Source: Epinephelus fuscoguttatus
Lineage: Eukaryota > Chordata > Actinopteri > Perciformes > Serranidae
Assembly: GCF_011397635.1 (NCBI RefSeq)
Contig: NC_064758.1
Span: forward strand, 16,855,013 to 16,919,012
Direction: 5' to 3'
DNA length: 64,000 bases
This document shows, piece after piece, positions 1 through 64,000 of this stretch. The position numbers and the translations under genes were made by a program. The first letter of the stretch is position 1; each line of letters begins with the position of its first letter. The notes under the pieces were generated by a model, which worked only from the letters and a program-made list of their open reading frames with translations, did not search any database and was not told the DNA's origin.

Positions 1-1863
1 AGCAGCAACAGGTGGGCGGACAAATAACAGACCTGTCCAAACTTAGTTTATGTGTCCTATTTGCCTTTAACTTACCCACTTGAAAGCCAGCCGTTGCTTC
101 CGCAGTTTAGGTTAGGGTTCATTTAATTCTTACTAAATGTGTCGCCGGATATGTCTCTCTGTCATGTGTGGGTTTTTTTTGTTTGTTTTTTTTTCATCTC
201 TTCCTCCCCATCTCATCCATCTCACCAGTCTAACCACTCTGTAGCCATTTTGTTACAGCAAAACTAGCAAAATGTAAGATACTGAAATTTAGAGTGAGGC
301 ATAGTGGCGACATTCATGCTTTGGTCTCCCCTCCAGCTAACTGGCTGATATATTGACGGGCCGAGCAGACAGACACCAGCATACAGAGAACAGCTGTAGG
401 AGAAATCAATGGAAAACACCAGACAGGGACGGATGAATTGCTCCCTTTTTTCTTCATTCACTTATTCACTCAGGGGGCTTTATCTCTCTCTTTCTCTCTC
501 TCTGTGCCTCAACGATTTTCTCTCTCTCTCTCTATGTTTGTGTTTGTTTCTCTTTTTTTTCTCTGAATCACCAGTTATCACATGCTGGAGTCATTCTCTT
601 ATCCTGTGTCTGACTGTTGATCCGCCCCTTTCAGTGTACATATATACACAACAAAGCTCTAACTAGTTTTCTCTCTGTCCATCTGTCTGTCCAATTTGTT
701 GTTTTTCCGCTTCCTGTTTCCATATCACAGACGTATACAGTGGCTTACTGCCGTCATATTGACATTTGCTTTAATGTCTTTTTTCTCATCTTTTTCTCTT
801 ACTGTTTGTTTTTTTTTTCTTTCACATTTCTCCCCCTCTGTTTCTCCCTCTGTCCTCCCTTCTCTCTCTTTTTCTCTCCCCCTCTGTCTCTCCCTTCTCT
901 CCATCTGTTAATGCTGTTATGGCAGTGAGTGGGTGTGTAGATAGAAAGAGAACGTGAGGGGGGATGATCTGCCACTTGTTACAAGCTGGGTAGAGGAGGG
1001 GCTGGATGGCGGCCGAGAAGGGGGAGGAGGGAGGCTGAAGGGGGTAGCGTTGTTATGGCGATGAGATCTTCTTTGTGTTAGTGGTTGCCAAGGCAACTTC
1101 AGGCGTACACTTGATACAGCCACCATCACCACCACCACCACCACCCCCCACCACCACCCCACAACCACATGACTGTAGGGAGAGCGCTTCACACATTGCA
1201 CACTCAGACTTACGCACCCACACATCGAAACACACAAAAGCATGTGCACACACACATTTTTATTATGTCCACCTGCTCTTGACAGACAAAACCGCGTTTT
1301 ATGTGACTGGTGGAGACAATGCATGATTCATTTTCAAGTCGTCCAAAAGACTGGGGCTGAACACGTGCTGATCAAGCTGGTGTAGTTCTGCTTTTGGTTC
1401 AGAATGCTCCCAAAAAACATCTTGCACAAGGACAACTACTCACCAGTGTTTATCCTGTTCTCTTGTTTTTTAAAATTACTTCAACACAAACATAGGGCGA
1501 GTGTATTCAGGTGATACACTAGTTGTATAATGTGTGTGTAGGTGGAGTTTCAGACCTGCCAAGTATTGTAACTTGAACCTTGAGTCTGAAAATGGGGAAA
1601 AATTTGGAACCGAAGCAAGAATGGCCCCACAACCACTGTATTCTTCAACTGTAATGTAGGGTACATAATAATGTAAAGAGTATAAACAAGAAGAGAAACA
1701 AGAAACACCAACAACAATATAAAAATGTAGATACAGAGCAAAATATTGACTTGAGCCAAGTGTAAAAAATAACAGGTAAATAGGTGGATTTGCACCTTTT
1801 CGCACACAAAATGACAAATCAGTGCCCCCCGCTTTGTTCGGGTCTATGTATAGATCTATTTAA

Positions 1864-1866
<3 letters not shown>

Positions 1867-1909
<43 letters not shown>
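1867..1909 (+). repeat. (TG)n microsatellite
   Basis: About 21 TG units followed by CGTGCGCG. Confidence 0.96.
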
Positions 1910-1912
<3 letters not shown>

Positions 1913-2395
1913 CGCGTTTTTGTTGGTCTTTGTGCCTCCTTTCTGTGGTACCTGCAGTGATCTGACCCGGATAGTGAGTTTGACTTGGATCATAACAAAT
2001 CATTTCAAGCAGTTTGGAATGTGTTCTCCTGGCAGGTGGTTATGTTGCAGATAATGGTGTTTTTGAGGGGGATTGTGTTGGATGAACAAAAAAGTGGAAT
2101 TAGGCGAGGGTTAAAATGGGGTCGCTGAAATGATCATTCACAGAAATCATAATAACAACACTCTTTAAAGGTGCCTGGGAGTGTTATATGTTTCATTCTA
2201 CATATTGCATAGACTCTACTTCCTGCAGACCATTTTCTAAAGATATGAAAGTGATAAATATATGTTAATACCTTTTAGGCAGCCATTGTTTGCAGCTAAT
2301 ATCACTGATGTGTGACAAATCAATTTTCTGCTCAGAGAGTTAATTAATCACACTGAACAGCATGTTACTTTTCATCAGGCCCCCATTTTCTTTGA

Positions 2396-2535
2396 GAGGT
2401 GACAGGCAGTGAGGGGAAGAGAGAGATAGGGAATGACACGCAGAAAGGTCTCCGTCCAGACGCTAACCGGGGATATTTTAGTTCATAGTAAGTGCTTTAA
2501 CCCCGAGGCCACCAAGGCACCACAGGCCCGTTTTC
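2396..2535 (-). repeat. tRNA-derived SINE-like fragment
   Basis: The stretch running from the GAGAGGTGACAGGCAGTGAG area through GGTCTCCGTCCAGACGCTAA to GCTTTAACCCCGAGGCCACC and AAGGCACC resembles a tRNA-like repeat that recurs in spiny-rayed fish genomes. In those copies the minus strand reads like a degenerate tRNA with a variable arm. Here it is decayed and has no intact B box. Recognition is from memory of the repeat family, not an alignment. Confidence 0.35.
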
Positions 2536-5500
2536 ACCCCAGTTCTGAATGACCATCTCTCTCGTACTGTGATTTCTGCCATTGCTAACTCCAGTGTTTG
2601 CCCAGGGCATACACCAATACACATGGCTTCACCAGTTGCTTTTTCTCCTCCTGCCAGCAAGGTTGAAACTCACAGGAGGAAAAACAGAAACTGAAAGAAG
2701 ATAGAATGTAAAAGGTTAAGGTCACAGGAAGAGGTGGATGATCTATACACAGGAAAAAGAGAGAATGATTGAAAAAAAGATTTAATTTGGCCATGTGAAA
2801 GGATGCACTCTGTGAATTTTTCAGTAGTAAAAGAGAGAGGTTTAGGTTTGAATGGGAGTCATGGGGAATAGACACCAGGGAATAGATACAATGACTGATG
2901 ACTAATGGGGTGGAAGGTTTAGTGATGTTAAAGGATGCTGCTGTATATGGACACATGACTCATTCATTTTCCCATGGAAGTCTCAGCCATATCCATATTT
3001 ATCTGTTTTTTTGTTCTGAACTCGAAAAAAGACAAACACAAGAAAGACATTTGGGGTGAATCAAACTAAACTGCCACTTTTTTTCTTTTGCTTTTTTTCC
3101 TGTTCATTCTCCTCCTCTGCAAGGGACATCAGGGACATGGAGGTCAAAGGTCAGGGTCAGGTCCAGAGCTGTCATCTGGTTATAGAGGCTCTGAATTTCA
3201 TTTGCCTTGCCATAAAAACATGTAAATATCATGCAGTTAACCAGATGCAATAGTCTGATATTTAATATTTCTGGCACCACACAGATTGGCCGGGCTGGCA
3301 TGAACATAGAGTACAAGATGACACATGGGAGGAAAGCTGTATAAAAATATCTGATTTGAGTGCAATTTGGGAAGAAGCCTCAGTTCAGTCGTCATTCAAA
3401 GATAAATTGTTGCTCTATTTGCTGCTTTGATATGGCTGTTCAATCATATTAGCACTACCTATTGGTAAAATCCTTGAATAAGTAAACAAAAAGCAGCCAC
3501 CCAAGGCAATCCAGTTTAAGAACTTGTAAAGTAAACATAATGCTAGCTGCCTGCTCAAGTTTTTTTTTTTTTGGCTCAACCTTATTGTGCTCCAGCAGTG
3601 AACATGAGACTTGTATCTGCTAACTACTGCTCTTTGGATGTTTACATGTTAGTCATAAACTGGTTAAGACACTGAAATGGAAAATGTATAGCCAATACAC
3701 AACAGTCATTTGTTTTATGTTTGTCCTCTTGTTACAATCCACAACAACCAACTCCAAAGGACAGATCTATGTCTTGAGGTTAAGGAGATAAAGTAAGAAA
3801 GCAGACTTGGATGCAAAAGAGAAGATGAAGGGAGGGAGAGGAGTCATGAAGCTCTGGGAGCAATATGGAGGAGGAAGGTCTGTTCCTCTGAGACAGCTGA
3901 GGGGGCGAGGTATACAATAAATGACAGGGGGGGGGGGGGGGGGTGCTAGAGAAACCGAGAATAGTGTTGAACTCATGGGAGTGTATTACTACTGCTTTCA
4001 CTGTATTCATGTAGAAAACAAGTTGAAATTGACACATTAAGGAAAGAAGAAGCTGAGGTCCTTATATGCACAAGACAAATCACACTGATGGAGAATGAAA
4101 CATAAGTGTTTTGTTTTATTATCTTGTGATGTTAGTAAAGTTATACTTGTGTTTTACTATCTTCACTATGAACAGACAGCAATATTTTGGTATTTTTGAG
4201 AGAAGTCACATTGTGATCGTAGTAGCCAGAGGGATCTCTGGATGCACTGCCACAGGATGGGCTATACCCTGCAAGCACTTGGATGAGGTCGAAGCAAGAG
4301 ATGAAGGGAGACTTACAGGTCAAAGAATTGACTCATTTCCTACTGCATTTGGCTGTGGCTGGTAGGTTTGTCTGCCAGTCTTGTTGGCAGGCAACCAAAC
4401 ATGGTTTGAAGTTTGCCTCTATCCTTAAAAATCAATTGAGTTGTTAAAAGTAAAGGTCTATAAGTTTGGCCCTGAGACATGACCTACAGATGCATAGTTA
4501 CAGACAGGATGCAGATCAATGGACTGCTTTGAATGAAAATATTTAGAAAGAGTAGACCTTTTCTAAGTAGAGACAGTCAAACAAGGTAAAGGAGAAACTT
4601 GCATGTAAGCAGTGTTCTTTTTGGAGCACTCCCCAACAATTGGTTAGCTAAAGTATATTGTGTCCCTTTTTTAATATGCAAAGTTTGGTAAACCTCTTGA
4701 TTTAAATTTTTACTACCCATACAATGGAGCAAGTTTGTTATTTTATGATGCAAGCTATCACATGCAGATGTGACATGGGAGCCACACAAGGGGAAAACCC
4801 ACAACTTTTAATTTCCTCAATTGAACCATTGAGTTATTAGTGCCCTTCAGCACTGTTTAGCGCCAACTAGTAAAAAAAGTGGTTCAGTGAAAGGCAGCAC
4901 TTGGACTTGTGACCTGTCAGAGTGTTGACTTGTGTATTTTTAGGTGTACATTTAGTTTAAAATAGTACATCTTGCATGAGTTGACAGTATTTAACATACT
5001 GTGTCCTCCTGATTGAGCAGCTAACCAACGCTTATTGGACGTCAGCGATCTTCTAAAATGTGGTTAGAAGATTAAATGAATATTGATACACAAATGGCCA
5101 GTAGGTACACACACATTATGTGAACAAACAGGTGATGTTTAATCAGGTAAAGCTATTTTTCAGAGTAATTTGAGCTGTCTGTTGTATGCGTAAGACATTT
5201 GTCTTTGTTCCAAATACTGTCTGTGTGTCAGTCTCCTATCAACTGTTACTCATTGTGCTCCCCTGGCACCCATTGCTGACAGAATTTGAATGGATCATCT
5301 TCCTGTTTCAGCTATTGTTTATTACCATTAACCATCCAGTATTCTGTGAAACCAGGAGATTATATGCCACTGTTTTTTGAAGAGACGTGTTTGATAGAGC
5401 CAGGGTTTTGCTTTGTTTTGATGGGTCAATGGTCAGAATGTACCTTGGTCTGCAGGGAAGTCATTACCTGTCGAGGACAGGTTTAGCTGGCATGTTTTGG

Positions 5501-5973
5501 GTTGTAACTCATTGGACAGTTATTGTCTCGTAGATTCTGTTTAAATAAGGCTAATATGTGGGCAGTTCAGGTACAGCAGCTGCCAAGAGTCTGAATGTGT
5601 GGTATATATGTGAGAGTTAACACATGCATACAAATAGAGTTGAAATGCAGAAGTTATTGTAATTCCTTACAACCACTTACTAGCCTGTTTTAGCTAATTC
5701 CTTATGAAGAGAGAGGAACTTATTGTAAAAATGTCCCTCTCAGATGCTGCATATGTTAGTGCAGCAGTAGCTGTGACAGTCCCATTGCCAGATCTGTGTT
5801 GAGTGATACTTTAAGAGAGCTTTCCACGGGGAGTAGAGTGTTAAACTCTGTCCATCTCCCCAGGTGACCGGGGAAAAGTGGTGTGTATGTGTGAGTTTCC
5901 CCCAGGCTCCCATCTTCACAGTCTAGATCTAATGGGCTCTGACAGGATGGTAATAAGGTAGCAATGGACACAC

Positions 5974-5974
<1 letters not shown>

Positions 5975-6009
<35 letters not shown>
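5975..6009 (+). repeat. (TG)n microsatellite
   Basis: About 17 TG units in prkar2a 5' intron sequence. Confidence 0.96.
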
Positions 6010-6010
<1 letters not shown>

Positions 6011-8476
6011 CAGCAGTGAGCTATGTCCCTTCTGGCTAGTAACAGCCCAGTGTTAGAAAGCAGGTGTTTAGGACCCTGACCTCACTCTGTTTGTGTGTAA
6101 ATTAGCACCCTGGCACACACATCCACAAAGGTCGGGATGCTCCTATAGACACACACAAGTGCTGCTCAAGGCCAGAATGCATACACACAGGCAAGGCAAA
6201 CATACACCATGTTGACTGGGAAACCATACTGTACATGCTATACCAAAAAGTGTTTGGTGGAAACGCAGCTATACATAGCCCTTTCATTTCTCCCTAATGT
6301 ACACAGTTCTAGTTCACTCTCAACTTGCCACTTTATTAGCCTTGATGCATATTCATACCCAGCAGTGTCCTTCCAGGCTATCTCCTCTCCGATGAATACT
6401 GTCTAGTGTCAACTGCTCAGCACTGAAATCATGACCAGCAATTAAACTCGATTACAGCTGCAGTTTAGACATTTCCAGGAAGCATCCTCTGCCTCACACA
6501 GGATGTTTTTCCTGTGTTTGATATGATGTTGTTACGATCGTTGCCAGCTTCTGTAACATCATCTGGAAAAATGATGCATGGATGTTTTATTACAGAATGA
6601 GACCGCCTACATCCAGACCAATTGCTGAAATACAAAAAACACCTTTAGTATTTTACACGCAAACTACCCTTGTGAATCAGCCAAGATGGGAAAGGTCACC
6701 TCGCCTCAGGGTTTCCCAGCCCCTGCCCAAGATGCTGGTGTCTTGGCCTGTTCTCATGGGCTCAGTTTGGCAAAGCCTGCAAAACAAAGTAGGGCAGGAA
6801 GTGGTTGCTCTGTATTAGCCTGGATAAGCAGCAGGAAATGGATGGATGGAGCTAGACTTTTAAACAGCATCGGACTGGTTACCCACTGACCCACAACATA
6901 CAAATGCATAAACAAATAAATAATTGTTTGCATTGGGTGCTGGTATTTTTAACTTTTAATACCTAGTTGTGTTATGGTCAGAAGTACATTTAGGTTAGGC
7001 TGTTAATAGATTTCCATAGAACCATATCTTGTCACAGGATGATAAATTTAGGCTCCATGCTATTCTCTCCCGACTAATATCAGCATCTCTCACCTGTTAT
7101 ATTTGGATCACTCATAATCAGTGTATGAGCTCCTCTGGTCTAATGTAAAAGGCACATGGCATTCTAATGGGCCAGCACTTGAATAGGTTAGTATCTCAAA
7201 TAATATGTTGGCACCAATAGAAATACATTCATTGGCACAATACATACACAAACTAAAAAGTGTGATTGATAAGCTATGGTCTTTACAGGGTCTGACCTAG
7301 ATTTGTGGTCTGAGAGCACGTCATAGGCCAAATATGTTTGTAATACAAAAATCTAGAGGAGGGACAGGGATCAGGGTCAGCTCCTGAAAAGCTCTTCCGG
7401 TTCTGTGTATTGCTTAAGGAAACACACGAATTGGGCATGTGCCTGCTGTTGTGAGTCCTCGAATGTTGAATGTGAAAGCAGAGAGACATCAGATGTGCCA
7501 TCTTGGTGGCTCAGGAACGTTAACAGTGTCCCAACAGCATCTGTGCATCCAAACAGTGCATGGAAACAGCTTGAGGCTGGCCGCAGTGGCACAGACAAGT
7601 CTGCTTGTCGAGTCGGAACGTAAACAAACCTCATTGACCGTTTGTAAAGAAACCTGACACTGGGATAAAGATGGGACACCTCAGTAATTCAGCAAAGTAA
7701 TGTGTCGGTAGTTCAGACAAACTGATTATATGTAAAGGGAGTTGTTAGACTGTGGCTTCATTACACCATGTCCTAACAGATTTGGTGTCAATATAACTGT
7801 CATTACTATTTCATTTTTTCTCTCTTCTTATACATGAGTAGTAAAATATTTATAAGGAATAAACACATTGCTATGAGTGCTCCTATTAGGTTATTTGTTC
7901 ATCCACTCAAATCTGTCTGGCTTCGGGCAGTCATTGTTTGATTATTGCTGTTTACTTTGATCATGTTTTATTAGTTTTTCAATTTGCAGTAGTGTATGTG
8001 TGATGACAGTGCTGGAGGCTGTTGCCACTGCTCACAGCGGCATTCGTGTGTACAAAGAAAACATTAATTTCCAATATGGGAAAATACTGTCTTTTCCCCT
8101 TCTCAGTTCATCTCTTAGCTCATGTCTCCCCTCCTGGTTACGCTCTGTCTCTCTCTGTTTTTCTTCACATCTTGCCTATACCATTGAGCGTGTCCTACTT
8201 TTTATCTCTTCACCTCTTGTCGCCTCTATCTGTCTGACTGTCTGTATCTTTCTCTCTCTCCAATGCTGGCTGTCACTCTGACTCACTGTCTGCCTTTTGT
8301 CCCTCTTTCCCTTTTCCGAAATCTTCTTTGGCTTCAATTATTGTTGTGAGCACTGTCTGCTCAGAGCAGATAATGGTAATGAGGATTTCAAAGCAATCGC
8401 AAAAATTGTATGAAATGTCATTATGTAAAAACAATGATGTTAATTTCTTCTCTCCTTCTGTTCTGTCTCCCCACAG

Positions 8477-8515
8477 CTCCACCACCCAGCAGATTCAACA
8501 GGAGAGTGTCAGGTA

Positions 8516-8574
<59 letters not shown>

Positions 8575-9368
8575 CCCCTCACCAGCATGTCTGTGTGTAT
8601 GTGCATATGTTTGACGTCATGTCCCTTGAGTGTAATCCACACTGGGGACGATGTTGCATACATCACTGCCCAAGTGGCTCAGTGTCTGCATTATTGTGTG
8701 TGTCATGCACGGTAAGTCCAAGCGGTAGACTTACTGATCTGTGTGTGACTGTCGTCGATGTTTTGATAATGAGTGTATTTGCGTATGTTGTGGATTTAAA
8801 ACACAGCGTTAAGAAGCATCACTGCGGTGTGTTTTGGGTTTTGTGTGTCTGTGTTCTGTTTGTGTGTTGGCGTCTGTGGATGGTGCTCTTGTTTTCTCAC
8901 GCTTCATCGTACCCGTCTAGTGTTTACACATGAGTAATCGAATGTCGTCAGCCGTCACAGCGCACTGCACTTTGATTAGGCTCTGGGTGTGTCTGCTGAT
9001 GTTTATCTTTACTGCTGGCCTACTGTCATTGTTCAACCTGCTGTCTGTACCACAGCATCAGAAAGGTTTGTTGTGGACTGAGTGTTTCGTAGATGTAATA
9101 TCTAGTTGTATCAGGTTCCTTGTTTTTATAATGTGGTAAACAAAGTGTCTTTGTTGGCAAAAATGTCATGTGGTACAAGTAGTAGACCTTCTTTGTAGTG
9201 GTAATGTTGTAAGACGTAATGATCCTTTGAGCCCTGACTATAAGTTGTGTTAAGACAACAACAAAGATGGAGTGAAAATGTGATGCTCCTCAAGTTTCCC
9301 AGAGGTTTTACTACAAAGGTCCTTTTTTCTGTTTGTAAGATGTACAAAGTAGTTTTCTGTTGCAGGTG

Positions 9369-9410
<42 letters not shown>

Positions 9411-12400
9411 TGGTTTCTTGGGAAGACACATTTTAACTTCTCCATGGGGAGGAGATCTGTACTTTGTCATATTTGCTGAAACTGTCACTATACCCACACA
9501 GAAGTACATGAGACAGATGATCTGTAAACATAATAACAATATTCCTCTGCCCTCTCAAATTACTTCTGGTAATTGGTGTTACCACATGTAAACCAAAAAA
9601 AAACAAACAAACAGAGCCAAGGAATCTCTAACCTAGCTGTAAATCACTGCTCATAAATATGGTCAAACTGTTATACTAGGCAGCACTGATCAAATATTAA
9701 TCAAGATTCTGTAACCGCATTAACCATGTCTGGCCTCTATTGTTCTCAGAAACATATTTTTATGTACTGTTTAGTCGGGGTGTGACAGGACATCAGTATT
9801 GATCGACATATTGATTCAATGATTAATAATCCATTAATCATCGATGCAAAGTGAAAACAACGATAAACTTTGTCATCTTTAAGATGTGCCTTTTATTTTG
9901 AAATTTCCATGGCACCTCTGTGTCACCATTTCTGTGTAAGCGCAGCTCCTTCCTAAACATTCAAACAGTGCTAGCAGCCTCGTGCCAGGGAGATAATGGT
10001 GAGCAGCCAAAAAAAAGACAATGGGGATATTTACTGATGTCCTCTCATATTGATCGCAGGCCCCTCATTTGAATCAAATCGAAACTGTATCATGGCAGAC
10101 TTGGTGATATCAGCGAATCTTAGATTGTTATAAAAGTATCAGTAAAATATTTTATCCCAATAAAACATGATTTATACCCCTGCTGTTTTGCTGTCAAATT
10201 AATTTTCTATCCCTTTACATTACATTTTTTTTAACACAAAAGGCATAAACATGCTGTGTGTGATGTGCCCTCCCTCCTGGACCTATTGAGTTTGGTGTGT
10301 AAGGATCTATAGATAACTGATAAAAATGTGCAGGACAAGATTTCACAGTGAAACCCTTAGCAGTAACATAGAGGCCCTTGTACATTATAATCCAATCAGA
10401 CAGCCAGTTCTGTAAATCTTCAAAAGTCATTTTAAATGTGTGCAGACACTGTCAGAGGGGTGTTCATTCACTCAGCTTGCAGTGGTACTAGACTGGGTTT
10501 ATTTAAACTTTTTGTTGGTTCATTTATGTAAATAAGGAGGTCAACATACTGAATATTACAGTAACACCACCACTAAGGAAAGCTTCCAAAGAATAATTAA
10601 ATCATTGATTTTAAGTGCTACTTTCAACAAAAACTGAAGAGCAACTTGACATTAGGCTGAGATGCAATCTTTCTTTGCCCTTTCTGTTTGAAATGATCAA
10701 ACCTGCTTTACTTCTGACCACAGCTAGTATCACTCCAGGTGTGTCAGAAGTGTGCTTTGTTGCACCTGTAACTACACCCAGCAGTAGCATCACAGGGTCA
10801 TGGAGTAAACCTGTGCAACATTGCAGTAAGGTGAGAGGTTACACCTCTGGCAGTCAACATTTTCTCAGCTTTCAGTGAGTCAGTAGTAAAATCTGGGCTA
10901 CATTCAGTTTTTCTGGTCACTATATACACAGTTGAGTGCAACAAGAGAACAATGTGCACATCACTGTTTTAGAGGCAGACTGACCTCTCAACCCAACCTC
11001 CAGTGACTTTTAAAAACCAACCAACACAGTTAATATATTTGGGTCATCCAAAGTAAATGTTGTATTATAGAAACTACATTTTCTATTAAGAAAACGACCA
11101 GTTAATGAACTTGTTTACCATGTGAAGTAGAGATTTCATTATAGAAAGGTTGCCTCTTGAATTGCATAAATTCAGTACTACGGTGCAGTTAGTTATTCTC
11201 CAGTGATCACAGATACATTCAGTTATATACCTTTACTTTGTTACTTTGCTAGTCATTCATGGTATAGAAATGTGTCCACATATTTTGGTCACAGTCAATT
11301 TGCTCCTCTCTAAAAGCATTCTAAGTAACGTAGAAAAGCAGCAACTGAATTTGTACATGAGGAAGATTAAGCAAAAGTGATTGCTCCCAAAAAAAGCAGG
11401 TGTTAGTAACAACTGTGAGTAGCTCCTGGAAATAAATCAATTTCACCTATTTATTATATCTTAAAACATCAGCCTGTTACTGCTCCAGCGGTGTCATGAC
11501 CCAGTGGCACAGTTGAGATCCTGACCTGTGGTTGGAATTGGTACAGCTTCGGGTTTGTCAACACAACACTGGATGGTTGTTCAGATATTTCCAGGGGACT
11601 ACTATGAAAAGAGTTCCTGAGCTGACTCGACAAAGGTTCAACTCTCAGTCAGCGATGACGGATGCCAGGAAGGTGGTTATCAACTTGCTCTTGTTAACAG
11701 AGGTTTTCTTCCTCAGGCTCTGTGTGTGTTCCCATAAAACAAGTTAAATGATGCCTTCAGCGTGTCATTTGACTCTTAAAATTGATCGATTGCCTGCCTC
11801 CTACTTCCACCTGTGAAGATTATAATGAAGTGTTACAGTAAAAAGCAACAGTGAAAATTACAAATTTTGTGAATTTACAAGTTAATATATTTATTTTACC
11901 ACTTACCGTTTATTTCTAACATGACAGCTGCACATTCTGCAGCTCTTAAACTTTAAACTTAATGTGGCAGATTGAAATCTTATATTTAAGAACTGCATTA
12001 TTAGCAGCTCTGCTCTGATCTAGCCAGGTTAGTCGAGAGCTACCTTTGCTACACGGAAAACCCTGCCTTTAGGCTCAACATTCCTCGCTAAGCCATTAAT
12101 CTCACTTGGTATTGCAGCTCTCAGGTCCTTTTCAGGTCCTCTGTTTTTATAGGTGATCTAAATGTTGTGTTTAGCTAAGCTTTGATGGGGTTTGAGATGG
12201 AACATGGGACTTAATTAATCTGTTTTCACAGCCCTCATCTCAAAGTGCACAGAGACATGGAAGGAAGGAGGAAGGCATCAGTGTATTAGGAATCAGTGTT
12301 TTCTCACATAAGAAACATAAGGCCACAGTCACATCTACAATTTGTTTTCTTTGGCCCGAAAACACAGTGGAAATGATGACTTGAATACATATTTGATTTA

Positions 12401-13184
12401 GATTTGATCACACTGCCCTGTGACAAGTGAACTTGTAAACAAAACACACATAGACTCACAAGTAGCGTGTTTGTTGGCTGGTGTTTTGGTATCCTGTCAT
12501 CCTGCCAGGGATAGATGGAGGTTTTGGCAGCGTTGGGGAAACAAAACACAGCTGATTCCTGCAGCTAAGCATGATGGACCTGCCTGCACTCTCTGCCTTA
12601 TCTTATTTTTAATGAAGAACACACAGAGCTGATTATTTATTCTAACATCTGTGTCTTAATACCCATAAAGCCCATGTGTTTTGGGTCATATTGTGTCGTT
12701 GGCTCAGATTATGTTCTCACACTTAATTGGCTTCATCACATTCTCGTCAGCAGAGCACTGAGGCTCCCATTTTAACTGCTTTTTATTTGGTCCATTGTAT
12801 TTACCTGCCCGATTAAGCTGCACTGAAGGAGTTAACACGTTAACGCTCGAGAGGTCACACTGCTCCAAACACGACTGGTATGAACACTGAGAGATAAGAC
12901 ATTAACACTCGTGATCGCACAAACACTCCCGCAGACTTCCATGTGTTTTGTGGTAAATGTCATGTGAGAAGTGGAGTGTGTCTCAGAGTTGGAGGAAACA
13001 CAGATCCGTAGTGACAATTTGAAAATGACCTTGTCAGTGTTTGTCATCTAGTGTGGTAAAACATGTCGCTGCGCGAGTGTCATTTCCTCACTTCTGGGCT
13101 CCTTCTGTGTCCTGCAGTAATGATGTCCTCTCTTGCCTTCTCCTGCAGGCCCTCGTCTCATTTTGTGTTATACAATATCTTCCT

Positions 13185-13267
<83 letters not shown>

Positions 13268-16200
13268 CGCACGCTTGTGTAACATCTTACCTTTCCCTGT
13301 ACTCTGCGTGTGAACATCTGAGTAGAGATCAAAATGAGGTGGATACAGTGCCTGTGACTGCATCATTGTGGATTCTTTGCTCATCTGCTTGTGTGTGTTT
13401 TTCTGTTTGTGTGTGTTTAAAACATTAAAACACGTTCTTATGTCCACATTGTGTCAAGATGAGCTTAAACTGTGAGACACAAATCCATTCTCACTGGGGC
13501 TGGGTTATATTTTATATGGATCCAACTGGGAGTAGTATTTCCATCACTGCTGATCAGAGCTGAAGCAGATAAATACCTGTGGCTACTGCAGAGTCATTTG
13601 ACCCTGGATGCCTGAATGCCTGTTGTAACCTTTCCCTTTTAATACAAAGCCAGGTGTTAGTGGGTGTTGCTGGGGTTTTGGCCAGTGGGAGATGAATATC
13701 TGTTGTGTGGACTCTGCAGACGTTGTATTTAGATCAGAGTAGAATCACAATATGCATAAATTACTTTGCACCTCTGCTAATGTATTCAGTATTTACAATT
13801 GTTTAGTTGGAACATAACAATATAAATATTCTGTGATTATTTACAAAAGAATTTACACCTAGATGTTAGTGTGGCTCAACGTGTGTGAACGTGTCTATAG
13901 AATACTTTACTTACATGTTAATGCAACGTTTAAAGTGGACATGTCTTCCCTCCAGTGTGTGCGGAGGCATTTAACCCAGATGACGAAGATGAAGACTCGG
14001 AGCCCAGAGTGGTCCACCCAAAAACAGATGAACAGCGCTGCAGACTGCAGGAGGCCTGCCGAGATATCCTACTCTTCAAAACACTAGATCAGGTAAAACT
14101 TACAAACATACACAGGTCGACACGAGTCGCTTACAGCTTCAGTAACTTCTTGTTCCCTGCATGAAAACATCTGTATTCAGTATGCTTTTCCACTTTGCTT
14201 TTTACTTTAGTTGATCACCTGTATGTAGATCCACACATTAAGTCATATCAACAATTATTAACCTTCCATTCAGTGACCAGGGAAATGCAAATAACTGTAT
14301 GATGTAATGCAATACAGTAAGTGCTATTCCTGTTATAACTGTTGTTCCATCCCATCAGCTTTATGTTTAAGGGTATTTAGTGAAGATATTGTAACTTAAA
14401 TAGGCTGCAGTTTCACAAAACTTGCTTCATATTTCAGACTGCACTTTGGAGTTAACCCTGTCACTATGAGGTGCTGGTAAACAAAACCTTGCTCAGTTAT
14501 CTAAGAGCTGCAGCATTTATTTTGTAACAACCTGTAGATCACACTGAACTTTCACTGTTATATTCATGGTACTGCTAAACTGATTAGCATACCCGGCTCC
14601 CTGCTCTCTATTGCTCATACTCGCCACACAGACACACACAGAATGCTCAGTGCACTACACTACTCTGCTATTTTTGACAGTATTTACATTTAGCTTATTT
14701 TTTGTCATGTATCATGTTGTCTGAAGTCATGAGAGACATTTTTTCTGTGCCATTTTTTCTTATCTGCAGCTGCCCAGCTGCGTTTTCTCCTGTATTTATT
14801 TATTTTTTTATCTGAGTTAGACTGGATACGCATTATTATATCGCCTAAAACGGCAAGATGTCAGCTTGACAAATAAAAGAACACAACCAGTCAAACTCTG
14901 ACTGTATAAAAAATGTAGTACAATAAAACAGCATCATGAACTACAGCTGCAACAGCAAGGAAGAATTCTACATGACATAAAAGTTGTATTTATAGCAGAA
15001 CTGTTGCACTGGATTGACTTACAATATACAGGGGCCTCCCTTCCAATCACTCAGTGTATAACGTTACTTTACTCTCCTCAGGAAACACACTTAACAGTGA
15101 CTGCTCTTAGGGCAGGTCAGATTGATACACAAACATCGAAAGACAGAAACATAATTCATTACATAATTTACAGAGAAAAGGGAAGTGCTTGTGTAGCATA
15201 TTTGCACATGTACATTGCATTATAAACCAATACAGTCTCTACTGATCTGCTTGTCTTATTGCCCAAAAACCCGGTCATAGAAGCCCATGTTGTGATGTTC
15301 CTATAATGTGCTTTATTTTTGTTGACATAGTAAAACCACTCAGCTTAAACCCTCCTATATTTGGACATGAGTTGATTGTCTCGCCTATTTTCTGGAAAGC
15401 AATCCCAAAAATCATGTCTGTGATGTCACTATACTCTGCTTATCCACGTTTGTTTTGGCTGAAATTAATTTGATATTTATTTCTGTTTCCATTGTTGAAT
15501 CATGTAGCCCTTGGCGTCTACTTTGATAAATCTGTGAAATTATGATGGACTCAATCCCCAGAGACGACAATGTTTTTCTGAAATTGCATATCCGGTTGCA
15601 ACATGGAGGACGTGTCATGATAAGAAGAAAATGTCCCCCCTTTTTTTCTTTTTTTTTTTCATGTACTTTCTCACACAGTTTTCCTACTGGGGTAATTAGC
15701 TTTCATCTTGTGTGGGAGCAGCACTCACATGAGCTGGATGCCATTTTGAGCTGCTGACTGAACTCCACATCCACATGTCTGCTGCTGGGTCTGATATCCT
15801 TCCTCTCATCCCCCACACAGGAGCAGTTCTCAGAGGTGCTGGACGCCATGTTTGAGTTACGGGTTCAGCCCCAGGAGCACGTCATCGACCAGGGCGATGA
15901 TGGAGACAACTTCTACGTCATAGAGAGGTAGGAGGCAGACACTTGGGCTGGAACATGAAAGTACAGCCTCTAAAAATACTATACAGTTGAATCTGATGGT
16001 GTTAGTAATTAAAAGTAATTGTTTGTTAAAGGCAGTTTTAATTACAGGACTGTTGTATTTGAATACAATAAAGCCTTTTACAGGACAGGTTTTGTTGCCT
16101 GGGCTGGAAAATAATGTTAAAGGTAAAATTCGCCACCTATATGTGGATGTCCAGTCAGTGTTGATGGTAAATGTCGTCAGCTGAAGCAGTAAATTCTTCA

Positions 16201-19200
16201 GTGTGTGATATATTGACAGAGAAAGCTGAGTTTGCAGCTGCAAAATTGATTGTTCTTCCTGCATCCAGTGCCGTCATTTAATGTGGCAGTGACACAGTTG
16301 GAAGCAAGGAAGAACTACAAGCTATGTTAGCTTGAACTTGGACTAGCTTGGCATGCTCCAGTTGCTGCTCAAAAACAGAACCTCCTTATTCTCTTCACTT
16401 ATATTGCAAACTAGCTACATTTCCAGTGGTAAAAATGGCGTCCCAAAGTGTAAAGATGTTATATTTCGGCTGACCTGGATATTCAGCCTTGTTTATGCAA
16501 CCCATTGTACACGGCCAAAAAAACTGCAGCATCGAGAGGCCGAAGCTGCGGCTGCATGAGCCATGAAAGAGGATATGGCCGGCAGCTGGGACTCTACAGA
16601 ACCTGAGCTGCAGAGAGCAAAAAACGACTGGTGGTGCCTTCGCTCAAATTGCCCTCTAATACCAAAAGAAACTGAATCATTCTGCTGCACTCAACTTCAG
16701 CGTGGGTGTTTTGTTTTTTTTTTGTTGGATGCTGTCGCTGACGCCGACCCCGAGAGCCTGCCCAGTGCATCCTGGTACAGGTAGGTACTGCGGGCATGGC
16801 TCCGTGAGCAGGAGAAGTCAGCTTTCTTGGTCAAATAACATGCACTGAGGAATTAATTGCTTTAATTGACTACATTTACCATCAGCACTGATTGGACAGC
16901 CACATAAGGGTGGCCAGTTTTTACTATGAGTTGCAGGAACATTGAAATGGGTCTCTCTATCTTACTTAATGTGATCAACAACACATTTTGACCTGAAACC
17001 TCTAATTATGCATCAGGCTGCAGGCGGTTGTGTAAATTACTACAATAACATTCTCAGGTCCTTGTTTTGCTGAAAGGTGAAATGAAAACATTTGCAGGTT
17101 TGAATGTTGAATGTATTCTGTTTAAATAATGGAGGCAACTTTGATAAGCTTCCACAATAATCCCTGAGAATTCACAGCACTGAGAGGAATTAACATTTCT
17201 TTGTCCACCAGCAGCAGCAGTCATTTACATTACTTTACCAACTGAGGTGATTGCTTAGCATAGAAAAAGACCTCAAGATGGTGGGATTTTACCTGCCACC
17301 AAAGAGAGAACAGACCAGTTGTTGGCTGTCGGCTGCTCATTGTTAATTCCACCCTGGCCTCTGTTCATTCTTGGCATAGCACATATCAGCTCAGCACAGT
17401 GGTTTAGTTCCACTTGTTGCGTGCTATCGTTCAATCTGCATACACACTTTCTAACAGCATGCTGCCTGTACAAGAGATGTGCGATGACCTTTCAGAGCAG
17501 CACGCCTGCCTGGTCATATACTATCCCAGGATTTTCCCTGGCCTGTAAAAGGCGTGGGTGGTAGCTAATGTCATCAGCAGGGTGGGGTGTGAGCATGGAC
17601 ACACACGGAGATGGAGGGATAAACAGAAAGGGGAAAGAAAAGCAGGAAAGAAAACAGGACAGAGTAACACATTGTTTAAATAAAGTTTCCTATTCTTATT
17701 ACCCACTCCAACCATATGTATACATTTTCTCTGCACTCCTGTTGTTGCTGTATCATAATGTTCGCCATCAACTTAAACAGACTTGGGAGTCTGCTTTCAA
17801 CCGACTACCCTCCAAGGATCTAGCTGGCCTGTGTGCTACTATACGGGGCACCCTCCACAAAGAAAAGCTAAATAGTCTCTCTCTGGAGCCTTGAAGACAG
17901 GAAGTTGACAGGAAATGGTTCAGAAACCCTCAGAGACAAGGAGTAAATATATAATGGGAGGGGTGACGTGTACAACGTGAAAAGGGTTGTCATGGCACTC
18001 GAATGTGCTGAATTATGTGTGAATCAGCTGTAACTTAGCCACACATGTTCGATTGTATAACATATCATCACGTGTCATGTTGCATCTTTTATCTTAAGAT
18101 GTTAAAAGTCACTAAAGGCACTGCACAAAAATTAGGCAGGGAAAACCCTTATTATTCATACACATCCAGTGCAGAACGGAACATCCATGTGTTGTCTGGT
18201 TACAGTGGTATATTTCAGAATGTATTCAATATATTGACTGATTAATCAATGACTGACTTTTAAAACAGTCTTTGTCTTTTTCTCCTACATCTGTCTGTCA
18301 AAGGTCAAGCAAATGTATTATTATAGTTTATGTATGTTCACAGCTTACACACGAATTAGCAGCACATTTTAAACAGCGTCTCGATCGTCTTGCTTTAACT
18401 GCGCTCGGGTAGGCGACGACACAAGTGATCATCGTCCCCATCATCACGGTAATCCAGTCAAACTGAGTTAATACTAATACACCAGCGACAAGGGTTTTAG
18501 CCCCGCCACACAGCCAATGGGAGGACAGACTATCTTACAAAATGACTGGTTAATCCTACCGAGCAACAACGCTGCAAATTACCTTCCCCAGGTTTAATCC
18601 TCATACAGAGGGAGGGAGGGAGGGAGGGAGGGAGGGGGAGACAGTGCTGCTCTCCTGTATTACTGTCCATCAGAAACATATACAACCATGGCAAATATTT
18701 GTTGATGCTGTATATGGCAACAATGTATGACAACAGTCCACAGTTCAGCCCTTGCAAATGTATGAAAACATCTACTTTAATGGAAATATACGCACAATTA
18801 TACACACTAGCGCACACACACAAACACAGTCAATGCCTTGCTCAGCCAGTGTGCCAAACTAATGCAGGGTCCTGCCCAGAGGCTACACATAATCTGTAAT
18901 TAGATGTCTATTTAAACCAGTCAGCAGGTCGATAGACAAAACGCTGTTCACCTCTTTTGGCTCAATTAAATAAATCAAAGTCATTCTCAAAACTTCTGGA
19001 TTTATGTCGGGGGTTTTTTGTCAGTCTCCATTTGCTGTTTTTTATTTTTGTCCGTTTCTCTAACTCCCTCTCTCTGTCTTTTCTGTCTTTCTTCAGGGGA
19101 GTATTTGACATAATGGTATCAGGAACAACGGTGGGTCAGTATAACAATAAGGGCAGCTTCGGAGAGCTGGCACTCATGTACAACACGCCACGTGCCGCCA

Positions 19201-22200
19201 CCATCATCGCCACCCAGGAGGGGGCACTATGGGGACTGGTAAGAACAGACAAATAGACGAACACACAGCATTTGCAGGTTTTACAGGATGGATACTGTAA
19301 CTGATGATGATTATAAAAACTGTAGGAATGCCCCATCAAATGTCAAACCGCTGCCTAATAGCCTGTCACCTTACGTAAATCCTAAAAGTTCAGTTTCAAA
19401 CTGTTTCTCCTTCTAGTTGTCTTCTTTGAACTACACTGTGAGCAGGTTAGGTGCAGCTTCTGTTACAGTACACTGAGCTTTGCTGCTCAGACATGTTAAG
19501 AATGGAGTCCTGTTATCTATGAATGGAGCCGGGCTCTGCGCTGATGGTTCATGCTGCTGCAGCTCCTCCCTGTGGCAGAGCACAGGAGCCACACTGTCAG
19601 AGAGAATGTGCCTTTAGCATGTTAGTTTACTCATGTTTGTTTTTCCCAGGACCGTGCAACATTTCGTAGGCTCATTGTGAAGAACAATGCCAAGAAGAGG
19701 AGGATGTACGAGAGTTTCATTGAGTCTGTGCCCTTACTCAAATCACTGGAGGTGAGTGCGGTGGTTATAGGCCGGTTTGAAAATACTCTCACTGGCTTCA
19801 ACTGTTTTTGGCTCCCTCCCTCCTCCCTCTCTTTCACGGCTCTTTTTCAGAGTCGCACTTCACAACAGCATCACCTGTGAAGCTAGCCAGTCAGCTAACA
19901 GCTAAACACAAGCCATTTTTTGATGGAGATGGAAAAAGTTCTGTTCTGTTCTGTTCTCAACTGTGTTTTGTTCAGATCATATCTAAAAATGTACTTTCTT
20001 AGACACACAATCCACTTCTACAACACATCCTCACTTTATACATTCACGCTTAAAATGTAAATAACCCAGAAGTAGGCTGAATGATGCAGACAAACGTGAG
20101 CACAGTAGAGATGATGAAGGGATTGAGAAAGAAAAGTCTGATGAAAAAGAATTTTAGCTGTAATCTGCCAGCATAGTCAATGAAACCATTCTCTCTGCTC
20201 CCACGGTGTCTCTCATTATTTCTCTTCGCCTGGCTGCCCTGTCCTCCCCCCTCTTTCCTGTGCAGGCAACAGAGAGGATGAAAATAGTGGATGTATTAGG
20301 AGCGAAGCAGTTTCCAGAGGGTGAGCGTATCATCACACAGGTACGACATGGATACAGCTTATGTGGTTTCATACAGCAATGAAATGTCAAAGATTTCAAC
20401 ACACAAATACACCACATGATGTAAGTTGTCTGTTTCCTTCCTCCTCAGGGAGACAAGGCTGACTGCTTTTATATAGTAGAATCTGGGGAGGTCAAGATCA
20501 TGATGAAGAGTAAAGTAAGATACTCCACACCTTCCTCATTTCTCTATTTCACCACTCTGCATTTTGATTTAAAGGAGACCTATTGTATGTTTCCTTATTT
20601 TGTGTCACATAAATTTGTCCGATGTTTTTATTAATGAAGTAAATGTATGTAAAAGTATTACGAGTGAGCAAAAACAACTCATGCCTCAGACTGTTCCGAA
20701 TTATCCGACAGTTTTTTCTACTTTAGAGACAAGTTCACATCAGAATCATGACAGATCTTTATATCTTTATATGGTCATCTGCTCCGGGCACGTTATTGCA
20801 AGTGTTTATGTTACATACACTGCTACATGTAGCTACAAGCTAACATCAGGGAGAAATTTAATCTCGGTTGCTGTTATTGTTCATTTCCTCCTGATTTCAC
20901 ATCAGATTCCTGCTGGAACATGTCAGTTTGTAAAGATTTTGGTTGACGGGCTTTTACTGGTGATTTTTCACAGCAGAAATTGCCACTGTACTCTGTTCCA
21001 GTCATTCCCCTGGCTGCAATGACAGCGTAGAGACACTGAGGAAGTGGAAGACCTGGAAATACTGACCAATCAGAGCAGACATGGCTTTTTTGGTGGGGCG
21101 GGGGTGTAACACACAGGTTCCAGAACAGAGTGTTTCAGACATTTGGTGAATACAGGTGCTCCAGCGCAGACAGGAAGAGGAAAATAACGTGTTTTTTAAA
21201 AAAAAAAAAAATATTAAAGCATGTAAACATGTTGTAGTACAAACCCAAAATACAAGTATGAACCTAAAAATGAGCATAACAGGACCATTTAAAGGATTTC
21301 ACTGTGAGGGTGAATTTATTCCACCATTCACCCCTTACAGACTCTGTAGGTAAATACATTTCCCCTCCAGTTCTACTCTGAGGCTGACGAATATTCTAAA
21401 AATGTTTTTAGTGGTACAGGAATATGCACCGATGTATGAAAGCTGATTATATTCCCCCACCAGGTAGTTTCTGTGCAGAACATTCTGACAGTGACAACCC
21501 ACGCTCCCCTGTAAAGACCACCAGAGCACAAAAGTGCTTCCTGGTCTTGCCTAGCAACAGGGGGAATCACAATTGTCTGCTCAGTACTGAGTGCTTCTCG
21601 CTGGGGGGAGAATGGAAAAAAAAAAAAAAGAGGCGCTCAATGGTTCCTAACCTTTAATCCTCTCCTCTCCTCCCTGCAGACGAAGGCGGACCATGCAGAC
21701 AATGCGGAGGTGGAGATAACGCGCTGTAGCAGGGGTCAGTACTTTGGGGAGCTGGCCTTGGTCACTAACAAGCCCCGGGCCGCCTCAGCCTACGCAGTGG
21801 GCAATGTCAAGTGTGTGGGTAAGATGAAATACACTCCGACACTCGTTTAACGCATTTGTCAGCGTCAGTGCTAATGCTGGTTTCAAGAAAAACAATAATG
21901 AATTCAGATGTGTGTATGAAGCAGCTTTGTTTCAAAATAATACCCACCAACACTGGGGAATGTGATGCCTGTATCTAAAGCACCTATGTGAACATTTATG
22001 TTATTATAATCACATTGTTCTGTGACACAAGTTTTTGTTCTGTGTGCTGCTGTGAGCCCATTCATTCCCAGTGAGTCGCACACCAAGTTCTTTATGACAC
22101 CATGATTTAAAAGATTAAATAAAGCCCTGGTGTATGTGAAATTAATAGCAGTTAATAAGCTTTATTTAAACCACTCAACCTTACAGCAACACACGGCTGT

Positions 22201-23693
22201 GGAATTCATTTACTACTAATTGCACCATTACAAGCAGTTTGTCATGAGATATCAAGTGGCATTTGAGTTTTGATTAAATCACGATTGGCGTTCGGCTCTT
22301 CATCTCAACTGTCATCACCTCGTAGTTTTTGTTGATTAAAGGCCGTTCCGCAATTATTTCACCTTTTAAAGTGGGTGCACTAATTCAGGCTCTACAGTGG
22401 ATGAGCAGCTCGTCACTTTTGAAAATGAACAGAGGATTTTCAAATGGCTCTCTTCCCTCTGTTGTTGATGCTAATTGCACCGCTTTTATTTGTTTATTCA
22501 CACAGGGTATTTTTTCATCATAGACATAGTGTTAGTCACTCTCAATCTTTGTGCTCCCCTATTTTGTCCCATTCGATATTAACCACGCACACATTGTCAG
22601 TACCACTCACTCACCTGTCTGTCATGTCGTTGAGTGTACTTCCTGTTTACTGTACTAACAGTACAACAGCCTCTCCAATAGCTGCTCAGCTTTGAAGCAG
22701 AGAAAACACATCACTCAACAGTACTGCAGCGCCATATGCTGTACTCTTAGCATTCACCCTGTTCTGTTACGACTGTAAAAGATGAGCAGGACTTTAAGAG
22801 TCCTCGGGGCCCTTTAAGAAAATTTAAAGGTCCAGTGTGTAGGATTTAGGGGCATATACTGGCAAAAAAATGGAATATAATATAATATGTATGTTTTCTT
22901 TAGTGTGTAATCACCTATAAACAAGAATTGTAGTGTTTCTGTTACCTTAGAATGAGTTGTTTATATGTGCATACAGAGCAGGTCCTCACCCATGGAGTCT
23001 ACCATGTTGCACTGTCAATGCTGTAACTGCTTTATTAAGTGTTTTTACACTTTGTTTTGGAGAGGAAGAGGTCTCTGTGTGTAATACAGCTCCAGGTAAA
23101 AACTTCCTGGACATATAGATCTAACATTTTTTAGTGAAAAAGATGAGCACACATTAAGAGGTCCTGGGTTAGTGGCCTGTCTGCGACCAGCCAAACTCTG
23201 TTGATAATTTGGCTCCTGGTAAAAATATCCAGAACAATCAACACTGAAGGAATACTAACTGGGAGTTCACACTCATAGAAGTTTCAGCTGGTTGCAATCT
23301 GCAATCCTCACCACTAGATGTCACTAAAGACTACACACTGTTCCAGGAACATCTTTCTACCTGTATCTGACAAATGTTTAAGCTGAAATAAAAAGCAATC
23401 TGTTTATTTCCCCGCTGTGGGACAAATTAAGGATTATCTTATCTTAAGTTGATGTAATTTTTTTTAAGGTGTCGTGTGGCGGATGCTCTGTAACCACTGA
23501 GCTGTGCTTACCTCCCGACAAGACTCTGCAGACACAACTAACATCTCTCTGTCTCTCTCTCTGTGCAGTAATAGACGTGCAGGCGTTTGAGCGCCTCCTG
23601 GGTTCTTGTAAGGAGATCATGAAGAGGAACATCGCCCACTATGAAGAGCAGCTGGTGGCCCTGTTCGGCTCCAGCATGGACCTGAGAGACTGA
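8477..23693 (+). CDS. prkar2a: cAMP-dependent protein kinase type II regulatory subunit (3' nine coding exons; 5' part outside window)
   Basis: Regulatory subunit of PKA: it holds the catalytic subunit inactive until cAMP binds. Exons: 8477-8512, 13956-14092, 15821-15927, 19097-19238, 19650-19751, 20266-20340, 20449-20514, 21680-21818 and 23569-23693 (stop TGA 23691-23693). All junctions are GT-AG and the phases join without a break (929 nt). The first exon carries the autoinhibitory/autophosphorylation site ([12 protein letters not shown] type with Ser, then [14 protein letters not shown]). Two cyclic-nucleotide-binding domains follow, each with its phosphate-binding cassette: [16 protein letters not shown] (exon at 19097) and [17 protein letters not shown] (exon at 21680). 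Both cassettes keep the Glu and Arg that contact cAMP. The protein ends [24 protein letters not shown]. The N-terminal dimerisation/AKAP-docking exon was not found in 1-8476 and should lie upstream. Residues are a mixture of RII-alpha-like and RII-beta-like; the alpha call rests on synteny with naa80, hyal3 and amt. Confidence 0.93.
8518..8573 (+). repeat. (TG)n microsatellite abutting a 5' splice site
   Basis: About 28 uninterrupted TG units begin six bases into the intron, immediately after the donor AG|GTAAGG of the 36-nt prkar2a exon. Confidence 0.98.
9369..9409 (+). repeat. (TG)n microsatellite
   Basis: About 20 TG units in the same prkar2a intron; it produces spurious VCVCVC / THTHTH open frames. 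Confidence 0.97.
9775..10135. mobile_element. probable decayed hAT-like non-autonomous element
   Basis: Starts with GGGGTGTGACAGG and has palindromic ATCGAT-rich subterminal sequence (TTAATCATCGATGC), followed by a segment (CTTCCTAAACATTCAAACAG) of a type repeated across fish genomes. The far end near 10130 (GCGAATCTTAGATTG) is consistent with a decayed hAT terminus. Target duplication not identified. Confidence 0.35.
13189..13274 (+). repeat. (TG)36 plus (GC)n alternating purine-pyrimidine tract
   Basis: About 72 nt of uninterrupted TG run directly into GCGCGCGCGCGCACGC, giving some 85 nt of strictly alternating purine/pyrimidine. Confidence 0.97.
14093..19096 (+). other. prkar2a introns around the 15821-15927 exon
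   Basis: Two introns flank the exon that encodes the first half of cAMP domain A ([11 protein letters not shown]...[17 protein letters not shown]). They hold AT-rich sequence, a polypyrimidine run near 15640, and a (GGGA)n tract at 18607-18638. Nothing resembling a further gene was seen; open frames here are short and lack family resemblance. Confidence 0.5.
18607..18638 (+). repeat. (GGGA)n tract, G-quadruplex capable
   Basis: Seven successive GGGA/GGAG units on the coding strand of the prkar2a intron. There are more than four G3 runs with single-base loops. Confidence 0.95.
20573..21288. mobile_element. TTAA-flanked MITE (family A), degenerate copy
   Basis: Lies between the prkar2a exons at 20449 and 21680. 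It is bounded by TTAA on both sides (20569-20572 and 21289-21292). The left end is AGGAGACCTATTGTATG; the right end (GCATAACAGGACCAT) is its imperfect inverted complement. An internal segment GCATGTAAACATGTTGTAGT is the reverse complement of a segment in the copy at 36998-37566, so the two are related. No transposase was seen. TTAA flanks suggest a piggyBac-like mobilising source (inference). Confidence 0.75.
22828..23345. mobile_element. TTAA-associated MITE (family B)
   Basis: Located in the last prkar2a intron. Begins AGGTCCAGTGTGTAGGATTT after a TTAA (22824-22827) and ends near CACTAAAGACTACACACTG, its imperfect inverted complement; the right TTAA is lost. The same family occurs nested at 30659-32105 and as the outer layer of the duplicated block (43078 to about 47875). 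This is a common multicopy element of percomorph fish (recognised from memory). Confidence 0.75.
23400..23456 (+). repeat. LINE 3' tail fragment
   Basis: CCCCGCTGTGGGACAAATTA followed by AGGATTATCTTATCTTAAG is the typical 3' end of a teleost L2-type LINE with ATCTT repeats. It lies just upstream of the last prkar2a exon. Only the tail is present. Confidence 0.5.
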
Positions 23694-23722
23694 GCCTCCC
23701 ACACCACCCTCCGTGCCTTCTA

Positions 23723-23723
<1 letters not shown>

Positions 23724-23769
<46 letters not shown>
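23724..23769 (+). repeat. (CA)n microsatellite in prkar2a 3' UTR
   Basis: About 23 CA units, 30 bp after the stop codon; a second CA run is at 24024-24055. Confidence 0.97.
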
Positions 23770-23773
<4 letters not shown>

Positions 23774-24020
23774 CAGACATACATCCCCTCTCACATCATG
23801 CAGTGGCTATACAGACTCGTAACAAGCTTTACACAGAGCGTGAAAACATGAGAAATTGTACTTGGCTCACCTGCAAATACATAAATGCCTACACAGTATG
23901 AACACACACACTCACACACGTATATATGTACATTGACACCTATGTAGGCACTGAGAGACGGCCACTCACTTAGTCTGCTCATCCTCGTGCACATACCAGT
24001 TCAACACACTCCTTGATAAG

Positions 24021-24058
<38 letters not shown>

Positions 24059-24962
24059 AACACAGAGCAAGCTGATGTCCACACACCTCGTTGCTTGAGC
24101 CAGCTTCAACCTCTCAGTATGAATGTCCTTGGTGCAATGACCTTAACACAGGTCACGCAGTGTAGGGACATAAGATACACGCACAGACTCCATACACATG
24201 TCGAAAAACACATCGTCATGCTTCATACGTGCAGGCTTTGCGTTCACATGAGCACCTAAACAACTCAGAGTTGTTGCAACAAGCCTCTGCAAAGGACACA
24301 CCAACATGCAGACACACACACACACACACACAGGGGTACAGATACATAGACTCAACGACACATAGGCAACCACACTTGCAAAAATGGACACATTGTGGTA
24401 AAATGGAGACGAAAAACTTTTAAAATCTCTGAAAAGGAAAATTAATCAAAAATGCAAAAAAAAAAGAGATAAAGAGAAAAGTTTAAAGAAGACAGATAAG
24501 TTTTAGAAACGTTTTATGAAGATACAAAACTGAAGCTTTGATAAAATATTATTTAAATAAAAAAAAAGTGTTTCCTCTTTGGGAGGCCGGGGTGCAGAAC
24601 TTTGTGAGCGCGCCCCATTTCTTCCTCTACTGTTGTTGATTGAGTTGAGTTAGTGCTGGTGATTATTGCAGTACCACAGAAGAAGCAGTGAAAACAATAA
24701 AAACCCTATGTTTTCTGGGCCATTGTTATTCTATCATGGACGCCACACTTCATTGTATTGAATTAATTATTAATGTATTGTTATTATATATTCATTTATT
24801 ATTTTTTGTTTTGTTTTGTTTTACTTTGACCAATTCTGATAAAATTCACCATCCATCTCTGACAACATGTAAAAACAAAAAAAAAAGTTCTAATAAAAAC
24901 ATTAGTGCTTATTTCTCCTTGATTATTCTCGAATGAGTTGTCCTGGATAAAAAACTGAAAAA

Positions 24963-24968
24963 AATAAA
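24963..24968 (+). terminator. candidate prkar2a polyadenylation signal
   Basis: AATAAA about 1.27 kb after the stop codon, followed by T-rich sequence. An alternative AATAAA lies at 24696-24701. Confidence 0.5.
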
Positions 24969-25442
24969 GCAAACATTTTTGTTAAAAACCTTGCCTTTGT
25001 TGAATTTCTACTCAAACTCTTCTTAAAACTATAGAACGTGTTATTGGAAAGTGTTATTTTAATGATTCAGCTATGTATGTTACATTCATGTGCACAGGAT
25101 GGACAAAGTAACACATTGCCTTACAGATTGTAAAGCACACAACACTAACTATTGACTGTCAGAGGTGACTGCTGAATTCAATGATCATATTAATTTAACA
25201 GTTTGTGGTGCAATAAAGCAAACTCCCTGTTTACTGTGTTTCAGTCTGTTGGTAAGACAGCTTCACTGCTTTGTTAATGCAGTTTGCTTTTGTTTATGCG
25301 TGCCTCTAATTTCTTTTTAAAGATTTTCTCAAAGCCACATATGCAACATTTTTAAGTGTTTTCAACTACAGGACCAGCAGCTCAGGCAGAGATGGATAAC
25401 TGGATGGGTTGGGTGCAAGTTTATGTTTCCTGGGACAGTGAA

Positions 25443-25605
25443 GGAATGACCCACCTTACTCTCCCTACGATCCACTTGCTTGTTGTCTTCATTGGTTGGA
25501 TTGGTTAGGTTAAGGCAAGAGGAATGAGATTGCTAAGGGTAAGAAAGAAAGTCAAGGTAAGCCAATTGGAGATGAAGTAAAGCAGAGTAAGGCGGGTCAT
25601 TCTTA
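25443..25605. mobile_element. short MITE with terminal inverted repeats
   Basis: Left end GGAATGACCCACCTTACTCT is matched by the right end AGAGTAAGGCGGGTCATTCT, whose reverse complement reads AGAATGACCCGCCTTACTCT. The ends enclose about 160 bp with no coding capacity. Confidence 0.65.
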
Positions 25606-25714
25606 GCTATCTTAGGAAGTGAAAATTGGCCTGCCAGGCACAGGCCCAGGGAAGAATTCCATTTGCCTTCACTTGCAAAAGGTCACTCAAATTAATATGT
25701 ACCAACCAGCAAGA

Positions 25715-25890
25715 CTTAAAATGACTATAAAGGACACAAGAAGACCACAAAGCAACCACACAGAGATGCAATGAAACTACAAAGAGAAACAAAAGGGGCA
25801 AACAAGACAAAAAATACATCATAGAGACACAAATTTACCTCAGAGACACAACATGACTACAAAGATGCAAAACAGCACCAGGAAAAGCAA
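25715..25890 (+). repeat. degenerate minisatellite (about 20-bp ACTACAAAGAGACACAA units)
   Basis: Repeated imperfect units such as ATGACTATAAAGGACACAAG, GAAACTACAAAGAGAAACAA, CATAGAGACACAAATTTACC and CATGACTACAAAGATGCAAA. Copies are diverged; period estimated by eye. Confidence 0.55.
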
Positions 25891-26559
25891 CACACCATAT
25901 CTGCCCATGAGCTCAGGCAGTAATTACTGTAGATCGAAGATACTCAATTTGCTTTGCTTGGGGGCCACTTTTGCAAAATGACATGAGCCCAGGAGCCAGT
26001 CGCAGCAGCCTTGTACAGGTCAGGTATACGCAGTGGCAAGTTTGAGGACATTTGGGGCTCTGTTGGAGAATATGGGGGATCCTCCTCTGGCACTCTGAAA
26101 CAAGCTCTAATGAGATAAGATTTGTGCACTTTGGGAGTCACCCAACACCCTATCACAGGCCAGATATGCCCACTGGGCTGTAGGTAGAGTATCGCTGCTG
26201 TAGATTTTCTGACCTGCCTTACTGTGCCTAACACTGCTTTTTTCTTTGTTATAAATGCAGCTACACATGGGGAGTCACATCAGGTAAATACCAGAGGAGC
26301 AGAATGTTTCAGCTTTAACAGAAGCTTAATACAATAATATTGTAGTCTTTACAGCAGGGCAGTTGTGATTTATTCCACAGTAACAGGTTGGTAGCCTCAT
26401 GTGATGTAATACCACTCCCATCCACGTGGCGGCAGACTTTACCGCTAAGAGCAGTGAGAGGATCGGCACTAACATTTCCTCCTGTGACAGAAGAGGCGGC
26501 ATTCACTATAAAAAAACTGATCCTGGAGCAGATGTTATTGACTGTCATCAGCTGCTGCT

Positions 26560-26653
26560 GTGCCCAAAGCTGACCACAGATCAGCTGTCAGCGTACCACG
26601 CATGCGCACTCTGAAGAAGACGAGCACCGGCGACGAGCCGCGAGACTAAAGAT
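26560..26653 (+). promoter_or_regulatory. naa80 promoter / first exon with NRF1 site
   Basis: A local CpG-rich patch with a palindromic NRF1 core CGCATGCGCA at 26599-26608, followed by GAAGAAGACGAGCACCGGCG and a short exon ending at GT donors (GTAGGT at 26654, GTAACG at 26658). NRF1 sites are typical of TATA-less housekeeping promoters. The start site is not defined by the sequence alone. Confidence 0.5.
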
Positions 26654-29600
26654 GTAGGTAACGTTACAGTGTGGTGTGAAACAAGAATGTAGACTTTTGT
26701 TGGCAGTTGAACAGTAAACTTGTAGTTCCTCATGGTATTTAACAAATGACACTGCACTGCATGTACTGCTAAAGCTGAGAGTAAGCTAATGAGCTAGCTA
26801 GCATGTAGCACTGACTTCCAAGTGTCAGTTTTGGAGTCTTACCTTACATGGAAGTGGATGCCAAGAAGAGAGGGGGGCTAATGGCTTATAAGGAGTGCCC
26901 AAAATACAGTTTATTTTCTTACCATGGCAAGCCCACAGGTCAAGACGTTACATGTGTTAAATGAAGTCTTTGGCTTATTATTTTTCCACATATAAAATTA
27001 TCAGGCTTTGTTTAATTCGTTTTTACGTTTGGACACAAACACAGGAGCACCTCCCCATGGCTGAGGCTATAGTATTTTATTATTGGGCGTATTATATTTT
27101 ATATAGCTGTGTGTCTTACTCACTTTTGAGTACCACATGCTTTTATTTTTCTGTCCAGTTTGCTCGAGAGAGTTTCCAAAGATTTTTTGGATCAAGAGCA
27201 AAACTGATAAATGATCTCCCGTTTTTACGCATGGATATGACGACAAAATATCTTTCTTTTTAAACAAAAAAGTAATAATTTGAGAACATGCTTTTAATGA
27301 GTCGAAAGAAAAGCATACAGTGTTTAGGGGAAATAAATGTTATTGTGTTGTCACTGAACATACTAGGGTTGAAAGTGAATTTTCGCCAAGCCGGAAGTGA
27401 AGGCGATTGCTGTGTTGGTACGTTTAATCTTTGAACTAATTAATGCGCCTGCGCACAGTTTTAGCGCTTCAACGGAAAAATAACGCTATCCTTTCCATTT
27501 AAGTACTTCGTATCCGTGCCTTGAGTTAAACACCACCCAATTATGATTTTTGTTCGTAAGACATAGCGTTTATTTTAACAGAACAGAACATGTTCAAAAA
27601 AAGAGGCGTGGCCGCGGTTGTGGAGTACCCACAATGCATAGCGTGCGTGTAGAATTTACCGTATATGTTAAAAGTAACGATTATTTAGTGTTTAAAACGT
27701 TGCATTGCGGTTCGTATATAATGTTAATACTTTATATTTCCGTCCGACACAATGTACAAAAAACGTGTAATATGAAACCATGAAACGTAACCGAGGTCGC
27801 TAGGGCGGTGAATGCAGCTCGAAACTTGGAAGACACACTGTAGTACACTCTTGTTTCTCTTCAGATCGTATAAATCTTTCGCCTTTTACTAAAGATTTCC
27901 GTGGAGAGGAACACTAAGAGTTTTAACTAATTTTTTGATGCCCTGCTAATGCGGGGCTTTCTAATTTGTTCAAAACAATTAATCATAATGAGGAAGGGTG
28001 TGTCAGGTATTACTGATAATGCCCTCTGATCTGTGGCGGTGTTGGTGGGATGAGAATGGCTCAGAGCCTCGTACATATTTTAGTTAATCACACATTCACA
28101 CAGTACAGAAATGTATTGTATGTCACTACACACATAAATTACTGATTTCAAACCAAGCAGTTTGTACAACATGACTTTCACGTTGTCATTCACAGTGATA
28201 TATATATCTGACTTAAATGTGTTCTTCAAACCATATAAGTCTAAAAATACTGTATGTTTTATTGAAATACTACATTATCTGATCTTTATATGAGCTTGCA
28301 AAAGATGACCGTGGTGCTGAAGGCTGTCATGACAAAGCTATCTGGAGACAACCACCACAAGCATTTTTGCATCAAAGAAGCATAATTTTTTAGGTCTGTT
28401 AGGCAGATAGTTTTTCTTGCTGTCTTCACAGTCAGTGCCTTGCTCAAGAGAACTCAAGGTTTTTTTTCTCCTCAGCAGACATTTTAACCCGTCATAATCC
28501 GCCTGTCTGATTATCAGTCAGCTGCTAGTTTCCTGTTGCATCTTTCTAACATCCTTTTTTGTGCATGCTGTGAGAATGTGAAATTGCGATGAGTAGACAG
28601 CGCCAAGGTCATAGCTGTTTGACAGGCAGGAGTTCGGCTTCAACTTTTTGCTCTTGGTGAGTTTGTATGTTTTTGTCGCTGTTTTTTTTTTTTCTTTGCT
28701 TGTTTTCATTTCTGTAATGTTTGCACAAAGTCTCGATCAGTGGACCACGGCCATGACCATTTATAAAAATGTATCTTTGCGCTGACGGACTCTTAAAATG
28801 GAGAAACTCCTCAGTGTTTCTTCACAGCTTTGACATGACCTCACCTCTGTGCCTCTGCCTTTGTGAGATTATTTTCATGTTTTTAACTTGTGAAAAAATT
28901 GCACCAATTGTACTTGTAAACAGTTATTGACGCCTTAGTGATGTATGATAGCATTAACTGTCACTATACAGCTATAACCTTGTAGACTCATGGCTGACTA
29001 TTGTGCTTTTGACATCATCATCTAATAATATGATATGAGACCATGGCACAGTATGGATCAGTCAGAGTTTACACGTCTGAGGAGCATTTTTATGTATTAA
29101 AATCAAGAAGATAAACATTAACAGAGCACAGAGTAATAATTTGCAAAAAAAAAGATAAAGCAACAGAAACCAGTATTTTTTGTGTCTTCACTGCATTGCA
29201 CTTCAGCCTTCTGAAGAAACTGTGTGGTAACGTGTGTCAGATAAAAGTCGACTTCCCCATTCAGACTGATGAGAAGGATGACAGCACTGAAACAAATGCA
29301 CACAAAGATCTGTGGGAGATACCAGTCGAACGACTACTGAAATACATAAAAAGAAGCGAGGGAAATTGTATATGAGTAGCCTACACTGAATGTTATAGTT
29401 TGAGAAATATCTCTTCAAGGGAAGAGTTTAAAAAGTCTCTCAGTGTTTTATGTTCACCACTCATGTTTAGGAAGGGTTCATTTTCACCATCCTTTCCTTA
29501 ATGCCAGACTTAAGCCTTCCATCCACAGTGAAATGCAGCTGAGTTCAGCCAGTGCTAACATGATGCTGCAGGGTTTATCATTGAAATACTGGTTAAAAAA

Positions 29601-30715
29601 GCAGACAATTATGCTTTTTATTATTAAATCATGCACCTTCTGCCCTGAGCCTGTCAGCATCCTCCTGTTGTAGTTACAGCCAGAGGTGTGTAACCAGTTG
29701 CATTATGAAGCAAAGGGTGGATGAACACAGTTTGTACGACATGAGGGGCGATTAAAAGCACTCAACAAACATTATCTGTGCACATCATATCTGTGATCAT
29801 TAATCTTTATCTGCAGTAGGTGCCAATGTTTTGGCAAAAGTCAGTCATTTCTTCTGCTGAGGCAAACTTTGAACACACACAGTTAAAATACACAGTGTGA
29901 GAACATTATTCTTCTAAGATGAAGGACTACTTTTCATCTGGAAGTTCGTCCTAAAACAGCTGTGGTTAACAGTAGGGGTAGGCTGTTGGTGGACGTTCAC
30001 GAAGTAGCACAAATGCATTCACACACAAATACACATATACAGATGTGGGTGTGCATGTCCCCTTACACATCTGCATGTATCAGCAAGCGTCTTCTTTGTA
30101 ATTCTCATTACACGCCAGAAAACATTGATGGATGGATATAAAATGTTGACAAAGTTTTGCATAAGTCTTAAATACAAGTGGTGCAGAAAAAGAAAAACTA
30201 AATCAGTAAATGAAAAGATTCAGTGTAGGACATCCCAGGCTCAGCTCTACATTGTTAGTTACGGTTTAACTTCTACCAGGCTCAAGTTTAGTTTCCCAGT
30301 GTTAGCTACACTTCGGCTCAGCTTAATGTCTGATGGCTTAAGGGCACTTTGGTCATCACTGTGTTGAAAACATTGCTAAGATGTGTAAATTGTTTATGAA
30401 TAATAATGCATTCAGTATTTTTCAAAGTACTGATTAATTCCACTTGATTAACTGATTAAAAAGTCATAAGCTTTGAAGTAGAGCTGAAACAATTAGCTGA
30501 TTGAAAGTCACTCGCCAATCATTGCGATGATTTATTAATCATTGAAGTTATTTTTTAAAAGGGAAAAGGGTAGAAAATTCAGTTTTTCTAGCCTCTCAAA
30601 TGTGAGTATTTGCTGGTTTTATTAGTCATCTATGATATTAAACTGAGTGGGTTTTTAATGGTCCAGTGTGAAGGAATCAAGGGCATCTACTGGCAGAAAT
30701 GGCACATAATATTTA

Positions 30716-30765
<50 letters not shown>

Positions 30766-33700
30766 TATATATATACGTTTTTGTGAGTTTATAATTACCT
30801 GAAAATAAAAATTGTTGTGTTTTAATCACATTAGAATGTGTTGTTTATATTTACAGACAAAGTGGGTCGTCTCCCACGGAGTCCATCATGTTGTTTCTAT
30901 AGTCGCCCAGAGCACAAATCACACTCTGGCTCTTCATAGGGCCATTTACATTTTTGTTTTTGTTTTTTTTCACATTTTTGCATCGGCCACCATAGTTCTC
31001 ATACATGCTTGTCACATGGGAGAAGTGTCAGTTCTGCAACCTCACCACTAGGTGTCACTAGGGATGGGTACCTTTCACATTTGAACCGATACGGTATCGA
31101 TACCCGGTACCCGGGAATCGATACCGGTACGCAACGGTACCTGTTTTCGGTACTTTTTTTGCATGTATGTGTGGTAATAAAGGATATTTCATTTAGAATT
31201 TTTTTTTTTTTTGGTCAAAACTAACATTTATTTCTCAATATCAAACAGGATAAAACAACATCTAACACTGTAACATAATATCAAAAGGTAGCCTATATAA
31301 TTGACTATGCAGCAGTTCTTTTTATTGCACAAAATGAACCCACTCCTACTACCTCCTATTCCTCCTCTTTCCCCTCTGGGAAAAATATGTGTGGGGGAGT
31401 GTAACGTTAAATTTAGAGAATACGAGGAACCGAGATAATAATAACTAAGGCAAGTTAAAATGCGAAGCTAACGTTAGAATGACCAGAACAAAGCCCAATC
31501 ATCTTAAACACTAAGCTTATTAATTACCTGGAACCAATGTAGCTGATGCCCCGCTTAATCACTGTCGTCATCATCGAACGTTAATCCCACTTCTTCTGCC
31601 CCGATGCTGGCTGCAGATGACAACGAGCCGCTAGCTGCAGGTGTGCTAACGCCGGGAGAAGTAGCCTTAACTTTCAGGCTATCAAATACTGTGGAGTCGT
31701 CAGCCTTTAAAAACACCTTGTGCTTGACCAGGTGCTTCCTCAGGTTTGAGGTATTTCCGTAGCTGGCCTTGTGTCGCAAATACTGCAGCGAGCGTAGTCT
31801 ACATCAAACTTTGAGATATGGAGCCACATCTTCAACCTCTTTCTCTCAGCCATGCTGCTTTGTTGATAGTTGCTACTGACGTGATCATGCTCTCGTGCGT
31901 ACAATGCTGCGTTCACGATAGGCAGCGAAAACGTCACTCCTCCACTCTCGAAGTCCCTAGGATGCGCTCAGGTACCGAAATGTGGTACCGTTTGATTTTA
32001 CGTGAATCGATACTCAGGATTACCGGCCGAATTCGGTCGGTACCAATAAAAGTACCGAACTCGGTACCCATCCCTAGGTGTCACTAAATCCTACGCACAG
32101 GACCTTTAACTGTTAGTCTAACAAAATGAGCAATCTGAAAATTGTGATAGGCATTTTTGGTACTATTTGTGACATTTTTGCGTACCAACCTATTAATAAC
32201 AATAATAATGAAAAAGAAACATCAGATTAATTGATAATGAAACTTATTGCTCTACTTTAAAGCTCTATTGCATGGTGACCTGAAGGTCAGAGAAGCACTT
32301 TTATGACTGAAGGTTGCTCTGTAGTTGCACTAGACCTGCACAGAGATAACTCTTCACTGAACCCTTACTCTGTGTCTGCCAATAACGTGTCCATGAGCAA
32401 GGCACATGACTCCCAACAGTGTAGCAGAAACAGGAGGACAGCAGAGGCTGCAGTGGAAACAGGGAGTATTAGAGGGAGATCAACACTCTAGTTTTATCCT
32501 CCTGCATGTGTCTCCTCTTACAGCAGTACTGAGCTAAAGACCTGTCAGTCTAACGCTGGTGTGCTGCCTTTAAGTTGATGAAAGTCTAGTTTATCTGGTT
32601 TTAGGGTGCATCTTTGATCAGTCAGACCTCCTCCAGACCTCTTCCTGGCTCAGACTACCTGTTGTGTAAAACAGACTGTGATGTGATCAGACTAACCACA
32701 CAATTGAGGAACTGCATGTTCAGAACATTTTCTAACATCTGTGTTTTTTACGCTTAGTCATAGGAGTTGATTGAAGACTGACTTTAGTTAAACCCTGATC
32801 ACCACAGGTCCGAACCATTATCAACGAATTCCAACCCGGAGAGCGGCAGCGAGCTAAACGTTGTCCTGCACCCCATCGCAACATCAGACTTTCAGACGAA
32901 ACATGTTGAGAAGGTTTGTGAGATCTCCAAAGTGGATGGAGCAGTTAAAGAGCAGCCTCACACTGACTCTGAGCAACGAGAGAAGATCCGTGCAGTTCCG
33001 ATCCACCGGCGTCCGGACCTGCTGGTTCCCTGCGCAGACCTGATCAACTCTGAGTGGCAGAGGAGTCAGGCCGCCCGGGTTCACTCCCTCAAGAAGTCCG
33101 GTCCAGAGTTCCCCGTCTGCCTCATTCTCCTGCAGGGCCACAGAGGGACAGAGCGTTTGCTTGGCCACGCCCGGCTCTCCCGGGTCGTAGGTCATGGCAG
33201 CAGCCTGTTTGTAGAGTCGGTGGTGGTGTCCAAGGCAGAGCGAGGTAAAGGCTATGGCCGGACTCTGATGGAGGAGACTGAGCGCTACGCCAGAAGCAGA
33301 GGGTTCAAGCGCCTTTGCCTGACAACCCATGATAAGCAGCACTTCTACGCCCACCTTGGCTACGTGCTGTCGACGCCGGTGCAGAACGCAGGCGCCATGA
33401 CGACGTTTGTTCCCATGGATATGCTGTTGAAGTTCTCGAGAATGCCAAGTGAAGAGGCGAACACACAGAAACAAACACAGACAAAGATGGCTGCTCAAGT
33501 ACCACAAGGAGGTGCTGGTTTTGTAGGGTCACCTCCACCTTCTAGTTTACCTCCTCCTCCGCCTCCACCTCCTCCTTCAATCCCTCCGCCACCACCACCT
33601 CCCTCCATCCCTCCTCCTCCGCCACCACCACCTCCCTCCATCCCTCCACCTCCCCCCCCACCACCTTCCTCCATCCCTCCTGCTGCTCCTCTTCCTCCTC

Positions 33701-33798
33701 CTCAGTCTGCAGAGCAGATTGTAGTTCAGACTCTGACTGAAACGCCCTACAGAGACGCCAGAGGACTTTCCATCTATTGGATGCACAAAGACATTTGA
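26652..33798 (+). CDS. naa80: N-alpha-acetyltransferase 80 (actin N-terminal acetyltransferase)
   Basis: NAA80 acetylates the processed acidic N-terminus of actins in the cytosol. Proposed join: 26652-26653 (AT) with 32808-33798 (993 nt, 330 residues). The large exon follows acceptor CACCACAG and is open in frame from its first base. The only AUG start found arises by joining AT to the exon's first G, giving MSEPLSTNSNPESG. The GNAT domain has the acetyl-CoA loop RGKGYG (VSKAERGKGYGRTLMEE, about residues 145-160), preceded by LLGHARLSRVVG and followed by LCLTTHDKQHFYAHLGY. A proline-rich insert (about 33526-33705: SLPPPPPPPPP, SIPPPPPPP repeats) fits the polyproline that recruits profilin-actin in this family. 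Ends MHKDI. The start is a model: no coding ATG exists in frame before the GNAT core, and GTG at 32932 is not a likely start. Confidence 0.88.
27627..27640 (+). promoter_or_regulatory. ZNF143/STAF-type distal element of the U5 gene
   Basis: ACCCACAATGCATA matches the SBS/STAF consensus (CCCANAATGC). It lies about 205-218 bp before the U5 start, the usual position of the distal sequence element in vertebrate snRNA genes. Confidence 0.6.
27655..27675 (+). promoter_or_regulatory. PSE-like motif, about 170-190 bp upstream of U5
   Basis: TTTACCGTATATGTTAAAAG(T) fits the vertebrate proximal sequence element (TYACCNTNA...AAAAG) well. It is too far from the U5 start for a standard PSE (about -55). 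A TATA-like TTTAAAA follows at 27691-27697. See findings. Confidence 0.4.
27788..27806 (+). promoter_or_regulatory. candidate proximal sequence element of the U5 gene
   Basis: TAACCGAGGTCGCTAGGGC begins 57 bp before the U5 start, the expected SNAPc position. The match to the PSE consensus is partial (the AACCG core). Confidence 0.35.
27845..27960 (+). ncRNA. U5 spliceosomal snRNA
   Basis: U5 snRNA aligns exon ends during both steps of splicing, as part of the U5 and U4/U6.U5 particles. The segment ATCGTATAAATCTTTCGCCT plus TTTACTAAAGATTTCCGTGG and AGAGGAAC matches vertebrate U5 base for base as recalled, including invariant loop I (GCCTTTTAC, 27891-27899). The 5' strand ACTCTT (27847-27852) pairs with AAGAGT (27916-27921). 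An Sm site AATTTTTTG (about 27929-27937) and a 3' hairpin follow (GCCCTGC, loop TAAT, GCGGGGC, ending 27957). A 3'-box-like sequence GTTCAAAACAATTAAT follows. Length is about 115 nt, as in the family. Intact pairing, Sm site and upstream elements argue against a pseudogene. It lies inside the proposed naa80 intron on the same strand. Confidence 0.93.
27968..27986 (+). terminator. snRNA 3' box-like element
   Basis: GTTCAAAACAATTAATC, about 8 bp after the U5 3' hairpin, resembles the 3' box (GTTTN0-3AAARRNNAGA) that directs Integrator processing of Pol II snRNAs. Confidence 0.5.
27987..30478 (+). other. naa80 intron sequence without recognised features
   Basis: AT-rich sequence between the U5 gene and the nested transposon cluster. 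No exon, RNA gene or clear repeat was recognised; the open frames are short and not protein-like. Confidence 0.45.
30718..30778. repeat. (AT)n microsatellite
   Basis: About 22 AT units followed by imperfect ATATTATATATATA, inside the family B MITE. Confidence 0.95.
31059..32076 (-). mobile_element. hAT element remnant with BED zinc-finger exon, inner layer of the nest
   Basis: Perfect 8-bp target duplications GGTGTCAC (31051-31058 and 32077-32084) flank terminal inverted repeats TAGGGATGGGTACC ... GGTACCCATCCCTA. Subterminal regions carry many GGTACC / CGATAC motifs, which may be transposase-binding repeats. The 1018-bp body keeps only a BED zinc-finger coding region on the minus strand; the RNase H-like transposase core is absent, so the copy is non-autonomous. 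Confidence 0.88.
31555..31937 (-). pseudogene. BED zinc-finger N-terminal region of a hAT transposase, frameshifted
   Basis: Two overlapping minus-strand frames together look like a BED finger. One (start 31937) has MAERKRLKMWLHISKFD then YARCSIC, which supplies the Cys pair. The other (ending 31555) has SYGNTSNLRKHLVKHK, which supplies the His pair, then an acidic tail DDDDSD and a stop. The frames are offset by one base near 31770, between the Cys and His pairs, so no single frame encodes the whole finger. BED fingers bind DNA in hAT transposases and ZBED proteins. Confidence 0.7.
32263..32807 (+). other. end of naa80 intron
   Basis: Unremarkable sequence between the nested elements and the naa80 acceptor (CACCACAG, ending 32807). 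No gene seen. Confidence 0.5.
33526..33705 (+). repeat. in-frame CCT/CCA repeat encoding polyproline in naa80
   Basis: Runs of CCT, CCA and CCC codons interrupted by TCC/TCT-ATC codons give blocks of 7-9 prolines separated by S-I or S-S-I. The periodic block structure (about 40-45 nt) suggests growth by slippage or unequal exchange. Two minus-strand frames (33542-33841 and 33577-33831) are only its shadow. Confidence 0.85.
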
Positions 33799-35220
33799 CG
33801 AACACACAATCAAATACACTTGGGAGCTCATTCGCCCACATTACTGCACACGTACATGTTCATACGTGCACACATCAAATGACAGAAACACACACCATCA
33901 GTGGTTTCTCAGACACACAGAAAAGAAGCGATGGAGGAAGAACAGAGTGTGGAAAACTTGACAAACAGAAATGTTTCAGTAAACCAAAGACATGCAGAAA
34001 AAATACCTGTCAACGCCTGTATCCTGGGCCTGAAACTCAAAGCCAAAAACAATCACGACACAAATACAGAAGCAAACACACATTTTTAAAAAAGCACCAG
34101 GAACAAATGTTTTTAATTTTCATCATACTTGTGGGACATTTTTTAACTGAAGTGGATGAAGTAGTTGGTTGGCGGCCATTTGGATACACTCAACCTTTGT
34201 TTTCACTTCCAGATAACTGGTTTAACCTTTTCACCACAAATGACACAAAACTGCACATTAATCTGAGTTGATTATGTTTGCTGTGGACACACTGTGTCTC
34301 TGTATATCTGCAGTGAAGCAGTGTGTCACATATAAACTGCCAACACTATGAAAATAAGAACCAGGTTCTAAAATGTGTGGAATATTTCTTACATACTTGT
34401 ATGTATGTACATAAATTGTGGGTTTTTAAATTCCTCCTCAATTAAAAAACATGCTCTGTTTATTGTTACTTAACTTGGATGTTTGAACTTTACTCTTCAG
34501 AATCATGTATGTGCAGAGTTTGACTCTAGAAAACTGTTTTCATATTCATCTGTTGACTGGGGAAAGTTTGTCTGTGTTCACCTTAAATCTCAGTTTGAGA
34601 TGCTCATATATGAAATGATTTTGTGACATCACATTTAGTTTGGAAACAAATTCTGGTCCAAGTGTGATATTGAAACTTGAAGCCTCCAGGACACATACAC
34701 TGAGAAGTGACTTCTCTGTGAAATAGGACACATCTTATGTCCGGTAGTAACACCTTTGAAATAAAAACAATTTGCATATTCATAGAGTCTTGATATTTCA
34801 GTAAGGGGAACAGAGGATACAATTTTAAGATGTGATTTTTAACTACTTAACTGAACTCTTTTGTCTGGAGGGAATCTTTTTAAAGAGGTGAGATTGTGAC
34901 AAGGATGGTGTTTGTTTGAACGTATAGGTCAACTATGGAAGCTTAGAAATACTTTGGCTCATCCAAACAACCCAACCAATTACATCACTGTTGTCCTTAG
35001 GGCAGCTCTGCTCCTGAGAAACATGCCGGAAATCAAGTGTAAATCTGCTGCTATGAAATTATGTGACAGTTAAAGTTGAATTTGAGGTTTGTGCCTTGTT
35101 GAACTGCCAGAGAACTGATGCCTTATTAACGTTTTGAAGACTTGATTATTTTGATGAAACTGATGCGTCTTTTAAAAACTCTTTTCAATTGTGAAAAATT
35201 CTGGAAATAAATTGAATTTA
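33799..35220 (+). other. naa80 3' UTR and naa80-hyal3 spacer
   Basis: No gene seen after the naa80 stop. Candidate poly(A) signals AATAAA at 34760-34765 and 35206-35211; the second is followed by T-rich sequence and lies only about 160 bp before the hyal3 start codon. The spacing leaves little room for a separate hyal3 promoter. Confidence 0.5.
35206..35211 (+). terminator. candidate distal naa80 polyadenylation signal
   Basis: AATAAA followed by CAGATTCTTTTGTCTTTATT (T/GT-rich). Another AATAAA lies at 34760-34765. Confidence 0.4.
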
Positions 35221-35373
35221 TCAACAGATTCTTTTGTCTTTATTTTTTCCATGTTATTATATGTCAGAGTTGTCAGCTGATACCCATTAAGAAGTCTATC
35301 TCAATGCAGAAGAGTTCCTCATCAATAAATTTCTCTCCTCTGTCAGGAAGGACACGTCAGTGGGCGAGCAGCC

Positions 35374-38249
35374 ATGGTGCTGTCTCACCTCCCTCTCCCC
35401 TTCCTCCTCCTCTTCCTCTCTCCCCTTGCCTGCACCTGTCAGTCACCAGCCTCCACACATGGAGTTGTCCTCCCTGACTCCCCCCTGCCTGCTGTGGCTG
35501 CAGCAGGTCCGATCCTGCAGGACCGGCCCTTCGTTGTGGTGTGGAACATGCCCACCGAACAGTGTCACAGACGCTACAACATCCACCTGGACCTGGGCAA
35601 CTTTGATATTGTGGAGAACCGGCAGCAGCGCTTCCAGGGACAGGTGACTGATCCCAGACACCAGACATTGGGTTGTGTTAGCCTGAATTAGATGGTAAAT
35701 CTTACTGTAGATACATTTGGTGGGCCAAAAGGAAGTCACAATTGTGCTGCCAAGTTATGTCCTCCTGGGAGGGTGTAAAGGACTTACATATTCCTGTAGC
35801 AATGCATATATTTTGTACATATCAGCCTATTTGGTTTTTACGCCAAGAACGTAACTACTTTTCATCATTTTCCCATTGCTGTATTTATTGGGAAACAGAA
35901 ATAGCTTGGCTGTGTATCCCCTGTGTAATCCTGTTTCCCAGGATTAAACCCTAGTGAGGGTGCTGAGACTGAAACAGACAGTAAATGTGCCATAAACCAA
36001 AACAACAAGCTAAAGGAAGCTTAAAAAAAAAATCCTTGTAGAGCTGGTCATAATTTTCTTTTTTTCTTTTTCCAGAAAATGACCATCTTCTACCGTGACC
36101 GCCTGGGGCAATACCCATACCTCTCCCAAGACAGCACGCAGGTAAACGGAGGGATACCACAGCTCAGCGACCTCTCGGCTCACCTTTCCCTTGCACTGAC
36201 GCAGATTTCCAACTTGCTGAAGCCAGACTTCAGCGGTTTAGCCGTCATCGACTGGGAAGAGTGGCAGCCATTGTGGGAGAGAAACTTTGGAACCAGGATG
36301 AAGTACCGGAGGCAGTCCAAGCGGCTGGTGAGACAGGAGAGACCGGATTTGTCAGAGAAGGCCATAACGCTATTGGCAAGGCAAAAGTTTGAGGAGTGTG
36401 CTCGGAGGTTCATGGAGGAGACGCTGCGGTTGGCAGTTGGGACTCGCCCCGAGGGACTCTGGGGGTTTTATGGTTTTCCTGCCTGCTTTAATAAGCACAA
36501 GAGGAAGACAGGTAGGACAATCACTGACTGTGTGTTGAGCAGTTTGGTTGACCGGTTGTGACCACCATTAGATCTACATAAAGTGATGATCTCTTTTAAG
36601 TTTTGACCATGAGATATTTATACAAATTATAGAACTGGTTTACCATTCCTGAACATAAAGCTAAAGTCTTCTGTCATGACTCGTGTCTTCTCTTGTTTCA
36701 CATGTGTGATCAGATAAAAGCTACATGGGACGCTGCCACAGGGGAACCAAGAAGCAAGATGACCGGCTGTCCTGGCTCTGGCATCAGTCCACTGCCCTCT
36801 ATCCCAGCATCTACCTGCCTCGGCGGCTGGCAGGATCCACAGATGCAGCTCTGATGGTCAGGTACAGACAACTGAGAAACATGAAGAAATGTTCATCCAA
36901 ATCAAACTATAAAACAGCCCACCAAACCTGTACAAAACCGTTATTTATCTGTTATACATCTACAGTGAAACTTACTGCTTTGCACACAGGACATTAAAGG
37001 GGACCTATTATGTAATTTTTACGGTCATACTTGTGTTTCGGGCTCCTACTACAACATGTTTACATGCTCCAGTGTTCCAAAAACACTTAATGTTCCTCAT
37101 ACTGTCTGTGCTGGAACACTTGAAATGCTTCGTTTTAGCGCCTGTCTCTTTAAGAACCCCTCCCGAAACACTCTTCTCTCATTGGTCAGCATTTGCAGGT
37201 CTACTGTCTCCTTATCTTTGCACCTTCATTGCAGTCGGGGAATGAGTGTAAAGGCACAGACACACCAAACCGACATCAAAGAACTAGTAGCGACAAAGGC
37301 CAACTGTTGTGTCGCCTCACATTGCCTGTGTCTCCACCAAAAAGTTGCACCTCTACACACTGTGAACACCACAGACAACGACCCACCAGTGTATGTTCTG
37401 TGTCTGCATGAGAGGAAGTAACTCTGTAGAACAGCCGGCGGTGGTAGTCTATCATTCATAAAGGGAAACCAGAAGACCAACATGACTGACTCAGGATGCT
37501 AGTTAGCCAGTTAGCATATGAACATGTGACATTGTAACAATAAGGTAAAATCATAATAGGCCCACTTTAAAGGAGTTATTGATGATGGACGTTCTTCTTC
37601 ATTCAGACACAGACTGCTGGAGGCCTTGAGGGTGGCGTCAGTTTGGCGCTATGGCAACAACACCAACCATGCCACACCGGTCCTTCCCTACGCCAGGCTA
37701 GCATTCACACACACTCTCACTTTTCTTAATAAGGTAGGTTATGTTGAACCTCATAAATAAATACACATAAACTCTCATGCAAACACACACCAATATCAAA
37801 TGTTTGTGTGTGTGCAGACGGACCTGGTGCACACACTGGGGGAGAGTGCGGCGCTGGGAGCTGCTGGAGTGGTGCTGTGGGGTGAAATGAGATTCGCCAA
37901 ATCCAAGGTATGTAATGTTTGTGAGAAAGTAATTTATGTGTGTGTGTGTTTGTGTATAACCCTCTCTCCTTCTCCCACTCTCCAGCATCAGTGCATCCTT
38001 CTCAGAGACTACATACGCACTGTCTTGGGTCCCCTCGTCCAGTCGCTGAGGTCTGACACAATGCGCTGCAGCCTCCAACTTTGCCACGGCAAAGGACGCT
38101 GCACCAGGCGAAACCCCAGCTCCGCTTACCTGTTCTCCTCAGTTCCAGCCATGACCTCTAACCCCACCAAAAGCAAACCTTTTCACGACCACTTCATGTG
38201 TCAGTGTTACCCGGGCTGGACCGGCCAGCAGTGTCAAGAAGAAGAATGA
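35374..38249 (+). CDS. hyal3: hyaluronidase (hyal3-like), secreted or lysosomal
   Basis: Glycoside hydrolase family 56 endo-beta-N-acetylhexosaminidase acting on hyaluronan. Exons: 35374-35643, 36076-36511, 36714-36861, 37607-37733, 37818-37907, 37986-38249 (1335 nt, 444 residues); phases are consistent. The N-terminus is a signal peptide (MVLSHLPLPFLLLFLSPLAC). The catalytic motif is FSGLAVIDWEEWQPLW in exon 2, keeping the Asp/Glu pair (D-W-E) needed for catalysis. Other conserved blocks are MTIFYRDRLGQYPY, GLWGFYGFPAC, YMGRCH, WLWHQSTALYPSIYLP and GESAALGAAGVVLWG. A C-terminal EGF-like module has CHGKGRC and CQCYPGWTGQQC. The protein ends soon after, with no GPI-anchor hydrophobic tail, unlike hyal2. 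The region RQQRFQGQKMTIFY and the position next to naa80 favour hyal3. An acceptor (CTCTGTCAG, ending 35346) just before the ATG implies an upstream non-coding exon. Confidence 0.87.
36998..37566. mobile_element. TTAA-flanked MITE (family A) in hyal3 intron 3
   Basis: Flanked by TTAA on both sides (36994-36997 and 37567-37570). Ends AGGGGACCTATTATG and CATAATAGGCCCACT are inverted complements (12 of 15). Shares internal sequence with the degenerate copy at 20573-21288 in inverted order. No transposase. Confidence 0.8.
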
Positions 38250-38756
38250 TGAAAACAGACAGGGGAGCATGTAACCCAAACTCTACTGTCAAGTTGCCAT
38301 CGTCAGTTAAAGTATTAAAATTCACAATACAGAAATATGTATGAAAATCAGTTATTCATTTATAATTCCTTCAAAGTGAAGGAATCACTATTTATCTATT
38401 TATTACTCTTACATTCTCAGTTAGCAACTCATTTTTGTTTTCATAATTTTTCTCTTTACTTTTTGTTGGTGGAAGAAATAACAAAGATATGAGAATCTTG
38501 TTCTAACGACACTGCCGCGATCTTTTTGCAGCAGGAAACAACTACGTGTAATGGCTGAGCCTGAGGATAGTAACTCACCTTAAATCGGCTCCTTTTAAAA
38601 GATCTGAGTTTATGAACTGTTATGTAACTGGTAATAATATGGTGAAAGTGGTGGTTGAAGCCAAAGAAAAAGTTCATGCAACCCCAGCCCACAATTTTTT
38701 ATCATTTAACAATAATTGAGGAAGCAATTATTAAAAAATGATCCATGTTTCAGTGA

Positions 38757-38762
38757 AATAAA
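38757..38762 (+). terminator. candidate hyal3 polyadenylation signal
   Basis: AATAAA about 510 nt after the stop codon, followed by GT-containing sequence. Confidence 0.45.
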
Positions 38763-40163
38763 GGTCACCATGATAGCATCAGCAAACTCTTGTTTATTTC
38801 TCCTTCATAAATCATATTCATTCCACAAGCAAACACATTCATGATTGGAAAACAGTATTGTCTTTGAAGCTGCATTTAGTGATTCGTATTTGAAATCAAA
38901 GTCAGTTGAACTTTTTGTCAGTCCATATTTTTACTGTTTTGTTCATCGTGTTATTTTTCAGGGATACACAATGTCTGAATGTCGGCACAAACTAGAAACA
39001 GCTGGGAGATTTTTAACCCTTTAACATCCTGCTTAACTGTTTGGTCACCATGTCTTATGGAAATTTTGTTGAACATAACTCAACCTGATTGAGCTATCTT
39101 TACCATTCGGTTTAATTGTGTTATGCTAATAAAATCCACTAGATGTCGCTGTGTCTTTAAAAAGTATGCCTTTTCAGTTCTCCTCCTACAAGAAGTCAGT
39201 AAATAAAATGTCCCACCAGACATGAGAGCTCTGAGTGGTGGAATTTTCAAAGGTAGGTGTGTTTCTTCAACAAGTTATAATTTAAGAGGACTTACTGAAG
39301 AGATTTAAGTAACTTTATACAAGGGTTTTAACAAGGTTCTTTTTTTTTTTTTTTTAAAGATGCTTGTCCCTTCATAGTAAATGTAGAGATGCTAATATAA
39401 TACATATACATTTTTTATCAAATAAAAAGGATACATTTTTACTTTTGGTAACAGCAGGAATTTACCATTATTCCATTATATATTTGATGAAAAAAAATAT
39501 ATATCAATAGAATTTTTCAGCATTTTTCACATATTTTCAATTTCTATAATGGTAAATACCTAGATTTTTTCTTTCTGTTTTACTACTACCACGAAGGGCC
39601 ATCTAAACTCTTTAGTAGAGGCCTATATTTTTAAAAAAAATAAATCAATGGGGTCTGTTTTTTTTTTTAAATGAAACATTTATTTTTGTTAGTATTGTCC
39701 CATGGAAATAAAAAGGATTCTTTTTTTTTATTGCTATTTTCTTAGTGAAGACATTAAAGGGTTTAAGACAGTGTATCATTGACATAGACTTTGTGTCACA
39801 AAAATAACAATTATTTTTGAGCAATAATGCTGAATCATCAAATACATTAAATGTGTGTTATACAATGTAATGTTATGATATACATATACTACCTCCATTC
39901 ATTTAATCCAACCACTTATACAGCTTCAATGACAGCATCATCACAGAACAAAAATTATTTGGGTTCATTCAAAAGTGCTTTTCATACAGTTAGCAGAGCA
40001 GGTGAGAGAGGAAATGTTTCCAGAAACCTCCCGTCTCCACACTACATCTACAGTTTCATCAGTTACATGTTATCATGAACACAGACACATTTAGAGAGCA
40101 TTTCAACAAGTGTTTCCTCCTCAAGGAAAAATCCAGTGTAAAACACAGTTTTACTCTCATGTC

Positions 40164-40166
<3 letters not shown>

Positions 40167-40218
<52 letters not shown>
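40167..40218 (+). repeat. (TG)n microsatellite
   Basis: About 26 TG units (CA on the lsmem2 sense strand), starting some 24 bp beyond the lsmem2 stop codon. Confidence 0.97.
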
Positions 40219-40219
<1 letters not shown>

Positions 40220-40241
40220 TCATGTTTGGTTTCTGTGCATA

Positions 40242-41041
40242 TTATGTCCCTCCTCTCAGGGCTGTCAGGTTGTGTCTCAGGGACTGCAATTCTTGGATCA
40301 ACAGTGACAGCTCTCTGGCTGCAGCCTCTTTCTCCTTTAGTGCCTCAGTCAGCATTCGGACTGCGCCGCCCTGCTGGACTGGAGGAGGAACAGACACAGA
40401 AGCACACTGTCAGATTGTCTATTGTCTATCAAATTTCAGTCAGATTCATGGACATGTTTAAAAAATATAGTGACTACATGACACAGTATGAAGTAGAAAT
40501 TAAGTTAAGAAATTGCAAATATCATGACAATGGAAGTGTGCTTCAGAGCTCCAGAAAATACAACATATCCAAGAAATATCAGTGGAAACTAATAACAAAA
40601 ATATGATATCTCACCCAAAAAGTAGAAGATGAGTAACACTGTTAGCAGAAGCAGGGTGATAATAGCACAGCCCATGGCATAGGCACGCGATGAACTGGGT
40701 GTCAACATGTCCTGTAGACGACTCTGCCATTTGCCGCTGACTGGACGGCCTCTTTGATTGACAGCTGTCATGTCACTTGTGTAGAGATTCCCATTGGAGG
40801 AGGGGGAGTACGCAGGACGAGGAGGCCTCATCACTGAGATCATACAGAGTGGAGTCAGTAACTGTCAGTGTGTCAGCTGGTTTGAAGTATTGTGTGTGTG
40901 AGTACCTTTGTGGCTGTGTTCCGGGTGTGTTCGGTGGAGATCGTTGATAGAGTCCACAGAGTGGAGCTCCACCTCGGAGAGATCTCTTTCGCTGACCCTG
41001 TAGAACTGAGGGGTGGTCTGGGAGGACGGAGGCCTCGACAT
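40242..41041 (-). CDS. lsmem2: leucine-rich single-pass membrane protein 2
   Basis: Exons on the minus strand: 41041-40906, 40833-40615, 40378-40242 (492 nt, 163 residues, close to the mammalian length), with clean GT-AG borders and matching phases. It starts MSRPPSSQTTPQFYRVSERD after GGAGGCGAG. Residues 1-96 are polar and presumed cytosolic (RDLSEVELHSVDSINDLH). One membrane segment spans about 97-118 (AYAMGCAIITLLLLTVLLIF). The tail 119-163 is a leucine-rich heptad-like helix (VRMLTEALKEKEAAARELSL, then IQELQSLRHNL). No enzymatic domain; molecular function not known from the sequence. Identification rests on architecture, length and position beside hyal3; in human, LSMEM2 is in the same 3p21.31 cluster. 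Confidence 0.85.
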
Positions 41042-42434
41042 CTCGCCTCCTCTTGACGGATGGACAGATGGTGTGAATATATCTCAGTGAATATATCTGG
41101 AAGCTAACTAATCTTTAAAGCTGTGTCATGCAGCTCTCCACAGTATCAGCTTCCAAACGCCATGAGAGGCAACTTCTTAAAAAACTTTGACGCTGGAATG
41201 TCAGCTACAAATATTTACATTATTTTATGTACTAGTTGCTTGCTTCGCAGGAGACACCACGGCAGCTGCTAGAGCTAGTAAATGGAATAGTTTGCGCTGT
41301 TTAGATATAGTTCATTTAATCTAAATCTCAAATATCACATTGGTAATAAATAGAGATGAGGATTTGATGGGTTGGTTCTGAAAGTGGAAAAGAGAGGAAG
41401 GAAGTTATTGGAAGATATTCTGTAGATGAAATAAAATGAGAGCAGTAGGTCGTGTGTAAGGATGTGTCAAACAAACAGGTCATGTGAAAGCTGATTTATC
41501 AGAGCTATTAAAAGAACTGGCTGTCAATCCTATAACAGCACAATGTTGCTGGAATTTGAATCAAAGAGCAAAGGACAGGAGCGGCTTCTGTCTATTGACT
41601 AACTGAGTGACTGTATGGATGATTAACTGCCTGACTACCTGATTTACAGGCTACCTGACGCTGTGTTGCCAAACCTGATTATTGGATAGAATAGGTCTGA
41701 AGAATACTTCTCCTGTCCTCCCACTTACCGTGTGTCACCACAAACAAAAGCTGCGTTGGGTTTTATGTGCGTCTGCTTGTTTGCTCTTGTCAATCTGTCG
41801 CTCTTCTCGTGCACCCAGTCTCCTCACAGTCTGACACCCATTACCAAACATGTGCCTGCACCCACAGGAGCAGCGATGTGATACAGTAGATATCCACACA
41901 GGTTATCCAGGAGCCTCACAGTGACCAAAGTAATCCAAACTCAAAAGAAGTGTGTCCAGTAAAATCCTCGATGTATGAAACCAAAAGGGAATCTCCGGGT
42001 TTTTCCTCATGAACGTATTTGTGTCACTGAGCAACTGTAGAACGCTCCAGTGCCACCCCCCTCCTGCTAAGTATGTTTGTGTGTGTCCATGTTCTGATTT
42101 AGCCCACCCTAGCTGCCCACACCCAGCCCTGCAGGCCCTCCTGGCTTAAAATAGCAGCAGAGACATGGGGGTATTATTAGTTTCTCTGACCAAGGGATGA
42201 CTCAATGATCTGGGTGGAGGGCATGATGGGGTACATAGGGATAAACACACACATAAATACTCACATAAACAAATATCATTTGGTACACAGTCAGGTGGGC
42301 GCTTTTTCTGACCAACAACAACTCATTATGTTTTCAGGAAATTAAAATCTGCTCTGTCCTCTATATAAAAGACAGATGAGATTATATGTCTTGATTTCAA
42401 ACCTCTATTTAAGACTCAGGAAATCAATCAATCA
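41042..42434. other. lsmem2 upstream region
   Basis: Apart from the candidate promoter/exon, nothing coding was recognised. The sequence immediately before the duplicated block contains AATCAATCAATCAA (42422-42435). Confidence 0.45.
41729..42151 (-). promoter_or_regulatory. candidate lsmem2 upstream non-coding exon and promoter
   Basis: On the minus strand a strong donor (ACACACG|GTAAGT) ends a possible exon at 41729. About 410 bp before it the minus strand has GCTATTTTAAGCC (42139-42151), which can be read as a TATA-like or MEF2-like AT core. This would place the first exon at roughly 42115-41729, spliced to an acceptor just 5' of the start codon. Purely from sequence; no transcript evidence. 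Confidence 0.3.
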
Positions 42435-42649
42435 AGATCAGAATAAGGCGTTTAAACAGCCATAAGAGTGGCAGAGGTACCAAGTTAAAGGGCTTTTGCA
42501 GATTATTTCATGTATAAGGTGCACTGTAAGAGAATGACGTTTTCCTGGTTCACTTCTGATTACCAGTTAGCAAGTACCAAAATTATGTGAAGTCAGGGTT
42601 AAAAGGGATGAAATATAGAGTGGAAACATCTGCATCAAAGATTTATAAA

Positions 42650-42960
42650 TGAACAAATATCAATGCTGTTCCCGCCTCACAGCCAAATGTGGCCAGCTGA
42701 CCTTTCGGTAAAGGCGGCAGTTATGGGCGCTGTGAGAATCAGCTGTTATAAACCTTAGGGCTTAGTGGAAGACAATATCCAGTGATTTCAGGAGATAGTG
42801 AGGCAGCAGCTTTTTCGTATATAACGTGCCCATAATCCAAAACAGACAAAAATACATATTCAACGAGTATTTTTCTGTGTACAAAAGGAAAACGGCTCTT
42901 TTTTCTGTACAGAAAGCCAAATATTGTCCTCAATTTGACCATTACAATTTCTAAAAAAAG
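42650..42960 (-). mobile_element. LINE reverse-transcriptase C-terminal fragment (copy 1)
   Basis: Minus-strand frame 42942-42739 reads GFLYRKKSRFPFVHRKILVE then VFLSVLDYGHVIYEKAAASL, matching the post-catalytic region of L2/Maui-type non-LTR reverse transcriptases (the ..VLDYGDVIY.. block). No YADD motif or endonuclease is present; a short dead fragment. An identical frame is at 45462-45259 in copy 2. Confidence 0.65.
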
Positions 42961-43560
42961 ATTGTCGTTCAGCAGATACCAAGGTATTTCTACTGTTCGA
43001 CTGTCTCTATGGATATGCCATTTGCAGAATGAAAAAAAGTATCATTTGTGTATGTAAAGGGTATAAAAGGCCATTAAAGGTCCTGTGTGTCGGATTCTTT
43101 GCCATTCAGTGATGAAGTTGAAGATTGCAACCAACTGAATACCCCTTCGCTCACCCCTCCCTATGCTGAACATACATTGGCCTTTAAGTAATGTGAAAAC
43201 ACAAAGGGCCCTGTCTAAAACCAGTGTTTGGTTTATCTGCAGTGTTGTCAATCTGGCAACTGTCTCAATAGATGTAGCAAATTTTCCAAGGGGCAACCTG
43301 CAGGGCTGAAAAATGAAACCAGTGCTTGAAGAGCCAAGTTCTTTGAATGACCACATGAGGCTGGCTCCAGAAGCCATTCAATCTCCGTAGACCATCATGT
43401 TAAAATGCCTGAATTCACAGCAGAAACAAACATGTATACATTCTGGTGCAATAGATTGCAATAGATTTTTGGTCTCTATAGCTAATTTTAACAGTCATGA
43501 CAACTGCACAGGGGGAATTTTTATGTAACTCACCCGTTTACATTTTTTTCTTTGTTCAAA

Positions 43561-44036
43561 TATCCTCCTGAGACCCTGTGTCCTCATATGAGGACATCAC
43601 ATTTTGGATTTACTTGGCCTTATACTTCATTCTACTTAACTTAGACCTGTTGTCCTCATTGGTGGACACTTTTTGTGCCATCTAGTGGTAGGAAGAGCAC
43701 AATACACTTATCCGTGTAAAAGCAACATCTCTGCCAAGTCAGCCTGCAGCCCATCGCGACACAAAAGTGGACAAGGTCCAAGACCAGATTACATGTTATG
43801 GCTGAAACATGTTTATGAATGAATGCAAATGTTTGTAGTTTGATATGGCAACAAATTTGACCAATTTTAGCAACAGTAACAAGCTAAGACACTTGTAAGT
43901 ACTTGTTAAAGGACATTGGGACTTAAGTACCATTGACAATGTTTAGTTTTTATACTTATCAGGTCCCACTGATCCCAAATAGCTGGGAGAAATTAAAAAT
44001 GCATACCAAACAAAGGTTGGGTCTCAGGAGGATATG
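43561..44036. mobile_element. MITE with TCCTCCTGAGACCC inverted ends (copy 1)
   Basis: Left end TATCCTCCTGAGACCC and right end GGGTCTCAGGAGGATA are perfect inverted complements enclosing about 475 bp with no coding frame. TA at both outermost positions may be the target duplication. The same element recurs in copy 2 at about 46079-46554. Confidence 0.8.
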
Positions 44037-45169
44037 GTTACCTCTAACTCCAAAAACAACAACAAGATGGCGACCAAAATGCTGAACTCAAGGCTTCAAA
44101 ACGGAAGTTTACAAACCAGTGGGCGATGTCACAGTGGCTCGTCCAATATTTTCATACAGTCTAGGGACTTTCTAGAAACCTCTTAGCAACTTTTTCTAAA
44201 AAGTGAACTGTACATGCTGCTCAGATTAATCACAGTCCATGGCTCCTCTCTTCCGCTCTCTCCACTTGCATTGTGCACAGGCAGTCAGTATTGTTAGGTG
44301 TGAGGGACAGGCTGCAGAAGTGGGAGTTAAGTTGTAGTGAGTTTCTATGGTTAACTTGCACTGATACTCTCACTCTCTGGATTGTAAGCATAAGAAAACT
44401 GTAGTTTAACTGTTGGAGCTAGTGCTTGGAAAAGCAACACATTCTCACTCCGACCTCATCACATATCAATGTTTGGTCATGAACTTTCCCCACGTCCACA
44501 TACGACATGCAAGGTACCCTGGGTGCGTTTGTTGTTGATGTTCTGGGAGGCTGTGTCAAGTTCTGCCTGTTCCATGCATTGTCTTCTTTCAAAATACACT
44601 TCTGTTTTCAAAGGAAATTTACCATTTACATACAGTCTCTTTTGAAATAAACACACTACGTTGGCACAACACTGCAAAAAAAAAATTTCTTTTAAAACAT
44701 GTGGTTGGGTTTAGGCAACAAGTTCAAGTTCAAGGTCAACTTAATTGTCATTCCCACATACAGAGTACATGGGAACGAAATTGCGCTTTCTCACAACCCC
44801 AAGGTGCTACCAAAACACGTGGTTAGGTTTAGGAAAAAAAAAAACAGGGTTTGGCTTTAGAATCTTACAGGACGAGAACACCGCTCTCTCAGGTGAAAAT
44901 CTGTGTTTATTGGACCCAACCACCACCCCTCCCGCCTACCTAACTGGGACTGGGAGATCAGAATAAGGCGTTTAAACAGCCATAAGAGTGGCAGAGGTAC
45001 CAAGTTAAAGGGCTTTTGCAGATTATTTCATGTATAAGGTGCACTGTAAGAGAATGACGTTTTCCTGGTTCACTTCTGATTACCAGTTAGCAAGTACCAA
45101 AATTATGTGAAGTCAGGGTTAAAAGGGATGAAATATAGAGTGGAAACATCTGCATCAAAGATTTATAAA

Positions 45170-45480
45170 TGAACAAATATCAATGCTGTTCCCGCCTCAC
45201 AGCCAAATGTGGCCAGCTGACCTTTCGGTAAAGGCGGCAGTTATGGGCGCTGTGAGAATCAGCTGTTATAAACCTTAGGGCTTAGTGGAAGACAATATCC
45301 AGTGATTTCAGGAGATAGTGAGGCAGCAGCTTTTTCGTATATAACGTGCCCATAATCCAAAACAGACAAAAATACATATTCAACGAGTATTTTTCTGTGT
45401 ACAAAAGGAAAACGGCTCTTTTTTCTGTACAGAAAGCCAAATATTGTCCTCAATTTGACCATTACAATTTCTAAAAAAAG
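45170..45480 (-). mobile_element. LINE reverse-transcriptase C-terminal fragment (copy 2)
   Basis: Duplicate of the fragment at 42650-42960; the 67-residue minus-strand frame is identical in both copies. Confidence 0.65.
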
Positions 45481-46078
45481 ATTGTCGTTCAGCAGATACC
45501 AAGGTATTTCTACTGTTCGACTGTCTCTATGGATATGCCATTTGCAGAATGAAAAAAAGTATCATTTGTGTATGTAAAGGGTATAAAAGGCCATTAAAGG
45601 TCCTGTGTGTCGGATTCTTTGCCATTCAGTGATGAAGTTGAAGATTGCAACCAACTGAATACCCTTCGCTCACCCCTCCCTATGCTGAACATACATTGGC
45701 CTTTAAGTAATGTGAAAACACAAAGGGCCCTGTCTAAAACCAGTGTTTGGTTTATCTGCAGTGTTGTCAATCTGGCAACTGTCTCAATAGATGTAGCAAA
45801 TTTTCCAAGGGGCAACCTGCAGGGCTGAAAATGAAACCAGTGCTTGAAGAGCCAAGTTCTTTGAATGACCACATGAGGCTGGCTCCAGAAGCCATTCAAT
45901 CTCCGTAGACCATCATGTTAAAATGCCTGAATTCACAGCAGAAACAAACATGTATACATTCTGGTGCAATAGATTGCAATAGATTTTTGGTCTCTATAGC
46001 TAATTTTAACAGTCATGACAACTGCACAGGGGGAATTTTTATGTAACTCACCCGTTTACATTTTTTTCTTTGTTCAAA

Positions 46079-46554
46079 TATCCTCCTGAGACCCTGTGTC
46101 CTCATATGAGGACATCACATTTTGGATTTACTTGGCCTTATACTTCATTCTACTTAACTTAGACCTGTTGTCCTCATTGGTGGACACTTTTTGTGCCATC
46201 TAGTGGTAGGAAGAGCACAATACACTTATCCGTGTAAAAGCAACATCTCTGCCAAGTCAGCCTGCAGCCCATCGCGACACAAAAGTGGACAAGGTCCAAG
46301 ACCAGATTACATGTTATGGCTGAAACATGTTTATGAATGAATGCAAATGTTTGTAGTTTGATATGGCAACAAATTTGACCAATTTTAGCAACAGTAACAA
46401 GCTAAGACACTTGTAAGTACTTGTTAAAGGACATTGGGACTTAAGTACCATTGACAATGTTTAGTTTTTATACTTATCAGGTCCCACTGATCCCAAATAG
46501 CTGGGAGAAATTAAAAATGCATACCAAACAAAAGGTTGGGTCTCAGGAGGATAT
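46079..46554. mobile_element. MITE with TCCTCCTGAGACCC inverted ends (copy 2)
   Basis: Second copy, carried by the tandem duplication; differs by an extra A before GGTTGGGTCTC. Confidence 0.8.
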
Positions 46555-47476
46555 GGTTACCTCTAACTCCAAAAAAACAACAACAAGATGGCGACGGCCA
46601 AAATGCTGAACTCAAGGCTTCAAAACGGAAGTTTACAAACCAGTGGGCGATGTCACAGTGGCTACGTCCAATATTTTCATACAGTCTAGGGACTTTCTAG
46701 AAACCTCTTAGCAACTTTTTCTAAAAAGTGAACTGTACATGCTGCTCAGATTAATCACAGTCCATGGCTCCTCTCTTCCGCTCTCTCCACTTGCATTGTG
46801 CACAGGCAGTCAGTATTGTTAGGTGTGAGGGACAGGCTGCAGAAGTGGGAGTTAAGTTGTAGTGAGTTTCTATGGTTAACTTGCACTGATACTCTCACTC
46901 TCTGGATTGTAAGCATAAGAAAACTGTAGTTTAACTGTTGGAGCTAGTGCTTGGAAAAGCAACACATTCTCACTCCGACCTCATCACATATCAATGTTTG
47001 GTCATGAACTTTCCCCACGTCCACATACGACATGCAAGGTACCCTGAGTGTGTTTGTTGTTGATGTTCTGGGAGGCTGCGTCAAGTTCTGCCTGTTCCAT
47101 GCATTGTCTTCTTTCAAAATACACTTCTGTTTTCAAAGGAAATTTACCATTTACATACAGTCTCTTTTGAAATAAACACACTACGTTGGCACAACACTGC
47201 AAAAAAAATTTTTCTTTTAAAACATGTGGTTGGGTTTAGGCAACAAGTTCAAGTTCAAGGTCAACTTAATTGTCATTCCCACATACAGAGTACATGGGAA
47301 CGAAATTGCGCTTTCTCACAACCCCAAGGTGCTACCAAAACACGTGGTTAGGTTTAGGAAAAAAAAAAACAGGGTTTGGCTTTAGAATCTTACAGGACGA
47401 GAACACCGCTCTCTCAGGTGAAAATCTGTGTTTATTGGACCCAACCACCACCCCTCCCGCCTACCTAACTGGGACT

Positions 47477-48279
47477 TTCACAGCCTTAACTTTTGTCCTT
47501 GTCCCACCGAAGTCCCCTTAATGCTGCCGGCAACCGACTGCGTATCACACCGATGTTAAAGGATGCCTTTTTTCGTTGGTTTCTGACACCGCAAGTCACT
47601 GCCCAAGTGCCGGATTTCGATGACTTCAGAGTGAGACTGTGCTCGGAAAAGAGTTGTCACTTTTTGTCCATTCTGGACCACTGTAGAAACATGGCAGTGC
47701 AGCATGGTGGGCTCAGTGGAAGACGACGTGCTCCCTATGTTGATGTAAGGGCTCATTCTAAGCTAACAAAAAGACAACCCTTAATTTTATACACTTACGA
47801 AAATGTATTTTAAATATTATATTAAATTTCTGCCATTAGATCCCCCTAAATCCTGCACACTGCTCCTTTCAGTTCTTCTGTTTGCACAGTACATCCCAGC
47901 TTTGGACCACCGTTAAAAACCTGGTCAGATTTTGGCTGAAGCTGACCAGGTTCGACCCTTATAAGCCACAACATTATCCTTAAAAATATATATGACCCTG
48001 GGATATTATGCCTATAACCAGTCATTATATCTTTATTACTTTAGTTTAATAAGATGAGACGAGAGTCATCAAACAAGAGCTCCTTCCTGGGCAAACAGAC
48101 TTATCAACTACATATCCCACAAGTCTTTGCTCTTTCCTCCAATCGCTGCCGCTGCATGTGTTTTTGCCAGAAGAGCAGGAATTCCAGTGTGAGGAGTCCA
48201 ACGAGTTTAGCAGCACAGTGGAAGTGTTACCCGTCAGGAGCGAGTGTGTGAGCGAGACTTCAGCGGGGGATCAGGCGGC
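47477..48279. other. right flank of the duplication and amt upstream region
   Basis: 47640-47876 is the far half of a family B MITE: CATTCTGGACCACTGTAGAA through to CCCCCTAAATCCTGCACACT. It closes the element whose left end sits at 43078. From about 48050 the sequence becomes the amt promoter/5' UTR (GC-richer, AGCGAGACTTCAGCGGGGGA), without an evident TATA box. Confidence 0.5.
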
Positions 48280-49409
48280 ATGATGTGGGCTCGGTTGCTG
48301 GTTGGTGTCGGGGGCTCGGGGCTCGGGCTGCGGGCTTCCAGAGACGGTTTGCTGCGGGTGGCTGGAGCTGGATGTGCGGGGAGGAGACAGGCTTCAAGTG
48401 CTGAGGTAGGTGGACCGTGAAGGGTCGCTGCACGGTAAACTTTGTGCACTGCTATTTATGCAAAGTGCATGTGCTTTAGTAATGTGCAGTAATATTATTT
48501 GGACAGATATTGTGTTGATTCATTTCATTATCAGTATTACAACAATACTGACTGTTTTACAGAATGTGTGACCCTCTGGTGTGTTGATACTTAATGTCTT
48601 ATAGGAAATAACTTCCATAATAGTCTCTTTAAATAGAAATTTTACACATATGACGTGTCAGTTGTCCTCAGTAGTAGGTTTAATATGAATTAAGATAATT
48701 CTTTATGTTAGATTTTTTAACTTTCTGGATTATATCTGAAATCTAGATTGTAAAAATCCAGATTTTTAGGATTCAGTGGGTGCCAGTGTTGAAGCTATTT
48801 TGGCCATCATATTTAAACATCACCTCCCTTGCTCTTTTAGTGTTACTACATATTACAATAACATGAGAGTGTGCCACAGCAGCAGCAGTCACTTCATGCA
48901 GACATAATGCACATCTGTCCCAGCAGACTGTCATCCTCCCTCCCTCTGCCTGCTTCACTTCACCGAGCTGCACAACATGAGTTTATTAAAAGCACGAGTG
49001 ACTGAATCTACAGCACTGCCAGCTCTGTCTCTGCTCAATGGGAGGCTTTGAAGTGTGACCTTACCCACATTCATTCATCCAGTAATTTATTCATTCATTT
49101 CCTTCCTGCACTTTCAGTGATTTTTCTGCAAGAGATATGGATTAAACGATAAAGCAGACATCAGGAGCATGACTCAGAAAGAGAATTTCTGCACTTTTCA
49201 GCTGCTAAGATAATATTCATATTTGTGGAAACAATAAAGACCAAAGTCAGCGATTAATTTGAATGAACAAAAGAGTCTATCGTGTTATTGACTATCAGTC
49301 AAACACAATATGTCAGCTAAGATTTATCTTTGAGTGTTGCACAAGGCAAAAGGGGTAAAAAGACTAAAGTCCTAACCGTGTGACGTGCTGTAATCAGTAG
49401 TAGTTCATT

Positions 49410-49447
<38 letters not shown>

Positions 49448-52400
49448 GAACCAGAACAACCACTCCTCCTTTGTTCATTCCAATTAATAGCTGACTTTGG
49501 ACTTGGAAAAAAAAACAATAAACAACTGAGTGTTATGTAAAGTGCCGACACACACTCTGCCCCACAATGCATTTCTGCTACTGCGCTGATAAGCCCCCTT
49601 CACTGGCAGGTTCAAAGGTCAGAAGTCAGAGCAGAAAGAATAGCACACAGGAGCGTAGGCAGGGACTGACCTATACTGCCATTTGACAAGTATATGGGTC
49701 TTCTTTGAAATTATGCAATACATAACTTTTGTTATTACATTGAAATATACCATATAGCAGTCAAATACAAAAATGATGATAACATTTTTCGAAACACTTG
49801 TACAAACAAAACTGACATGTAAGATTAAACATTGTATAGATATTTAGAAATCCTAATTGTAGCACATTTAAGACACATCACTTCAACCATTCTAATTAAT
49901 ATATCAGAATTCACTTTATGTACACTCAGTATAATGTTTAATTTCCCTCCAGGCTGCCTGGAAGAAGACTCCACTGTTTGACTTTCACAGGGAGCATGGG
50001 GGGAAGATGGTGGAGTTTGCAGGCTGGAGTATGCCTGTCCAGTACAAAGACAGTCACATCGCTTCACACATGCACACCAGAGAGCATTGCTCCATCTTTG
50101 ATGTCAGCCACATGCTGCAGGTGAGGCGAGTGTCAACAGACACACACAAATACACACAGTATTTCATAGTGCTCATAGACTCACATAATCATAGCCGGGT
50201 TGTCAGAAATATTGATTTATTTATACATATTGAATCTGAATATTTTCAAATCTCATTTTTTTTGTAGTATTGATAGACAGGTACCAGCTGTGCTTCCTCT
50301 CTTATTGTTAATGTGTACAGTCATTCTGCTGTCCTGTGCAACTAATCAAGAAAAGAAAAGTCATTGCTGTCATGTTAAAGATGTGTTATATTTGTCTTTG
50401 AATAAAAAAAAATCATTGTATTCCCTCAAAGTCAGTTTTTCCCTGTGGTATCGAAAATTTTTATTTTTCATGATATTGTATCAAAGTTAGAAGTTCCAGT
50501 ATATTTACATCACCAAAATCATACTAAAATAAGGCACCTTGTGAGTTACATTCGTTTGTTTTGTTGCCATTGCTATGTTTAAATATATCGTTTTCTTTAT
50601 TTCTCTCAGACCAAAGTCCACGGCAAAGACAGGGTGAAGTTCATGGAGTCTCTAGTAGTTGCAGATATTGCAGAACTCAAGGACAACCAGGTGAGCTGAA
50701 GGATGGTTTCATATTGAACCTGCATTAACTCTGAGATGTTTTTGTTCACTTACATAGACGTATCTTCCCCTTTCAAGTTGATATGGGAAACTTTTTAGCA
50801 GATAGTTGGGTATTTAAACATTCACCAGATACTTACATTAGCATTTGGAGTGTTTCTCGCCACCTGATTAATAAGGTCCAGCTAATGCATAATTTCAGCT
50901 CAAACTGACCCATCTTAACTCACTTTTAGTACCAGGGGTCTCATTTATAAAACAATATGTAGGATCAATACTAAAAATGTGCATACGGACAAAAGTCAAA
51001 GTGGCTTGCCCCAAAAATATTTGATAATTTGTACAATCAGGCTTCCACCTCACTGTAGATAGTATCCCCTCAGTGTAGGTGGGATTCTCAGCTGGTTGTC
51101 ATAGTGACACTGCGTGAAACTATCATGACATCATTGTCAATGCAGCTCTCACTGATCCTTTCAACAGCAACCAAACATAAGAAACTCTGCACTTTGTGAA
51201 TTGTAAGGCGTTGTGTATGGAGTGTACGGTGTAGTTTTGCGGGCTACCATTTTTTAAAAAAAAAATCTGGGTTGAGTATATTAAAAAAAATGTGGTTGCT
51301 GTTGACAGTAGCATGATTATTAAAAAACTGTTGTGTTTGTGCAGGATGTCCCGTGCTGAGCAAGTGACGATTCTAGTGACAGTTCTCTCTGATCAGTGGT
51401 CTGCAGTGTTTCAGCTTCACGTTGTAGTATGTGCTCAGCTTGCATCAAACCTCAAACGGAGGTGGTACCAAAAAAAAGTACCAGGTACTATCCACAACTG
51501 TGTCTAATGGAAAATTGAGAAAGAGTAACTCAAGTTGAGTAGAGCTGTGCTGTACCATGCAGTGGAAATGTGGCATACTGTAACTGTTTCTGTTCTCTTC
51601 TTGGTGCTGGTCAGGTAGTGTACAGTAGGTTTTTGGAGATTTTTTTTTTAAGCCAAAAGCAACCGCCTGCTGAATCGTGAAACAAATCTGATGAAATCAG
51701 GAAGTGAAACAGTAAAGCTGCGGGCTCAAAGACTGAAACAATGAGCTGAATGACTCTAAAATGCACCTTTGAGCTGAGGGGAACTGACAAGCACATGTGA
51801 TAAGAAATGACTATTTAACACTGACTGTATTTGTGTTAAAATAAAAATGAATAATAATGTGTTCAATAATGTGGCATCTCAGGAGCCACCTCCACCGTAG
51901 TTCACATTTCAAGACAAAATGTCACAATGGGTCACACTAAATCATGATCACTTGTCAGTGTAGTGCAACATCATTGTCTCAAAATCATGTGCCGTACTAC
52001 TTCTCATTGTTATTTGTAATCTGCATTTTCCCACCAATTTAGTTCCTTTTAGTAACTCTTGCACTTAGTTACTGGCACTGGTTTTTGGTTTTTGCTCCTG
52101 AAACACTTTATATCTTGTGTATTTTGAATAGTTTGATACTAATACTTATTACTCTAATGTTTTTAAAAACTAGGCCCAGTGTGTGACCTTGTGTGAACCT
52201 ACTGGTTGTTCTGGTTGTTACTGGTTTGTTAACGTTAATTGTTGTCACTGTAATTTCTGTTACTGTAATTTGAAGCATTCTCTGGCACAAGAATTCCCTT
52301 CGGGATAAATAAAGTTCTGTTTAAATGAACTGAATTAAATAGGCCTCTCTCACTTTCAGCCCCAAACAAAAGTAGGTGAGGAATGCGACCTCTGTCTGAC

Positions 52401-55400
52401 TGCAGCCTTGTTTTGTCATTTGTCATGCCTTTACAGACCGTTTTCAAAGGGCAGCTCCGTCGAATCCTCTGAAATGGGACAGAGTTCAGAGTTGTGGTAG
52501 ACTGACCTATCACAAACATCAATGCACTGTGGTTCTCCAGGCAAAATTAGTTCTCAGATTCCAGTTTATCCCCAACGGATTTAAGTTTCCATGAAGTCTG
52601 TTCTAAGAATCAGTAGCTTGGCTTAAACTGATTTTGGATAAAATCCAGGTGAAAATGCATCCAAAGGTTGTTGGGTTTTCTGCTATGAGAAGACTTTTGT
52701 GGTAAGGACAGCTCAGAAGATGCTTCATGGAGCAGAGGTGGTGAGAAAATGGGGAGATGAGAAAACCACAAAATGTCACAATTCAAAATAAACATTGATA
52801 CAGTCACAGAAAAAATAAGCCCTATGCTGGCATCATCTAAGATCCATTTATTGTGAACAGAGCCATTGCATAGCTAACATACTCACCCACTCATCCATTC
52901 AGGGCACACTGTCCCTCTTCACCACTGAGAAAGGAGGGATCATCGATGACCTCATTGTGACAAAGACAGACCAGGGCTACCTCTACGTTGTCTCCAACGC
53001 TGGCTGCGCCGACAAAGACACAGCTCATATGAAGGTAAAGGCAGACAGAGGGTGTGTGTAGACAGACAGATCGGGAGTGTGGTAGACTGATAGAAAAATG
53101 TGTGATGTGTGTGTTTTACCTACAGGCTCGACTGGCAGAGTTCAAAGCTAAAGGTTTTGATGTGGATCTGGAGTTCCTTGATGAAGCGCTGATTGCTCTG
53201 CAAGGTAGAATATTCTTCCTTACTTCATTCTATCCATCTCTCTTACCTCTTTGTGACATGACTTTTTGACCTCCTCTGCGTAGGACTCTCCATGCCCTGG
53301 TTTATGTTGATAGTTTATCAGCTGTGTTGTGTGTCGCCAGGTCCATCCATGTCTCAGGTGCTCCAGGCAGGGCTGAAAGAGGACCTCAGTAAGCTGACCT
53401 TCATGACCTCCACCTTGGCCACTGTGTTTGGTATCCCTGGCTGCAGGGTGACCCGCTGTGGATACACTGGAGAGGATGGAGTGGAGGTCAGCATCTTTCT
53501 TTCTCTCCTTTCCTCTCTTTGCTTTCTTCCCCATTTTTTTGCTATATCTGACAGTGACTTTGAGCAAAGACGAAGCTTAATGAAGCTGCTACTTTCACAC
53601 ATTTGTAGACCCTCTGAATGTGTGTGGCAAATGTGGTTGTCAAACTTTTTACCCCACAAAGAAACTCAGGAAATATTAGGCTCTCAAAGTACCACCACTA
53701 TGATCAACATTAAAATACAGTGGCGTAGACTAATCATGGGCACAGGTGCACTCTGTTGTGGTAATGTTGTAGTATTTTGGTAGCATTATATATATTTAAA
53801 TTAATTAATTAAAACATATATATTTTGGAGATTCCTCCACGTACCACTAGAGGGAGCTTGCTACCATCATTGGTGCATGTGCCATTGTTTGATAAGGAGT
53901 GTGCTAGAGAAACATTTAGGGAGAGTTGGTAGGATTTATGCTATGGGCACCACAAGGCTCTGTGCAATATTTCACGACAATCCATTTAATAATTTTTGAT
54001 CAATTTTAGTCTGGACCAAACTGATGGACGAACAGACACTGACAGACCAATAGACAGACATTGCCATCCACTGAGTCAAGCAACTGGCTAATAAACAATT
54101 AAAAAATCGTCTTGCGTATGCACACCTTCTCCTGCTCCTGTGTGTCAGTGTTCTCATAAGAGGAACACAAAATGAAACTGATAAGATGGTTTCTTTCAGC
54201 ATTTCATGTGCTAAATCATTGAACACACAGACTTGTTGTCACAGTGCTGTGTTCAGTTTGGTTCGCTTCCATTTTGTTGTTAATGGTTTGCTGCATGGAT
54301 TTATCTTTTCTCTCAGCCCACTGTGCTGGACCTCTGCAGATATCAGGATGGGTGTGGGTGGGTCTCTCTCTGTCTGACAGAGGGATTGTGGGAGTTTGTT
54401 TCTCATTATCAAACGTTTTCTTTCACATAGACTCATCTTCCCTTCAGTGCTGCTGACTCACTCTGTGTTTTAGCCCATGAACATTTTAGGTCTGCAAAAA
54501 TAAGATGCTAATTAGCTGAATGTCTTTAAATGCTGAAGCAGATAAGTAGTCTTTCTCAACATAGAAAGTAAACAACTAAAAAACATCATCTGTATTATAC
54601 TAATATATCTTTACTGAAAATATACTTCACCTCCAGCAGCAGACTTGTGTTTTTATTTCAGCAGTGATGAGTTAAAGTGCTGTTTCCACTTCTTTATTTC
54701 CATTAAAACTTTCTGGATGGAGACCCAGCTCTACAACCTGTCTGTGCCTCTCTGTCCCAGATCTCCGTCCCTCAGTCCAGAGTGGTGGAGCTGACGGAGA
54801 AGCTGCTGGCTAACAGTGAGGTGAAGCTGGCCGGTCTGGGTGCCAGGGACAGTCTGCGGCTGGAGGCGGGGCTTTGCTTGTATGGCAATGACATAGATGA
54901 GACCACCACGCCTGTGGAGGGCACCCTAGTCTGGACCATAGGTAGGATTTTAGTGTTCATTACAAAATATTATCATTTACTGTTTCGATATTGGGACTCT
55001 TTGGCCATGCAGAGAGTTAGATGAGAAGACTGATTTCATGTTCACGTCTGCGCAGTAGATATGTAGCTGGAGCCGGCAGCTGATTAGCTTAGCCGAGCAT
55101 AAAGACTTGAAGCAGCGGGAAACAGCTCATGCACCTGGGAATATCTTTTTGCTGGGGAGTACTGCACATTAAATGTGCATGTGCTGACAGCAGGTAAAAG
55201 AAAGTTGCTCAGATGTACTTAGGTCGATGGTTCCTTCAGCCATTAGTCCAAAGAATGTGCACTTACTTGCCTCAGACATCATTTTTTACTGGACTGCATG
55301 TACCACAATTTCTAGTATTACCTTTGTGAATGGTGTTGAATGGTGGACATGCAGTTTTCTCTTTGCTGAAGCTCACATCCCCTGGGCAAATCATCTGCAC

Positions 55401-57537
55401 CCAGTGCCCATACCCCTGCAGTGGGAGTCCTTCATGTCCAAAATATTTTGTGGATGTAAAAAGCAGCTCCAAAAGTGTCCTGGCAATTCCCTGGTCTTTC
55501 TAAGCTCGTTCAACCTGTCTGCACTTTTGGTTATCTCCCCCATAGATTTTAATAGTAACTAGATGCTGGACCAAAAATGGCCCCTATTCATTTCAACTGA
55601 GCTGTTCCCTGGCGCATAGGCGAAAAACGTTTTGTAGCTTCTGGGTTTATCTCAACAGTATGTGGCCAACTGAATATGCACAGTAGTGTTTCTCCCCACC
55701 TGCAAGTTCCCGCTTGGCTGGTAGACTTAACATTACATCACAGATTTTTAAACACTTTTCCTGGCTTGAGGAAAGTTTTATAAATATAAAACCACCATAG
55801 CTCAAAAATTTGGAATAGAGAGATTTATAATTGACCTTCTTTGCAGCTGGAGGTGTCCTGTCAACAGGTTTACAGTACCACAAATGGCCACTGGGAAAAA
55901 TTTGCTGCAAGGCTGAGAGGCTTTCCTGGGGACCTGATTTCCCCCTACCACAAATCGCTCTCCAAGTATAGCTGACCTTGACTCTTGCACTTTGACCTGA
56001 CGTGATGACGTTGTGATGTCAAATTGGAGGATTTAGATAAAATCACACACATATTTTCAAAATATATTTTCTGACAGGCACCTTATCATATGCTGTTAAA
56101 CATTTAAAACAAATGTTCAGATAGCCCATTAGTTATGGTAAAAACAAAACAAAACAAAACAAAAACTAAGTACAGACTATTTTGTTCTACCCCTTGTAAA
56201 GTTTCACAGAGGATGTATGCCGGCCTATTTTTTTGTCTGGGACCAGTTGCCCGGCAACGAGTGTAGACCTGCCAAGAAATAGTCTGGCACACAGCTCACT
56301 GTAAAATATCCAATTGTTGTTTTTATACTCCGGAATTACAAAGATGTCGCGTGTGAAATCAGAAACATTCAACTCGGAGTTTTAAACATGAAACAGATTG
56401 TGAACATCAACAGTGTCTTTGATACTGAGAGCCCAGGAACAGTTACTGAAAACAGCTATAATTTATATTTTTATGATAAGCTTGTGTTGGTTCACTTTTA
56501 TTAACTTCTTTAACTTCTTTGCTTTGTCTACTCTCACACAGGAAAGCGTCGGCGTCAGGCCAAGGATTTCCCAGGCGCTGACATCATTGTACCTCAAATA
56601 AAAGCCAAGACAGCCAGGAAGAGAGTCGGCCTGGTGTCCACCGGCCCCCCCGTCAGGCAGCACACACCCATACTCAGCCCTGATGGAAAGGTTATAGGTG
56701 AGTGAGCGAACACAGTGGAATGGTGGACACAAGAGAGCTGTGGTACCTCTGTTTCAGTTAGGAGTGGTGCATCACGAGAGGGAGGGAATCACTGCTGGAG
56801 TAAATGTGAAATAAAATTAACAGTATTTAGTTTAACTGGAAGGTTGAAAATTGTTTTAAAATAACACAAAACACAACTGACACAGTCAAGAGTTAATACT
56901 AAGGCCACAAAGTGTAGAGTTTATGGTTTTACCACTGGGGGTCGCCAGAGTCGGACATTTTGACATCCTACACATGGTGAGTTTACTATATCATCTGATT
57001 ATAAATATGCACTTTAGTTTGACATCATACATAAGATGGCATACACACCATATCAGTGTAAGTAATGATAAATATCAGTTTATTTTTATAGCATATTTTC
57101 ACATTATTTTGCATGCATAAACCAAAGTGTGACATATATTAATACTGAAAAAAATCCTTATGATTGCAAGTCTGTTGCCACTCTAAGCTTTTAGTGGTTG
57201 AGTAAATGACCAGAAAGAAAATATGAACCACAAAGTAGGACCAATTAAAAAAATCCAGTAGTTTTTATTCTGCCTCGTCATCTTTTTTTCTCTGAAGATG
57301 AAGCCAGAAAGTGCCTCAGACAGGTTCCAAGTTATGACCTATTCTTTGCTGTTTTGTGTAGGTGAGGTGACCAGCGGCTGCCCCTCCCCCTGCCTAAAAA
57401 AGAACATTGCCATGGGTTACGTGGACGCAGCGTTCACTAAGAACGGAACAGCCATCCAGGTCGAGGTCAGGAAAAAAGCAGTGCCCGCCACCGTCAGCAA
57501 GATGCCCTTCGTTCCCACCAACTACTATTCTGGATAG
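48280..57537 (+). CDS. amt: aminomethyltransferase, glycine cleavage system T-protein, mitochondrial
   Basis: T-protein transfers the methylene group from the aminomethyl-lipoyl arm of H-protein to tetrahydrofolate, releasing ammonia, in the mitochondrial matrix. Nine exons: 48280-48405, 49953-50120, 50610-50690, 52903-53034, 53126-53204, 53341-53486, 54761-54941, 56542-56697, 57362-57537 (1245 nt, 414 residues; TAG 57535-57537), all GT-AG and in phase. The first 42 residues are Arg-rich and non-acidic, a typical matrix-targeting peptide ([20 protein letters not shown]). The folate-binding fold follows: [91 protein letters not shown], and the C-terminal [12 protein letters not shown]. Collinear with human AMT. 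A second in-frame ATG at 48283 makes the first codon ambiguous by one residue. Confidence 0.97.
48406..49952 (+). other. amt intron 1
   Basis: AT-rich, with (TG)n at 49412-49445. No additional exon recognised. Confidence 0.5.
49412..49445 (+). repeat. (TG)n microsatellite
   Basis: About 17 TG units in amt intron 1. Confidence 0.96.
50691..52902 (+). other. amt intron 3 with repeat debris
   Basis: About 51340-51590 (GTGGTACCAAAAAAAAGTAC, then AGTAACTCAAGTTGAGTAGA) is a recurring fish interspersed repeat. 52090-52325 ends with a LINE-like 3' tail. The rest is unremarkable. Confidence 0.45.
52090..52325 (+). repeat. LINE 3' end fragment
   Basis: Ends ATTCCCTTCGGGATAAATAA AGTTCTGTTTAAATG; the GGGATAAATAAAGT tail is characteristic of teleost non-LTR elements. 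No reverse-transcriptase frame remains. Confidence 0.5.
53487..54760 (+). other. amt intron 6 with an interspersed repeat
   Basis: Sequence at about 53810-54080 (TACCACTAGAGGGAGCTTGC ... AATCCATTTAATAATTTTTG ... CAAACTGATGGACGAACAGA) resembles a dispersed fish repeat with a GACAGACATTGCCATCC end. No exon. Confidence 0.4.
54942..56541 (+). other. amt intron 7
   Basis: AT-rich with repeat-like sequence at about 55560-55690 and an (AAAAC)n run at 56142-56166. No gene recognised. Confidence 0.4.
56698..57361 (+). other. amt intron 8
   Basis: No recognisable feature besides AT-rich sequence; acceptor TTTTGTGTAG ends at 57361. Confidence 0.4.
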
Positions 57538-57907
57538 GAAGGACACACACATATAGCACACCCACCCATGCACATGCATACACAGTACATACACTGGAAA
57601 CATTCCTAAACCCTGTCCCGTATTTACCAATGCTGCCCCCATCTGTTTACCTCCAGCAATACAACACTGAAAAAAAGACTGAAAGTCTTTGTTTGTGAGC
57701 TCTCTGAGAGAGAATTACCCAATATGACAAACTATTATACAGTACAGTATTTGTGCTGGTCATGTGATCAGGCACTTTCATTGTGAAGCATATTAAATGC
57801 ACAAGAGTATAAAGTGACGGGTGGTTTGAGGACAACAGGATGCTACAAGACTTTGTGCAGGTCATTTTAAACAGCAGGCTGTCTCTCTACAAGCAGCTAG
57901 TGTGCTG

Positions 57908-57908
<1 letters not shown>

Positions 57909-57942
<34 letters not shown>
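57909..57942 (+). repeat. (TG)n microsatellite in amt 3' UTR
   Basis: About 17 TG units, upstream of the candidate poly(A) signal. Confidence 0.96.
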
Positions 57943-57944
<2 letters not shown>

Positions 57945-57996
57945 AAGAAAGGCTGCATCCATTAACATAGATTCATCTGTGGATGGGTGTGCATGA

Positions 57997-58002
57997 AATA
58001 AA
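57997..58002 (+). terminator. candidate amt polyadenylation signal
   Basis: AATAAA about 460 nt after the stop codon, just beyond the (TG)n tract; an ATTAAA-like and a second AATAAA follow near 58242. Confidence 0.45.
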
Positions 58003-59389
58003 TTAAAAGCAGTATTGTTGAGTCTGAGAACGTACAGTATGTACGACAGTATGGGTTTAGATGCTGTGTTAACATGATTTGTAGACCAAGCACTGTTATT
58101 TTTTTCTACTTTATAAGCGGAGAGCAGGTTGAACTGAATCAACTTCCTGCACTACCAGTAAGATAAGAAAGAATGAGGCTGTGTGAATCCATTAAACACA
58201 AAGATTGAATTAACCTTTTGTTGTAGATCGTAGGTTTCGCTAATAAAACATGACGTCATTTACTTTGTCGCCGCTGGACCAAAACAAAGAGATTCCAAAT
58301 CTTTCTTCTGATGTTTTATCAGTACATGTTGGCTTTTTTTAAGGTCTGTCAAATGTCACAGTGCCAAATTTCTATCCATAGTATTATTAGTTGTAAACAG
58401 CTTGATCAAGTGAGGTCAGACAGGGCCAACTAATAATCCTTTCAACACATAACCCTTATCTGAAGTATGTTAATCAACACTAACGTGCTGGCTCAGTTTG
58501 TCGAACTGGCATTTTGTACTAATTAGCAAATTTTCTCAAGGAGTTGTTTTTGGAAAGATTTTAAGAGGGGTTCTAGTTTGCTCTGTTGGTATGGTGAAAA
58601 CCCTGATCTCTACACCAACTACTGTTTATAATATGATCATATGATGAACCTAAAAGAGAAATTGACATTACATGTGGTACAATGAAAACCTAACTTGAAT
58701 ATGTTAATTGTCATCATGTATTTTCTGTCTAGCAACTAATGAAAAGTAATTTTATTGTCTTTGGACTTTCTATAGAACGCTGAATGTATTATTTTGTTAG
58801 AAATAACAACATACTTAATATAGAAATACTACTGATTTATAGATTGTCAGGTTTTCTGTCTTGAAGATGCACTTTTTGCGTCACTGTGGATTTTAATATT
58901 TAACTGAATTTTCATGTTAACATTTTGAATAACACGTAGAAAATATTTTCTCTTTATTAAAGACTATTTCAATTTCCAGTTTCCCACTGTCATTTTTTCT
59001 ACTGTAATGGACACTGATATTAAAATAATGTTGCACAAATGTTTTTTTTTATACAAGACATCCCACTTTACATTACTGTGAGCCATCTGCCTGGCAAACA
59101 AAATAAAAAAAATGGGTAAAGATCAGCACATACATCTTTATTATTTTCAATTTTATTTATTCATTTATTTATTTTTAAGAAACGCTCAAAAATGATGCCT
59201 CTATTGTCAGTATTGTGATTTAACCTCGAGGTTTTTAATATTTTGGATAATTCACTATTCTTTTAAGAATTTCAACACTGACTGTATTTTCAATATATTA
59301 ACTTTTTACCCAAAATTCTGACTGTGCTAAAGTTTGACCATCCCATAGAAAGACCTCGCATTAATGGGATTCATCCAGAATGTCTGTGG

Positions 59390-59951
59390 TTGACTTTGGA
59401 AGCCGGAAACGGAGGATGCTAACCGAACTAACCTGGCAACCCCGGCTGCCGGTTTTTTCAGTACAGTTACTGAGAGGAAGATGGTGGACTTGGCGACAGC
59501 AGCGTGCTCAAAACTCCGTCCCAAACACTTTGGAAAATATTTACTATCTCAACCTGGTATTAGATACAGATTACCGGGGGACAATCATAGATAATACACC
59601 GAGAAAACAGTTGAAGAAAGTGACTTTTCCGCCGCCTGACAACTCTTTATTCCACAAGTGAAGAAAGCGGGGAGTTGCTGAGCGTGCTGGCGGTTGCTGC
59701 TCGTGAACGGCGCTAGCCAGCGTTAGCCAAAGTGTCAACAAAAGTGCGCGAGGAGGTGTAATTTTGGGAGCTTTTCATCCAGCTGTGAGGACACACCGCG
59801 GAGACTATCCAGCCCTCCACTGCTGACACCTTCACATCAACTGTCAAACCTGCGAGGAGCCGAGTTGACAGTTTGACTGAGAGCAAGCTAACGTGAGCTA
59901 GCTAACACCAGCTAGCTTTGTTGTGAAGTGTGGATCAAAGCGTTAGTCGAA
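59390..59951 (+). promoter_or_regulatory. promoter and 5' UTR of the last gene (ifrd2 candidate)
   Basis: Sequence composition changes from AT-rich to CpG-containing near 59395 (GGAAGCCGGAAACGGAGGAT, a possible ETS site). It stays GC-richer through 59950, with repeated GCTAGC motifs (CTAACGTGAGCTAGCTAACA). No TATA box. The start site cannot be fixed from sequence. Confidence 0.4.
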
Positions 59952-59994
59952 ATGCCACGGAGTAAAAAGGGGAAACGTGGCTCCGGCAAGCCGG
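59952..59994 (+). CDS. ifrd2: first coding exon of a gene running off the right edge; interferon-related developmental regulator 2 candidate
   Basis: ATG at 59952 in good context (GTCGAAATGCC) opens MPRSKKGKRGSGKPG, ending in a strong donor (CCGG|GTAAGT) after 14 codons plus one base. IFRD proteins start with a similar basic MP(R/K)xKK(G/R) peptide, and IFRD2 is next to LSMEM2/NAA80/HYAL3 in human, so ifrd2 is the best guess. IFRD2 acts on translation-inactive ribosomes in mammals. The exons coding the armadillo-like IFRD domain are not visible before 64000. A short basic N-terminus is weak evidence, so the symbol is tentative. Confidence 0.45.
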
Positions 59995-62115
59995 GTAAGT
60001 ATAGCAGCAGCAGCAGCGGCCATGCTAACTCACCATTCAGCTTCTGGCAGGCAACCAGCGGTAGTGTAATGACTGAATATAGCAGTTAGGATGGAAGTGA
60101 TAGACGTTGTAAAGCGCGATCACCACACCTTTCGCATTAAGACAGAGTAATGAAGCGTTAGTAGATTGGGTGTCATTGCCATATGGCGTGTATGGTAAAA
60201 ACAGTGAGGCAGCTTGTTGCTCCTCCAACTTCAGCTACTTGTATATGGTTTTACTGTCTGCCATGTTCAGCCATGTGGCTTATAATTAGAGCTGCAGCTT
60301 AATTTGAGACATTTATGTTGAAGCCACTCACTTAATGAGTTTATACACACGTGTAGACTCACTGACGGGCTGTCCACCAAGTGTGATTCATCCTATGTTT
60401 AACTGATGATATCATCTAACGCTCAGGACCCGGATTTGCTAAAAGCTACACATGTAGGGTTAAGGTTAACCACGTGCTATTTTTAGCAGCAGCGCAATGC
60501 TAAATTAAACAGGTAGGTAAAAACTGTGTTTAAGAGGAACAGCCCGTGCAACAAGTGCAGCAGTGTCTCTCAGTGCTTTTACAATATGATTTGCGTGCTG
60601 TTAAGTTGCTGCCTGGGAGTCATCGCTACACGTTTTTATCATACTACAGTAGTGGTGCGGACCATGCATGTGCCTTAAGGGCGTTACAGCCCCTCACGTT
60701 TTATGGAGTGACGTCGCCCGGGAAGTACACACGTGCCAGCGCCTAAATGCACACACTCTAACACATATACACATTTTTGCAGGAGGTGGATTTCTACTTA
60801 AGATTAAAAATACGCTAACTATAATTCAAGGCTTCTGACTTGTGCAGTTGTCAATTGTGCTTCAGCATTTTGCAGTGCAACGTTTCATGAATGGAAAAAA
60901 TGGAGCTCACTTCTGATGTTTTCTTCTCCATCATGGTCATTCCTGCATTTTTTCATTCATTCATATATCTACCCATCGTTGGTCCCTCCAATCTATACAC
61001 CCTTTTTTCATCCATCCGTTCATCCCTCCATCCATACATCATCTCCAGGCTCTCTTCGTCAGGAGGTTCTTCAGCTGCAGCTGTCGGCTAAAGCCTCACT
61101 GAAAGGTAACTCCTCTGACCCTCGACTCCCTGACCTAAGCTTTGTGTCCGACTCGAGGCTTGTCCAGAAGCTCTCGAAACTTGCTGCAGTGCATGCAGTA
61201 AACCCGCCAGTCTCTCTCGTGCTAAACTCACCGCGTTGTTTTTCCAGCAGCACTGAAAAGATTTAACTTTCTCATATATTACCTGCCCAGTCTGCTTACT
61301 GTACTGACTGACTGCTGGTTGACTTAACCACAGCATCTGCATGTCACACCATGAGTTAATGCCCCACTGTCTGGCTGAATTTGAAGGCTAACAGCCAAGG
61401 ACTGTAACGGAAGTTTATCCACATCTGACCTTCTCATCCACCCAACCTGTTCACTTACAGCTGGCTGCTAACATCTAGTCTTGCTTTATTACCATCTACT
61501 TTGCCTATGTCTGAGTGTGCTCACAGTGGGACATTTATTTGGTTGAAATCTCTCCAACCATCCAGTCTCTTTTTCTTACCTGTGCTGACCCCAGAAAAAT
61601 GTGGGTTCAGGCAGTCATTGCTCCCTGGAGTCTCTCTTCTTGACATTGTTTTCAGATCACCACCACACTGCACGATAGACTGAGGACTGGTTTCATTCAT
61701 AATGGCGTCATCAGTACTCTTGCTTAAGAGTTAAAATCTGCAATGTTTGCCAAATATCCACATATAATACTGCAAATGTGACTGAATCTGATGTTAGATT
61801 TGTGAAGCTGTAGTGAAGCAACATCGTGTAGAGAGAGCACAGGTTAATTTAGTCTTTCATTTTAAAGCTTGTACTACAAGGCCATGCCCAGGGGACTCAA
61901 ATGAGCTCCCACCTCTTTGGCTCGGACTTCTGATTTGTCCGTTATCAGATCCTCTTCCTCAGGGACTGACTGACTACTGGAGCTGTTTGAGTGATTGCTA
62001 TGTAAGCATAAAGTACCCAACTGGAGACGACACGTGAGTTATAGCAGGGAGCTCACACTTACCATAGCTGAGCTGTGTGTGGGCAGGCCTGCGTGGGAAG
62101 TAGCGTAGCTGTCCC

Positions 62116-62148
<33 letters not shown>

Positions 62149-63308
62149 GTGTGTTAATGTTTGTGTGTGTGGCTTTGAGGGAGTAACAAGTTCAATGGCT
62201 GGGGGTTCAAGGATGATGACTGGAAAAATGATTGACTGATACAGGCTAGAAGGGGTGTTATCTCAGCGGTGAATGGTAGCTTTGTGAACCAGAGAGGCTG
62301 CGGCTATTTTACTAAAGAAATCTGAATATTACATAAGGAACGCAGGGTTGTCAAGGCTCGAGGGCTGTAGTCAGGTTTTTCTTGTAACAATGAAAACCTG
62401 GATTTCTTTTCATAAGGTTATCAAAAATACCATCATTTATGATTTCCAAGTCAGACCAGAGGCTTTAGTTTGTGTAGCCAGTTCAGCACTATAGGCTCCT
62501 ACACACCCAGTTTTACAACTAACTGTGTAATATATTGACGTGGGTGAGAAGGTAGCTGTTAATAGGAACACACTGTGCAACTATTGTGTCATTACATTAC
62601 AGTTTGGGTTTGGCATTGAGCAGATATCCAGCTATTATCGTGTCCGCTCAACTGTAACACATTACACAAGTGGCAGCCAGCAGTAAGATGTGTCAGGTTA
62701 AAGCTACAGTGCCCAAACAGGTGTCACTAATTTTACTGCTACTATCACTATTTGCCAGTCAATAGCAATTTCAGAAGAATGCAAAAGAGCCTTTAAATGA
62801 TAGTCTGGTAAATAGTGGGAAGTATAAGTTGGCCACAGCAAAAATTTGGCAGCTTGTGGCTGAAGATAACTTCCACCCTGACTGTTTCACTTTTGCAGTA
62901 GAATGAAAAGACAGGCGACACTTTAAATTTAGGTCAAATGGCTGAGCTGTACTCCAGTTTACTCAGTTTACAGATATAGTCCTGGATCCAGTTACTCATT
63001 CAGCTGTATTTGAATTCTTCTCTGGAATTTTCTCACAACCTGAGCACACATGGAAACAGCTTAATGATGTCAGAAATGCGTCGCTAGCTATCATATTTAC
63101 TTTATTTGTGGTAGGCGCTTGTACCTAAAGCAGAGTGACATGACAGAACTTGATACCTTTGCAGGTAGTTAACAGTTATTAATAATGTTGTTAACTATAA
63201 TGTAACTCATAACTGCAACTTCCATGTTGCGTTGCTGCAACACTTAAAGTGACCCCTGGGTAACCTCGACGTCCTGGCTGACCTGAACATGAACACACAG
63301 ACCCAGCA

Positions 63309-63339
<31 letters not shown>

Positions 63340-64000
63340 GTCTGACCATTCTGGATCGTACACACTGAATGACTGAATAAATGAATGGCCGCTCTGGTCT
63401 CCAGTAATCCCAGCAACAGTAGAAAGTCCTGAGCCAGCAGGAACCTGAGGGTTAGCTTAGCTTAGCTTGCATGGCTCTTCTCCCCTGTTGTGCTCTGACT
63501 GACACACTCCATCCATCTCACACACACAGGGCAGAGCTGTGTTCAAACAATAAAACACAAATTACTGCCTGGTACCAATAAAAAAATAAAAGAGGACAGA
63601 AGAGTTGCCAAATGGAACAACCCTCCGTTATCTGCTATTTCCTGTCATTGTGTCCTGATTATTGATGTAGCGCACATCAGCTCTTGTGTGGGTGAGGCTG
63701 ATAATAAAACATGACAGCATTGGAGAGCAGATATGAAAATGACAGGAGGTGGTTTGTTGCCTTATAGGGGATGACTGTAAGTTGAGGTTTGTGGATGACA
63801 ATTTTGTGTTTGCTATTCATTCCTGTGTGTGGGTCTGAGTGTATTTGTGTATAAGAAGAACTCAACTGGTGTACAGTTACTGACAAAGACAGTCAGCTGA
63901 GCAGAGTAAGCCTACAGTCAACTTCCCTAAACCTGCTATTAGTCACTGTTGGAACATGGCCTCCAGCCAAATTCTGGCTAATTCTGGAATGCGTCCTGTT
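59995..64000 (+). other. first intron of the ifrd2 candidate gene
   Basis: Contains (TG)n at 62118-62154 and (AC)n at 63318-63340. One phase-compatible candidate exon lies at 61049-61105 (see findings). No exon matching the IFRD domain was recognised up to the window end. Confidence 0.4.
62118..62154 (+). repeat. (TG)n microsatellite
   Basis: About 18 TG units with one CG interruption. Confidence 0.95.

Follow-up and report, generated by a model that had tools for sequence, protein, structure and literature searches.

The window analysed here is a 64 kb stretch of the Epinephelus fuscoguttatus genome (GCF_011397635.1), C7:16855013-16919012 on contig NC_064758.1. An intact U5 snRNA gene had been predicted from its sequence at 27845..27960, with an Infernal search against the Rfam U5 model as the suggested check. 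That search places the gene at 27845-27958 on the forward strand, covers model positions 1-117 of 117 (RF00020), and gives a score far above the cut-off (100.9 versus 40 bits, E 8.6e-17). At the gathering threshold, U5 is the sole Rfam match in the 64 kb, and a permissive scan of 27500-28300 added seven weak matches, each far under its own cut-off. Upstream lies the final coding exon of a gene for a PKA type II regulatory subunit, with an open frame that ends at 23693; downstream lie the main exon of naa80 and a hyaluronidase gene. In open-licence PubMed Central, no paper was found that names U5 snRNA together with naa80. The features of the locus are as follows (negative numbers are relative to the U5 start).

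27401..27800, no strand assigned: CpG-preserved stretch upstream of U5 (CpG o/e 1.82; whole window 0.37)
27625..27643 (-220 to -202), forward strand: putative distal sequence element (DSE) with ZNF143/STAF (SPH) motif GTACCCACAATGCATAGCG, from motif match and sharing with paralogues
27781..27814 (-64..-31), forward strand: PSE-like block, 23-24 of 34 positions identical to four C7 paralogues
27784-27796 (-61), forward strand: putative PSE core AACGTAACCGAGG, two substitutions from a U4-derived motif
27845..27958, forward strand: U5 snRNA, mature RNA region (full RF00020 model; fold z -5.66)
27847..27921, forward strand: outer stem, ACTC(TT) at 27847-27852 with (AA)GAGT at 27916-27921 (Rfam alignment, fold)
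27864..27871, forward strand: protein-docking internal loop (IL2 in human), 5' side, GATCGTAT (Rfam alignment)
27881..27889, forward strand: loop I, GCCTTTTAC, identical to the Rfam consensus and to four C7 paralogues
27929..27937, forward strand: Sm site AATTTTTTG (sequence, Rfam alignment)
27940..27957, forward strand: 3' hairpin GCCCTGC/GCGGGGC, 7 of 7 pairs
27968..27979, forward strand: 3'-box-like element GTTCAAAACAAT, two mismatches to the published consensus
32808..33798, forward strand: main coding exon of naa80, the possible host gene (PDB human NAA80, E 5.3e-48; Pfam acetyltransferase; start predicted from a splice model)

No ATG precedes the conserved domain in the open frame of the main naa80 exon, which makes an upstream exon likely. 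When a donor at 26654 is joined to the acceptor at 32808, an in-frame ATG is read across the junction (MSEPLSTNSNP), and the U5 gene is placed inside a 6.2 kb intron on the same strand. The donor lies about 50 bases past GCATGCGC at 26600, upstream of U5, which we take to be an NRF1-like site and which is the only exact one in the window. An intronic position of U5 is possible under this splice model. The alternative is a real U5 gene that lies in the intergenic region separating naa80 from the PKA regulatory subunit gene. It was raised because, among 53 candidate donors scoring above 4 with a splice matrix, 20 provide an in-frame start and 14 of these 20 lie downstream of U5. The missing ATG of the main exon, the NRF1-like site and the reading MSEPLSTNSNP speak against it, and we give it a little under an even chance. 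If naa80 transcription crosses the U5 gene, the 3' box should be ignored, since a 3' box is described as working only with an snRNA promoter (in a passage of PMC5493778).

The transcript is predicted to take the U5 structure, with a folding energy of -37.6 kcal/mol, compared to -20.5 +/- 3.0 kcal/mol for 200 shuffled sequences, none of which folded as well. The conserved loop I is present, and the inner, protein-docking loop, the 3' side of which is CCG at 27899-27901, agrees well with the Rfam consensus. Its yeast counterpart is described as the docking site of Prp8, Snu114 and Brr2 (PMC4065371, in part). The intact Sm site noted earlier was found and is followed by the 3' hairpin, the two arms of which pair throughout as foreseen. 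For the outer stem, full pairing of ACTCTT with AAGAGT had been predicted. Such pairing is possible by sequence, but the computed fold keeps five pairs and the sixth U takes another A. Complete pairing would shut the outer internal loop, a loop left open by the Rfam consensus. The window copy and its four C7 paralogues lack the Rfam-type loop with UG opposite six bases and carry UU instead (UU/ACUAA), with the opposite side one base shorter; the loop can pair shut because of these two changes. U5 copies of a tandem array elsewhere in the genome have UG at this place, as in the consensus. The outer internal loop is treated here as a variant position that does not decide membership in the U5 family. 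Compared to Rfam U5 genes with a vertebrate-type promoter, the window copy is thus alike in its full-length match, loop I, protein-docking loop, Sm site and 3' hairpin and differs in an outer loop that can close; like vertebrate-type snRNA promoters, its flanks also have a STAF site, a PSE-like block and a candidate 3'-box-like element.

To place the window copy among the U5 genes of its own genome (1.047 Gb, 26 contigs), a family search was performed. It scored 46 of 67119 candidates, and copy counts are therefore lower bounds. At least 25 U5 matches were obtained, all above the cut-off, and the window copy scores best among them. An exact search for the U5 core in the collections viral_contigs and genome_contigs gave no match in either. 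The matches fall into three groups, located on C7 (5), in an array on C15 (19) and on C11 (1). The C7 type comprises the window copy (L001) and four paralogues (L002-L005) at C7:17.849-17.854 Mb, 0.97 Mb away, which lie on one strand with irregular spacing. Their transcripts are identical to the window U5 at 112 (L002), 113 (L003), 111 (L004) and 112 (L005) of 114 positions. The T at 27950 is a mark of the window copy; the other four have C. About 2.2 kb beyond the last U5 of this cluster there is an open frame of 680 codons (L027:2781-4823) that by eye resembles a ZBED or hAT-derived gene.

The second U5 type is clearly unlike the C7 type and forms a tandem array of at least 19 copies at C15:5.27-5.29 Mb. 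In the three of the 19 loci that were scanned with Rfam (L007, L010, L020), U2 alternates with U5 on the same strand. U2-U5 linkage is described as the usual arrangement among the fish studied (PMC3464664), and the present genome has such an array with its own U5 type. The window copy, in contrast, lies outside the C15 array, has no U2 within the 64 kb and differs from the array copies in transcript and promoter. The loop I region is altered in 6 of the 19 array copies (L020-L025), some of which lack one base, and the array seems to contain damaged U5 copies among intact ones. The single C11 copy (L018, C11:26848642-26848758) is of the array type, with unrelated flanks and none of the promoter blocks shared on C7. 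Within a few bases downstream follows what we take to be the head of a tRNA-derived SINE. This copy is likely a chimeric retrocopy of an array-type U5.

A structure alignment was built from 13 of the 25 copies (L001-L005, L018, L006, L007, L011, L013, L015, L016 and L019); L017, five array copies that were identical and the six with an altered loop I were left aside. In this alignment 98.3% of the cells pair. At two pairs both partners differ between the types: the C7 type has C-G in place of U-A at one and A-U in place of G-C at the other. Each of these changes counts as one event since it is common to all five C7 copies. The number of cells with changes on both sides is 10, above all 500 shuffles, and there are none in slid versions of the alignment; the number of such pairs (2) was equalled by 447 of 500 shuffles, so only the cell count and the scores stand out. 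Several U5 isoforms per genome are also described for human, mouse and Drosophila (passages of PMC4291461 and PMC5493778). The likeness to these variants lies in isoform number; the U5 types of the present genome are also distinct in the sequence of their promoters and in CpG content.

The comparison with other U5 loci of the same genome, suggested along with the original prediction, revealed promoter blocks in common with all four C7 paralogues. A STAF motif had been noted near -215. The site found at -220 to -202 has one mismatch to an 18-base form of the motif (0.18 expected per window) and two mismatches to the published 19-base consensus. The surrounding region of the window copy, -260..-171, matches L003, L004 and L005 (0 of 500 shuffles as good in each case), and the motif itself lies at -220 in the window copy and at -227, -220 and -227 in these three paralogues. 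L002 shows no match at -260..-171 (215 of 500 shuffles as good); its stretch -440..-350 gives the highest-scoring match to the STAF block of the window copy (48, with none of 500 plain shuffles as good) and has a STAF-like site at -398. Judged from sequence, the DSE of L002 is present, displaced to about -398, and a block with a STAF site, near -220 in the window copy, is thereby common to all four C7 paralogues. An octamer was not found within -450 of the window U5 at up to one mismatch, and an octamer-type DSE was rejected.

Outside these blocks the upstream regions are largely unrelated. Over -300..-101, identity of the window copy to the C7 paralogues is 0.49-0.56, compared to 0.47-0.53 for the array copies, L018 and U4 loci. 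Between the DSE and PSE blocks the window copy is unlike its paralogues (264-357 of 500 shuffles as good). The paralogues themselves are 0.83-0.94 alike upstream (L003-L005) and 0.85-0.97 alike in the proximal 100 bases (L002-L005); they are not independent of each other, and the shared blocks may therefore count as one event.

The PSE-like block at -64..-31 is identical to L002, L003, L004 and L005 at 24, 23, 23 and 24 of 34 positions, one base away, and 0, 7, 0 and 0 of 2500 other positions match as well. It is common to all four paralogues and to two of five U4 genes clustered on C4. For the whole of -80..-1, 23-38 of 500 shuffles gave a local alignment as good. The human PSE consensus (as given in the part of PMC5493778 consulted) fits the window U5 poorly and was dropped as a yardstick; the PSE was for this reason compared with the U4 promoters of the same genome. 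The motif used, ACC[CG]TAAC[AT]GAGG, was derived from the C4 U4 copies on which it is scored: it is exact in three of the five, with one difference in a fourth and four in the fifth, and lies at -58 to -59 there. The core of the window copy is at most three bases from that position and two substitutions from the motif, a closeness that 13 places in the 64 kb, both strands counted, also reach. The cores of L002, L003, L004 and L005 have 3, 3, 4 and 3 differences; these four copies read CTGAGTGAGG or near it where the window copy has GTAACCGAGG. When the PSE stretch was aligned with individual U4 genes, 0 of 528 other positions were as good for L029 and 8 for L032. The matches to L028, L030 and L031 were not outstanding (357, 84 and 103 of 528), nor were those to the four tandem U4 copies. 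The element of the window copy is probably, by sequence, a PSE of a form used in its own genome.

On the 3' side, the anticipated 3'-box-like element begins at the 10th base beyond the Rfam end. L002-L005 have similar elements at about the same place with 1-3 mismatches, and local alignment of this stretch with the paralogues was equalled by 8-81 of 500 shuffles.

The 400 bases 5' of the window U5 are the most CpG-preserved part of the 64 kb. The CpG o/e of -400..-1 is 1.67, a value reached by one of 1272 windows compared, which itself overlaps that stretch. The corresponding ratios are 0.90-1.06 for the four C7 paralogues, 0.27-0.42 for the 19 array copies and 0.65 for L018. The high ratio may reflect a promoter that is unmethylated in the germ line. 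The only forward CCGGAAG of the window, presumably an ETS-like site, lies upstream of U5 at 27391, at the edge of this stretch. Another promoter may contribute for this reason, and the CpG-rich stretch could belong to that promoter.

U5 is one of the central RNAs of the splicing machinery. On the basis of its sequence elements and paralogy, the window copy is very probably a functional U5 gene of the RNA polymerase II snRNA class. Expression, factor binding and use in splicing would then follow what is known of vertebrate snRNA genes. The PSE at about -61 would be the binding site of SNAPc, and the element at -220 that of ZNF143/STAF. After cleavage near the 3' box, the RNA would receive its Sm proteins at AAUUUUUUG and join the U5 snRNP, the loop I of which would contact exons during splicing, as is described for U5 (PMC7876476, in part). 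The five C7-type genes would have arisen by DNA duplication that brought the promoter along.

A silent duplicate without a role of its own, kept similar by gene conversion from the cluster 0.97 Mb away, would also account for five near-identical transcripts on one contig, for which gene conversion could be an alternative source, and for the PSE core that is unlike those of the other four copies. The DSE and PSE blocks have persisted, however, with the stretch between them diverged to background, the deviating core has fewer differences from the U4 motif than the other four cores have, and the upstream region is unusually CpG-rich, which makes this explanation improbable. A processed retro-pseudogene that looks intact by chance, for which one could cite the near-identical transcript with mostly unrelated flanks and the example of the array-type copy on C11, was rejected as most improbable given the STAF and PSE-like blocks outside the transcript shared with the C7 paralogues and the CpG-preserved upstream region. 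The preferred reading, a real gene with its own promoter, was also that of the original prediction and is supported by the covariance score, the shared promoter blocks and the preserved CpGs. Taken singly, the window U5 is an ordinary gene that, as far as its sequence tells, probably works. It matters as a member of a five-gene U5 type, the proximal promoter of which is similar to that of one U4 type but not to those of the tandem types.

U4 also occurs in two types, an irregular cluster of at least five copies on C4 (L028-L032) and a regular tandem array of at least four on C14 (L033-L036) with a period of about 1.07 kb. Two additional matches were under the cut-off. Copy numbers are again lower bounds, since 41 of 71161 candidates were scored for U4 (48 of 102771 in another family search). 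The CpG o/e of the upstream 400 bases is 1.13, 1.23, 0.40, 0.93 and 0.67 in the clustered U4 copies and 0.17-0.26 in the tandem ones. This sign is weaker than for U5 because the far upstream stretch of several C4 copies is likewise CpG-rich. A STAF-like site was found in one of the five clustered U4 genes (L028), with three mismatches.

Similarity of the PSE region (-75..-31) between U4 and U5 was found within type only. At a level of at most 25 of 500 shuffles, 4 of 25 pairs of clustered U4 and clustered U5 match, as do all four pairs of tandem U4 and tandem U5 (from two of the four U4 and two of the 19 U5 copies) and 0 of 20 pairs across types; copies inside one type are not independent in these counts. 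The local match of the tandem promoters is 13 bases out of register (-45 and -58), and an ungapped 18-base match with 14 identities lies at -60 and -64, with 1 of 2760 other places as good. For the array U2 promoters, none of 4 pairs with tandem U4 or U5 matched; with clustered U5 there was a weak match in 3 of 5 pairs, owing to an 8-base word.

A preprint by Pagano et al. reportedly describes maternal and somatic snRNA sets in zebrafish. The two U4 and U5 types hint, by analogy, at parallel snRNA gene sets as in that fish, where there are likewise two sequence types per snRNA in one genome (maternal and somatic types, as described in part of PMC11075544). Developmental isoform switching is also described in Drosophila and mouse (a passage of PMC4291461). 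Tentatively, the present genome may thus have two separately regulated snRNA gene sets, each with its own PSE form and life stage, which would provide two kinds of spliceosome with a class-specific PSE as the switch. The first set would consist of irregular clusters with CpG-rich promoters in most copies (U5 on C7, including the window copy, and U4 on C4), and the second of tandem arrays whose promoters are poor in CpG and have a different PSE form (U2-U5 on C15, U4 on C14 and perhaps U6 on C11). We lean against this scheme, since the U2 genes of the array are at odds with it, CpG is low in one clustered U4 copy and a good STAF site is missing from the clustered U4 genes. The class-specific PSE could be the part that is new. 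If the likeness of proximal promoters within a type extends to all snRNAs, the PSE form would offer a simple and testable explanation of a maternal/somatic spliceosome switch in an animal.

The two U4 types also differ within the transcript. The tandem copies read CCTTTCGCAG (one of them CCTTCCGCAG) where the clustered copies have CTTTGCGCAG, and this stretch is presumably the one that pairs with U6. A co-adapted U6 partner for the tandem-type U4 was considered and dropped. Among at least 23 U6 matches, the form CTGCGAAAGC occurs only in L054 and L055, which are solitary and retrocopy-like, and a count of U4/U6 pairs by hand gave 11 of 12 in each of the three combinations. In these two U6 copies, located on C17 and C9, respectively, and both above the cut-off, CTGCGAAAGC replaces CTGCGCAAGG. 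In the U6 array on C11, the copies carry either the usual form or CTGCGCAAGT, plus one further variant.
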